From: Aureispira sp. CCB-QB1 | Lineage (GTDB): Bacteria > Bacteroidota > Bacteroidia > Chitinophagales > Saprospiraceae | NCBI RefSeq assembly: GCF_000724545.1 | Contig: NZ_JHBV01000142.1 | Span: forward strand, 1-45,925 | DNA: 45,925 nt | Reading direction: 5' to 3' | Shown: piece by piece, positions 1-45,925 of the stretch | How the letters are laid out: each line of letters opens with the position of its first letter | Position numbering within the stretch: position 1 is the stretch's first letter | The notes under the pieces: generated by a model | What the model was told of the DNA's origin: nothing | What the model saw: only the letters and a program-made list of their open reading frames with translations | The model's database searches: none | Program-made: the position numbers and the translations under genes

Positions 1-2762
1 CCTTGACCACCGCCTCCTCCGCCACCACCGCCACCAGATCCACCAGATCCAGACATACCAGTAGTACCTTGCGTTCCTATAGTGTAACGACAAGCAAGGT
101 GCAAACCAACAGCACCATCATTCCCTGCACACCCCGAAATTCCAGCAATACCAGAAGTACCAGATTGACCAACATTTGGTATACCGTTATTAAAAGCCAG
201 ACTATCTCCTAAGGTATTTCTTCCCCCTCCTAGTCCCCCAGAAACAGAAGCCCCTAAACCTGCCAATGTTGCAGAACATCCTGACGGTGGGCTGAATGGA
301 GTTCCTCCACGTCCAGATGAACCACCAGCAGCGCCATCATCTGCATTACCACCTCGTCCACCACCACCACCAGCGCCACCATCGACAACACCAGCAAAAG
401 CGCTTGCTCCACTTGCTCCAACACCAATTCCATTTCCAAGATCAGCATTACGACCACCACCACCACCAAAGAGCAAGGCAAACGATCCACAACTGGTTCC
501 CCCAAAACCGCCATTTCCTCCAAGAACATTATCATTTTGACCATTCGGCAAACCATCTTGTCCATTGACACCTGCAAAACCGTCCATTCCTGAGCAGCCT
601 ACTACCCCATCTCCCCCTTTAGAAGCATCGCCAAGTTCTATATTTATCCTAGTAATATGATAATCAGACGCGTTATTCATATAAATACCATAGGTAGATG
701 TTCCTTCAACAACAGCATCATCGGTTGTAATCGTAAAGTCTTGCAACCTAAAATTGCTACTTCCTATCACCTCCAAAGCCGTCAAGTTTCGATCATAATT
801 AAGTATTCCTTGAGCATTATTATGGGTTCGATGAATGGTCGTTGCACCAACTTCTGAGGTTTTAATCCAACCTTGTTGCTCCATAAATCCTCCTTCTAGG
901 GTTAGGTTTGTAGTAATTGTCAAAGGGTTATCAATATAATATATTCCTGTTGCCATTTTAATAATACTAGTATTGCATTTTCCTCGATAAAGTGCTTCCT
1001 CTAAGGTGACGGGGTCTATTGCCGTTCCCTGTCCCGTCGAGCTACCAGTTGTAGAAGCATAGATGATATTACAAGAATTAGATAAGGAAAGTCCAACAAT
1101 GATAGATATAATTTTTGTATCCGAACAACCTGTACTAGGATTGGTTACCTCACAGAGAACGGGGTAAGTTCCTGCTTGCATTGGAACCGTAACAAGAGTG
1201 CTGCCTGTTGTGCCATTGACAGTTGTAGGTAAGGAAGCCATACTACCAAATAGTTCTGTAAAGGTAAAATTCATGCCTGTACTATTGGTTCCTACCGAAA
1301 GGGTCAAACTGCTTCCACCACATACATGAAAAGTATCCCTAGATAGATAAATCTCTGGCAATGGTAGAACAGTCACAACGACCTGATCGGTTGAGATACA
1401 ACCATTATTATCTGTTGCATGAACCGTATAAGTAGTGTTCGTATTGGGACTTGCTATCGGATTCGGAATATTGGGATCGGACAATCCAGTACTTGGCGTC
1501 CATCGATATCCCACTATATTCGCAGAGGTTGTTGTTGCCGACAAATTGGTACTATCTCCTTGACAAATAGCAACATTGGGTCCTGCGTTAACAGGATTTT
1601 GGTTATTATTAATATGGATGGTATAAACATAAGAATTACTCCCTTTGTAAGGACAAGCATCATCTTCAACCGTTACCCAAAAATGATGTGTCCCAATATC
1701 GTGTATCGTTGGTGTCCAACAAAAGGTTCCCGTAATTTGGTTGCTAGAAGAACCTCCTGTCGCTGAGGATGTAAAGCTGCTATTAACGACTCCCATTGCA
1801 CGTCGAAAAGACAATGTGTTATTGAGATTGGTATCAGATGCTACAACATCAAAACAGAATTGCCTTCCAGCACAAGCAGTAATATCATAACTAGAACTTC
1901 CCGATACTCCCGACAATGAAGGGAGTGCGTTATTGCAGTTCGATACTAAAAAAACAACATCTTGAAGGACAGAGCCAATAAGTACCCCATTCCTATATTC
2001 TTGTACTTCTACACAAAGCCATCCATGATCCAAACTTGTTGGCGTAAATCGAATTTCTCCTGTCTGAGCATCAATAGTAACTGGTACAGAAGCACCTAAT
2101 GGTGCTGTACCCGAATAGCCCGACCTATATACCTTCGAGTGATTTGGAGCGTCTTCACAGTCAACCAAAGCATAGCTCAAAGAATCCCCCTCATAGTCAA
2201 TCCCTCCAACGTTGTAAACCATTGTCTCATTCAAACAGGCTGTAAGCAATGGAGGATTCTCAAACGTAGGGCTAGTGTTACACAGTATTGGATTAATGTT
2301 CGCATAAGCTTCTACATAAGCTCCATTACCTGAACCTAATGTACTTCTACAACAATAACTCAAAGAGAAAACGACATCTGTACAAATATTCGGTATTATA
2401 ACAGTTCCTGAGTACAAATGTTGCTCTACTCCGTAGGGACCTCTTCCTCTACAAGCAGATTGTCCAGAACAAGACGGCGTAATATCTTGTATAGCTATTC
2501 TCGACAGAGATGCAGCCCCTGTCAAATTACAAGAACTAGATACCCAACTTACAACTTGACTTGCTGGCAGACTAATTCCATTACAGTCTCGAAATACATT
2601 TATGCTAACTGCATAATGCATCCCTCCAACACTTGGTCCTAGGCAAGTGTACGTTATATTCCAGCCTCTAATATGTGTCGCATTTAATTCTAAAGAAGTT
2701 GATATAGTGCATAGAAGAATGCTTGTCCACAGGAGTAGACATCTTTTCAAAGAATGAATCAT
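1..2762 (-). CDS. Large secreted adhesin-like protein, 5' part (runs off the left edge)
   Basis: An uninterrupted reading frame of about 920 codons on the minus strand starts at ATG 2762 and is still open at base 1, so the gene is partial. The N-terminus is a signal peptide (MIHSLKRCLLLW, then a hydrophobic stretch), followed by the ATHIRG...TYTCLGPSVGG region found at the start of many Bacteroidota gliding/adhesin-type surface proteins. Then come Ig/PKD-like segments (for example NAGPNVAICQGDSTNL and YRWTPSTGLSDP), a parallel beta-helix-like stretch (EEALYRGKC..., LEGGF) and, near the left edge, very glycine-rich sequence with runs of eight or more Gly. The missing C-terminus would be expected to carry a type IX secretion or gliding-motility-associated sorting domain; this is inferred from the family. 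Ligand unknown. Confidence 0.85.
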   Translation of the reverse strand, partial: MIHSLKRCLLLWTSILLCTISTSLELNATHIRGWNITYTCLGPSVGGMHYAVSINVFRDCNGISLPASQVVSWVSSSCNLTGAASLSRIAIQDITPSCSGQSACRGRGPYGVEQHLYSGTVIIPNICTDVVFSLSYCCRSTLGSGNGAYVEAYANINPILCNTSPTFENPPLLTACLNETMVYNVGGIDYEGDSLSYALVDCEDAPNHSKVYRSGYSGTAPLGASVPVTIDAQTGEIRFTPTSLDHGWLCVEVQEYRNGVLIGSVLQDVVFLVSNCNNALPSLSGVSGSSSYDITACAGRQFCFDVVASDTNLNNTLSFRRAMGVVNSSFTSSATGGSSSNQITGTFCWTPTIHDIGTHHFWVTVEDDACPYKGSNSYVYTIHINNNQNPVNAGPNVAICQGDSTNLSATTTSANIVGYRWTPSTGLSDPNIPNPIASPNTNTTYTVHATDNNGCISTDQVVVTVLPLPEIYLSRDTFHVCGGSSLTLSVGTNSTGMNFTFTELFGSMASLPTTVNGTTGSTLVTVPMQAGTYPVLCEVTNPSTGCSDTKIISIIVGLSLSNSCNIIYASTTGSSTGQGTAIDPVTLEEALYRGKCNTSIIKMATGIYYIDNPLTITTNLTLEGGFMEQQGWIKTSEVGATTIHRTHNNAQGILNYDRNLTALEVIGSSNFRLQDFTITTDDAVVEGTSTYGIYMNNASDYHITRINIELGDASKGGDGVVGCSGMDGFAGVNGQDGLPNGQNDNVLGGNGGFGGTSCGSFALLFGGGGGRNADLGNGIGVGASGASAFAGVVDGGAGGGGGRGGNADDGAAGGSSGRGGTPFSPPSGCSATLAGLGASVSGGLGGGRNTLGDSLAFNNGIPNVGQSGTSGIAGISGCAGNDGAVGLHLACRYTIGTQGTTGMSGSGGSGGGGGGGGGGQ

Positions 2763-3055
2763 AGGGTAGTTATTTTAGTGCGTAAAAAAATAGTTTGCTG
2801 AAACTTGCTCGGAAAGCATTACACTTTCCTCAGTGGGTCGTTTGTTTCTTTTTGTTATAAAAATAGAACATATACAATGATCTATTAACAAAACGATAAC
2901 ACCTCTCAATACGTTGCTTGCCCTACTCAAAAACGCTCTTTAAATATCTAGTATAACAGTAGGCATTATCATTTTTTAAACACCTCTATTCATCTACACA
3001 AAGGATTAATTGAACGATAATTACAACAAAAAGCAAATTATACCAACAATTACAC

Positions 3056-3063
3056 TACCTTTG
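3056..3063 (+). promoter_or_regulatory. Putative -7 element for the DEAD-box helicase gene
   Basis: TACCTTTG matches the Bacteroidota -7 consensus TAnnTTTG. No clear TTG is present about 20 nt upstream, so the call is tentative. If it is used, the transcript has a leader of more than 200 nt, as is common for cold-induced mRNAs. Confidence 0.4.
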
Positions 3064-3154
3064 TAACTTTATTAGGTTTTTCGTAAAACCACTAAATCTT
3101 AAATCTCACTGATACACCAACGATTAAGTGACGTTGTTTTTTATACAAGATTTT

Positions 3155-3187
3155 TAGTGAACGTTTACTGATAATCAACGTTCATTA
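3155..3187 (+). promoter_or_regulatory. Leader hairpin upstream of the DEAD-box helicase
   Basis: TAGTGAACGTT (3155-3165) pairs with AACGTTCATTA (3177-3187), 11 bp with one G-U pair, around an 11-nt loop. It lies 99 nt before the chosen start codon. It could be an mRNA leader structure or an operator; there is no T-run, so it is not a terminator. Confidence 0.45.
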
Positions 3188-3286
3188 TACTAAGATTTGA
3201 CAAAGTGTGTTTAGGTCAAAGGCGACCAATTGCCAAGTAATTTTTGCGTATTTTATGAAAACCTATACACTAACTTTATACAACGA

Positions 3287-4582
3287 ATGACATTTGAAGA
3301 TTTAAGAATAGTTCCTCCCATACTAAAAGCACTAAAAGCCCAAGGTTATACTTCTCCAACCCCAATTCAAGCTCAATCTATCCCTATTTTATTACGAGGC
3401 AAGGACTTGCTAGGCTGTGCTCAAACAGGGACAGGAAAAACAGCAGCTTTTTCAATTCCCGTTTTGCAAAACATCTACCTTGATCAACAAAATCCCCCTC
3501 GAAAAAAAGGATTTAGAAAAATAAAAGCACTAATCGTCACTCCTACCAGAGAATTGGCGATTCAAATTGGCGAGAACTTTACAGCTTATGCTCGTTACAC
3601 CCATATTAAGAATACGGTTATTTTTGGTGGTGTAAAGCAAGGCAATCAAACACAGGCTTTAAAAAAAGGGGTTGATGTTTTAGTCGCAACACCTGGACGT
3701 CTTTTGGATTTGATGCAACAGGGGTTTATTAGCCTAAAGCACATTGAGTATTTTGTTCTTGATGAAGCAGATCATATGCTAGATATGGGGTTTATACACG
3801 ATATTCGAAAAATTATTGCCAAAATCCCTGAAAAACGTCAATCTCTTTTCTTCTCAGCAACCATGCCTCCTGCCATTGTCAATCTCTCTCAAAAAATACT
3901 CGGAGATTACGACAGTGTTACCATCAAACCTGAGCAAGCCACAGCAGAACGAGTAGAACAGGCGGTTTATTTTGTTAGTAAATCTGACAAACGAAAATTG
4001 CTACTTCATCTACTTCAATCAGAACCCGCTCAATCGGTTTTGGTGTTTTCTAGAACTAAGTTTGGAGCAGACAAAATTGTTCGCTGGCTCAAAAAATCGG
4101 ATATTAAATCAGCAGCCATTCACGGCAATAAGTCGCAAGGGGCAAGACAACGGACACTCAAAGAGTTCAAAAATGGTAAAATCGATGTTTTGGTGGCAAC
4201 CGATATCGCTGCCCGTGGTATTGATGTAGATGAGTTGTCTTTGGTCATTAATTACGATTTGCCTAATGTGTCGGAAACTTATGTGCATAGAATTGGTCGG
4301 ACAGGACGCGCTAGTGCTAGTGGTATTGCGCTCTCTTTTTGTGATAAGGACGAACGCACGTATTTAAGAGATATTGAAAAATTAATTAAGCAAGATATTA
4401 ACGTTATTGAAGAGCACCCTTATGTAGAAGTGGTCACGGATGCTAGTCCTAAAAAAACACACAAACCTCAAGGTGCCCGATCCAATCGAAACAAACGTTC
4501 TGGATCTAATAAGAACTTTAAACACAAAAAAAGAAATAACTACAAAAAACATCGTTCATCTCCTAGCAGAAAAAAAGGTTAA
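3287..4582 (+). CDS. DEAD-box ATP-dependent RNA helicase
   Basis: A 431-aa cytoplasmic RNA helicase that unwinds short RNA duplexes, probably in ribosome assembly or cold-adapted mRNA handling. Motifs are in order: Q-motif region (PTPIQ, about 25-29), Walker A AQTGTGKT (45-52), PTREL (86-90), DEAD (159-162), SAT (190-192), then helicase domain 2 with VFSRT, ATDIAARGID and HRIGRTGR. The C-terminal 55 or so residues are a Lys/Arg/Asn-rich tail typical of RhlE/CsdA-type Bacteroidota helicases and probably bind RNA. The start at 3287 (MTFEDL) fits the family N-terminus; the frame is open from 3230 but the extra 19 residues look unlike the family. A cold-shock protein gene follows, fitting a cold-response pair. 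Confidence 0.95.
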   Translation: MTFEDLRIVPPILKALKAQGYTSPTPIQAQSIPILLRGKDLLGCAQTGTGKTAAFSIPVLQNIYLDQQNPPRKKGFRKIKALIVTPTRELAIQIGENFTAYARYTHIKNTVIFGGVKQGNQTQALKKGVDVLVATPGRLLDLMQQGFISLKHIEYFVLDEADHMLDMGFIHDIRKIIAKIPEKRQSLFFSATMPPAIVNLSQKILGDYDSVTIKPEQATAERVEQAVYFVSKSDKRKLLLHLLQSEPAQSVLVFSRTKFGADKIVRWLKKSDIKSAAIHGNKSQGARQRTLKEFKNGKIDVLVATDIAARGIDVDELSLVINYDLPNVSETYVHRIGRTGRASASGIALSFCDKDERTYLRDIEKLIKQDINVIEEHPYVEVVTDASPKKTHKPQGARSNRNKRSGSNKNFKHKKRNNYKKHRSSPSRKKG

Positions 4583-4694
4583 ACTACGGTTTGTTATCTG
4601 TGTAAACTGTCCTTATTATTTTATACTCAGTACCCTTTTGCCTTAGCTAAGCGTAAAAAAGTTAAGCAAAATTATATTTTACTGAATATACTAT

Positions 4695-4702
4695 TATATT
4701 TG
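4695..4702 (+). promoter_or_regulatory. Putative -7 element for the cold-shock gene
   Basis: TATATTTG matches TAnnTTTG and lies 151 nt before the cold-shock ATG. That would give a long AT-rich leader, as in known cspA-type mRNAs. No good -33 TTG is visible. The 4583-4853 gap otherwise holds no recognisable gene. Confidence 0.35.
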
Positions 4703-4853
4703 TAATGGAACATTTTAAAAATGGATTCTATCCGCATCAATAGTTGGCTTGTATTACCGATGTTACTCATTTGCGTAGAAAACTAATTGTTAGTGCATCA
4801 GAATACAATTTTAAACCAATCTAATCTCTTTTTATTTAAAATTTTTATTACTA

Positions 4854-5045
4854 ATGAACAACGGAACAGTAAAATTCTTCAATGATTCTAAAGGATATGG
4901 ATTCATTACTCCTGATGATGGAGGTAGAGATGTATTTGTCCATGCAAATGGATTAATTGACGAGATAGCACAAGGTGACAAAGTTAGCTATGATATCGAG
5001 GATGGTCGCAAAGGTCCTAATGCTGTAAATGTACGAGTAGCTTAG
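4854..5045 (+). CDS. Cold-shock domain protein (CspA family)
   Basis: A 63-aa single cold-shock domain. The RNP1-like KGYGFITPDDG and RNP2-like DVFVHANG motifs are intact, so it should bind single-stranded RNA or DNA as an RNA chaperone. Length is normal for the family (63-70 aa). It is a single-gene unit with a long leader and a strong terminator directly downstream. It follows a DEAD-box helicase, and the two commonly act together on structured RNA. Confidence 0.95.
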   Translation: MNNGTVKFFNDSKGYGFITPDDGGRDVFVHANGLIDEIAQGDKVSYDIEDGRKGPNAVNVRVA

Positions 5046-5072
5046 GTTGTTACTGCCTAACATAAAATTGTC

Positions 5073-5107
5073 AAAAAAGCCTATCAAGTACTTGATAGGC
5101 TTTTTTA
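5073..5107 (+). terminator. Rho-independent terminator of the cold-shock gene
   Basis: GCCTATCAAG (5079-5088) and CTTGATAGGC (5091-5100) form a perfect 10-bp stem, extended by flanking A6/T6, so it ends in a T-run. It could terminate in both directions. Confidence 0.9.
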
Positions 5108-5355
5108 TTCTTAAAGCCACCACCACTCCTCTCTCGGATATTACTTTAGAACTACATTACCTACCAATCATTGGTCGTTGTTCTCAATAATTTTATTCAA
5201 ATTTTGGTATCTTTGCCGCTTACTTATCTTCTATTTAATCTCAACAATTCTTGGTTTGTTTATTTTTTAATATGTTTTCTGCAATAGAATTGATAACAAG
5301 TTAACTATCATTGATTTATATTTGCTTTACTTGTTGGGTATTATGGAAATTTGTT

Positions 5356-5463
5356 ATGACATCTGGCTAAGTTTTCGTGATTTTTTATAGTTGCGACCGA
5401 AGGGAAGCAATCCGAAGGACCTCTGGCATTATAAAAAATAGAAAATTAGTCAGTAAATGTCAT
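5356..5463. repeat. 108-nt nested palindromic element
   Basis: Three nested inverted arms occur in order: ATGACAT (5356-5362) with ATGTCAT (5457-5463); CTAAGTTTTC (5367-5376) with GAAAATTAG (5441-5449, one bulge); ATTTTTTATA (5380-5389) with TATAAAAAAT (5430-5439). The centre (5390-5429) is GC-richer and contains two copies of CCGAAGG-like sequence. The shape resembles a small REP/MITE-type element or a structured non-coding RNA; I recognise no named family. Together with the next element it fills most of the 5108-5609 gap. Confidence 0.5.
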
Positions 5464-5492
5464 GCAAATTGGAATATAAACCCTAGATTTTG

Positions 5493-5535
5493 GTTCTTTT
5501 ATCAATGAACCCGAAGGCTCACGCAGTAAAAGAAC
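5493..5535. repeat. Second small palindrome, related in layout
   Basis: GTTCTTTTA (5493-5501) pairs with TAAAAGAAC (5527-5535) around a 25-nt centre that again contains a CCGAAGG motif. It lies 30 nt after the larger palindrome and overlaps an open frame extending upstream of the pseudouridine synthase gene, which argues that the extension is not coding. Confidence 0.45.
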
Positions 5536-5609
5536 AAAAAAATAGCATTTTCAGCTCTCATATTAAACTTTTTTACAAACCGAGAATAACTGATTTAATC
5601 TTTATAACA

Positions 5610-6311
5610 ATGTCTGATCAATCTATAAGTTTAAACAAATATATTAGTAGTACGGGAATTTGCTCTCGACGTGAAGCCGACAAATGGATTGAGGCAGGAC
5701 GTGTAAAAATAAATGGTCAAGTAGCCCAAAAAGGAAATCGAGTATACGAAGGTGACTCTGTGAGTATTGACAACAAAGCACTAAAGAGCAAACCCAAGTT
5801 GGTTTATATTGCGTTGAATAAACCGCCTGGCATTACGTGTACTACTGATTTAAAGGACAAAGATAATATCATTGATTTTGTTAACCATCCGCTCCGCATC
5901 TTCCCTATTGGGCGCTTAGACAAACCCTCTTCTGGTTTAATTTTATTGACAAATGATGGCGATATTGTTAATAAAATTCTACGTGAAGAGAATAACCATG
6001 AAAAAGAATACATCGTTACCACCAATCGTTTGATTACAAGTGATTTTATAGAAAAAATGAGCAATGGTATTCCTATTTTGAATACCACCACGAAAAAATG
6101 TACGGTTACCAAAAAAGGAAAAAAAACATTCTCTATTGTGCTTACGCAAGGTTTAAATCGTCAAATTAGGAGAATGTGCGAATATTTAGGATACAAGGTT
6201 GTTACTCTAAAACGAGTTCGCATCATGAATATTCATTTGGGCAATTTAAAGCCTGGATTATGGCGCGACTTGACAAAACAAGAATTTGATACATTGCAAA
6301 AAAACTTGTAA
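5610..6311 (+). CDS. rluF: RluF-type 23S rRNA pseudouridine synthase
   Basis: A 233-aa enzyme that isomerises uridine to pseudouridine in RNA, most like RluF (23S rRNA U2604 and related sites). An N-terminal S4 RNA-binding domain (about 8-55, LNKYISSTGICSRREAD) is followed by the catalytic domain. The motif GRLDKPSSGL contains the catalytic Asp104, and GLNRQIRRM is the conserved late motif. The start at 5610 is chosen because the S4 domain begins immediately; the in-frame upstream extension from 5490 runs through a palindromic repeat and matches nothing in the family. It is convergent with the next gene. Confidence 0.9.
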   Translation: MSDQSISLNKYISSTGICSRREADKWIEAGRVKINGQVAQKGNRVYEGDSVSIDNKALKSKPKLVYIALNKPPGITCTTDLKDKDNIIDFVNHPLRIFPIGRLDKPSSGLILLTNDGDIVNKILREENNHEKEYIVTTNRLITSDFIEKMSNGIPILNTTTKKCTVTKKGKKTFSIVLTQGLNRQIRRMCEYLGYKVVTLKRVRIMNIHLGNLKPGLWRDLTKQEFDTLQKNL

Positions 6312-6347
6312 CATGTGCTTCTAGTCATTCATTCCCCATACAAAACC

Positions 6348-7028
6348 TTAATTTAAAACACAACGACAGGATTGGTGAATGGTTTTATTAATGTGTGCTC
6401 GATTAATTTGATCGGAACGATGAAAAAGATACCGACTAATTGCTTCTGTAGTCGAATTTAGGGTCGATGTCCAGAAAAACGCATGATCTCCTAAATTTTG
6501 AAAAGCATTGGATTCGTAACGACCAGAAGGAAAGATAGAAAATGAGGCCGTATTAGACCCATTATCTCCATTTTTCCAGCCCATTTGCGATTTTAATCCC
6601 GATAATTTTAACAAAGTTCTTGCGCCTAAAACAGAAAGATCAGAAGGATCCATTCCCATTGCCTCTTCCAAGGCTTTCCAGTCAGAATCACTAGACAAAT
6701 GCCATCCTTTGGGACAAGCTGTTTTTGCAGTGTTCCAATCATACAAACGCCCATATTCTTTACTGGGGTTGTTGGGATTCAATTGAGTCGATTCGACATC
6801 ATAGCGTAAATTTTCCCCCATCCAATACTTTCCACCTAACTCTACAATGGGATACACTTCATTGTCTCTGACATCGTACATCCAAGTTGATTCGGCATTT
6901 AGACCATTCAACTTATTGTAATTAACCCCTTCATAAAAATAAGCATCAATGGTATCATTCTCTTGACAGCTTACTAAAAACAGGGGTATAAGGATTAATA
7001 ATAATAAGATTTTATTGGTGTTCTTCAT
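6348..7028 (-). CDS. FISUMP-domain lipoprotein
   Basis: A 226-aa exported lipoprotein: hydrophobic signal LLLLILIPLFLVSC with a lipobox ending at Cys21. The mature part matches the Fibrobacter succinogenes major paralogous (FISUMP) domain seen in many Bacteroidota: GGKYWMGENLRYD, YGRLYDWNTA, CPKGWHLSSDSDWKALE, and the C-terminal FFWTSTLN...SCRCVLN. The domain is C-type-lectin-like and usually cell-surface; substrate unknown. Convergent with rluF, 36 nt apart. Confidence 0.85.
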   Translation of the reverse strand: MKNTNKILLLLILIPLFLVSCQENDTIDAYFYEGVNYNKLNGLNAESTWMYDVRDNEVYPIVELGGKYWMGENLRYDVESTQLNPNNPSKEYGRLYDWNTAKTACPKGWHLSSDSDWKALEEAMGMDPSDLSVLGARTLLKLSGLKSQMGWKNGDNGSNTASFSIFPSGRYESNAFQNLGDHAFFWTSTLNSTTEAISRYLFHRSDQINRAHINKTIHQSCRCVLN

Positions 7029-7649
7029 AATTGATAACGTCTAAATAGTATAGTATGGCTTTTATTTTTGATGTTTCAATTGGAGGGTTTATGAACTTCT
7101 TTTTATCCTAACTTATAAAACCTTACTCTCTTGCTTTTTAAGACGATCAAGGGACATTATACAAATATTTTTATTTCGTATAATCGTAAAAACAAGCAGC
7201 AAGAATCTAAAAATCATAGACATGAGTTTGGCGTTTGGGGATCACTGTCAATGATTATTAGAAATGAGTTGATAATAAGTTAAAAATGTTACTTTAAATA
7301 ACTCTAAGGTTATCAATGACAATCACTATTTATTAAGGTAAATAAAAAAGTCAAAAAAATAAACTTTCTACTTCTTTTTCCACTTTAATAGCAACGAATT
7401 TAATAAAAAAGATAAAAACACTTAACACTGTTAATCAACACTTTAAACTTTTTCATTTCAACAATAATCCAATATAATTGTTTTATTTTTTGCTAAAACG
7501 ATAGGATAGAATATGTATTTCATATTTTTTTATCGACTTTTGTAGCTCTAAAATATTTTTAAGTACCTAAATCCTTGATTTTTGTCAAAGGTTTTTGTAC
7601 AAGATCAAAGTATTTGAATTCAAATACTGTTGAATTTTTATCATCAAAT
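7029..7649. other. Long non-coding gap before trkA
   Basis: 621 nt, very AT-rich, with no convincing ORF. It holds the divergent start regions of the FISUMP lipoprotein gene and trkA. One 7-bp inverted repeat, TTGATAA (7269-7275) with TTATCAA (7310-7316), is visible, with TGTCA/TGACA flanks further out. I recognise no known riboswitch. An in-frame extension of trkA to 7575 is not supported by the family. Confidence 0.5.
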
Positions 7650-8990
7650 ATGAAAATTATTATTGCAGGTGCAGGTGCAGTTGGATTTCACCTAGCGGAG
7701 TTGTTATCTAAAGAAAACCAAGATATTACTCTAATTGATTATAACAGTAGAGTATTAGAACATGCTGCTACTCACCTAGATGTAATGACCCTAAAAGGAG
7801 ATGCTACCTCTACGAGTGTCTTAAAAGAAGCTCAAGCAAGCACAGCCAATCTTTTTATTGCGGTTACGACCTCTGAATCAACCAACTTATTATTGGCAAT
7901 TTTGGCCAAACAAGCAGGAGCGCAAAAAACTATTGCTCGTGTCAATAATCCTGAATATTTTGAAGCTGCTCAATTGGAAAGCTTTCAATCTCTAGGTATT
8001 GATTCGCTTATTTCTCCGCAGCTACTCGCCGCTCAAGAGGTTGAACGCTTGCTAAATCAAGGTTCTTGTACGGATGTATTTGACTTTGAGAATGGTAAAA
8101 TTTCTGTTGTTGGGTTTACCTTAGACAATACCTGTCCATTGATTAACAAGACCATATACGAAATAGACCAAGCCAATTCTGATTTCAATTTTAGAGGGGT
8201 TTCTATCTTAAGAGGTTACCAAACTATTATTCCTCATGGTAGTACGATTCTAGAAAAAGGAGATCATTTGTACATTGCGGCAGAACACAAAAATATAGAC
8301 AAAGCTCTTAATTTTGCTGGTAAGCAACTAAAACCGATTAAACGGGTTATGATCATCGGAGGAACCCCTTTGGCTTTGCAAACCGCACGATTGCTTGAAA
8401 ATCAATATGAGGTATCTGTTATTGTTCCTGACAAAGAAATAGGAAAACGTTTTGTAGAGAAATTGCACCACACCTTGGTTATTCATGCAGATGCTAGCAA
8501 TATTGACGTTCTGAAAGAAGAAGGGCTTGCTAGAATGGATGCTTTTGTTGCTTTGACACCAAACTCAGAGACAAATATTATTACAAGCTTAATGGCAGAA
8601 GAATTAGGCATTTATAAAACAATTGCTCTAGTAGAAGATGTGAACTATACTCACATTTCCAAAAACATTGGGGTAGATACCATTATTAATAAAAAACTTA
8701 TTGCTGCCAACAAAATATTCCGATTCATACGAAAAGGAAAAATCAAGGAAATCATCAGCTTGAATGGTGTTAATGCTGAAATTATAGAATTTGAGGTGCA
8801 CAAAAAGAATCGACTGTTAAAACACCCTATCAAAGATTTGCACCTGCCTCAAAAGTCAATTATTGCAGGAGTTGTTCGAGGCAATGAAAGTCATATTCCT
8901 GACGGAGATTTTATGTTTCAGATTAATGATAAAGTAATTGTTTTTGCACAACCAGAAGCTATTCATCAAGTAGAAGAATTATTTAAGTAA
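7650..8990 (+). CDS. trkA: Trk potassium uptake regulatory subunit TrkA
   Basis: A 446-aa cytosolic gating subunit of the Trk K+ transporter. It has two tandem RCK units: the first Rossmann fold carries GAGAVG (7-12) followed by LIDYN, and the second begins near residue 233 with MIIGGTPLALQTA. Each is followed by an RCK_C (TrkA-C) domain. It binds NAD(H)/ATP-type ligands in the family. The start at 7650 places MKIIIAGAG at the true N-terminus. Its stop overlaps the trkH start by one base (TAATG), indicating translational coupling. Confidence 0.95.
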   Translation: MKIIIAGAGAVGFHLAELLSKENQDITLIDYNSRVLEHAATHLDVMTLKGDATSTSVLKEAQASTANLFIAVTTSESTNLLLAILAKQAGAQKTIARVNNPEYFEAAQLESFQSLGIDSLISPQLLAAQEVERLLNQGSCTDVFDFENGKISVVGFTLDNTCPLINKTIYEIDQANSDFNFRGVSILRGYQTIIPHGSTILEKGDHLYIAAEHKNIDKALNFAGKQLKPIKRVMIIGGTPLALQTARLLENQYEVSVIVPDKEIGKRFVEKLHHTLVIHADASNIDVLKEEGLARMDAFVALTPNSETNIITSLMAEELGIYKTIALVEDVNYTHISKNIGVDTIINKKLIAANKIFRFIRKGKIKEIISLNGVNAEIIEFEVHKKNRLLKHPIKDLHLPQKSIIAGVVRGNESHIPDGDFMFQINDKVIVFAQPEAIHQVEELFK

Positions 8991-10453
8991 TGATTGATTT
9001 CGGTACAATTTCAAATGTAGTTGGTGTTTTATTAATCAGCTTAGGCTGTTTTATGCTAACAGCGCTCCCCTTTTCTTGGTATTTTGCTAGTGGGGATGCT
9101 CTAGCCATATTGAGTGCAGCAGGACTGACCATTGTCGTTGGCGGTTTGTCTTGGTTGTATAAATTCAAAACAAAAGAAAATGTTGGCAAACGAGAAGGAT
9201 ATTTAATTGTTGTGATAGGATGGCTCTGTATGTCCTTATTCAGTATGTTCCCTTACTTGTTTAGTGGCGTATTTAATACCTTTAGCGATGCTTTTTTTGA
9301 GAGTGTTTCTGGGCTCACCACAACGGGAGCCTCTGTTCTGAACGATATTGAAGCGGTTCCTTATGGGATTCTATTTTGGCGGAGTTTAACCCAATGGATT
9401 GGCGGTATGGGAATTATTGTCTTGATGGTCGCTATTTTTCCTCTATTAGGTATTGGTGGCGTCGAGTTATTTGTAGCAGAAGCCCCAGGTAGTTCCTTAG
9501 AAAAAATACACCCTCGGATCAAAGAAATTGCCAAACGCCTGTGGTATATCTACGCAGGCTTAACAACACTACTTACCTTTATCTTGTGGGCTTTGGGCAT
9601 GACCTTCTTTGATGCTATCAATCATGCGCTGACAACAATGGCAACAGGAGGTTTTTCTACCAAAAATGCTAGCGTAGCGCACTTTACGAGTCCTGCCATA
9701 CAGTATACTATTCTAATTTTTATGTTCCTCGCAGGAATCAATTATACGGTTCTGTATTATGGCTTGGTTGGAAAGTTCAAAAAGGTTTGGGGAAGCGATG
9801 AATTCAAGACCTATATTATTTTAGTTTCTATTCTTATTGTTGGAGTAACGTCTACTATTTATTGCTCCACCAACTATAGCTTTGAGCAATCGTTTCGAGA
9901 TGCTACTTTCCAAATTATTTCTATCATAACAACAACAGGTTTTGCCTCCGCAGATTATACCTCTTGGACACCAGGACTCAGCTTATTGTTTTTCTTTTTG
10001 TTGTTTGTTGGTGCTTGCGCAGGATCTACTAGTGGCGGAATAAAACTAATTCGACACCTAGTCTTTTTTAAGAATTCTTTTTTAGAATTCAAACGCCTAC
10101 TGCATCCTAACGCCATTATTAGAACCAAAATAGATGGTCGAATTGTACCCTCTACCGTGATGACACATATCTTGGTGTTTTTATTGCTTTACTTGATGTT
10201 GTTCTTCTTTGGTTCCTTAGTAATGGTGATCATTTTGAATGATTTTGACCGTCCTTTGTTGTCTGCCATTAGTTCGGTAGCGACATCCTTAGGAAACGTA
10301 GGACCAGCTTTGGCTGATTTAAGCCCTGTAGATAATTTTGCGGCGGTTCCTGCTTCTGGAAAATGCTTTTTGACGTTCTTAATGTTATTAGGTCGCTTAG
10401 AATTATTTACGATTCTAGTCATCTTCACACCTTATTTTTGGAAAGCCAATTAA
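8990..10453 (+). CDS. trkH: Trk potassium uptake channel TrkH
   Basis: A 487-aa inner-membrane K+-translocating subunit with four M1-P-M2 repeats. The four selectivity-filter loops are visible: GLTTTGASVL, TMATGGFSTKN, IITTTGFASAD and ATSLGNVGPA, each with the conserved glycine. About ten hydrophobic membrane spans are seen. The gene overlaps trkA by one base, so the two subunits are made together. Confidence 0.95.
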   Translation: MIDFGTISNVVGVLLISLGCFMLTALPFSWYFASGDALAILSAAGLTIVVGGLSWLYKFKTKENVGKREGYLIVVIGWLCMSLFSMFPYLFSGVFNTFSDAFFESVSGLTTTGASVLNDIEAVPYGILFWRSLTQWIGGMGIIVLMVAIFPLLGIGGVELFVAEAPGSSLEKIHPRIKEIAKRLWYIYAGLTTLLTFILWALGMTFFDAINHALTTMATGGFSTKNASVAHFTSPAIQYTILIFMFLAGINYTVLYYGLVGKFKKVWGSDEFKTYIILVSILIVGVTSTIYCSTNYSFEQSFRDATFQIISIITTTGFASADYTSWTPGLSLLFFFLLFVGACAGSTSGGIKLIRHLVFFKNSFLEFKRLLHPNAIIRTKIDGRIVPSTVMTHILVFLLLYLMLFFFGSLVMVIILNDFDRPLLSAISSVATSLGNVGPALADLSPVDNFAAVPASGKCFLTFLMLLGRLELFTILVIFTPYFWKAN

Positions 10454-10674
10454 GGGCATTTTATCAGGTATAAATCAGCTTGTCGCAATAGATAAGAAAA
10501 AAAACTACTTATATAGATCGCTTTAAAACCTTATTTAAAAATAGTAAAACTTCAATAGTATTTGTATATTGCACATAGATAAATACTATTTAGAGTCCTT
10601 TTTTTAATTATACACACATCCAATTTAATTCCCTACCACAAAAGGACTTTGCTATGATAACATACTAATATTAA

Positions 10675-11247
10675 ATGGGAACAGAAGTTAAAAGCTTTTG
10701 GAACGAGCGTTGGGTTAAAATCCAATGCAAAGCTCCTACAAAGCAAAAAGATTACTATTTTTCTGATTATGGGCGCATCAAAAGCGTTGATAAATTAACA
10801 GAAAAAGAAACCTTGCTGAAAGGGTCAATTACCATACAAGGCTATCGCCAAGTAAATATGAAACTCCAAGATAATCTTAGGCAAGGTTTTTACATTCACA
10901 AATTAGTCGCTCAAGAATTTTGTGTGCGAAAAAGCGAAGAAGCTAAATTTGTTGTTCACTTGGACCGTGATAATCTCAACAATCATTACGAAAACTTGAA
11001 ATGGTTAACACAACGAGAAATGACGGATTTTCAAATCGAGAACGGTGTTTACAAACCAGAAAATCGAAAACGCCCTTCTCATTGCAAAATGAATCCTGAT
11101 CGTGTTCGATTGTTAAAAAGACGCTTAAAAGAAGGTAAAACAAAGAAAAAAATCTTAGCTAAGAGCTTTGGTATTACCGTAGAACAACTCCGCAAAATTG
11201 AAAAAGGTATCGATTGGAAATATGTTACCTTAGATGACGACGAATAA
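10675..11247 (+). CDS. NUMOD4/HNH-like DNA-binding protein with C-terminal HTH
   Basis: A 190-aa protein with the layout of HNH homing-endonuclease relatives. The N-terminus has a NUMOD4-like part (YYFSDYGRIKSVDK, GYRQVNMKL), then an HNH-type core (IHKLVAQEF...VVHLDRDNLNNHYENLKW) and a C-terminal helix-turn-helix (KKKILAKSFGITVEQLRKI). The usual VNH before the Asp is VVH here; the catalytic His, Asp and Asn positions otherwise look present. It sits alone, with its own terminator and no intron or inserted host gene, so it may be a domesticated regulator or nuclease. Confidence 0.65.
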   Translation: MGTEVKSFWNERWVKIQCKAPTKQKDYYFSDYGRIKSVDKLTEKETLLKGSITIQGYRQVNMKLQDNLRQGFYIHKLVAQEFCVRKSEEAKFVVHLDRDNLNNHYENLKWLTQREMTDFQIENGVYKPENRKRPSHCKMNPDRVRLLKRRLKEGKTKKKILAKSFGITVEQLRKIEKGIDWKYVTLDDDE

Positions 11248-11260
11248 AAAATGCTTGTAT

Positions 11261-11302
11261 AATAATCCGCTATGCCACGAGGTATTTAGCGGATTATTTT
11301 TT
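11261..11302 (+). terminator. Rho-independent terminator
   Basis: AATAATCCGCTA (11261-11272) pairs perfectly with TAGCGGATTATT (11287-11298), followed by TTTT. It follows the HNH-like gene by 13 nt. Confidence 0.85.
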
Positions 11303-11347
11303 AAGTATAAAATGTTTTTTTTAATATGAAAACATTGAGATAATCGC

Positions 11348-11755
11348 TTAATGTCGAACAAATCTCCTCCTAATTCTCACGATCTCTACTAAGATAGCAA
11401 CTCCTAGCATAAACGTATACAGAGCTATTAAAATCGAAATAGGGGTTTGAGCTTCTCCTGGAGACCAATCCAAACAAAAGATGATAAGAAAACATACTGC
11501 TGAAAAGATAGGAGCAGACAAACCTATCTTTTGTTGTTCTGGGAAATGCAACTTACGAGCCACAATATAGACTACCAAACCAATCAAAGAACCAATAGGT
11601 CCTGTTCCTATAATTGTTTCAATATCATCTATAGCCAATACAGTAGCGAGTGCCCCAAATCCCCCAAGGACAAGCATTCCTCCTATAACGATGCGTTTGT
11701 GTTTAATCGAAATCTCATTTTCCTCAACAGGGAGTTCATCTAATATTTCTTGCAT
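11348..11755 (-). CDS. Small multi-pass membrane protein, unknown function
   Basis: 135 aa. A short acidic cytosolic N-terminus (MQEILDELPVEENE) is followed by about four hydrophobic spans and a basic C-terminal tail (RIRRRFVRH), giving a positive-inside orientation. No motif is recognised. It precedes, on the same strand, another small hypothetical after a 171-nt gap; any relationship is speculative. Confidence 0.65.
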   Translation of the reverse strand: MQEILDELPVEENEISIKHKRIVIGGMLVLGGFGALATVLAIDDIETIIGTGPIGSLIGLVVYIVARKLHFPEQQKIGLSAPIFSAVCFLIIFCLDWSPGEAQTPISILIALYTFMLGVAILVEIVRIRRRFVRH

Positions 11756-11926
11756 GTTTTCTTTTAAACGAAAGTAAGTGAGAACAAAATAAATTAATCA
11801 TCAATTGGGGTATTTTTAAACTACTAATTTTGCCCTTCTACTTAAATGACTAATGAAGCTATATTAAAATGCAAATTATCGACCTTAAAAGATCTATAAT
11901 TTGCATCGTTTGTTGTAGTATTCATC

Positions 11927-12400
11927 TTATTTAACTGTAATCTCTTGCTCTAAAGTAGGATCAAATAAACCAACTGTTTCTTTTACATCCACTTCTCCTT
12001 TAAAAAAGAACCTCACCCCTTTTATCTTCGCACTTTCAGGGCTATCTACTCCCCATTCTTTGAGAGACTCTACCAAATCCATGTCATCGACAAAAAACGC
12101 ACAAGTGCGTACTCCACCAGACTCTATGCTTTCTGGAAATTTATTGTAATCATCTCCATTTGCAATATCTGTACACTCCTCCTCTCCCAAAATAATCTCT
12201 TCTTCCATTCCATCATCATCTTCTCGCTTGGCATAAAAAGTCCCCGTAGCTCCTACCACCGTAATTGCACTGTCAGCTTTGATTCTCAACGTAGCTTTAA
12301 TCATTGGGTCATTAAAAGGAAATGGATTTTCAATCCATCGGTAATCTAACTCAACCCCTGTCTTTCCGACCATTTTTTTCATCTTATCAAAAAATCCCAT
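11927..12400 (-). CDS. Conserved hypothetical protein
   Basis: 157 aa, soluble, no signal peptide. It begins MGFFDKMKKMVGKTG and is rich in beta-strand-like, acidic sequence (KREDDDGMEEEIILGEEE; FFFKGEVDVKE). The start and all-beta character faintly recall sporulation-control Spo0M/arrestin-like proteins, but I cannot support that assignment. Single gene. Confidence 0.6.
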   Translation of the reverse strand: MGFFDKMKKMVGKTGVELDYRWIENPFPFNDPMIKATLRIKADSAITVVGATGTFYAKREDDDGMEEEIILGEEECTDIANGDDYNKFPESIESGGVRTCAFFVDDMDLVESLKEWGVDSPESAKIKGVRFFFKGEVDVKETVGLFDPTLEQEITVK

Positions 12401-12858
12401 TCTATTTTTGTATTTAGTGTTAACGTAAAGTGTTCATTGTAAGCAACCGATAGAAATTACCACAAATTGACGCATATCCTTCAACAATATAAACAGCCGT
12501 CATTTGTCCTACTCTCAATCTTCTTTTGTACTAATTTTCTATCTTTAAATATACACTTTTTAAGATAAAAAAAAGTTTCCTTAACTATTTTTACAAAAAA
12601 GACCTTCACTGACAACAAAGCTATACTTTTCATTACTAATAGCTTAAATATTAAAAAGTTTAAATTACAATTGTTTTACCCTTTTTTTACACAAAAAACA
12701 TTTAGCCTTCTTTACATTCTAAAATACTTTAACTATATTTAATTATTCCTATCTTACTTTACTGAAGGTAATTTTCACCTCCCCCTCCCTTTTAAAAAAC
12801 CAAATAGAATCGATTAACTGATGTTTTATAACATTAGTATAACCATTCATTTTTGGAG
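12401..12858. other. Non-coding gap between divergent genes
   Basis: 458 nt of very AT-rich sequence between the 11927-12400 gene and the histidine kinase. It must contain both promoters, but I see no convincing TAnnTTTG pair, hairpin or ORF. Confidence 0.4.
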
Positions 12859-14517
12859 ATGTTTATACAGAGATTTCTATTGGTATTTTTTTTGGTTCTT
12901 GGATGCTTATGCAAAGCATCTACACACCCCCTTACACCAAGAATTGAGCAGTTAAAGAAAGATATTACGAAACTGACTTACGAACATCAATTCAAAGATG
13001 CACAGATATTAGTCCTAGAATATCTAAAGCAGGATGATCTAAAACCTGTCGAAATTTTTTATGGCTATTTTTTACGAGCAGACATCCGAAAATCGGCAGG
13101 AAAATCAAAGGAAGCGATTCGACTACTGTTAGAATCTAAAGAATACCTCGAACCAATCAAGGACAAAGCTATTTTTGAGTCTTTGATTTATGGAAATGTT
13201 AGTGAGTGCTATTTTAACTTACACAATCATATCAAAGCAAAAGAGTATGCACTTCGATCCATCGAAACTAGTCCTAATAAAAGCCTCCGAGGAAGTGGTC
13301 ATGCGGTTAACAATCTTATTTTAGGATATAGTAACTACAAAGAAAAAAACTATTCCCAAGCCCTTTATTCTTACCAAGAAGCCATTAAGCAATATAAATT
13401 ATCGGGAGACATCTGCGAGTTTCCTCTATGTTACAACCGAATCGCTGCCATATACTGGGAACAAGGTAAACTTGATCTTGCGCAAGCAGCTCTACAAAAA
13501 TCTTTTTATATCAGCGATTCTTGTGATATTGATCAATATCGCTTGTTATATTATTCGGCTTTATTGGAATATTACAAATATCAAAAAAACTATAAGAGGG
13601 CACTAGAATTGTCAGATACCATTGCACAATTAAATGCCGTCATCTACAATCAACGACAAGAGGAACAGTTGCACGACTTGGAGATAAAGTACGAAATGGA
13701 GCTGACTCAAAAGGAAAATGAACACTTAAAAAAAAGTGCTCGAATCAAAGAGAGTGACAATCAGTTTCAGTTTATGGTGCTGATTAGTTCTATCCTTGGT
13801 TTGCTAATTTTATTAATTTTGGGACTCTCTATGCTAAGAATTCGAAACAAAAAAAATAGTTTACTCAGCAATCAATTGAAAAAAATTGAAGTTCAAAATA
13901 AAGAACGAGAAGTACTACTCAAAGAAATCCATCATCGAGTAAAAAATAACCTCCAAGTTATTACAAGCCTTTTGCATCTCCAAGCCAATCAAAATAGTGA
14001 TCATAGCATTCAGAATCTATTCAAACAAAGCCAATATCGAATCAATACAATGGCAATGGTTCATGAAATGCTCTATCAATCCGACAACCTTTCTAAAATT
14101 CAGTTGAAAGCATACCTCGAAGAACTAACTTATTCTCTAATTGGCTCCATCAAAGACGAACAGCAAACTATTGTAGCTCAAATTGAAATTCCTGAAATCA
14201 TTCACTTGGGTCTAGATACTGCTATTCCTCTCGGACTCCTCTGCAATGAAATTATTACCAATGCGTTGATCCATGGTATCCCTAAAGGAGAAAATGGCAA
14301 GTTATACATTCGTATAAAAGAATTGGAGATACCTTCCTTTATTTTATATATTGGTGACAATGGAGTTGGTTGTCCCAAAGATTTAACGTTAGCTAAAATT
14401 AGCACGCTTGGACTGAATTTGGTGCAAAAATTAGTTCGTCAGCTCTCTGGAGATATTCAAAAAGATAGCTCTAAAAAAGGTTGTCACTACATTATTACCT
14501 TTCAAGAAGTGGAGTAA
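12859..14517 (+). CDS. TPR sensor histidine kinase (HisKA_2 type)
   Basis: A 552-aa membrane sensor kinase. An N-terminal signal/anchor (FIQRFLLVFFLVLGCL) is followed by a periplasmic TPR-like region (about 30-290, for example YSQALYSYQEAIKQY), a membrane span (FMVLISSILGLLILLILGL), a short coiled coil, and a HisKA_2 dimerisation domain with EIHHRVKNN (phospho-acceptor His about 358). The HATPase domain has N-box NEIITNALIHG and G1 DNGVGCP. No response regulator gene is adjacent, so the partner is elsewhere. The ATG at 12859 is preferred over the in-frame TTG at 12853. Confidence 0.9.
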   Translation: MFIQRFLLVFFLVLGCLCKASTHPLTPRIEQLKKDITKLTYEHQFKDAQILVLEYLKQDDLKPVEIFYGYFLRADIRKSAGKSKEAIRLLLESKEYLEPIKDKAIFESLIYGNVSECYFNLHNHIKAKEYALRSIETSPNKSLRGSGHAVNNLILGYSNYKEKNYSQALYSYQEAIKQYKLSGDICEFPLCYNRIAAIYWEQGKLDLAQAALQKSFYISDSCDIDQYRLLYYSALLEYYKYQKNYKRALELSDTIAQLNAVIYNQRQEEQLHDLEIKYEMELTQKENEHLKKSARIKESDNQFQFMVLISSILGLLILLILGLSMLRIRNKKNSLLSNQLKKIEVQNKEREVLLKEIHHRVKNNLQVITSLLHLQANQNSDHSIQNLFKQSQYRINTMAMVHEMLYQSDNLSKIQLKAYLEELTYSLIGSIKDEQQTIVAQIEIPEIIHLGLDTAIPLGLLCNEIITNALIHGIPKGENGKLYIRIKELEIPSFILYIGDNGVGCPKDLTLAKISTLGLNLVQKLVRQLSGDIQKDSSKKGCHYIITFQEVE

Positions 14518-14579
14518 TAAATCATAAAAATGATTATATTGAGTCATCACGAATCTACAAAACACTCAATTAATCTTCT

Positions 14580-16358
14580 ATGAAATTCTACAGCAAAAAA
14601 AATCTACATTTCCTTCTAAACGATGTTTTTCAAATTGAGTCTCTATCTCAATATCCTTTTTTTAAAGATCACAATATAGAGACTTACACCATGGTTTTGG
14701 ACGCTTGCACAGATTTATCTACCCAAAAACTTCGCCCTATTTTAACTGAAATGGATCGCAACGCCCCTGAATTTACGGATGGACGCATCAAAGTGCATCC
14801 TGCTATGAAAGAATTAATGCAGGCGTTTGGAAGTGGTGGCTGGATCAACTCTCCTCTATCCTACGAAGAAGGCGGTCAGCAGATGCCTTATATGATTTTT
14901 AATGCTACTTTATTCATTATGGGAGCAGCCAACTACTCTGCGACGGTCTATCCTTTTTTGTCTGCTGGGGCAGCGAACCTTATCCGAAGCTTTGGTACAC
15001 CAATACAAAAAGCCACTTACCTAGAAAAAATGTACAACGGCACTTGGCAGGGAACGATGGCCCTGACAGAACCTGAAGCAGGAAGTTCCCTAGGAGACAT
15101 TACAACATCTGCTGAACCTACTGATCATGGGTATTACAAAATAAAAGGACAAAAAATATTCATTTCCTGTGGCGATCATGATGGAGTAGAAAATATTGTT
15201 CACCTGATGCTAGCAAGAATCAAAGGTGCCCCCAAGGGTTCGAAAGGTATTTCCTTATTTATTGTTCCTAGAATGCGTCCTGATGCCGATGGTCATTTAG
15301 AATTTAATGACGTTACAACAGGTGGTATTTTTCACAAAATGGGTTACAAAGGTGCTCCTATTGCGCATATTATTACAGGAGAACAAGACGACTGTAGAGG
15401 GTACTTGGTTGGCGAGGCTAATAAGGGGTTGTTCTGTATGTTTCAAATGATGAACGAAGCTCGAATTGCCGTTGGTTTTAATGCCGCATCAATTGCTTCA
15501 GCCGCATACTACGCGGCTCTCCAATATTGTCGTGAACGCAGTCAAGGAAGACGGATTGGGAGCAAATCTACTCAACAATCTTTGATCATTGAGCATGCTG
15601 ATGTAAAACGAATGTTACTCTTTCAACGTTCCGTTGTAGAAGGTAGTTTAAGTTTATTAATGGAGTGTTCTCGGTATGCTGACTTGGTTCGAGTGACAAA
15701 AGGTGAAGAACAACAGAAGTATGATGCCTTATTGGGTTTGTTAACTCCTGTCGCCAAATCCTATCCTTCTGAAATGGGTTGTTTGAGCACAAGTGCTGCA
15801 ATTCAGTGTTTGGGGGGCTATGGTTTTACAGAGGACTTTTTGCCAGAACATTTTTATAGAGAGGCTAGAATTCATCCAATACACGAAGGAACAACGGCTA
15901 TTCATGGCATGGATTTGTTGGGTCGAAAAATTGCAAAAGATCAGGGTGCTACCCTACGACTTCTAATCGCTGAAGTGACTACCACAATCGAAAAAGCGTT
16001 TGCAGTTGAATCCCTGCAAAAATATGCGAATGACTTAAAAACTACTTTGGAGAAATTAGTCGATACAACTATGAATTTGAGCATGCTTGGGATGCAGGGA
16101 CAACTAGAAGCCTTTCTTTCCGATGCAACGCTTTACCTAGAAACTTTTGGCACCGTTGTCATTGGCTGGCAATGGCTCAAACAAGGATTGGTTGCTACTC
16201 AAAAACTTGATGCGAATGAGGATGCATTTTACCAAGGTAAGTTATATACCATGGAATATTTCTTTGAGTATGAACTCCCCAAAACTAGGGGCTTACTCAA
16301 AACGCTAAAAAGCCAAACTAGTGTGACCGTCGATATTCAAGATGGACATTTTGATTAG
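14580..16358 (+). CDS. Acyl-CoA dehydrogenase with C-terminal extension
   Basis: A 592-aa flavoenzyme of the long acyl-CoA dehydrogenase subfamily (the same layout as DmdC / AidB-like enzymes). Visible motifs are the FAD/substrate-region MALTEPEAGSSLGDI, KIFISCGDHD, and the C-terminal catalytic-domain signature GGYGFTEDFLPEHFYREARI followed by IHEGTTAIHGMDLLGRK. The last 130 or so residues are the Acyl-CoA_dh_C-type helical extension. Likely step: alpha,beta-dehydrogenation of an acyl-CoA in fatty-acid or amino-acid breakdown; the substrate cannot be deduced. Single gene with its own terminator. Confidence 0.9.
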   Translation: MKFYSKKNLHFLLNDVFQIESLSQYPFFKDHNIETYTMVLDACTDLSTQKLRPILTEMDRNAPEFTDGRIKVHPAMKELMQAFGSGGWINSPLSYEEGGQQMPYMIFNATLFIMGAANYSATVYPFLSAGAANLIRSFGTPIQKATYLEKMYNGTWQGTMALTEPEAGSSLGDITTSAEPTDHGYYKIKGQKIFISCGDHDGVENIVHLMLARIKGAPKGSKGISLFIVPRMRPDADGHLEFNDVTTGGIFHKMGYKGAPIAHIITGEQDDCRGYLVGEANKGLFCMFQMMNEARIAVGFNAASIASAAYYAALQYCRERSQGRRIGSKSTQQSLIIEHADVKRMLLFQRSVVEGSLSLLMECSRYADLVRVTKGEEQQKYDALLGLLTPVAKSYPSEMGCLSTSAAIQCLGGYGFTEDFLPEHFYREARIHPIHEGTTAIHGMDLLGRKIAKDQGATLRLLIAEVTTTIEKAFAVESLQKYANDLKTTLEKLVDTTMNLSMLGMQGQLEAFLSDATLYLETFGTVVIGWQWLKQGLVATQKLDANEDAFYQGKLYTMEYFFEYELPKTRGLLKTLKSQTSVTVDIQDGHFD

Positions 16359-16386
16359 TGTTTATAGAAATTTAACTGGTACAATA

Positions 16387-16425
16387 AAAAAAGCCTCTCG
16401 GATTTGCTCCAAGGGGCTTTTCTTA
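16387..16425 (+). terminator. Rho-independent terminator
   Basis: AAAAGCCTCT (16389-16398) pairs with AGGGGCTTTT (16412-16421) with one G-U pair, just after the acyl-CoA dehydrogenase. Confidence 0.8.
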
Positions 16426-17366
16426 TACCAGTATTTGTCAATTTTCTTTGTGAAATACTTTCTTTCTTACAAATCAAAGATACTTTCTTTCCGATTATTA
16501 ATCAAGCATTTCTCATTTTCACACACATTCACACTAAATGAAAAATAATCACCCCTAGAATAAGCCGATAAATTAATTATTTCATCAATCGACAATGAAG
16601 TTCCTTCGTTTTGAAGGATCATTGGATTAAAAGGCGCAACTAGTTCCTGCAATTAATATGATTCGGTTCATAGGTAAAAAGTTTTGTTTATAAATTAAAA
16701 AGTATATAAGCAATGATTCTAAATGGGCTTGTACATGTAGTACAAAAACTACTCGTATGATATGATTCTATTGGCTTTTTAGGTGGAATACATTTTCTAA
16801 TTATCTAAAATATCTTCCCTTTTTTCTTTTTTATCATATAAAATAAATATAGCCATTCTTACTAACAAAAAACAAGAAGAAACCACAAGGGCAAATAAAT
16901 TTCTATCTATAACAGAACAGCATAAGCAGTAAAAAAGTCATAAAAAGTGTTGCCACTAAAGGGAGACTACTCTTTGTTTTATGCCCACTGAATTTCCAAC
17001 AAATATCAACTAAAAATTCTCCTAGGTGTAAAAAAGCTCTACCATAAGGCACCTATTTTACATTCATTTTATCTTTAACATTTTCCTTAACATAACGATT
17101 CATATCAATTGCTATAATAGATGTGTTGGAAGCAAGTTGATATGGGAGAATTCAAAAAAATCTACACAAGCGAATCAACGCTCAAGAACTTAGCAATAGC
17201 GGAATTATAAAGACGGAAACCGTAATCCTGTATCAATTGGGTTCCTATTCCTTCTCATTTTCTTTCTCTAAAAAAGAATAAGCAATATAGAGTTTCGTCT
17301 TAAAAGATGGAAGATATCAGTCTTACATTTTGTAGAGAACATTTTTTAAATTTCATTTAAAAAGCC
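16426..17366. other. Long region without a supported gene
   Basis: About 940 nt, AT-rich. It holds a 61-codon frame on the minus strand (16467-16652) and a 29-codon frame at 17121-17210 (+), neither with a family match I can recognise. It may be the decayed remains of a lost gene. No tRNA, CRISPR or insertion-sequence ends are visible. Confidence 0.4.
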
Positions 17367-17391
17367 TACATTTGTTTAGATTTAATCTAAA
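17367..17391 (+). promoter_or_regulatory. Promoter -7 element with overlapping palindromic operator
   Basis: TACATTTG (17367-17374) fits the -7 consensus TAnnTTTG. It is followed at once by the perfect palindrome TTTAGATTTAATCTAAA (17375-17391), 17 bp around a central T, which would cover the transcription start. The palindrome resembles iron-box operators (Fur/DtxR type) of Bacteroidota, from memory, so repression by a metal sensor is the likely mode. It lies 16 nt before the DUF6686 start codon. Confidence 0.55.
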
Positions 17392-17407
17392 TAAAAACAA
17401 CAAAAAT

Positions 17408-17728
17408 ATGTGCCAACACACCACTTTAGCTCAAAACTCAGACGGATTCATCTTATGGTGCAATGAATGTTCGGTTTATAGAGTACATTTTAGCTCGATT
17501 GTAATGGTTCTTGATTGCAAAGGTTTAGAATCTTTCAAAAGTAGTTTGACCAATTGTTATCAAGAAAATAGGCGTCATAATATTCCTAAAAATCAGAAAT
17601 ATTTATTCTTCAATACCCAAGTAGATGGCTTGCAACTTTGGTTCTCTGTCCAAGATGTTGGTTCCTTGCTTTCCTTATTACAAGAAGCAGCGTTATCCCA
17701 TTGCGAATTGAGTTACTATCAGCCTTAA
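17408..17728 (+). CDS. DUF6686 family small protein
   Basis: A 106-aa soluble protein starting MCQHTTLAQNSDGFILWCNECSVYRV. The CxxC-type pair WCNEC and the N-terminal CQH could bind a metal. It resembles the Bacteroidota family DUF6686, whose function is unknown. The in-frame upstream ATG at 17372 lies inside the promoter/palindrome, so 17408 is the start. The iron-box-like operator suggests control by metal availability. Confidence 0.7.
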   Translation: MCQHTTLAQNSDGFILWCNECSVYRVHFSSIVMVLDCKGLESFKSSLTNCYQENRRHNIPKNQKYLFFNTQVDGLQLWFSVQDVGSLLSLLQEAALSHCELSYYQP

Positions 17729-17894
17729 ACTTCATCAAAATCAGCTTTTTAAGCTTTTCACAATAGGCAACTGCGCTATTTTTTTATTAAATTTGGCAAG
17801 ATTTTAGGATACTACTAAACATCAAATAATAATTTATCCAATCAAAGACGCTGACTTGTCAAGGAATTGACAAGCATTATCAAAATGCACTATA

Positions 17895-19067
17895 ATGAGA
17901 TGTTTACTTTTTGGACTACTACTTTTAGCTGGTAGTACCTCTTTTGCCCAACTACGTGAAGGTTTTGACCCCGATGAAGTCAAAGCGTTGATTGCCATGT
18001 GTAATAGTTACACATTTCAAGATTTGTATGGTTCTGATGCCCAAATTACACCTAAAAATTATCAAAAAGTATTCACCTCTCCAACAATTGGAATGGATAA
18101 TAAATTCCAAGTATATACTAAGGGCACCGTTGGGGTTATTAATTTTAGAGGCTCAACCAATCAAATTGTTAGTTGGGTAGAAAATATGTACTCTGCTATG
18201 ATTCCAGCCAAAGGCGTGATCACCTTGGATAAAGTAGAACACCCCTATTGCTTCGCCCAAGATACAGGTGCAGCCGTACATTCTGGATATGCCCTAGCAG
18301 TCGTTTTGTTATCTCCAACTATTTTGGAACAAATTAGTCAACTCAACCAAAAAGGCATTTACGACATCTTAATCACAGGACACAGTCAAGGTGGTGCCTT
18401 AGCCAATATGACACGCGCCTACTTAGAAAATTTGCCCAAAGGTACCTTATCTTCTAAAAATGTTTATAAAACATATGCTTTTGCCAACCCTATGTGTGGT
18501 AATAAAAATTTTGCGGAAGAATACTATGCTCGCTATTGCGAAAATAATATGAGTTACACCATTATCAATCCTGCTGACTTGGTGCCATCTATGCCCATGC
18601 ATTATCAAGAACAAGGAAAAATCTTGTCTAAAGAACGCCTAAAAGCATGGATTTTTGGTCAAGAGTCTTTTGATATTCGAAAAATTGGTTTGGAAATGGT
18701 GATTAGAAAATTTGAAAAAAGCTTAAAAGACTATGTGAATTCTTCCAACCGATTGATTGAGAAAATGGTTTCTACTTCTTATGGATCGGTTGACATGCCC
18801 GACTATATCCGAGATATTAATTATTATCAAGTAGGCAATATTAGAGAATTACAGCAGTTTCCCTATCCCAAAATACAATTGGATTCCAATACTTTGACAG
18901 AAGAACAACTCGCAAAATTAAAACCTGCTGAAGATGGCAATTATTACAAAACAGAACCTAACTTTTATCAACATAAACCATACAATTACTACACGGCTAT
19001 TCTAAGAGAGTATTTTTCTAGAGATTATAAGAATTTAGAGGTCAAGTACCTTCCTGAAAACCTATAA
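17895..19067 (+). CDS. Secreted class 3 lipase-like hydrolase
   Basis: A 390-aa alpha/beta hydrolase with a cleavable signal peptide (LLFGLLLLAGSTSFAQ). The nucleophile elbow is GHSQGG with Ser164; NPADLVPSMP after the next strands supplies the likely catalytic Asp. Both match the Lipase_3 fold, predicted to cleave acylglycerols in the periplasm or outside the cell. Its stop is followed after one base by a dehydrogenase/reductase gene, so the two are probably co-transcribed with the downstream acyl-CoA synthetase in a lipid-handling cluster. Confidence 0.85.
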   Translation: MRCLLFGLLLLAGSTSFAQLREGFDPDEVKALIAMCNSYTFQDLYGSDAQITPKNYQKVFTSPTIGMDNKFQVYTKGTVGVINFRGSTNQIVSWVENMYSAMIPAKGVITLDKVEHPYCFAQDTGAAVHSGYALAVVLLSPTILEQISQLNQKGIYDILITGHSQGGALANMTRAYLENLPKGTLSSKNVYKTYAFANPMCGNKNFAEEYYARYCENNMSYTIINPADLVPSMPMHYQEQGKILSKERLKAWIFGQESFDIRKIGLEMVIRKFEKSLKDYVNSSNRLIEKMVSTSYGSVDMPDYIRDINYYQVGNIRELQQFPYPKIQLDSNTLTEEQLAKLKPAEDGNYYKTEPNFYQHKPYNYYTAILREYFSRDYKNLEVKYLPENL

Positions 19068-19068
19068 A

Positions 19069-19917
19069 ATGCCTGTGTCTTATCACTTCTTAGAATACTT
19101 GCTCTTTCCCCCTAATTGGATAAATCGATCCAAGCTAAAGCAAGCTGTTCAACACAGAACCATACTGATTACTGGAGCTAGTTTTGGTATTGGGGAAGCA
19201 ACAACTCAATTCTTAGCCACCTACGATGTACATCTTGTTTTAGTAGCCCGCACAGCTTCTAAATTGATGGCTTTAAAAGAAAGTTTGAGTCAACACAAAG
19301 CTACTATTAGTATTTATCCTACTGATTTAACACAGACAGCAGCTGTAGAGCGATTAATAGAAACCATCCATACACTCCCCAATGGCTTGGATTTTATTAT
19401 TAGTAATGCAGGACACTCCATTCGACGACCAATTCGACAATCTCTAGAACGATTTCATGATTTTGAACGTACGATGGGCATTAACTACTTTGCTCCTGTT
19501 CGTTTGCTCTTAGGTTTACTTCCTTTGTTACAAAAACGGCAAGGGAAAATAATTAATGTTTCGGCGCTCAACGTTCTTTTGTTGCCTGCTCCACATTGGG
19601 CGGCTTACCAAGCCTCCAAAACAGCTTTTGATCAATGGTTTCGTTCTGTTGCTCTTGAAATAAAAGCTACTGGCATTTCCTCTAGTAGTCTCTATTTGCC
19701 ATTGGTTAGAACCCGTATGATTGCGCCAACAGAAGCCTACCAAAAAGCTCCTGCTATGTCTCCACAACAGGTTGCTTTAATCATTGTTAAGCACTTGTAT
19801 CAAAATAAACGAACTTGGATGCCTTGGTGGGGCTTTTTTGCTCGACTAGGGTCTTTTTTATTTAGAGGGCTTTGGGAATGGAGTGTTCCCTATTTTTTGA
19901 AAAAAGATTCATTCTGA
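19069..19917 (+). CDS. Short-chain dehydrogenase/reductase
   Basis: A 282-aa NAD(P)-dependent SDR. Cofactor motif GASFGIG (36-42), NAG at 113-115, catalytic Ser165 and YQASK with Tyr180/Lys184 are all present. A hydrophobic, aromatic-rich C-terminus (WWGFFARLGSFLFRGLWEW) suggests membrane association, as in SDRs acting on long-chain lipid substrates. It starts one base after the lipase stop. Confidence 0.9.
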   Translation: MPVSYHFLEYLLFPPNWINRSKLKQAVQHRTILITGASFGIGEATTQFLATYDVHLVLVARTASKLMALKESLSQHKATISIYPTDLTQTAAVERLIETIHTLPNGLDFIISNAGHSIRRPIRQSLERFHDFERTMGINYFAPVRLLLGLLPLLQKRQGKIINVSALNVLLLPAPHWAAYQASKTAFDQWFRSVALEIKATGISSSSLYLPLVRTRMIAPTEAYQKAPAMSPQQVALIIVKHLYQNKRTWMPWWGFFARLGSFLFRGLWEWSVPYFLKKDSF

Positions 19918-19997
19918 GTGTATTGCCAAATTTTATTATCTTTATCATTCTTGTTGATACTAATTCTCAGATTGGTTTATTTTAATTTCAGCTAAGG

Positions 19998-21539
19998 ATG
20001 TTCCAAACATTTAAAAAGCTATACCAAGCAAACTTAACTACTCCAATAGGATTCTATCGGTTGTTCGCTTCTATCCTCCATTCAAAAACAAACTTGATGG
20101 TCTTGTTAGAATTTGCAGCCCGTACTTATCCTGATAGAATAGCGATTGTCGAAGGAACCGAACAAATTTCCTACAAAACATTATACCAAGAAACCCAGCA
20201 ACTAGCCGCTCAATTACAGAAAGAATACCAATTTTTAGCTGGTCAAAAAGTTGCCTTGCTTTGCAAAAATCACATTCCTTTTGTGCAAAGCCTTTTTGCT
20301 CTTTCTATGTTGGGAATAGATGTTTACTTACTCAATGTTGCTATGAATACGGATCAATTTGATTTTTTGATAAAAAAACACGCTTTTAATGCCATCATTC
20401 ATGATCGTAATGGAGAAAAACTGATTCTAACATCCAATTTTAAAGCAACTTGTATTCCCACTCATTCTTCTACAACAGGTTACAGCATTCGCCAATTGGC
20501 AAAACAAGAATTCCCCAATCGTTATCACTTAAAAAAAAGCAGTGCGGGAAAATTAATTATTTTAACAGGTGGCACAACAGGGAATTTCAAAACTGCTGTA
20601 AGAAAGCCCTCTGTTTTTAATTTTTTAAATCCTTTTTTTGCACTCCTCAATCAACTTAACTTGGGCAACTATCGCTCTGTTTATATCTTAACACCCCTTT
20701 ACCATGGCTTTGGGGTTGCTGCATTATTAATTTCTATTATTTTAGGAGTTAAAATTATATTGAGCCAACATTTTAAAGCAATCTCAGCGGGGCAGAAAAT
20801 GCGAATGCATCAAGTAGAAGTACTTGTTTTGGTTCCTATCATCCTTCAGCGGTTATTACAAGAATTACAAGAAGATCCCAACTTATTTGAATACAACAAA
20901 GTCATTTTATCGGGGGGAGCTGTTTTGAATCCAACACTTGTTCAAAAAGCCTCTTCCTTAGTTCCTAATCAATTGGCTAATTTATATGGCACTTCCGAGG
21001 CTGGATTTTGTGTAATGGCTACTAGTAACGATTTGGTAAAATTTCCAACTAGCATTGGCAAAAAAATTAAAGGGGTCAGCATTAAAATACAAGATAACAA
21101 GCAACAAGAACTACCCTTTGGAACCGTTGGGATGCTTTGTGTCAAAAGTAATTGGACCATGTCCAATAAAACAACTCAATGGATTGAAACAGGCGATTTA
21201 GCTTATATCAATTCCTCTGGATATTGTTTCTTGTGTGGGCGTGTCGATGATTTGGTCATTTCTGGTGGAGTAAACGTCTATCCTATCGAATTAGAACATA
21301 TTTTACTACAACATCCTGCTGTTTGGCAAGCTGCAGTTATTGGTATTCCTGATGCAGAGTATGGACAGCGGTTAAAAGCCTTTGTAAGCTTGCAAACCAA
21401 AAGTATATTAAGTGCTTCAGAGCTTCGAATTTGGTTAAAAGGAAAAATTTCTGGTCCCCAAACACCCAAAGAAATTGTATTTTTAGAACAAATTCCTGTT
21501 ACTAGTTTGGGAAAAATAGATAAGAAAAAATTGTCTTAA
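19998..21539 (+). CDS. AMP-binding acyl-CoA synthetase
   Basis: A 513-aa adenylate-forming enzyme that activates a carboxylic acid, probably a fatty acid, with ATP and CoA. Visible motifs are the P-loop ILTGGTTGNFKTA (the usual TSGTTG-x-PK with Gly for Ser and a relaxed PK), LYGTSEAGF, ETGDLAYINSSGY, CGRVDDLVISGGVNVYP, and the C-terminal catalytic-Lys region SLGKIDKKKL. It follows the lipase and SDR genes, fitting fatty-acid uptake and activation. Confidence 0.9.
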   Translation: MFQTFKKLYQANLTTPIGFYRLFASILHSKTNLMVLLEFAARTYPDRIAIVEGTEQISYKTLYQETQQLAAQLQKEYQFLAGQKVALLCKNHIPFVQSLFALSMLGIDVYLLNVAMNTDQFDFLIKKHAFNAIIHDRNGEKLILTSNFKATCIPTHSSTTGYSIRQLAKQEFPNRYHLKKSSAGKLIILTGGTTGNFKTAVRKPSVFNFLNPFFALLNQLNLGNYRSVYILTPLYHGFGVAALLISIILGVKIILSQHFKAISAGQKMRMHQVEVLVLVPIILQRLLQELQEDPNLFEYNKVILSGGAVLNPTLVQKASSLVPNQLANLYGTSEAGFCVMATSNDLVKFPTSIGKKIKGVSIKIQDNKQQELPFGTVGMLCVKSNWTMSNKTTQWIETGDLAYINSSGYCFLCGRVDDLVISGGVNVYPIELEHILLQHPAVWQAAVIGIPDAEYGQRLKAFVSLQTKSILSASELRIWLKGKISGPQTPKEIVFLEQIPVTSLGKIDKKKLS

Positions 21540-21611
21540 CAGAAGGATGATTTTCTGCACATATTTTGTAAGTTAGTAATTCTTTAATCGTTCACAATCA
21601 ACATTTAACTT

Positions 21612-21956
21612 ATGCCGCATTTCGTATTAGATTGTTCTTCGAATATTATCCAACAACAGCCTCCTGAAAAAATTATGCAAATAGTTTATGAGGCTGCCAA
21701 TGCAACAGGATTGTTTGCCCCTGAAGATATTAAAGTTAGAATCAATCCGTTTCAATATTACACCGTTGGCAATCAACAAAAAGATTTCATCCATGTCTTT
21801 GGAAATATCATGGAAGGTCGAAACAAGCAACAAAAGGCGCATCTTTCTAAACAAATTATTCTAGCTCTTAAGCCTTTATTTCCCACTATTCCAATTCTTT
21901 CTATCAACATTCGTGATTTTGAAAAAGCAACTTATTGCAATAAAACCATGGTATAA
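21612..21956 (+). CDS. 5-carboxymethyl-2-hydroxymuconate isomerase (CHMI)-like protein
   Basis: A 114-aa tautomerase-superfamily protein. After Met removal it begins with the catalytic Pro (MPHFVLDCS), as in CHMI. Length and internal motifs (GNIMEGRNKQQKAHLSKQI, LSINIRDFEKATYCNK) match the family. In 4-hydroxyphenylacetate breakdown CHMI isomerises a muconate intermediate, but no other pathway gene is present, so the real substrate is uncertain. Confidence 0.8.
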   Translation: MPHFVLDCSSNIIQQQPPEKIMQIVYEAANATGLFAPEDIKVRINPFQYYTVGNQQKDFIHVFGNIMEGRNKQQKAHLSKQIILALKPLFPTIPILSINIRDFEKATYCNKTMV

Positions 21957-21966
21957 CTCAGCTTGT

Positions 21967-22476
21967 ATGAAACATATTTTATCCATACTATCTCTTTTCT
22001 TTCTCTTGGCAGCTTGTAGCAACGAAACGGCTTCCACATCAGAAAAAAATACAGCCAACAACCTTGAAGTAGATGAATCTACTTCAAAAACAGCAGCGCC
22101 CAATACAACAGAAACAAATTCTTTAGCAACTAAAACCAACTCTCCTTTAGAGGACTATGTAGGTGTGTATACTAAGAGTAGGCACGATAATGCTTGGTTG
22201 GTAAAACTTCTTTTTGTTCAAGATCGTCTAGAAGCCACTTTATTTGAATTTGAAGGCATGCTTCCTCCCCCAGCAGATTTTACAGCAGATGCAACAACCA
22301 CAGACAATGCAATGATTACGTCTCTCGTTTTAGATGTTGATTTAACAACCCAAACCTTTACTTCTGAATTAGGAACAGGGCAATTAGATGGCAATCAAAT
22401 TGTCTTTGATCATCAAAAAGATTTATTGGGTGATCCACTCCGTTTAGAACGAAATGATGCCTTTAAGATAGAATAG
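21967..22476 (+). CDS. Small lipoprotein, unknown function
   Basis: A 169-aa lipoprotein: MKHILSILSLFFLLAAC with lipobox Cys17, then a Ser/Thr/Glu-rich linker (about 18-58) and a compact domain beginning LEDYVGVYTKSRHDNAWLVKLLF, which looks like a beta-barrel lipocalin/DUF-type fold. The start at 21967 puts the signal at the N-terminus; it lies 10 nt after the isomerase stop, so the two may share a transcript. Confidence 0.75.
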   Translation: MKHILSILSLFFLLAACSNETASTSEKNTANNLEVDESTSKTAAPNTTETNSLATKTNSPLEDYVGVYTKSRHDNAWLVKLLFVQDRLEATLFEFEGMLPPPADFTADATTTDNAMITSLVLDVDLTTQTFTSELGTGQLDGNQIVFDHQKDLLGDPLRLERNDAFKIE

Positions 22477-22545
22477 AGGCTAGTTTTTTCTAATTTTTAG
22501 CCAAATCCACGAAGTAAAAATACACTCCCCCATAATTATCATCGT

Positions 22546-23751
22546 ATGTTAGCCAAACTCAAAGAAATCGGACCAGGTGCCTTAGTCGCGGCGGCTTTTA
22601 TAGGACCTGGAACTGTTACAACTGCAACGATTGCAGGCAGCAGTTATGGGTATACCTTGCTTTGGGCGATTCTATTTTCAATTATTGCCACCTATATTTT
22701 GCAGGAAATGACGGCACGGCTAGGGCTCATCGGAGGTATGGGGCTAGGAGAAGCAATTCGGCACAAAATACAACATCCAATCCTTCGATACTTTGCTATC
22801 TTTTTAGTGCTTAGTGCTATTTTGATCGGTAATGCAGCCTACGAAGCAGGCAATATAACAGGAGCTGTTTTAGGGATTGATCATTTTGCAGTTGGGCTGC
22901 CTTTCAACCCTTTGATTTTAGTTATAGGTGGGCTTACCTTTGGCATTTTGTTTCTAGGGAAATATGTTCTTATTGAACGTTTTCTAATCTTATTGGTTAG
23001 CTGGATGGGGCTTGTTTTTTTAATTGCTGCTATTGCTGTTCGTCCTAATTTAATGGCCATCATTAGTGGCTTGTTCCTTCCTAAATTGCCTGACAACAGC
23101 TTGCTAATGGTCGTTGGATTGATTGGTACAACAGTCGTTCCTTATAATTTATTCTTGCACGCTGCATCTGTTCAAGAACGTTGGAACCATCCTAGTCAAC
23201 TCCCCCATGCTCGTTGGGATTTATTTTTTTCCATTCTTTTGGGCGGTTTGATTACAATGGCTATTTTAACTACTGCTGCGGCTACTACACAAGGAAAGAA
23301 CATCCAAAATACCAATGATTTAGCTAGTGGCTTGGCACCTCTGTTGGGCAATTGGTCCACATGGTTTCTAACTCTTGGATTCTTTACCGCAGGTTTGTCC
23401 TCTGCAATTACAGCCCCCTTGGCAGCTGCCTTTGCCACATCCGAAATACTAGGCTGGAAAAAAGATTTGCAAAGCTTTAAATTTAGAATTGTTTGGATGC
23501 TTGTCTTAACAACAGGTCTCCTGTTTTCTTGCTGGGGCTTCCAACCCATCCAAGTCATTACTTTTGCACAGATTGCTAATGGGCTTTTATTGCCAATTAT
23601 TGCAACGTTTTTGCTTTGGATTATGAATGATGTAAAAATTATGGGCTTGCAAGTAAATTCTGCCAAACATAATTGGATGGGAGGACTTATTATTATCATA
23701 ACATTATTACTAGGAATGAAAGGCATTTATGCTGCAAAAATTTGGTTTTGA
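22546..23751 (+). CDS. Nramp-fold transporter with altered metal motifs (YcsG-like)
   Basis: A 401-aa membrane protein with about 11 spans of the Nramp (LeuT-fold) family. In metal-transporting Nramps helix 1 carries DPGN and helix 6 a Met-Pro-His; here they read GPGT (20-23, GPGTVTTAT) and VPY (about residues 197-200, VVPYNLFLHAA). The ligands for Mn/Fe are thus absent. It is the first gene of a run with pxpA, pxpB and pxpC, as ycsG lies among ycsF/kipI/kipA in Bacillus subtilis. A plausible role is uptake of 5-oxoproline or a related solute; this is inference from context. Confidence 0.8.
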   Translation: MLAKLKEIGPGALVAAAFIGPGTVTTATIAGSSYGYTLLWAILFSIIATYILQEMTARLGLIGGMGLGEAIRHKIQHPILRYFAIFLVLSAILIGNAAYEAGNITGAVLGIDHFAVGLPFNPLILVIGGLTFGILFLGKYVLIERFLILLVSWMGLVFLIAAIAVRPNLMAIISGLFLPKLPDNSLLMVVGLIGTTVVPYNLFLHAASVQERWNHPSQLPHARWDLFFSILLGGLITMAILTTAAATTQGKNIQNTNDLASGLAPLLGNWSTWFLTLGFFTAGLSSAITAPLAAAFATSEILGWKKDLQSFKFRIVWMLVLTTGLLFSCWGFQPIQVITFAQIANGLLLPIIATFLLWIMNDVKIMGLQVNSAKHNWMGGLIIIITLLLGMKGIYAAKIWF

Positions 23752-23808
23752 GTATTCACAATTATAAAAATTAACAAGCCAAATAGTTCTTCAAAAAAAC
23801 AAGTAAAC

Positions 23809-24525
23809 ATGGACATCAACTGCGATATGGGAGAAAGTTATGGGCATTTCAAAATTGGTCAAGATAACGCTTTATTTCCCTATTTATCGTCTTGTAATAT
23901 TGCTTGTGGTTTTCACGGTGGTGACCCGTTGACATTGCAACAAACTATTGAAGCTGCCATTCGTTATAAATTACGTATAGGCGCTCATCCCTCCTACCCC
24001 GATTTGGTAGGCTTTGGTAGGCGTACTATCGCAATGTCTAAAGCATCACTTTATGCAAGCATCTTGTATCAAGTTGCGGCACTAAAAGGAATGGTTGAAA
24101 GCCTTGGCGGTCGTCTAAGCTATGTCAAACCACATGGAGCCCTTTACAACACCATGGCACATAAGCTCTCTGAAGCCCTTCCTGTTCTAGAAGCAATTCA
24201 AGCATTAGATCCCAACTTAGCACTAATGGGCTTAGCCAATAGCCCCTTAAAAGATTGGGCAACGGAGCGAGGAATTGCATTTATTGCAGAAGGTTTTGCT
24301 GATCGGCGATATTGTTCTAATGGGCAATTAATGCCTCGATCTGCCAGTGGCGCTGTTATTACCCACCCACAAGAAGCCGTGAGTCAAGTTCAACAAATGC
24401 TCACCCAAGGAAACGTTGTGACAAACGATGGACTACTCCATCTTCAAGTACAGAGCGTTTGCATTCATGGCGACAATCCTGCTGCCTTAGAAATTCTAAA
24501 AGCTTTAAAAAACAGTTTTTTATGA
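23809..24525 (+). CDS. pxpA: 5-oxoprolinase subunit A (LamB/YcsF family)
   Basis: A 238-aa subunit of the ATP-dependent bacterial 5-oxoprolinase PxpABC, which opens 5-oxoproline (pyroglutamate) to glutamate. Hallmarks are DINCDMGESYGHFKIG, CNIACGFHGGDP, GAHPSYPD, KPHGALYN and AEGFADRRY. Length is typical. Its stop overlaps the pxpB start (ATGA), showing translational coupling. Confidence 0.95.
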   Translation: MDINCDMGESYGHFKIGQDNALFPYLSSCNIACGFHGGDPLTLQQTIEAAIRYKLRIGAHPSYPDLVGFGRRTIAMSKASLYASILYQVAALKGMVESLGGRLSYVKPHGALYNTMAHKLSEALPVLEAIQALDPNLALMGLANSPLKDWATERGIAFIAEGFADRRYCSNGQLMPRSASGAVITHPQEAVSQVQQMLTQGNVVTNDGLLHLQVQSVCIHGDNPAALEILKALKNSFL

Positions 24526-25223
24526 TGACCATTAAAGATTATGGGGATCAAGCTATTTTAATAGAATTTGAGGCCATTATAGATCCTGCCATACACCAAC
24601 AAGTCTCTCAACTTCACAAAGCCTTGACAAGCCAAAAACATACTGGAATTAGAAGTTGTATACCAGCCTATCATTCTCTAACCGTTTGTTATGCTCCCAC
24701 ACTGATTCCTAAGAAAAAATTAACCGACCTTATCCACTTCCTTTTTAAAGAAAGTACTTCTATTGATCACCCCACCTCTACCTTATCCATTCCAGTTTGC
24801 TACGAAGCACCTTTTGCACTAGACATGGAGTTCGTTTTGCAACAAACCCAACTTTCTAAAAAAGCGTTGATTCAATGGCACACTCAAACAATCTACCAAG
24901 TTTATTTATTAGGTTTTTTACCTGGATTTGCCTATTTGGGACGGGTTCCAGAACAACTCTTTTGCCCCAGAAAATCACACCCTCGATTAAAAGTTCCTAA
25001 AGGAGCTGTAGGATTAGCTGGTTATCAGACAGGTATTTATCCTTCTGCTTCTCCTGGTGGTTGGCAAATTATCGGTCAAACCCCCATTTCTGTTTTTGAC
25101 ATCCAACTTGAACAGCCTTTTTTATTTGAAGTAGGCAACCAAGTTCAATTCAAAGCCATTGACAAATCTGAATTTGAAGCCATTAAAAACAATCCTCAAC
25201 GTTGGCAATTCCACACCTCATAA
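24522..25223 (+). CDS. pxpB: 5-oxoprolinase subunit B (KipI family)
   Basis: A 233-aa partner of PxpC in the carboxyltransferase-like half of 5-oxoprolinase. Conserved stretches are YGDQAILIEFE near the start and GFLPGFAYLGRVP, CPRKSHPRLKVP, GAVGLAGYQTGIYP and SPGGWQIIGQTP. Start: ATG 24522, overlapping the pxpA stop; ATG 24525 is also possible. The longer in-frame start at 24459 lies inside pxpA and is not used. Confidence 0.95.
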   Translation: MMTIKDYGDQAILIEFEAIIDPAIHQQVSQLHKALTSQKHTGIRSCIPAYHSLTVCYAPTLIPKKKLTDLIHFLFKESTSIDHPTSTLSIPVCYEAPFALDMEFVLQQTQLSKKALIQWHTQTIYQVYLLGFLPGFAYLGRVPEQLFCPRKSHPRLKVPKGAVGLAGYQTGIYPSASPGGWQIIGQTPISVFDIQLEQPFLFEVGNQVQFKAIDKSEFEAIKNNPQRWQFHTS

Positions 25224-25232
25224 CAATACCTT

Positions 25233-26111
25233 ATGTCATCACTCGTACAAATACTTTTTCACAAAGCAGGCTTGCAAACCACAATACAGGATTCGGGACG
25301 TTGGGGCTACCAACACTTGGGTATCCCTGTTGGAGGCGCAATGGATAAAGCTGCCGCCCGAAAAGCAAATTGGTTAGTTGGCAATAAAGCCACTGCCCCT
25401 GTCCTTGAGATAACGATGTTGGGTCCTGTTATAGAATTTAAAGGGGCGGCTCAAATTGCTATTACAGGGGCTGATATTTCGCCTGTTATCAACAAGAAAA
25501 AAGCTCCTATGTATCAAACCATCAATCTAAAACCATCTTCTATCCTATCTTTTGGTGCGTTACAAACAGGTTGTCGAGCTTATTTGGCAATTGGTGGCGA
25601 TTGGCAAGTTGCCAAGTGGCTATCGAGTAGTAGTTCTATTCTATCAGGCACAACGCCGCTCCTCCCTCAAAGCAACATTCAAGCTCAACAGATTATTTCC
25701 ATTCAGCCAAGAACATTTATTTCTAAGCGACACATCACTAAAGAACAGCGACCTTCCTATACTAATTTAGTGCCGCTTAGAGTTTTGAGAGGTCCTGAAT
25801 TTGAGACTTTTTCAAGAACAAGCATTGCTGCCTTTTTTAGCCTCCAACATAGAGTGTCCAATCATTCCAATCGAATGGGGTATCGTTTGGAAACCATACT
25901 TCCTGATTGCAACTTGGATGAAGAGTTAATTTCTTCAGGAATTATCCCTGGTACTATTCAAGTTTCTAGTGCTGGTCAACCTATTCTATTAATGAACGAC
26001 GCTCCAACAACTGGTGGCTATTATCGCATCGCTACTATTTGCAGTGAAGATTTGGATAAAGTAGCACAGCTCAAACCTAAAGATCTCATATATTTTCAAT
26101 TAAAAATATAG
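25233..26111 (+). CDS. pxpC: 5-oxoprolinase subunit C (KipA family)
   Basis: A 292-aa biotin-dependent-carboxylase-like subunit completing PxpABC. Motifs include TIQDSGRWGYQHLGIPVGGAMD, ITGADISP, SNRMGYRLE and ILLMNDAPTTGGYYRIATI. It follows pxpB by 9 nt; last gene of the operon. Confidence 0.95.
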   Translation: MSSLVQILFHKAGLQTTIQDSGRWGYQHLGIPVGGAMDKAAARKANWLVGNKATAPVLEITMLGPVIEFKGAAQIAITGADISPVINKKKAPMYQTINLKPSSILSFGALQTGCRAYLAIGGDWQVAKWLSSSSSILSGTTPLLPQSNIQAQQIISIQPRTFISKRHITKEQRPSYTNLVPLRVLRGPEFETFSRTSIAAFFSLQHRVSNHSNRMGYRLETILPDCNLDEELISSGIIPGTIQVSSAGQPILLMNDAPTTGGYYRIATICSEDLDKVAQLKPKDLIYFQLKI

Positions 26112-26427
26112 ATTACCTTAATGCTTTTTCCTAAAAAATGTCCTTTTTCGCATCAAAAAGCTGCTTTTAGTTGTTGTATGTTTATAAAATTATTTCCCAA
26201 ATTATAGATTTTTTTAGTTGTAGATAGTCCTAACAATGCTTCATGGATTTTTAATCTTATTTCGCAAAACACAAAACCTACGAAGTACTGTGATAGAAAT
26301 AAGTTCTGACGTTCATCCCCAAATCTACGTTTATACTCTCCCTATAAAACACACCACTCTGTAGATTTATTTTATTTCGTTCGAGCAACCTATCTAAACT
26401 AGAAAATTACATTTCAAATAAAAAAAC
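26112..26427. other. Non-coding gap
   Basis: 316 nt of AT-rich sequence between pxpC and the DUF748 gene. No ORF, strong hairpin or clear promoter is seen. Confidence 0.4.
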
Positions 26428-27612
26428 ATGCCTAGCACAGAAAAAAAACATACAAAAAGAAAGAGAGTAGCCAAATGGGTCATTGGAATTGTCCTTGTAT
26501 TAATTGCCATTCGCATCGCCTTACCACACGTTATCAAATGGTACCTCAACAATAGAGTTCTCAATCAAATGAAAGATTATCGGGGTCACATCGAAGATGT
26601 CGATTTGGCATTGTGGCGAGGTGCTTATATGATTGACGACTTGGATATTGTCAAAATAGGAACAGAGATAGAAGAGCCTTTTGTTTACGTCAAAACAATT
26701 GATTTGTCGGTACAATGGAATGCCTTGTTCAAAGGTGCTATTGTGGGAGAGATTGTTGCAACCGACCCAACGATAAACTTTGCATTTAGCAAAGATGAAG
26801 ATAAATCTCAAACGGGTAAAGAACAAGACTGGATTAAGATTGTTACCGACTTAATTCCTATTCGAATTAACCGATTTGCCATTGATAATGGTACGGTAAA
26901 ACTGGTCAATCTTTTTGCAGAGTTGGAAAAAGCCAATGACTTAAATTTAGATCAAATTAATCTAGAAATTCTGAACATACAAAATGTAACTGATTATTCT
27001 GTTCCCTTGCCTACTTCACTCAATGCCAGTGCCCATACTCCAGGATATGGTGGTCAGTTGGAATTAACAGCCAAAACTATGTTTTTGAAAGAAATTCCTG
27101 ATTTTGATTATAACCTAAAATTTGAGCATGCTAAGCTTGTCGAATTCAACCCACTCATTGAGCACTATGCTGATATGAATGTAGAGGAAGGTGTCCTTAG
27201 CCTATATAGTGAGATGGCTATGAAAGATGGTCATTTTGAAGGCTATTTCAAACCCTTATTAGAAGATTTGCGAATTTTTGATTGGAAGGAAGAAAATCGA
27301 GACTTTGGACAGTGGATCAAAGAGTTCTTTTCTGAGGGAACCAAAGAAATTTTTGAGAATCAAAAAAAGGAACAATTTGCTACTCGTGTTCCCATTAAAG
27401 GAAATTTAGGTAATGTCAAAGCAAATATTTGGTTGACCATTATAAATGCCTTTAAAAATGCTTATATTGATGCTTTTCAACACAAATTAGATCAAACCGT
27501 AACGTTCCAAAAGGTAGCGTTATCAGAGGATGCTAAAGCGGAAAAGGACAAGAAAGGCTTTTTTCAAAGAGGAATTTTTGCTAAGAAAGATAAAAACTCT
27601 AATAAGAAATAA
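26428..27612 (+). CDS. DUF748/AsmA-like membrane-anchored protein
   Basis: 394 aa. A basic N-terminus and one membrane span (VIGIVLVLIAIRIALPHVI) anchor a long periplasmic domain of DUF748/AsmA-like type: VDLALWRGAYMIDDLDIVK, VKTIDLSVQWNALFKGAIVGEIV, and RFAIDNGTVKLVN. Proteins of this class bridge or maintain the envelope and may move lipids. The C-terminus is a Lys-rich tail. Single gene. Confidence 0.8.
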   Translation: MPSTEKKHTKRKRVAKWVIGIVLVLIAIRIALPHVIKWYLNNRVLNQMKDYRGHIEDVDLALWRGAYMIDDLDIVKIGTEIEEPFVYVKTIDLSVQWNALFKGAIVGEIVATDPTINFAFSKDEDKSQTGKEQDWIKIVTDLIPIRINRFAIDNGTVKLVNLFAELEKANDLNLDQINLEILNIQNVTDYSVPLPTSLNASAHTPGYGGQLELTAKTMFLKEIPDFDYNLKFEHAKLVEFNPLIEHYADMNVEEGVLSLYSEMAMKDGHFEGYFKPLLEDLRIFDWKEENRDFGQWIKEFFSEGTKEIFENQKKEQFATRVPIKGNLGNVKANIWLTIINAFKNAYIDAFQHKLDQTVTFQKVALSEDAKAEKDKKGFFQRGIFAKKDKNSNKK

Positions 27613-27722
27613 CACCACTCCACTGCAAATCCATATCAACTTAATTATCAAAAGGATATGCCTTTTTCTATCTTAAGTCTAAATACTAAAAAAGCAATGG
27701 AGTATTAAAATAAAATGCAACT

Positions 27723-28130
27723 ATGAATAAACACATTATTGACATCGAAGGCATCGGACCTAAATATGCCGAAAAACTAAATGCTGTAGGCATTACTACA
27801 ATTGACGAATTGCTAGATAAAGGAAGTACTCCTTCTGGAAGACAAGACCTAGAACAAAGCACGGGCATTGACAAAAAACGTATTCTAGACTGGATTGGCA
27901 TGGCGGACTTATACCGTATCAATGGGGTTGGTAAACAATTTGCTGAATTGCTAAAAGTAACAGGTGTTGATACGGTTAAAGAACTAAAAATGCGCCGTCC
28001 AGAAAACCTTTGCGAGGCTTTAGAAAAGACGAACGAAACAAAAAAATTAACTCGAGCTGTTCCTTCCTTACCGCAAGTCAAAGATTGGATTCAGCAAGCC
28101 AAAATATTAGAAGCACGCTTGACATACTAA
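27723..28130 (+). CDS. DUF4332 helix-hairpin-helix protein
   Basis: A 135-aa protein with tandem helix-hairpin-helix motifs (IEGIGPKYAEKLNAVGI; INGVGKQFAELLKVTGV), matching DUF4332. Such folds bind DNA non-specifically or mediate protein contacts; function unknown. It is followed by a strong terminator. Confidence 0.85.
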   Translation: MNKHIIDIEGIGPKYAEKLNAVGITTIDELLDKGSTPSGRQDLEQSTGIDKKRILDWIGMADLYRINGVGKQFAELLKVTGVDTVKELKMRRPENLCEALEKTNETKKLTRAVPSLPQVKDWIQQAKILEARLTY

Positions 28131-28142
28131 CTTCCTAAAACA

Positions 28143-28182
28143 CAGAATGCTCTATCCAAACGATAGAGCATTCTGCATTTTT
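28143..28182 (+). terminator. Rho-independent terminator
   Basis: CAGAATGCTCTATC (28143-28156) pairs perfectly with GATAGAGCATTCTG (28162-28175), 14 bp with a 5-nt loop, followed by a T-run. Confidence 0.9.
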
Positions 28183-28224
28183 TATAGCAATGCTTTTTTT
28201 CTAACAGTGTCTTCCAGCATATCT

Positions 28225-29235
28225 TTAAGAGTAAAACATCTCTTCTCGTACTTTAAATTCTAACAAAATTTTTAGCTGATAAAAATCGCTGTCTAAGTTT
28301 ACTTTTCTCGCCAAATCCATAATATTATCAGAAATATACTTATCAACCCAGCCATACAAAATCTTATACAGATCTAAAAAAGAAACTCGACTCGTTTTTA
28401 TAAACTGTATTGGATGAGGGGCATCTATGATGCGATATCGTATCAAACTCTTGAAGACTTTTAAACGATATTCCAAAGCACCTTTAGTTTTCGTTTCTCG
28501 AATAATATTATACAAATCTAAGAAGCTAATCCCCAAATTTTGCATGGCAATATACGTCCAATAATCTGTCCCTGTTCCACCTCCCAAGCATTCCCAGTTT
28601 TCATCCCATAGCACCCTCCAAAAGAAATCTTTTCCTGTATCTCCACACAAAGAAAAAGCCAATACAATACCACCATTACAATCTGTAGAAACGATGCTAC
28701 TTCCCAGTTTATAAAAATGAGATAAGATGTCGTACTGGTCGCTCACCTTACAAACTAACGAAGGAGAAAATTCAGAAAAAAGACTTTTGCCATAACAACC
28801 TTCTATTTCTTTGTTTAACTCGCTTTGGTGGTTGCTACAATCTAAATGAATAAGACCGAGAACCGCATTTTGGTTCAAACTATGGTCATTTGAATTTAAA
28901 GCGTAGCGAAGCAAAACATCTCGACTTTCTTCCAAGCCAAGGTATCCTAAAATATGTAACACTTCCTCTGGATGACCTGATTTTAGCACCCCATTTTTGA
29001 AGGAGTGTTTCCACAGTTCTTTTGCATCAGACAATGTCCCAAAATCATATAATAAGGTTAGAATATACCCCACATGATTCGTTGTTGGGTTTTGATGGTA
29101 ATATTCCATTAAAGTGGAAACATCTTCTTGTGTTCCTAATCTGCGTATGGTGTATACATAACTAGATACTATTGCATAGGCAGGTGCATCTGTTTTTAAA
29201 TAGTTTATTAATAAATTTGTATTAGAATGTAGCAT
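28225..29235 (-). CDS. HEAT-like helical protein, unknown function
   Basis: A 336-aa soluble, mostly alpha-helical protein. The N-terminal 140 residues look like HEAT/ARM repeats (YVYTIRRLGTQEDVSTLMEYY; EVLHILGYLGLEESRDVLLRYAL). The C-terminal half contains FFWRVLWDENWECLGGGTG, a Trp-rich conserved stretch I recall from uncharacterised, possibly immunity-type proteins, but cannot name. It is a single gene downstream of pepD on the same strand. Confidence 0.6.
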   Translation of the reverse strand: MLHSNTNLLINYLKTDAPAYAIVSSYVYTIRRLGTQEDVSTLMEYYHQNPTTNHVGYILTLLYDFGTLSDAKELWKHSFKNGVLKSGHPEEVLHILGYLGLEESRDVLLRYALNSNDHSLNQNAVLGLIHLDCSNHQSELNKEIEGCYGKSLFSEFSPSLVCKVSDQYDILSHFYKLGSSIVSTDCNGGIVLAFSLCGDTGKDFFWRVLWDENWECLGGGTGTDYWTYIAMQNLGISFLDLYNIIRETKTKGALEYRLKVFKSLIRYRIIDAPHPIQFIKTSRVSFLDLYKILYGWVDKYISDNIMDLARKVNLDSDFYQLKILLEFKVREEMFYS

Positions 29236-29319
29236 TAATTTTATTATTGAGTTGCAATCTGAATTTTTAAAAATAAACCATTACAATTATTTCCAAATTG
29301 CAGCAAATAATAGTAATTC

Positions 29320-30777
29320 TTAAGAGGCTTCAGGTATTCTTTTTAAGGTTGCCAACAAATAATCCCAAAACTTTTGTACAGAGCTAATTTGTACTTTTTC
29401 ATCTGGTGAATGCGCCCCACGAATATTAGGGCCAAATGAAATCATTTCCATATCAGGATAATTCGTTCCCAAAATACCACATTCCAAACCAGCATGACAA
29501 GCGTATACATGTGGTGTTTCTTGATACATTTCTTGATACAAATTGCTCATAATTTTGATAATATCTGCATTGGGATTGGGTGCCCATCCTGGATAAGCTC
29601 CACTTAATGTTACCACTGCACCAATTAATTCAAACGTGTTCACAATTGCATCTGCTTCGTCTTGTTTCTCCGTATCTACCGAACCTCTCGTCAAGCAAAG
29701 TACTTGATACGCACCGTCTTTTAGCAATACACGAGCAAGATTATTAGAAGTTTGTACTAGATCTGAAATTTCTGGACTCATTCTATAAATTCCACAAGGG
29801 CAGGCATAAACGGCTGCTAAAAATTGTTTCTGAAATGTTTTAGAACATACAACACTAGGAACATCACAAGGTTCTAAGATAAGTTTTAGGTCAGGATCTG
29901 TTGCCTTATATTCATTTTCAAGAATTGCTTGCCATTTTTCTACAAAAGTAGACAAATGCTGACTATCAGTAGTTTCAACAGCAATGGCAGCAAAAGATTC
30001 TCGAGGGATAGCATTGCGCAAACTACCTCCGTCTATAGAAGCAATTCTTATGTTCGCAACCTTATTTAAATTATACAACAAACGATTCATCAATTTGTTC
30101 GCATTTCCTAAACCTCTGTGTATATCCATCCCCGAATGTCCTCCTGACAAGCCCTTAATTGCTAGCTTATAGCCTTTATAATTTTCAGGTGTTTTTTCTA
30201 CTTCATATGTCCCTTTAGCTGTTACATCCACTCCACCAGCACAGCCAATTGTCAACTCATCGTCGTCTTCTGTATCTAAATTCAACATAATTTTAGCATC
30301 CAACAAACCTCCAACTAAGCCCATTGCTCCTGTCATCCCTGTTTCTTCATCAATTGTAAACAATGCTTCTAGTGGTGGGTGTGCAATGTCTGTCGATTCT
30401 AGCAAAGCCATAATTGCAGCCACTCCAATACCATTATCAGCACCTAATGTTGTTCCGTCTGCTTTTACCCAATCACCATCTATCAACATCTTAATTCCCT
30501 CTTTATCAAAATCAAAATCCGTATCGGCATTTTTTTGATGTACCATATCTAAATGGCTTTGAAGGACAACAGTCGTTCGATTTTCCATTCCCTCCGTAGC
30601 TGGTTTCTTGATAATAACATTCCCTACTTCATCAACATGCGTTGGTAATCCCAAATCTTCCCCAAACTTTTTTGCAAAAGCAATGACACGTTCCTCTTTT
30701 TTAGAAGGACGAGGAACCGCATTTAAGTTTGCAAAATTTTTCCAAAGTGCCTTGGGCTGTAAATCTTGAATTTTCAT
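29320..30777 (-). CDS. pepD: Aminoacyl-histidine dipeptidase (peptidase M20C)
   Basis: A 485-aa cytosolic zinc dipeptidase that cleaves Xaa-His and other unspecific dipeptides. The di-zinc site motifs are in order: SHLDMVHQ, TLGADNGIGVA, DEETGMTGA, LDTEDDDELTIG and, near the C-terminus, CHAGLECG. Length matches E. coli PepD (485 aa). The start at 30777 (MKIQDLQPKALW) is the family N-terminus; an upstream in-frame ATG adds 26 unrelated residues. Confidence 0.95.
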   Translation of the reverse strand: MKIQDLQPKALWKNFANLNAVPRPSKKEERVIAFAKKFGEDLGLPTHVDEVGNVIIKKPATEGMENRTTVVLQSHLDMVHQKNADTDFDFDKEGIKMLIDGDWVKADGTTLGADNGIGVAAIMALLESTDIAHPPLEALFTIDEETGMTGAMGLVGGLLDAKIMLNLDTEDDDELTIGCAGGVDVTAKGTYEVEKTPENYKGYKLAIKGLSGGHSGMDIHRGLGNANKLMNRLLYNLNKVANIRIASIDGGSLRNAIPRESFAAIAVETTDSQHLSTFVEKWQAILENEYKATDPDLKLILEPCDVPSVVCSKTFQKQFLAAVYACPCGIYRMSPEISDLVQTSNNLARVLLKDGAYQVLCLTRGSVDTEKQDEADAIVNTFELIGAVVTLSGAYPGWAPNPNADIIKIMSNLYQEMYQETPHVYACHAGLECGILGTNYPDMEMISFGPNIRGAHSPDEKVQISSVQKFWDYLLATLKRIPEAS

Positions 30778-30965
30778 AATTTTGTTTTTAAGTGTATGTT
30801 TTTTAATTCTTTTTTTTCGGCAAAAACTAAGTAATCGCTCAGAAATAGCTACCAATTAGAAGTAACTAACTCATCAACCTTCATACTAAAAAAGTCTGAT
30901 AATCAACTGCGAAGCACTCATACTGTAAGCCAAAAAAAAACAACGGAGTATTATTAATAATATAC

Positions 30966-33167
30966 CTAACAAATTAACAATCCGTTTAAACTCAACTGCT
31001 CCCAAATATCTGAATTTATTAGCTCCTGCATTGTTCCCATTCCTGTTGCTTCAAAATTTTCTTTTATCTGTTTAAATGTCCAAGTAGACGTGTTATCGAT
31101 TTCTAGTGCTACCAACATTTCAGACAACCACTCTGCCATTTCTACGGATAGCTCCATCACCCAATCGTTCTGTTTGTTATGAAAATGCAATGCTGCCAGT
31201 TCCTCCACTCCGTCTTCTGTTTCCTCTTCAAAGAAAGAAAAAATAGGACGCCCGCCTAACCAAAATATCATAGCATTTGAACGAGGCATTTTTAAGGGTT
31301 GATCTAATGCCTTGTAAATATAGTCTGACACAATACTTGTAGCGGGAGTTTCAAAATCAAACCAATCAGCTAAATCAACATCAAAGGCATTGCCGTGCAT
31401 ATAATTAAACAAAGCCGTTTTTAATCCTTGCGAAAACAATTCGTGCTCTGCTCCTGTCAAGTCTTCATGATACAAATCATTATCCGCAAAGCCTCCAAAA
31501 TCTGGTCCCATCCGTGTCACCATATATTTATCGGGTACCAATCCAACTGGACTGTGTGCGGTCATTGCAAATCGGTGCCAAAAACCAGATTGTACCACAC
31601 CTTGCTCAAACAATTGGCGAACCATTTCCAAAGCATCGATTGTTTCTTGCTCTGTTTGGGTCGGAAATCCATACATCAAGTAGGCGTGTACCATAATCCC
31701 TGCCTGTGTAAAAGCATCACAAACACGAGCTACTTGTGCAACTGTTACCCCTTTTTCCATCAATGCCAATAAGCGATCAGAGGCGACTTCTAACCCTCCT
31801 GATACAGCAATACATCCCGATGCTTTTAACAACTGGCACAAATCGTAGGTAAAACTCTTCTCAAAACGAATGTTCGTCCACCAAACAACCGTCAACTTTC
31901 TTCTAATAATTTCTAGAGCTAAGTCTCGCATCAAGGCAGGAGGAGCCGCTTCGTCTACAAAATGAAAGCCATTTTGCCCTGTTTGCTCTATAATAGTTTC
32001 AATTCGATCACAAAGGATAGTCGCATTAACAGGCTCGTAACGTTGAATGTAATCTAAAGAAATATCGCAAAAGGAGCACTTCCCCCAATAACAACCATGA
32101 GCCAATGTCAATTTATTCCAACGACCATCACTCCACAAACGATGCATTGGATTGACAATTTCTATAACCGATAAATACTCATCCAACAGCAAGTCACTAT
32201 AATCTGGAGTGCCAACTTCTCGCTGAGCAACATCTTTCTCTATGGCATTATTATAATAAGAAACAACACCTCCTACCCTAGCAAAAACACGTTTAAGTTC
32301 ACTAGCAGGACGCTGACCATCCAAGTGTTCTAATAAAAACAACAAGGGAGCCTCTCCATCATCTAAAGACACATAATCCAAGTAGTCAAACAAACGCTCA
32401 TCTGACAAAGAACGCAATTCGGTGTTGGCATATCCTCCTCCTAAAACTACGGTAATATTAGGGTGATTCGCTTTTAAATACTGACCACATTTTAGTGCTG
32501 CAAAAAGATTTCCAGGAAAAGGTACCGACAAACAAACGACAGAAGGGTTGTAATCTTCTATCTTATGCTCTAGCAATTGAATTAAAATATCTGAAATAAG
32601 GCTATTTTCCTCTTGCAGTGCTTCGTGCAACGGGTCAAAATGAGTTGCCGTTCGTCCCAAACGCTCTGCATAGCGGCTAAATCCAAAGTAAGGATCAATG
32701 CACTCTTTGATTAAATCTCCTATATCTTCTAAGTATAAGGTCGCAAAATGACGTGCTTTATCTTGTATCCCCATTGTTCCAAATGCCCATTCTAAGTCAT
32801 TTAAACTTTGAAAGCGACTGGCTTCTGGCAAGAAGGTTCGGCTACAAATATGATGTGCTAAGGTAGGGTTTTGATGTTGCAAAAACGCAACAGTTGGGGC
32901 AATAGTCTCTATATAACTTTCTTGTAAGTGGACAATACGTTGACCATTGGCCGATAAATCTGCCCACTCAAAGTTTTCTTCTATAATTTCAAAAATTGTG
33001 GTTAGACCTTGAGGCGTAAATAGCTGTAATATAGTCTCTATTCCCAAATCGGCTTGATTGGAAACAATGTTTTGGGTGTTTAAGAATCCTTTTAAATAGG
33101 CCGTTGCTGGATAGGGCGTATTTAACTGTGTAAAAGGTGGTGTTATGAGTAGTACTTTTGTCTTCAA
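30966..33167 (-). CDS. B12-binding-domain radical SAM protein
   Basis: 733 aa. An N-terminal cobalamin-binding-type fold (VLLITPPFTQLNTPYPATAYLKGFL; VVCLSVPFPGN; VVLGGGYANTE) precedes a radical SAM core. The iron-sulfur motif reads GCYWGKCSFCD, i.e. C-x4-C-x2-C, one residue longer than the canonical C-x3-C-x2-C. Downstream are GGLEVASDRLLALMEKGV and AYLMYGFPTQTEQE, typical of HpnJ/BchE-like relatives. The C-terminal 150 residues are family-specific. The reaction is unknown; methylation or cyclisation of a small molecule or lipid is possible. It is upstream of pepD on the same strand, separated by 188 nt. Confidence 0.85.
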   Translation of the reverse strand: MKTKVLLITPPFTQLNTPYPATAYLKGFLNTQNIVSNQADLGIETILQLFTPQGLTTIFEIIEENFEWADLSANGQRIVHLQESYIETIAPTVAFLQHQNPTLAHHICSRTFLPEASRFQSLNDLEWAFGTMGIQDKARHFATLYLEDIGDLIKECIDPYFGFSRYAERLGRTATHFDPLHEALQEENSLISDILIQLLEHKIEDYNPSVVCLSVPFPGNLFAALKCGQYLKANHPNITVVLGGGYANTELRSLSDERLFDYLDYVSLDDGEAPLLFLLEHLDGQRPASELKRVFARVGGVVSYYNNAIEKDVAQREVGTPDYSDLLLDEYLSVIEIVNPMHRLWSDGRWNKLTLAHGCYWGKCSFCDISLDYIQRYEPVNATILCDRIETIIEQTGQNGFHFVDEAAPPALMRDLALEIIRRKLTVVWWTNIRFEKSFTYDLCQLLKASGCIAVSGGLEVASDRLLALMEKGVTVAQVARVCDAFTQAGIMVHAYLMYGFPTQTEQETIDALEMVRQLFEQGVVQSGFWHRFAMTAHSPVGLVPDKYMVTRMGPDFGGFADNDLYHEDLTGAEHELFSQGLKTALFNYMHGNAFDVDLADWFDFETPATSIVSDYIYKALDQPLKMPRSNAMIFWLGGRPIFSFFEEETEDGVEELAALHFHNKQNDWVMELSVEMAEWLSEMLVALEIDNTSTWTFKQIKENFEATGMGTMQELINSDIWEQLSLNGLLIC

Positions 33168-33377
33168 GGTGCAATGTTTTTTTGCAAAAGTAATACTTTT
33201 TTAGTCAGACTATTGGACATTATTCAAGTTAATTTCTAAGCACTGTCTATAAAAGTAAAACTAAGTACTCCATTAGTAATTTATCAAAAGATGGAATTGA
33301 AAATATCCTAAAAACAAGTTATCTTATCGATCTTTTCGCACCTTATTTTACTAGACAATATCTAAGGACGTTTTGTT

Positions 33378-33956
33378 ATGATTGATTTACTTTATCAAAA
33401 TATCAGAAGAAGTGTTGCTATTTCTCAACAAGAAGTAGAACAATTTGAACAGCTATTGCAACCCAAAACTTTAGCCAAGAATGATTTTTTTGTTCAAGAA
33501 GGAGATACTGCCAAGTATTTAGCTTTTGTGCTTTCTGGTGGTTTGTATTCTTATAGTATCGATGATAAAGGAGAAAAACACGTCCTACAAATTGCCTTAA
33601 AAGAACACTGGATAACCGATCCTTATAGCTTTTTTTCTCAACAAGGCGCTTTGCATACTGTTCAGGCGTTATTTGAAACAAATGTATTGTTAATCAGCAA
33701 AGAAAATCACGACAAAGCTTGTAATCAATTCCCTCATATCGAACGTTTCTTTCGCTTATTGGTACAGAATGCTTATGTTCATTTGTTACAACGAGTGGCG
33801 CAAATTAATAGAGATACTGCCGAGGAACGGTATCTAAAACTAATTCAAACACACCCAAACCTTATTCAACAAGTGCCTCAGTATTATATTGCCTCTTATT
33901 TGGGAATTAAGCCACAGTCTTTGAGTAGAATTCGTAAAAACTTATTAAAAGAATAA
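33378..33956 (+). CDS. Crp/Fnr-family transcriptional regulator
   Basis: 192 aa. An N-terminal cyclic-nucleotide-binding fold (FFVQEGDTAKYLAFVLSGGLYSY; KEHWITDPYSFFSQ) is followed by a C-terminal winged HTH (QYYIASYLGIKPQSLSRIRKNLL), the usual Bacteroidota Crp-like layout. The effector-binding RxS region of true Crp is not obvious, so the ligand is unclear. It starts a two-gene unit with the small gene at 33960. Confidence 0.9.
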   Translation: MIDLLYQNIRRSVAISQQEVEQFEQLLQPKTLAKNDFFVQEGDTAKYLAFVLSGGLYSYSIDDKGEKHVLQIALKEHWITDPYSFFSQQGALHTVQALFETNVLLISKENHDKACNQFPHIERFFRLLVQNAYVHLLQRVAQINRDTAEERYLKLIQTHPNLIQQVPQYYIASYLGIKPQSLSRIRKNLLKE

Positions 33957-33959
33957 ACC

Positions 33960-34136
33960 ATGATGGAAGAAAATTTGGAAACACAAATGGCTGCCGTACA
34001 ACAAGCACTTCAAATTGCGATGGAATACCAACTTGAAGTAGAAGTGGTCACATGGGCGTTGAAGGCAATGCAAGAAAACAATACCATAACGATAACAGAA
34101 GCCTTAACTATTGGGGTGAATGAGTGGGTAAAGTGA
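33960..34136 (+). CDS. Small acidic protein, unknown function
   Basis: A 58-aa frame (MMEENLETQMAAVQQALQIA...) begins three bases after the Crp-like regulator stop, so it is translationally coupled. It is Gln/Glu-rich and helical, with ITEALTIGVNEWVK at the end. The regular codon use and tight spacing support a real gene, perhaps an accessory of the regulator. Confidence 0.6.
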   Translation: MMEENLETQMAAVQQALQIAMEYQLEVEVVTWALKAMQENNTITITEALTIGVNEWVK

Positions 34137-34352
34137 CAACCATTTCAATCGCTACTAAAAAAGTAGGTATTCCTTTAGAGCGAATTTTTAAGTAAATTTA
34201 CGTTTGTTAACATAGGTGAATGCATAGAAATTTGAGATCGTGTTTCTTTGTGGTATTAAATACAACAGCTCATCAACAAGCTTTAGGATTTTTTTGTAAA
34301 AAATCAAAAGCAACGAGCTACTAAAGATTAAAAACACGTAAAATAAACAATC

Positions 34353-34937
34353 ATGAAAAATGCAATCAATCTAGTTCTTTTCCTTGTTCTAAGCTTTTCT
34401 ATCCAAGCACAAACTACTTGGAAAGTCGATCCTAGCCATTCCAAATTAGGTTTTTCTGTTAGTCATTTAACTATTTCAGAAGTAGATGGAGAATTCACAA
34501 AATTTGACGGTACCTTAAAAAGCTCTAAAGAAGATTTTTTGGATGCCCAAATTAGTTTTTCAGCCAATGTAAGTAGTATTAATACAGGCAATACATCAAG
34601 AGATCAACATCTGAATGCAGAAGATTTTTTCTATGCTGAAAAGCATCCTAAAATAACGTTTGAAAGTACTTCTTTTAAGAAAAAAGGAAATGGGAAATAT
34701 GAACTAAAAGGAAAATTAACCATGCGTGGTGTCACCAAAGACGTTACTTTTGAGGTGAAACATGGGGGTGTTATCAAAGATGCTTATGGCAACACAAGAG
34801 CTGGTTTTTCTGCCAAAGCGACCGTTAATAGAATCCAATATGGAGTTGCTTGGAATGCCAAAACAGAGCATGGTGGCTGGACTGTTGGAGAAGAAGTGGA
34901 GTTAAACATAAAGGTAGAATTCATCCAACAAAAATAG
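34353..34937 (+). CDS. YceI-family periplasmic protein
   Basis: A 194-aa secreted lipocalin-like protein with a signal peptide (LVLFLVLSFSIQAQ). Family motifs are TWKVDPSHSKLGFSVSHL, FDGTLKSS, SINTGNTSRDQHLNAEDFF, KHPKITFESTSF and LTMRGVTKDVTFEV. YceI proteins bind isoprenoid or amide lipids in the periplasm. The 34137-34352 gap upstream holds only a 20-codon frame of doubtful value. Confidence 0.95.
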   Translation: MKNAINLVLFLVLSFSIQAQTTWKVDPSHSKLGFSVSHLTISEVDGEFTKFDGTLKSSKEDFLDAQISFSANVSSINTGNTSRDQHLNAEDFFYAEKHPKITFESTSFKKKGNGKYELKGKLTMRGVTKDVTFEVKHGGVIKDAYGNTRAGFSAKATVNRIQYGVAWNAKTEHGGWTVGEEVELNIKVEFIQQK

Positions 34938-34961
34938 GAACTAACGAGATACTTTTGTTTT

Positions 34962-34991
34962 AAAAGGCTGCCTTTTTAGGTAGCCTTTTTT
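34962..34991 (+). terminator. Rho-independent terminator
   Basis: AAAAGGCTGCC pairs with GGTAGCCTTTT (one G-U) around a short T-rich loop, and a T-run follows. It lies just after the yceI-like gene. Confidence 0.85.
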
Positions 34992-35111
34992 TATGGTTAA
35001 AATGGCAGCAAACCAATACATTTAGCTATTTTACAAACACATATAAACACACAAAAAACAAACACGATTCACTAACTTATCTTTTTTTTATCACAAATCT
35101 TTTTTTTTACA

Positions 35112-35142
35112 TTGTTTCATTTATAAGGAACTTTTATATTTG
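35112..35142 (+). promoter_or_regulatory. Consensus Bacteroidota promoter
   Basis: TTG (35112-35114) is followed after 20 nt by TATATTTG (35135-35142), matching the -33 TTG / -7 TAnnTTTG consensus at the right spacing. It lies 68 nt before the next start codon. Confidence 0.7.
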
Positions 35143-35210
35143 AACTTGCAAACATTTTAAATAAAATAGCAAACAAGAACCAATTTCCCACAAAATTTTT
35201 ATCCATCAAC

Positions 35211-35894
35211 ATGAGATATTTAATTCTAATTTTCACCCTATCATTCTATACAAGCATAATACCTGCTCAACCTACCCTTTTAGCTTCTGTTGAGTATGTA
35301 GAAATAAACAACGCTACAACAGCTCCCCCTGTCGAAAAAAGAAAAGCCAAAAAGAAAAAAAAGCAACAAGTCAAAAAACGATTCAAAAAGCCAAACAAAA
35401 CGAAAAAAAATCCCAATCGAGATTGGATTAAAGTTGGTTTATTGTTTAATCTAATTGCTACTTCTAGTACATTGACTTTCTTTTTAATTCTAGCTTTAGT
35501 GCTCACAGGAATAGAAAAAGCTATTGCTTTATTTAGTATGTTGATTGCCTTGGGATGTTTCTTAGTATTTTTGATAATATTCCTTATCTATATGCTTACC
35601 GAGAAAAAAAGATTGGCAAAAAAAACCGTTATAAAAAAATCTGAAGCAGCTTTAAAAGCTGAAGTGCCTTATCTGAGTGAGGAAAAAGTAAATCGTTATT
35701 TGGAACTCAATAATGAATTGACTGCTATAAAGATACAAAGAAGTAATCTTCTTCGAACTCAAAAAGAAAGAGGTCGTATTGCTACAAAATTAGAAATTCG
35801 AGAATTAGATGTTCAAATAAAACGTATCCAAGCACAAATTTCAGAATTGCGTAGACAAAACAAAACAATAAAAGTTCGCAGAGAAAGAAGCTAA
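35211..35894 (+). CDS. Membrane protein with basic linker and C-terminal coiled coil
   Basis: 227 aa. A signal peptide (YLILIFTLSFYTSIIPAQ) precedes a very Lys-rich linker (about 44-70), two hydrophobic spans (about 74-125), and a helical, charged tail with coiled-coil character (LNNELTAIKIQRSNLLRTQ; IRELDVQIKRIQAQISELRR). No family recognised. It is convergent with the WYL gene, 12 nt apart. Confidence 0.7.
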   Translation: MRYLILIFTLSFYTSIIPAQPTLLASVEYVEINNATTAPPVEKRKAKKKKKQQVKKRFKKPNKTKKNPNRDWIKVGLLFNLIATSSTLTFFLILALVLTGIEKAIALFSMLIALGCFLVFLIIFLIYMLTEKKRLAKKTVIKKSEAALKAEVPYLSEEKVNRYLELNNELTAIKIQRSNLLRTQKERGRIATKLEIRELDVQIKRIQAQISELRRQNKTIKVRRERS

Positions 35895-35906
35895 CAAAGA
35901 AGGCTA

Positions 35907-37601
35907 TCAAAACTTCATTTGTTCCGTCCATTGCAACTCTTTGGGCAAGTGCTTTGAGCTAAATTCTAAATGTAAGACTCGACGTCGTTTGGGAGCCGAA
36001 GCTATTGAAAAACGCGTCAACAACAAAGCACTTGTTACCAAGGCTGTTCCACTATACAAATCTAAGGTATAAGGGTTGCTGTTGTTGCTCAACAAATCAA
36101 TCTCTTCTTTTGTGAACCGTTTCTTATGAGAACCTGCCAAAACCAGTTGCTGTGCATTGTCTTCCTTAACATCATCCAAATGAATCCGCACACAAAACAC
36201 ACGACCAACCCAATCATCAGAAATGGTCTTTGAGACATCAATGGACTTTGACAAAGTATCAATACTTAAATTGTTCATTTGATGCCACGCTTGATGCGGT
36301 AATTGGTTAGGTGCTTTGCTAAAGAAAGTGGCTTTTACCAAGAAAGCATTGGGGTCTATGTGCTTGATTAACCGAGTTAGATTTCGATTCATAATCACCT
36401 TAATTAAAGTGGGGTGCTCTAGAAGCAATTGCCGAAAAACGCCGCTTCCATTTTTTAAATCTTCTCCTATTTTTTTATGCAGTAAACTCCCCAATTGCTT
36501 AATTTCTCGTTGGCTATACAAATGATTTAAAACAGCGTATCCTTTGTGTTTTAATTTTTGCCCTGCTGCTCGCAAACCACGCTCTGTAATTTCTGTATTA
36601 TACAGATCAATATTGGCATTGATGCGCTCTTTTATTTTTCGTCGCAACTTTTCGGGAGCTAAAACTTTTACACCTTCTCCAAAACCTAGAATAGCTTTTT
36701 CTAGTTCAAAATTATGCTGCACTTGTAATGCAATCGTAATTCCATAGTGGTCTTTTTCTATCAATTCTTGAGAATGATGCAAGGGCTTTGTCAACACATA
36801 AGGAGCATGCTGATAATTAACATACAAAAGCACTTCCTCTACTTTGGCCGTCGGGCTAACAGAAACCCCAATTGCATTTTTAAAATAAATTTCTGCATCA
36901 AACCCTTCTTCCTCCTTAAACCACAATTCACTTGGTTCAATCCCCTCTATTCTATCCAAAGCCAAATTCATAATTCCTACTGTTCCTTCTCTAACACCGA
37001 TCAAAAACCAACGATTTCTAAACTCTTTTAGCAAATAAGGATGGAACTCAAACCGATTTGCTTTTCTAGCTTTAAACGATTGATACGTTATTTTGAGCAC
37101 TTGTTTTTTGATAATAGCTTGATACAAGGTATCCAAATACTCCAAACCTTTTAGGTTGTCATTTTTTTCAAAATCAATAACAGGTTTGGTCGCTGTTTTT
37201 TGAGAATAGATGTGGTCTTCTAGCTTCTGAACCATACCATCCAACTCTTTAAAATGAGAGAACCCTTTGAATTGCTTCATAAATGCCACGGCATCTGTCA
37301 GCATACTTAAATCTTGATCTGTTAACGGAATGTTGGTGATACTATAAGTGGGTTCTTCATAGGTGTAATAACGCTTATCAACAACAATAATAGGAGCATT
37401 ATACCCTAGTTTGTCGCTGCGCATTATTTGAATATCTCCTTGAACAGTTCTCTTACTAACCCCTTTGTCAATTCCTTCGTATTCGTACAAAGCATCCGAG
37501 CAAGCCTCTATCAAATCATCCAATGTCCACTTTCTATAGCGATTTTGGAGGCATTTATCAATTGTTTTATAACGAATAAGCGCATTTCTGTTAACTGGCA
37601 T
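35907..37601 (-). CDS. WYL-domain regulator fused to a degenerate PhyH-type dioxygenase domain
   Basis: 564 aa. Residues 1-75 form a DeoR/winged-HTH-like DNA-binding part (LIEACSDALYEYEGIDKGVSKRTVQGDI). Residues 150-225 are the WYL domain (KITYQSFKARKANRFEFHPY, RWFLIGVREG), followed by a WYL C-terminal extension to about 335. Residues 345-555 resemble phytanoyl-CoA dioxygenases: HKGYAVLNHLYSQREI, AWHQMNN, VRIHLDDVKEDNAQQLVLAGSHK and RRRVLHLEFSS. The Fe ligands are lost: HxD reads H440-Q-M442, and the distal His is T529. This half is therefore probably a ligand-sensing pseudoenzyme. The gene is divergent from the ankyrin/RNA operon and is its likely regulator. Confidence 0.85.
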   Translation of the reverse strand: MPVNRNALIRYKTIDKCLQNRYRKWTLDDLIEACSDALYEYEGIDKGVSKRTVQGDIQIMRSDKLGYNAPIIVVDKRYYTYEEPTYSITNIPLTDQDLSMLTDAVAFMKQFKGFSHFKELDGMVQKLEDHIYSQKTATKPVIDFEKNDNLKGLEYLDTLYQAIIKKQVLKITYQSFKARKANRFEFHPYLLKEFRNRWFLIGVREGTVGIMNLALDRIEGIEPSELWFKEEEGFDAEIYFKNAIGVSVSPTAKVEEVLLYVNYQHAPYVLTKPLHHSQELIEKDHYGITIALQVQHNFELEKAILGFGEGVKVLAPEKLRRKIKERINANIDLYNTEITERGLRAAGQKLKHKGYAVLNHLYSQREIKQLGSLLHKKIGEDLKNGSGVFRQLLLEHPTLIKVIMNRNLTRLIKHIDPNAFLVKATFFSKAPNQLPHQAWHQMNNLSIDTLSKSIDVSKTISDDWVGRVFCVRIHLDDVKEDNAQQLVLAGSHKKRFTKEEIDLLSNNSNPYTLDLYSGTALVTSALLLTRFSIASAPKRRRVLHLEFSSKHLPKELQWTEQMKF

Positions 37602-37732
37602 TGGGAATATTTTAATAAAATAGTGCTAAAAAAACATACTCCACACAAAAAACAAAAAAAACACAAAGCACTAACTAACAATAATTTACAACAAAAAAAA
37701 CAAAGAATATATTTTTTACTACTAAAAATTAA

Positions 37733-37872
37733 TACTCCGTTGATTTTTTAGTTTTTCTATAAAAAACATAAAAAAGCATCTTGTATCAGTTTGATTATCA
37801 GCCTTTTACTACAAAAGTCAATAGAAATACATCTTACTGATAATCAAACTGATACGATTTTTCAACGGAGTA
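37733..37872. repeat. Long nested inverted repeat (AATACTCCGTTG family, full copy)
   Basis: The outer arms TACTCCGTTG (37733-37742) and CAACGGAGTA (37863-37872) are perfectly complementary. Inside, GTATCAGTTTGATTATCAG (37783-37801) and its exact 19-nt complement (37837-37855) enclose a 35-nt centre. Related termini occur at 38554-38577, at 41393-41437 and, as a half, at 30941-30950. It lies in the divergent WYL/ankyrin promoter region; it could be a mobile palindromic element, a regulatory RNA hairpin, or an operator. Confidence 0.75.
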
Positions 37873-37902
37873 ATGAAAAATAAAAATAGACAAAATTATT
37901 AA

Positions 37903-37939
37903 CTACGCAAAAAGATTGCGCACAAGTATTTCATCTTTG
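37903..37939 (+). promoter_or_regulatory. Shared promoter/operator of the RNA-island operon (copy 1)
   Basis: A 21-bp box at 37903-37923, containing CGCAAAAAGATTGCG (a 5-bp inverted repeat), is followed after 8 nt by CATCTTTG (37932-37939), close to TAnnTTTG. The same box with 18/21 matches and the same 8-nt spacing precedes rtcB (42878-42914). No -33 TTG is at the usual place, so the box may bind an activator, probably the WYL protein. Confidence 0.75.
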
Positions 37940-37989
37940 TTTTATCAACAAACACTAAGAGAATAAATAGAACTAGATAGATCATTCGC

Positions 37990-38011
37990 CCCTGCTCAAA
38001 ACGGAGCAGGG
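37990..38011 (+). promoter_or_regulatory. GC-rich leader hairpin before the ankyrin gene
   Basis: CCCTGCTC (37990-37997) pairs with GAGCAGGG (38004-38011) around AAAACG, 25 nt before the ATG. It is unusually GC-rich for this sequence and lacks a T-run. A CTGCTC/GAGCAG stem recurs right after the operon's last protein gene (40916-40931). Confidence 0.6.
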
Positions 38012-38036
38012 TGCAACAATAAAATATTACCTAACA

Positions 38037-38552
38037 ATGGCTTCTAACCTGACATCTTATAATTTGGTCATCCATGCATTGAGGCAAGGTTCAACAATTG
38101 ATTGGATCAAGTTAGCCAAAAAAATCCATGACTTTCCAAATGGTTGCGATGCATTCATTGGTCGAAGATGGATTACCAATGCTATTGATTGTGGTTCTTT
38201 CCAATCGATTGTTTGGATGCTTTCTCAAGAAGTTGATTTGAATTTTGTAGACGAAGAAGGGTACTCTGTTTTACATTCTTGCATCGACAGATATTTGCCG
38301 AGCAAATACACTATCATGCAATTATTAATTGACTACAACGCTCCTATTGACATTGGAACAAAAGAACATCAACTGGCTGTGAATGGTTGGTCTCCCTTGC
38401 ATATGGCAGTAGCTAGAAAAGATATACAAGCAGTTCGATTACTGTTAAAAAACGGAGCCAATACAACGTTAAGAACTTGCATAGATAACTATGCAACTGC
38501 TAGAGAAGAAGCTCGATACTATGGGTATTTAGACATAGCAGCATTACTATAA
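38037..38552 (+). CDS. Ankyrin-repeat protein
   Basis: A 171-aa protein. The C-terminal 100 residues hold ankyrin repeats (EGYSVLHSCIDRY...IMQLLIDYNAPID; NGWSPLHMAVARKDIQAVRLLLKNGANTTL; ARYYGYLDIAALL). The N-terminal 60 residues (VIHALRQGSTIDWIKLAKKI) look like degenerate repeats. No signal peptide; presumably a cytosolic protein-binding adaptor. It is the first gene behind the shared promoter and is followed at once by a small inverted repeat and a tRNA-like gene. Confidence 0.85.
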   Translation: MASNLTSYNLVIHALRQGSTIDWIKLAKKIHDFPNGCDAFIGRRWITNAIDCGSFQSIVWMLSQEVDLNFVDEEGYSVLHSCIDRYLPSKYTIMQLLIDYNAPIDIGTKEHQLAVNGWSPLHMAVARKDIQAVRLLLKNGANTTLRTCIDNYATAREEARYYGYLDIAALL

Positions 38553-38553
38553 T

Positions 38554-38577
38554 ACTTGGTTGATTTTTCAATAGAGT
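38554..38577. repeat. Minimal copy of the AATACTCYGTTG inverted repeat
   Basis: ACTTGGTTGA and TCAATAGAGT form an imperfect 10-bp hairpin with a 4-nt T loop, directly after the ankyrin stop codon. The ends match those of the 37733-37872 and 41393-41437 repeats. Confidence 0.55.
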
Positions 38578-38611
38578 GATGTTACGATAAACATACATTT
38601 GACTATAAAAC

Positions 38612-38683
38612 GGCTGTGTGTCCGACTGATTTAGGTGCTTGGTTGCAACCCAAGATAAGAAGGTTTGATTCCTTCCACAGCCT
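38612..38683 (+). tRNA. tRNA-Cys(GCA)-like gene inside the operon
   Basis: The acceptor arms GGCTGTG (38612-38618) and CACAGCC (38676-38682) pair over all 7 bp, with discriminator T (38683), the normal base for tRNA-Cys. The anticodon arm is CTTGG/CCAAG around TTGCAAC, anticodon GCA. The T-stem is GAAGG/CCTTC with loop TTTGATT. The D-stem is weak, as in many tRNA-Cys. Two normally invariant positions differ: G19 reads A and C56 reads T, which together keep a Watson-Crick 19-56 pair. CCA is not encoded. It may be a working second tRNA-Cys or a tRNA mimic/decoy in the RNA-repair operon. Confidence 0.75.
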
Positions 38684-38713
38684 CTATTTTAATACCATTA
38701 AACACTAGTTACC

Positions 38714-40882
38714 ATGAAAACAATCGCATTAAATAGATTGAATATTTTAGGAATTGCAAAGGGAAATGGTCTTAGCCAAGCGCATCAACTTACCTTTTTG
38801 GCAGAGTTGGCTCAATTAGGTTATCGTATTACCAACCCAGAGATACTACAAGAAGTTTCTAGTACTTTTTTAATGGATTACAAACACTTGATGAGCACCT
38901 TGACCAAAAAACGAGGTGGCGATGTGACGTATGTCCCTTTGTTTAAAAAATTTCCAGAGCAAGTTCCCAACGATGCTGTGTATTTTAGTAAACGAATCAT
39001 TGGCTATATTGGAAATATCCTTGACCTCTTTCCCGATACTGTGGCATTAGAAAATGGTATTAAAGTACCTAAATGGCTATTTAATCTCAAAGAGTTTGGC
39101 GCAGACCCTATCTCTCAAATGCAATCTAAAGAGTTGTTTGATTTAGCGGCTGCTGAAAATATTTCTAAGAATGGTGATGCCCATGTCGAATGGATTAATT
39201 TGCGTATTGTACACGATGAAGATTTGGCGGATGAACTGAAGGCTTACTTGGCTCGTTTGGTTTATTCTAAATCTTCGATCAAAGAAGCTTTGCACGAGGA
39301 TCTATACGAATTGCTAGATTTTTTTGGTGCCAATGACTTAGATAGTGATTTAATCGTTTTTAAAGAAACGAAAGCTTTGCTGATGCAATATTTTTGGAAA
39401 AAAGAGGAGTACCAAGCGGTCGCTCAATTGGCAAAAACAGCAACAGATGTCTTGCGTTTATTCGCAGCTCTTACTGGTTCTGATGTTAGTCTAAATCAAA
39501 AAATCAAGTTTCCTAAATTACCAAGAAAAGCTCGAAAAGTTGTTTTGGCTATTTTAGAAAAATCATCTGGCTTAGCAGAGGACTTGAATAAATACAAAGG
39601 ACTTTGGCTAGAAATTGGACGCTATTTGCACCCTTTTGAATACAGCAAGCAATACCCACGTACGGCTGAGGTCTTTGATGCTTTGCGCAATGGAAAAATT
39701 GAAACCTACCATTCTAAAACAGAGCAATTATTAGCCTTGGCAGAAGTAGATGCATTGTTAAAACATTTGGAAAACAAACCAGGTGTCTATGCCCGAAAAT
39801 TGCACGAGGTACTTCGACGTTTTCCTAAAGAGTTGGATAAAATTTTGGCTTCTTTTGAAAAAAATATCGCCAAGGTAGCTTTGAAAAACTTATTGGTAAT
39901 GCAAGCCTATTTTTCAGAAATTAATGAGGCTGCCTATCGCACGGTTGTTAACAAAAAAGGAAAGATGAAGGTTCTAACTAACAATGCTTTTGCTGCCCTT
40001 TCGGAGCTTCAGATTGATAAAGTTATGCTTTGCATTCAAAAAGCAATTAAAACTGCCTTGACTGACAAAGAACCTTGGAACGAAGAAACTGTCTGGATTG
40101 ATCCTGAATTAATGAATTATACGATTCCGTTGCAACAACGAAAAAGTTCAGATGGCATCTTAACCGTTGGTAAAGGAAGTCGTATTAAAACAGATTTTTC
40201 TAAAGTATTGCGCTTGTTTATTTATTGGAAACAAACCGCTGTGCGAACCGATTTAGATTTGTCTTGTATCCAATTTGATGAATACTTCAACTATTTAGGG
40301 CATGTGTCTTATACCCAACTTTTTAGCAATGGTATTGTACATTCTGGTGATGTTCAGTCAGCACCATACGGGGCTGCAGAATTTATAGACATTACGATGT
40401 CTAAATTAAAAAAGAAGGTACGTTACTTAGCGGTTCAAGTGCACAAATATTCAGGAGAACACTTCCGAGATATGGATTGCCACGCAGGTTGGATGTTGAG
40501 AGACAAGGCAACTTCTGATATAAAAACTTTTGATATAAAAACAGTTGCCAACAAATTTGACTTGAATGGTGTCGGAGGATATGCCGTACCCTTAATGGTC
40601 GATATTGCAGCTCAAGAAATCATTTCAACAGATTTGTATGTTTCTAGCGTTCAATTTCATAATAATGTAGAAGGGTCTGTCAATGATGTGGCTCTTTTGT
40701 GTGCACAATTGGCAAACTTTACCAAAACACGACCAGTTATTGGCACGTTAGCACAGGCACATGCTGCTGCTCGAAATGCGCAATTGACAACCTACAAGGA
40801 AAATGCTAGCATTACGTTTGGTGTAAAAGACTGTACGTATAACGCAACGGATGTAGAACAGATTTTAACAGAATTGATTTAA
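38714..40882 (+). CDS. Helical-repeat protein with C-terminal TerD-like domain
   Basis: A 722-aa soluble protein. The N-terminal 450 residues are almost entirely alpha-helical, with stretches such as ATDVLRLFAALTGSDVSLNQ, LPRKARKVVLAILE, EIGRYLHPFEY and RKLHEVLRRFP. From memory these recall the uncharacterised bacterial MXAN_6230/SCO0854-type proteins, here without a RING part. Residues about 505-620 are TerD-like: TDLDLSCIQFD, SYTQLFSNGIVHSGDV and GAAEFIDITMSKL, with the acidic Ca-binding positions seen in TerD. I see neither a TROVE nor a vWA (Ro60) signature. It lies between a tRNA-like gene and an array of Y-RNA-like RNAs, so it is the best candidate for the RNA-binding partner. Confidence 0.7.
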   Translation: MKTIALNRLNILGIAKGNGLSQAHQLTFLAELAQLGYRITNPEILQEVSSTFLMDYKHLMSTLTKKRGGDVTYVPLFKKFPEQVPNDAVYFSKRIIGYIGNILDLFPDTVALENGIKVPKWLFNLKEFGADPISQMQSKELFDLAAAENISKNGDAHVEWINLRIVHDEDLADELKAYLARLVYSKSSIKEALHEDLYELLDFFGANDLDSDLIVFKETKALLMQYFWKKEEYQAVAQLAKTATDVLRLFAALTGSDVSLNQKIKFPKLPRKARKVVLAILEKSSGLAEDLNKYKGLWLEIGRYLHPFEYSKQYPRTAEVFDALRNGKIETYHSKTEQLLALAEVDALLKHLENKPGVYARKLHEVLRRFPKELDKILASFEKNIAKVALKNLLVMQAYFSEINEAAYRTVVNKKGKMKVLTNNAFAALSELQIDKVMLCIQKAIKTALTDKEPWNEETVWIDPELMNYTIPLQQRKSSDGILTVGKGSRIKTDFSKVLRLFIYWKQTAVRTDLDLSCIQFDEYFNYLGHVSYTQLFSNGIVHSGDVQSAPYGAAEFIDITMSKLKKKVRYLAVQVHKYSGEHFRDMDCHAGWMLRDKATSDIKTFDIKTVANKFDLNGVGGYAVPLMVDIAAQEIISTDLYVSSVQFHNNVEGSVNDVALLCAQLANFTKTRPVIGTLAQAHAAARNAQLTTYKENASITFGVKDCTYNATDVEQILTELI

Positions 40883-40924
40883 GTAATTTATTTTACTTTG
40901 GTTGAGTTCGTCAAACTGCTCCCA

Positions 40925-40978
40925 TGAGCAGCTCGCTTTCTAACTCGAACTAGGTTTGGGTTAGGAAGCCCATGCTCA
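40925..40978 (+). ncRNA. Structured RNA hairpin just after the TerD-like gene (unit 0)
   Basis: GCTTTCTAACTCGAAC (40935-40950) pairs over 16 bp with GTTTGGGTTAGGAAGC (40954-40969), using three G-U pairs, around loop TAG. Below it is an internal loop (4/3 nt) and a 6-bp lower stem TGAGCA/TGCTCA (40925-40930, 40973-40978). The wobble pairs favour an RNA function. The lower-stem/loop/upper-stem layout resembles the array that follows, but the TCCTTCT motif is missing. An alternative fold is the CTGCTC/GAGCAG hairpin at 40916-40931, so it could also be an end-of-mRNA switch. Confidence 0.55.
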
Positions 40979-40982
40979 AGCA

Positions 40983-41068
40983 TTATCTATGGCATATGAT
41001 AAAGCTTCCTTCTACTACATAGAAATTGTTTTTCTAACAAATAGGTTTATCAATTTTCTACGAGATAG
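40983..41068 (+). ncRNA. Y-RNA-like structured RNA, unit 1
   Basis: First member of a six-unit array. The lower stem (about 40983-40992 with 41058-41068, imperfect) ends in GG, then comes internal loop CATA / ATTTT, the 10-bp upper stem TGATAAAGCT / AGGTTTATCA with one mismatch, then TCCTTCT (41007-41013). The apical part holds a T-arm-shaped hairpin TAGAA-ATTGTTT-TTCTA (41020-41036: 5-bp stem, 7-nt loop) without the canonical TTC loop. Confidence 0.7.
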
Positions 41069-41081
41069 AATCAATTTAAAC

Positions 41082-41151
41082 TAGTGGCTTAAAAATAGCT
41101 TCCTTCTAACACCTTGACTTTTAATCAACATAGCTATTTTAGTTTCCACTA
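41082..41151 (+). ncRNA. Y-RNA-like structured RNA, unit 2
   Basis: Lower stem TAGTGG/CCACTA (6 bp), internal loop CTTA / AGTTT, perfect 9-bp upper stem AAAATAGCT / AGCTATTTT, then TCCTTCT (41101-41107). The apical region has a small hairpin TTGA-CTTTTAA-TCAA (41114-41128; 7-nt loop), a shrunken T-arm equivalent. Confidence 0.8.
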
Positions 41152-41230
41152 ATAATAAAAAAATCCTTAGTGCTTCAAAATAATAGCACAGTAGGAACTA
41201 AAGTTACACCAATACAATTATTATACTAAC

Positions 41231-41309
41231 AAGAGGCTTAGATGTTATTTCCTTCTTTAGGTTCGACTCCTAACTCGTTTTGGTTATACAATAACATCCC
41301 TTCCCTCTT
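41231..41309 (+). ncRNA. Y-RNA-like structured RNA, unit 3 (with true T-arm)
   Basis: Lower stem AAGAGG/CCTCTT, internal loop CTTA / CCTTC, perfect 9-bp upper stem GATGTTATT / AATAACATC, then TCCTTCT (41250-41256). Immediately after comes a canonical tRNA T-arm: TTAGG-TTCGACT-CCTAA (41257-41273) with the TTCRANY loop. No D-arm follows, so this is a partial tRNA mimic. Confidence 0.85.
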
Positions 41310-41320
41310 TTAAAAATTAT

Positions 41321-41381
41321 AACGGACTATAACACACTTCCTTCTACCACTTCCAAACTGACAGTGTGTTTCTTTGCCGTT
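41321..41381 (+). ncRNA. Y-RNA-like structured RNA, unit 4 (smallest)
   Basis: Lower stem AACGG/CCGTT, internal loop ACTA / CTTTG, 9-nt upper stem TAACACACT / AGTGTGTTT (8 pairs plus one T-T mismatch at the base), then TCCTTCT (41339-41345) and a 17-nt apical loop with no obvious arm. T5 after the lower stem could end transcription. Confidence 0.75.
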
Positions 41382-41392
41382 TTTGTTAATAA

Positions 41393-41437
41393 TACTCTGT
41401 TGATTTTTTTATGAAAAAGCAAAAAATCAACAGAGTA
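41393..41437. repeat. Perfect inverted repeat of the AATACTCYGTTG family
   Basis: TACTCTGTTGATTTTTT (41393-41409) and its exact complement (41421-41437) form a 17-bp stem with an 11-nt loop. It separates the four short RNA units from the two long ones, as if inserted into the array. Same terminal sequence as 37733-37872. Confidence 0.8.
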
Positions 41438-41522
41438 ATGTGTTAAGTAACGATAAAAATAGTCTTTCGATTTACAGCAAGATTTTTGAAAACTTATTTT
41501 TTGAACGTTACTAAGAATAGAT

Positions 41523-41673
41523 AGCTTGTGTGTAGGACTAGAGAAAATTTCCTTCTTTGCCTTCCACGCTACAGGTGGTGGTTCGAGTCCACCCTTTGTT
41601 TTCCTTCGGGCAAACAAAGTAGTTCAACTGGTAGAACAGTATATAATTTTTTGGATTACTTATAATACAAGCT
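41523..41673 (+). ncRNA. Y-RNA-like RNA, unit 5, with circularly permuted tRNA domain
   Basis: Outer stem AGCTTGT/ACAAGCT, then TGTAGG/CTTATA with wobbles, internal loop ACTA / GATTA, upper stem GAGAAAATT / AATTTTTTG (8 pairs), TCCTTCT (41550-41556). The apical module is a permuted tRNA: T-arm GGTGG-TTCGAGT-CCACC (41577-41593); acceptor strands CTTTGTT (41594-41600) and AACAAAG (41613-41619) joined by a 12-nt loop; T8/A9; D-arm GTTC-AACTGGTA-GAAC (41622-41637) with GG. The layout matches bacterial Y RNAs such as YrlA. Confidence 0.85.
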
Positions 41674-41715
41674 TATTTTTTTATAGAAACACAGCCAAGG
41701 TGTTGTGCAAAAAAT

Positions 41716-41838
41716 AATGGACTAAAAGTTATTTCCTTCTAAAAATCACGGATCTGGAGGTCAAAGGTTCAAATCCTTTCTCATTGAGTAGCTCAGTTGG
41801 TAGAGCACCAGATTAAAATAATAACTTTAATTACCATT
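41716..41838 (+). ncRNA. Y-RNA-like RNA, unit 6, with complete permuted tRNA core
   Basis: Lower stem AATGG/CCATT, internal loop ACTA / AATTA, perfect 9-bp upper stem AAAGTTATT / AATAACTTT, TCCTTCT (41734-41740). The module contains every tRNA arm in permuted order: 3' anticodon strand ATCTGG (41752-41757), 5-nt variable loop AGGTC, T-arm AAAGG-TTCAAAT-CCTTT (41763-41779), a 3-bp mini-acceptor CTC-ATT-GAG, T8/A9, D-arm GCTC-AGTTGGTA-GAGC (41791-41806), A26, and 5' anticodon strand CCAGAT (41808-41813). A T7 run follows the lower stem. Confidence 0.88.
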
Positions 41839-42015
41839 TTTTTATCAAAAGGTAGGGAGGTTCTTTTGCCAAGCGGTTGAATAGATAGAAACACCACACA
41901 GGTAAATAAATTAAAAATATCTTGTATTAGATTTTTCAACAAAAATGCGAACTAGTAGTAATCCATTTTGCCTGTTTTTATTTATAACAATCCATTCTTT
42001 CCTTACATTTTAGCT

Positions 42016-42783
42016 ATGAAATCTATCTATTCCATACTTTTTTATTTAAGTATCTCCAATTTTATCTACGCTCAATCAGCCAATAGTTCTTTGGAATTCA
42101 TGAAATATGCGCCCAAAGATATGTTTTCTGCTGATTTTAATCCTTCTAGCCTATCTGACCAATTTTTGGAGCCCAAAAGCAATGTTTTTGGGAATGGTTT
42201 CTTTGTAGATGGTATTATTAGTGCTGGAGCAGCTATCAGTGCTTATAATTACCATACCAATCTACCAGAGCCCAATGCTTATATTGTTAGTTCTACAGAT
42301 ATTGTTACTGAAAACTCATTTAGACTAGGCAATAAATGGTATTTTAAAAATAATAAGAAAATCCAATCTGGCATTCAAATTATTTGGGCTAGAATAGGTT
42401 CACTTATTCCCCTTGGAACAAACAATCAAAGCTCTTTTTTCCCGATTACTTATAAAATGAATCCACTCAACATTGGTTCTACTAACTTTATACAGTTATC
42501 CGAAAAAAATGGTCTTGAGTTAAACTTGAATGCAGGACTAACCACTAGTTTTGCCCAGCGCCTAGGCAATAACCTTAATTCTAATTCGGCTGCTTTGGTA
42601 CAGTTTGGTCTCTCTGTAAATCCATCCGTTAAATTCAGACTAAAACGTTTTTCCATAGGTCTTGATATTCAATACATACATATGTTTCCAGGTTCAATCT
42701 ATTCAAGCGATGGCACTCAATCGACCTATAATTATGATGTTAATATATTACTATTTGGAGCAACAATAGGGTGTAAGTTCTAA
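42016..42783 (+). CDS. Predicted outer-membrane beta-barrel protein
   Basis: 255 aa with a signal peptide (SIYSILFYLSISNFIYAQ). The rest alternates polar and hydrophobic residues and ends on aromatic/charged strands (FGATIGCKF), as in small porin-like barrels of Bacteroidota. No named family. The start at 42016 puts the signal at the N-terminus. It lies between the RNA array and rtcB but has its own terminator; whether it belongs to the system is unclear. Confidence 0.7.
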   Translation: MKSIYSILFYLSISNFIYAQSANSSLEFMKYAPKDMFSADFNPSSLSDQFLEPKSNVFGNGFFVDGIISAGAAISAYNYHTNLPEPNAYIVSSTDIVTENSFRLGNKWYFKNNKKIQSGIQIIWARIGSLIPLGTNNQSSFFPITYKMNPLNIGSTNFIQLSEKNGLELNLNAGLTTSFAQRLGNNLNSNSAALVQFGLSVNPSVKFRLKRFSIGLDIQYIHMFPGSIYSSDGTQSTYNYDVNILLFGATIGCKF

Positions 42784-42822
42784 GTAGTCGCATTATTTCT
42801 AAGTTTAATAGTTTTTAGAATG

Positions 42823-42855
42823 GCAATCAATCTAGTTATTGATTGCTTTTTTTTA
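42823..42855 (+). terminator. Rho-independent terminator
   Basis: GCAATCAAT (42823-42831) pairs perfectly with ATTGATTGC (42838-42846), followed by a T8 run. It separates the outer-membrane protein gene from rtcB. Confidence 0.9.
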
Positions 42856-42877
42856 TTAAAAAATTCTTTTTCCAGAA

Positions 42878-42914
42878 CTACGCAACAAGGCTGCGCACTA
42901 CTATTTTAGTTTTG
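42878..42914 (+). promoter_or_regulatory. Shared promoter/operator of rtcB (copy 2)
   Basis: The 21-bp box at 42878-42898, containing CGCAACAAGGCTGCG, matches the one before the ankyrin gene at 18 of 21 positions. It is followed after the same 8-nt spacer by TAGTTTTG (42907-42914), a full TAnnTTTG -7 element. It lies 79 nt before the rtcB start codon. Confidence 0.78.
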
Positions 42915-42993
42915 TACTATCATCATTAAATAACCCGCTGGTTTGATATTTTGACTAGTTTCATAAAATCAGCAGCACAACGATACAAAACTT

Positions 42994-44154
42994 ATGAAAA
43001 AAGTAATTTCAACAGAGAAAAAGCCTATTAAATTATGGTTGACAGATTTAGAAGATGGCGCATTGGAACAAGCTAAAAATTTGGCAAACCTACCATTCAC
43101 ATTTAAACACATTCCTATTATGCCAGATAGTCATCAAGGTTATGGCATGCCTATCGGCTCTATTTTGGCAACCAAAGGAGTTGTCATACCTAATGCTGTG
43201 GGGGTTGATATTGGCTGTGGAATGTGTGCCATGCGTACAAGTTTAACGCACGTTTCTAAAGAAAGCTTAAAAAAGACATTAACTATTGCCCGCACATTGA
43301 TTCCTCTAGGTTTCAACTGGCATGCTGAACCTCAAGATGAAACATTAATGCCACAAGGATATGAAGATTTGCAAATTGTCTCTCGTGCATACCCCAAAGG
43401 GACTAAGCAAATTGGCACACTAGGTGGTGGCAATCATTTCATTGAAATCCAACAAGGTTCTGATGGTTATATTTGGATAATGATCCACTCTGGTAGCCGT
43501 GCTTTAGGGCATACCGTTGCACAACATTACAACAATTTAGCAATTCAAATGAATGAGCGTTACCACTCTGTGGTCACCAAAAAAATGGAGCTAGCATTTT
43601 TGCCTATTGAGACACAAGAAGCAAAGGATTATATCGCTGAAATGAATTACTGTATTGCTTATGCTTTGGCGAATCGAAAATTGATGATGACACGAATGGT
43701 TGAAGCACTTACAGAAGTTATAGGGACATTTGATTGTGATGAAATTATTAATAAATCACACAACTTTGCTGCTTGGGAAAAGCATTACGGAGAAAATGTT
43801 TTGGTTCATCGAAAAGGAGCTACACGTGCCTTCAAAGACGAATTAGGAATGATTCCAGGATCACAAGGGACTAGCTCTTATATTGTCAAAGGTCTTGGCA
43901 ACCCTGAATCTTTTATGTCTTGTTCGCATGGAGCAGGGCGAAAACTAGGAAGAAAACAGGCGCAACGTGAACTAAATTTAGCACATGAAATTGAATTATT
44001 AAACCAAAAAGGCGTCATTCATGCCATTCGACATACCTCGGATTTGGATGAGGCAACGGGGGCTTATAAGGATATTGATATCGTCATGGAGAATCAAAAA
44101 GATTTGGCTGAAATTATGGTTCAATTAACTCCTTTGGCCGTTCTTAAAGGATAG
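42994..44154 (+). CDS. rtcB: RNA-splicing/repair ligase RtcB
   Basis: A 386-aa GTP- and Mn-dependent RNA ligase that joins 2',3'-cyclic phosphate (3'-phosphate) ends to 5'-OH ends, healing RNAs cut by ribotoxins or RNase stress. Motifs in order: MPDSHQGYGMPIG, GVDIGCGMC (metal ligands Asp72, Cys75), GTLGGGNHFIE (His148), HSGSRALG, NKSHNFAAWE (His256), HRKGATRA, PGSQGTSSYIVKG and SCSHGAGRKLGR, where His312 accepts GMP. It is of the short bacterial type. No rtcA is in the window. The promoter box is shared with the Y-RNA-like operon, so the ligase is probably its catalytic arm. Confidence 0.96.
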   Translation: MKKVISTEKKPIKLWLTDLEDGALEQAKNLANLPFTFKHIPIMPDSHQGYGMPIGSILATKGVVIPNAVGVDIGCGMCAMRTSLTHVSKESLKKTLTIARTLIPLGFNWHAEPQDETLMPQGYEDLQIVSRAYPKGTKQIGTLGGGNHFIEIQQGSDGYIWIMIHSGSRALGHTVAQHYNNLAIQMNERYHSVVTKKMELAFLPIETQEAKDYIAEMNYCIAYALANRKLMMTRMVEALTEVIGTFDCDEIINKSHNFAAWEKHYGENVLVHRKGATRAFKDELGMIPGSQGTSSYIVKGLGNPESFMSCSHGAGRKLGRKQAQRELNLAHEIELLNQKGVIHAIRHTSDLDEATGAYKDIDIVMENQKDLAEIMVQLTPLAVLKG

Positions 44155-44170
44155 TCAATAATACTAAATA

Positions 44171-44204
44171 CTAACTCGCTCTATTTTTTAGAGGGAGTTT
44201 TTTT
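44171..44204 (+). terminator. Rho-independent terminator of rtcB
   Basis: CTAACTCGCTCTA and TAGAGGGAGTT form a stem with one mismatch and a short T loop, followed by a T7 run, 16 nt after the stop codon. Confidence 0.8.
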
Positions 44205-44215
44205 AATAAAAAAAT

Positions 44216-44244
44216 AGGATACACAAACCCCCTTCGTGTATCCT
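44216..44244. other. Isolated hairpin downstream of rtcB
   Basis: AGGATACAC (44216-44224) pairs perfectly with GTGTATCCT (44236-44244) around an 11-nt C-rich loop. A second small hairpin (GAAATCA/TGATTTC, about 44279) follows. It could be a convergent terminator or a small RNA; the rest of 44155-44436 shows no gene. Confidence 0.45.
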
Positions 44245-44436
44245 AATAATTAGACCTTTGGGTCCCCTTTTACTATTAGAAATCATTTTGATTTCCGAGG
44301 GTAAAGATGTAGAATTTTGTATCAGGATGACAGCTCATTTGTGCCAAGAAGTTGCCAATTCTTGCCAAACTTTAAAAAGTTAGACGACCGTTTTTTTTCT
44401 TTTTCATAGCTTAACTACCTAATTAACAACCGTTCA

Positions 44437-44799
44437 TTAGTGCATTGTTCTATCCAAGGATTGAATATAAGTACTCCACATACAATCTTGATAATCGGTC
44501 AACATATGAAATAATAATCCCAAACCTATTATTCTCGTTTTTGGAAAAAAACACAGAAAACAATACAATAACATCGCTGGCCAAGTATGCAAGGGATGGA
44601 AACCTATGCTACATCGATTGGGATCAAAGATAGGATTAGCCAACAAATGGTCTGCATCAACTACAATTGTCAACGCCATTAACAACCATGCTTTTCGCCA
44701 TTTGTCTCTAAAAAAAATATAAGCAAGAATACTAGGAGCTATAAAATGTAATCCGTAATGAGTTAAAAATTGAAGTAATTTAAGTGTGGATATATCCAT
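44437..44799 (-). CDS. DUF6122 membrane protein
   Basis: 120 aa, three to four hydrophobic spans. Conserved His/Asp motifs HYGLH, DADHLL, HPLHTWP and HMLTDYQD resemble the YdjM/metal-dependent membrane hydrolase type and match DUF6122 of Bacteroidota. Function unknown; the His/Asp set suggests a metal site near the membrane. Confidence 0.8.
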   Translation of the reverse strand: MDISTLKLLQFLTHYGLHFIAPSILAYIFFRDKWRKAWLLMALTIVVDADHLLANPIFDPNRCSIGFHPLHTWPAMLLYCFLCFFPKTRIIGLGLLFHMLTDYQDCMWSTYIQSLDRTMH

Positions 44800-44899
44800 T
44801 CATTCTTTTGAGTTTGAAATAAAAACGTTTCTGAGCTTGCTTGTGATTTTAATTGCAACAAAACAGCCACAAAGATGAACCACCTAAATAAGCAACCTT

Positions 44900-45619
44900 C
44901 TAAGGTCTTAATTCTTTTAGTAATGAATAAAAGTTTTCCTCTGTTTCTAAAGAATTAATAGACAAATCTGCTCCGTGTTCTCCTAAAAAAGTCACAGTTC
45001 CATTGTGTTCGACTTCAAAATCCCAATAATGCGTATCGCCACAGGCTCCCTCACAACTTCCCGTGTGATAAATGTAAGTAATCACATAGCCACCCTCTAT
45101 TTCTTTTAGTCGGATATCGTCTTTATTCAAATCTGCACTAGGGAGTTCAACCATCCAAACATGATCCAAATAAGAAATTTGACTAGCAATAAATTTCATA
45201 TTAATTGCTCTCACACTAGAAAGGTCTAAAACCACGTAAGCATCCGTAGTTTCAACCACACTTAGTGAAAATTCATAGTTAGGAAAGATTTTTTGAATAG
45301 GGTTTTCAGAAATAGCTTCACTCCATTCTGCTTCTCTGCCCAAAATAATTCGAATATTCGAAACATTAGCTGTTGGGCTCGTGTGAATACGATATTGATG
45401 CGCAACCGCGGTTGCCGCAACATAAGGACTTTGCGCAATAGCAACCAAAGCGTCCTCAATAGAATAAACTAAATGCTCAGATATTTCCCCTGTAGATTGG
45501 TTGGCTACTAATCGAGCAGCCAGTTGAACAGCATCTTGCGCATAAGAGTCTTCTTGTGCTTGAGTGGTAGGCAAGAAAGATATAATAGATAAGATGGTAA
45601 GTATAAATAATCTCTTCAT
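44900..45619 (-). CDS. Secreted protein, unknown function
   Basis: 239 aa with a signal peptide (LFILTILSIISFLPTTQAQ). Contains a Cys pair GSCEGACGD that could form a disulfide or metal site, within beta-rich sequence (YVITYIYHTG; YWDFEVEHNGTVTFLGEHG). No family recognised. Single gene. Confidence 0.7.
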   Translation of the reverse strand: MKRLFILTILSIISFLPTTQAQEDSYAQDAVQLAARLVANQSTGEISEHLVYSIEDALVAIAQSPYVAATAVAHQYRIHTSPTANVSNIRIILGREAEWSEAISENPIQKIFPNYEFSLSVVETTDAYVVLDLSSVRAINMKFIASQISYLDHVWMVELPSADLNKDDIRLKEIEGGYVITYIYHTGSCEGACGDTHYWDFEVEHNGTVTFLGEHGADLSINSLETEENFYSLLKELRP

Positions 45620-45925
45620 ACTCTATTTTATTTTGAGCGTTCTTTTAGCAACACACCACCACAACCTACTGACTACTAATAATTTGCTAACTAAAATCAG
45701 AAAAACAGCCTAAATTTTATTTTGAGTTTTTTACAAAAAATACTTTTAAATACTATAATTTGTCACTCAATTTTTTTTTTGTTTGGAATCAATAGGATGT
45801 TTATCCTATTAAATTTTATTCCTATTTTTAGAGGCTACTTGTCGGTAGTGATGTAGATTGTATGATAAGTTAGAAAAAAAGACAATGAAGACTATATTTG
45901 TAAGATGTGTTCAATATCTATACAA
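45620..45925. other. Right-edge non-coding sequence
   Basis: 306 nt, AT-rich, presumably the promoter region of the 44900-45619 gene and of a gene beyond the window. No ORF or strong structure is visible. Confidence 0.4.

What the first reader, a model, noticed from the sequence alone, without database searches (positions are those of the whole stretch)
40983..41838. Array of six tandem structured RNAs sharing one architecture
Seen directly: six units on the + strand each follow the pattern lower stem ending GG, internal loop NNTA on the left (CATA, CTTA, CTTA, ACTA, ACTA, ACTA) and NNTTN on the right (ATTTT, AGTTT, CCTTC, CTTTG, GATTA, AATTA), a 9-10 bp upper stem, then the invariant TCCTTCT, then a variable apical module. 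The upper stems have unrelated sequences but are still complementary, which is strong covariation evidence for RNA folding. Known Y RNAs occur as one or two copies; a six-unit array with modules ranging from a bare loop to a complete tRNA mimic is unusual and I know of no described family with this signature.
Basis: seen in the sequence. Interest (0 to 1): 0.95.

Follow-up and report, generated by a model that had tools for sequence, protein, structure and literature searches.

The report
Y-RNA-like array beside Ro60-like protein
Six small folded RNAs, two of them shaped partly like transfer RNA, sit next to a gene for a protein whose predicted fold resembles the Ro60 RNA-binding protein; the same pairing recurs in many bacteria and phages and in one genus occupies the place that Ro60 and its Y RNAs hold in sister species.

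Summary
Six + strand units (40985-41841) share lower stem..GG / 4-nt loop / 8-10-bp upper stem / UCCUUCU / apical module / NNUUN / lower stem. A covariance model made without window sequence finds 5 of the 6 and nothing else in the window. Rfam has no match at its cut-offs.

It is a widespread RNA family tied to the neighbouring 722-aa gene, not to Ro60; the genome has no TROVE/Ro60 match. Units lie beside homologues in six bacterial phyla and in 31 of 33 viral contigs. The protein's predicted fold is a Ro60-like solenoid plus a TerD domain, although no sequence match to TROVE is detectable.

In one genus, Ro60 (three genomes) and this protein with its RNAs (five) occupy the same place beside the same WYL regulator and, where seen, the same RtcB. 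Some relatives carry the tRNA mimic in the opposite circular permutation.

Best reading: a second Ro60/Y-RNA-type particle for tRNA damage or repair. Binding, expression and function are untested.

The parts
35907..37601 (-). WYL-domain regulator, 564 aa, divergent from the operon
   Evidence: Pfam WYL 5e-14; homologues near both this protein and TROVE/Ro60 genes
38714..40882 (+). 722-aa protein: Ro60-like helical solenoid (predicted fold) with C-terminal TerD-fold domain; partial match to NCBIfam NF041916, match to PHROG 33734
40985..41065 (+). RNA unit 1, UCCUUCU at 41007, bare apical module; weakest unit
41080..41153 (+). RNA unit 2, UCCUUCU at 41101, bare apical module
41229..41311 (+). 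RNA unit 3, UCCUUCU at 41250, apical T-arm only
41318..41384 (+). RNA unit 4, UCCUUCU at 41339, bare apical module
41529..41666 (+). RNA unit 5, UCCUUCU at 41550; permuted tRNA mimic (T-arm, 8-bp closed acceptor hairpin, D-arm) at 41570-41644
   Evidence: YrlA model 28.9 bits, E 7e-4, below gathering 69; geometry; not found by R1 or R2
41713..41841 (+). RNA unit 6, UCCUUCU at 41734; permuted tRNA mimic (T-arm, short acceptor hairpin, D-arm) at 41755-41813
   Evidence: YrlA model 32.3 bits, E 7.5e-5, below gathering 69; R2 E 6.7e-8
42994..44154 (+). RtcB RNA ligase, 386 aa
   Evidence: Pfam RtcB 6e-107

Best explanation
A tandem array of Y-RNA-like RNAs that work with the adjacent 722-aa protein as a Ro60-type ribonucleoprotein. 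Shown by computation: one conserved RNA core per unit, tied to one protein family in bacteria and phages; apical modules that range from bare loop through T-arm to tRNA mimic; a predicted Ro60-like solenoid plus TerD domain; one regulator type and, in one genus, one locus shared with Ro60/Y RNA cassettes. Inferred: the solenoid binds the core (GG/loop/8-10-bp stem/UUCCUUCU), the near-fixed stem setting the spacing between the two conserved elements; apical modules act as interchangeable adaptors that present tRNA-like surfaces to tRNA-handling enzymes, or cover the protein until a damaged RNA displaces them; TerD may sense a ligand; the WYL regulator switches the operon on under RNA damage; RtcB seals the broken RNA.
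For: Linkage: the 9 of 198 relatives with R1 matches are all among the 23 with the protein, and 20 of 21 matches lie beside the gene; 73 matches (E up to 1) in 31 of 33 viral contigs, all on the gene's strand; 59 of these measured, at most 1,104 bases from the gene, none inside. No R1 match below E 0.069 at TROVE genes (25 loci of 18 genomes; 10 larger stretches, lowest E 0.094). Fold: TerD structures (3ibz, E 3.8e-5), then Rsr 2nvo (E 5.7e-3, prob 0.99) and human Ro60 9nen (prob 0.99); phage TROVE protein E 4.3e-4, prob 1.00. Context: RtcB; rtcR three genes from the Variovorax homologue; RlaP two ORFs from the XacN1 homologue and an RNA ligase about 3 kb from the Vibrio one; annotated nucleotidyltransferase and tRNA genes near two phage homologues. 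Same place as Ro60 in one genus.
Against: No sequence-level relation to TROVE, and the Rsr match is weak by TM-score (0.21/0.28). No binding, expression or phenotype data. R1/R2 give no or only weak matches near some homologues (SCTP-2, RpAliso, RcXuper, WXIN, L028, L060, L063), and neither UUCCUUC nor UUACUUC units were seen by pattern at L060 and L063. R2 misses the variant RNAs of five phylum genomes with the diverged protein. RtcB and WYL were not found by tblastn beside the Planctomycetota, Myxococcota, L004 and L055 homologues, and RtcB only in 2 of 5 stretches. One R1 match (G166 contig 7) lies away from the gene.
Confidence: 0.78

Rival explanations
1. Ordinary Ro60-bound Y RNAs (YrlA type) in a genome whose Ro60 has been overlooked.
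For: YrlA-model resemblance of the tRNA-like modules; RtcB nearby.
Against: No TROVE in the 99%-complete genome; core model R1 finds no match below E 0.069 beside true Ro60 genes; the core tracks the TerD-solenoid protein instead.
Confidence: 0.05
2. tRNA-like decoys or sponges: the mimics titrate anticodon nucleases or other tRNA-acting effectors, and the protein only stabilises them. This fits carriage by phages.
For: Phage carriage, tRNA genes and annotated nucleotidyltransferases near two phage homologues; T-arm or D-arm modules in part of the units.
Against: Most units have no tRNA-like module (T-arm in 11 of 106 distinct R1 units; R1 misses some long units); in the tRNA-topology forms the core takes the place of the anticodon arm.
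Confidence: 0.15
3. Cis-acting elements: structured intergenic segments for mRNA processing or attenuation of the operon rather than free RNAs.
For: All viral matches lie on the gene's strand, close 5' or 3' of the gene; a hairpin lies between units 4 and 5 in the window.
Against: Position switches between 5' and 3' of the gene (43 against 16), copy number varies from one to seven matches, and tRNA-topology forms have their own acceptor ends.
Confidence: 0.08

Closest known systems
Ro60 (Rsr) / bacterial Y RNA particles with RtcB (e.g. rsr-yrlBA-rtcBA)
   Same: Small stem-loop RNAs with exchangeable apical modules including tRNA mimics, beside a gene for a (predicted) solenoid protein and near RtcB; same WYL regulator type and, in one genus, the same locus
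   Different: C-terminal TerD fold where Ro60 has vWA (vWA recalled) and no detectable TROVE sequence; the RNA core (GG..UUCCUUCU..UUNCC) was not found beside Ro60 genes
YrlA RNA (Rfam RF02553)
   Same: Permuted T-arm/acceptor/D-arm module in units 5 and 6
   Different: Only the module part (model 23-88 of 114) matches, below gathering; relatives carry the opposite circular permutation
MXAN_6230/SCO0854 family (NCBIfam NF041916) and PHROG 33734, unknown function
   Same: The 722-aa protein matches both (E 2e-103 and 2e-62)
   Different: Below the NF041916 cut-off, best stretch residues 328-699 only. No paper in the held library contains SCO0854 or MXAN_6230
Ter system TerD proteins
   Same: C-terminal domain has the TerD fold
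   Different: Fused to a helical solenoid; RNA genes are the usual neighbour
tRNA-like RNA of SPFH/Band-7 repair systems (Burroughs and Aravind 2016, recalled; paper not held)
   Same: tRNA-like RNA with an RNA repair system (recalled)

Membership tests
Ro60-bound Y RNA | partner gene is a TROVE/Ro60 protein | tested here: not met
   no PF05731 in own genome; adjacent protein no TROVE by Pfam or profile comparison
Ro60-bound Y RNA | binds Ro60 | not testable with these tools
   no binding data
Ro60-bound Y RNA | conserved Ro60-binding motif (GGUCCGA / UUNACC, recalled) | tested here: inconclusive
   cores look similar in kind (GGnnUA or GGUCAA / nnUUnCC) and one clade shares UACUUC with Bacteroidota Ro60 RNAs, but R1 does not match at those loci
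YrlA RF02553 | score at or above gathering | tested here: not met
   32.3 and 28.9 bits against 69
YrlA RF02553 | permuted tRNA-like module | tested here: met
   units 5 and 6 only
TROVE protein | Pfam or profile match | tested here: not met
TROVE protein | Ro60-like solenoid fold | tested here: inconclusive
   predicted model pLDDT 80.5; Rsr and Ro60 at prob 0.99 but TM 0.2-0.3; phage TROVE protein prob 1.00
TerD | TerD fold | tested here: met
   Foldseek E 3.8e-5 to 3ibz; Pfam TerD only weak, in 3 of 10 members
NF041916 MXAN_6230/SCO0854 | score above curated cut-off | tested here: not met
   347 bits against 600
tRNA | called as tRNA | tested here: not met
   ARAGORN and Rfam at gathering find only the tRNA-Cys at 38612-38684 in the window
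RtcB | Pfam RtcB above cut-off | tested here: met
   358.9 bits

The most novel reading that the evidence does not exclude
A second, Ro60-independent class of Y-RNA-type particle exists across bacteria and large phages. A Ro60-like solenoid fused to TerD binds its own RNA family, whose tRNA mimics occur in both circular permutations (ends at the protein-binding stem with a closed acceptor, or ends at the acceptor with the protein-binding core in place of the anticodon arm), and whose cassette can replace the Ro60/Y RNA cassette at one locus.
Probability: 0.72. Interest if true: 0.92.

Novelty: new variant of a known kind. Interest (0 to 1): 0.87.

Why it matters
It gives a function hypothesis and an RNA partner to a widespread protein family of unknown function (NF041916, PHROG 33734), suggests that TerD domains can belong to RNA-protein particles, and shows that phages carry Y-RNA-like arrays. 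The locus swap is a natural experiment: close relatives with either Ro60 or this cassette between near-identical neighbours, which could show directly what Ro60 particles do in RNA repair. The two circular permutations of one tRNA mimic help to separate the parts that matter (tRNA elbow, acceptor, protein-binding core) from their order.

Tried and rejected
Rejected: true Y RNAs with an overlooked Ro60. Rfam hits to CopA and several microRNA families at 41361-41456 reflect one AT-rich hairpin, all far below gathering. The first structure model (7 sequences, pLDDT 62) matched only TerD clearly; it was replaced by the 30-sequence model. Sequence-profile comparison with TROVE: nothing. Promoter and terminator scans: no excess over shuffles. 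PADLOC: no hit for the 722-aa protein. PDB sequence searches: none at E 1, and one at E 1.1 with the profile. Patterns for UUCCUUC found no units at L059, L060, L062 and L063; with UUACUUC units appear at L059 and L062, none at L060 or L063.

Caveats on counts: the 43 units of A8 were picked by me from R1 matches (weak ones and near-duplicate contigs left out), and R1 itself favours paired strands; one search has no such bias but counts only units that match its motifs, and several of its 12 loci are close relatives. In one search the core position is the best-pairing one within each RNA. The 33 viral contigs include near-identical ones (for example L087/L088/L100, L083/L085, L096/L097). In one search I listed 64 of the 73 matches; 59 of these lie in contigs whose gene ends I had computed. 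One of the 11 T-arm units (L098) is probably a chance match. Papers: PMC7790460, PMC7824862 and PMC7159879 seen as passages; all others as search listings; Chen 2014, Burroughs and Aravind 2016 and Sim 2020 are not held and are recalled. Novelty searches in print.

Full report
What is in the window. The window is from an Aureispira-like bacterium (Saprospiraceae): two MAGs labelled Aureispira hold 84% and 75% identical copies of its 722-aa protein. The order is WYL regulator (35907-37601, -), an ankyrin-repeat ORF (38037-38552), tRNA-Cys (38612-38684), 722-aa gene (38714-40882), six RNA units (40985-41841), a 271-aa ORF without family (41968-42783) and RtcB (42994-44154). Rfam at gathering finds only the tRNA-Cys. 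With relaxed thresholds the YrlA model touches units 5 and 6 at E 7e-4 and 7.5e-5 over its tRNA-like part alone.

The units. A geometry fit gives for each unit: lower stem ending GG, 4-nt left loop, 8-10-bp upper stem, TCCTTC(T), apical module, upper stem, 5-nt right loop and lower stem. Twenty-seven units from the window (four) and nine other loci align with 87.8% of cells paired (shuffled mean 60.8), 139 double-sided changes (44.6) and covariation score 0.748 (shuffled 0.213; at most 0.225 when slid). Forty-three further units from other genomes, none from the window, give 85.6% (55.4), 265 (94.2) and 0.778 (0.182), and RNAalifold predicts the same two helices without being told. The 43 were found with a structural model, so this count leans towards pairing; one search does not have that fault.

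Tied to the protein, not to Ro60. TCCTTCT units follow homologues in Fulvivirga, a Saprospiraceae MAG, a Planctomycetota MAG, a Kofleriaceae (Myxococcota) MAG and a Chitinophagales MAG. Of 198 relatives, 9 have R1 matches at E 0.01 and 23 have the protein (three of these only a short TerD stretch); all 9 are among the 23, and 20 of 21 RNA matches lie beside the gene. The exception, on G166 contig 7, has a damaged motif; G166's own gene has variant units. In 247 genomes drawn over the phylum, R2 matches only the window genome, although five others have a diverged full-length homologue; their RNAs are the variant kind below. In the same 247, 18 have TROVE and none of these is among the six with a full-length homologue. 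The own genome has no TROVE match. At TROVE genes, R1 finds nothing below E 0.069 in 25 loci of 18 genomes, and nothing below 0.094 in 10 larger stretches.

Breadth. Units adjoin homologues in Vibrio vulnificus, Niallia, Streptomyces halstedii, Xanthomonas phage XacN1, Rhodococcus phage Weasels2 and, weakly with R1 (E 0.012), a Variovorax plasmid. R2 adds an uncultured 485-kb phage (3 units), a faecal phage scaffold (4), Lactobacillus phage LpeD, S. anthocyanicus, Kitasatospora, both Variovorax units (E below 3e-6) and, weakly, Prevotella. Mycobacterium phage WXIN and Rhodobacter phage RcXuper give only E 0.05-0.07; SCTP-2 and RpAliso give none. Of 33 IMG/VR contigs with the protein, 31 have R1 matches (73 matches up to E 1, all on the gene's strand; some contigs are near-duplicates), up to seven in L096 with one of these at E 0.38. 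Of these, 59 measured matches are 43 upstream and 16 downstream, none inside the gene, median 108 and at most 1,104 bases away.

The protein. It matches NF041916 (MXAN_6230/SCO0854) at E 2e-103 but below that model's cut-off, and PHROG 33734, both without known function. With 30 sequences AlphaFold2 gives pLDDT 80.5 and pTM 0.74. Foldseek against the PDB lists first 9a6r_B (an SCP2 chain; a TerD-family stress protein, recalled) and five TerD or TerD-like chains, then D. radiodurans Rsr (E 5.7e-3, prob 0.99), a radial-spoke chain over 215 columns (prob 1.00), human Ro60 (prob 0.99) and the Ro-RNA complex 2i91 (prob 0.95, 0.84); the other chains down to rank 50 have prob 0.30 or less. Against viral models, the first hit with a functional name other than tellurium/TerD (LpeD's 'cytoplasmic protein' being a homologue) is a phage 'TROVE domain-containing protein' at rank 13 (E 4.3e-4, prob 1.00). 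TM-scores to Ro60 proteins are low (0.2-0.3) and profile-profile comparison with 18 TROVE proteins finds nothing. So the Ro60-like fold is well suggested, not proven, and descent is open.

Neighbours and the locus swap. Homologues of the window WYL protein lie near this protein in Aureispira, Fulvivirga and several diverged homologues, and also near TROVE genes. RtcB lies near both kinds: in the ten larger TROVE stretches WYL was found in 6 and RtcB in 8. rtcR is three genes from the Variovorax homologue; RlaP is two ORFs from that of XacN1 and an RNA ligase about 3 kb from that of Vibrio; an annotated nucleotidyl transferase or tRNA nucleotidyltransferase and tRNA genes lie near those of RcXuper and RpAliso. 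In genus g167 three genomes carry TROVE (two scanned for RNA motifs, both with TACTTC units) and five carry the TerD-solenoid protein with its RNAs, at one locus: L193 against L190 share RtcB (97.9%), WYL (94.8%), a protein of about 215 aa (82.8%) and further flanking genes (92-98%). All five have the WYL and the 215-aa protein; RtcB was seen within the stretch in two of the five. RtcB and WYL were not found by tblastn beside the Planctomycetota, Myxococcota, L004 and L055 homologues.

A diverged clade and the other permutation. There the core reads GGUCAA-8 bp-UACUUC..AUUACC. In 24 units from 12 loci (some closely related) placed by sequence motifs alone, 182 of 192 stem positions pair, against a shuffled mean of 110 and a maximum of 136 in 2,000 shuffles. 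In the same arrays, RNAs with tRNA topology occur: acceptor and D-arm, then the 3' strand of the core, a closing loop, GGUCAA and the 5' strand, UACUUC, T-arm, acceptor. Five, from five genomes, matched a strict pattern with 7/7 acceptor, 8/8 core (best position) and 5/5 T-stem pairs. The Rfam tRNA model scores 43-55 bits on ten such 115-125-nt RNAs in nine genomes (4 of 5 loci; all 5 diverged loci). ARAGORN calls none of the four; it was not run on those. One ends CUGUCUC-A-CCA. This is the circular permutation of window units 5 and 6. In the 106 distinct units found by R1, a T-arm occurs in 11 apical modules against 8 of 10,600 shuffles.

Relation to true Y RNAs. The TROVE loci have their own tandem tRNA-like RNAs: 4-6 TACTTC motifs in the 1,000 bases beside the gene in 7 of 10 (0 or 1 in the other three), with a different core (GUUGUAGA..UACUUCG..GUUACC in the four loci printed). 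UACUUC is shared with the diverged clade, which hints at common descent; this was not tested.

Mechanism, shown and inferred. Shown: architecture, covariation, linkage, fold prediction, neighbourhood and locus swap. Inferred: binding of the core by the solenoid, adaptor or gate roles of the apical modules, action on damaged tRNA with RtcB, sensing by WYL and TerD. Ro60 roles used for comparison (tethering to PNPase; association with RtcB) are from passages of PMC7790460; the jumbo-phage review notes ROT/TROVE proteins with a tRNA-like partner in a small subset of phages, and TerD separately (passages). None of the eight paper searches listed a paper that, from titles, abstract starts and passages, links a TerD protein to Y-like RNAs, and no held paper contains SCO0854 or MXAN_6230; the library lacks most subscription papers, among them the main bacterial Y RNA and RNA-repair surveys.

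Noticed in passing
window 41391-41439: AT-rich inverted repeat between units 4 and 5 (ACTCTGTTGATTTTTT..AAAAAATCAACAGAGT); possible terminator or processing hairpin; it draws sub-threshold CopA and microRNA hits in Rfam.
   Followed up: partly
window 38612-38684: A normal tRNA-Cys gene about 30 bases upstream of the 722-aa gene.
   Followed up: no
L005 8416-8771: RNase P RNA (Rfam 292 bits) lies about 90 bases downstream of the two-unit array in the Planctomycetota MAG.
   Followed up: yes
L004 8565-8653: A unit in which a small hairpin appears to be inserted between GG and the left loop while the outer stem stays paired.
   Followed up: partly
L157-L166, beside TROVE genes: Tandem tRNA-like Y RNAs downstream of true Ro60 genes in Bacteroidota; Rfam at gathering finds no YrlA at the 18 short (about 3 kb) TROVE loci scanned, which may not hold the whole arrays.
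   Followed up: partly
L190 10338-10949 and L193 9804-10448: An unnamed protein of about 205-215 aa conserved at the swap locus next to the WYL regulator; no PADLOC match.
   Followed up: partly
window 41968-42783: 271-aa ORF of unknown family between the array and rtcB; among the loci held it was found only in those of the window's own genome.
   Followed up: partly
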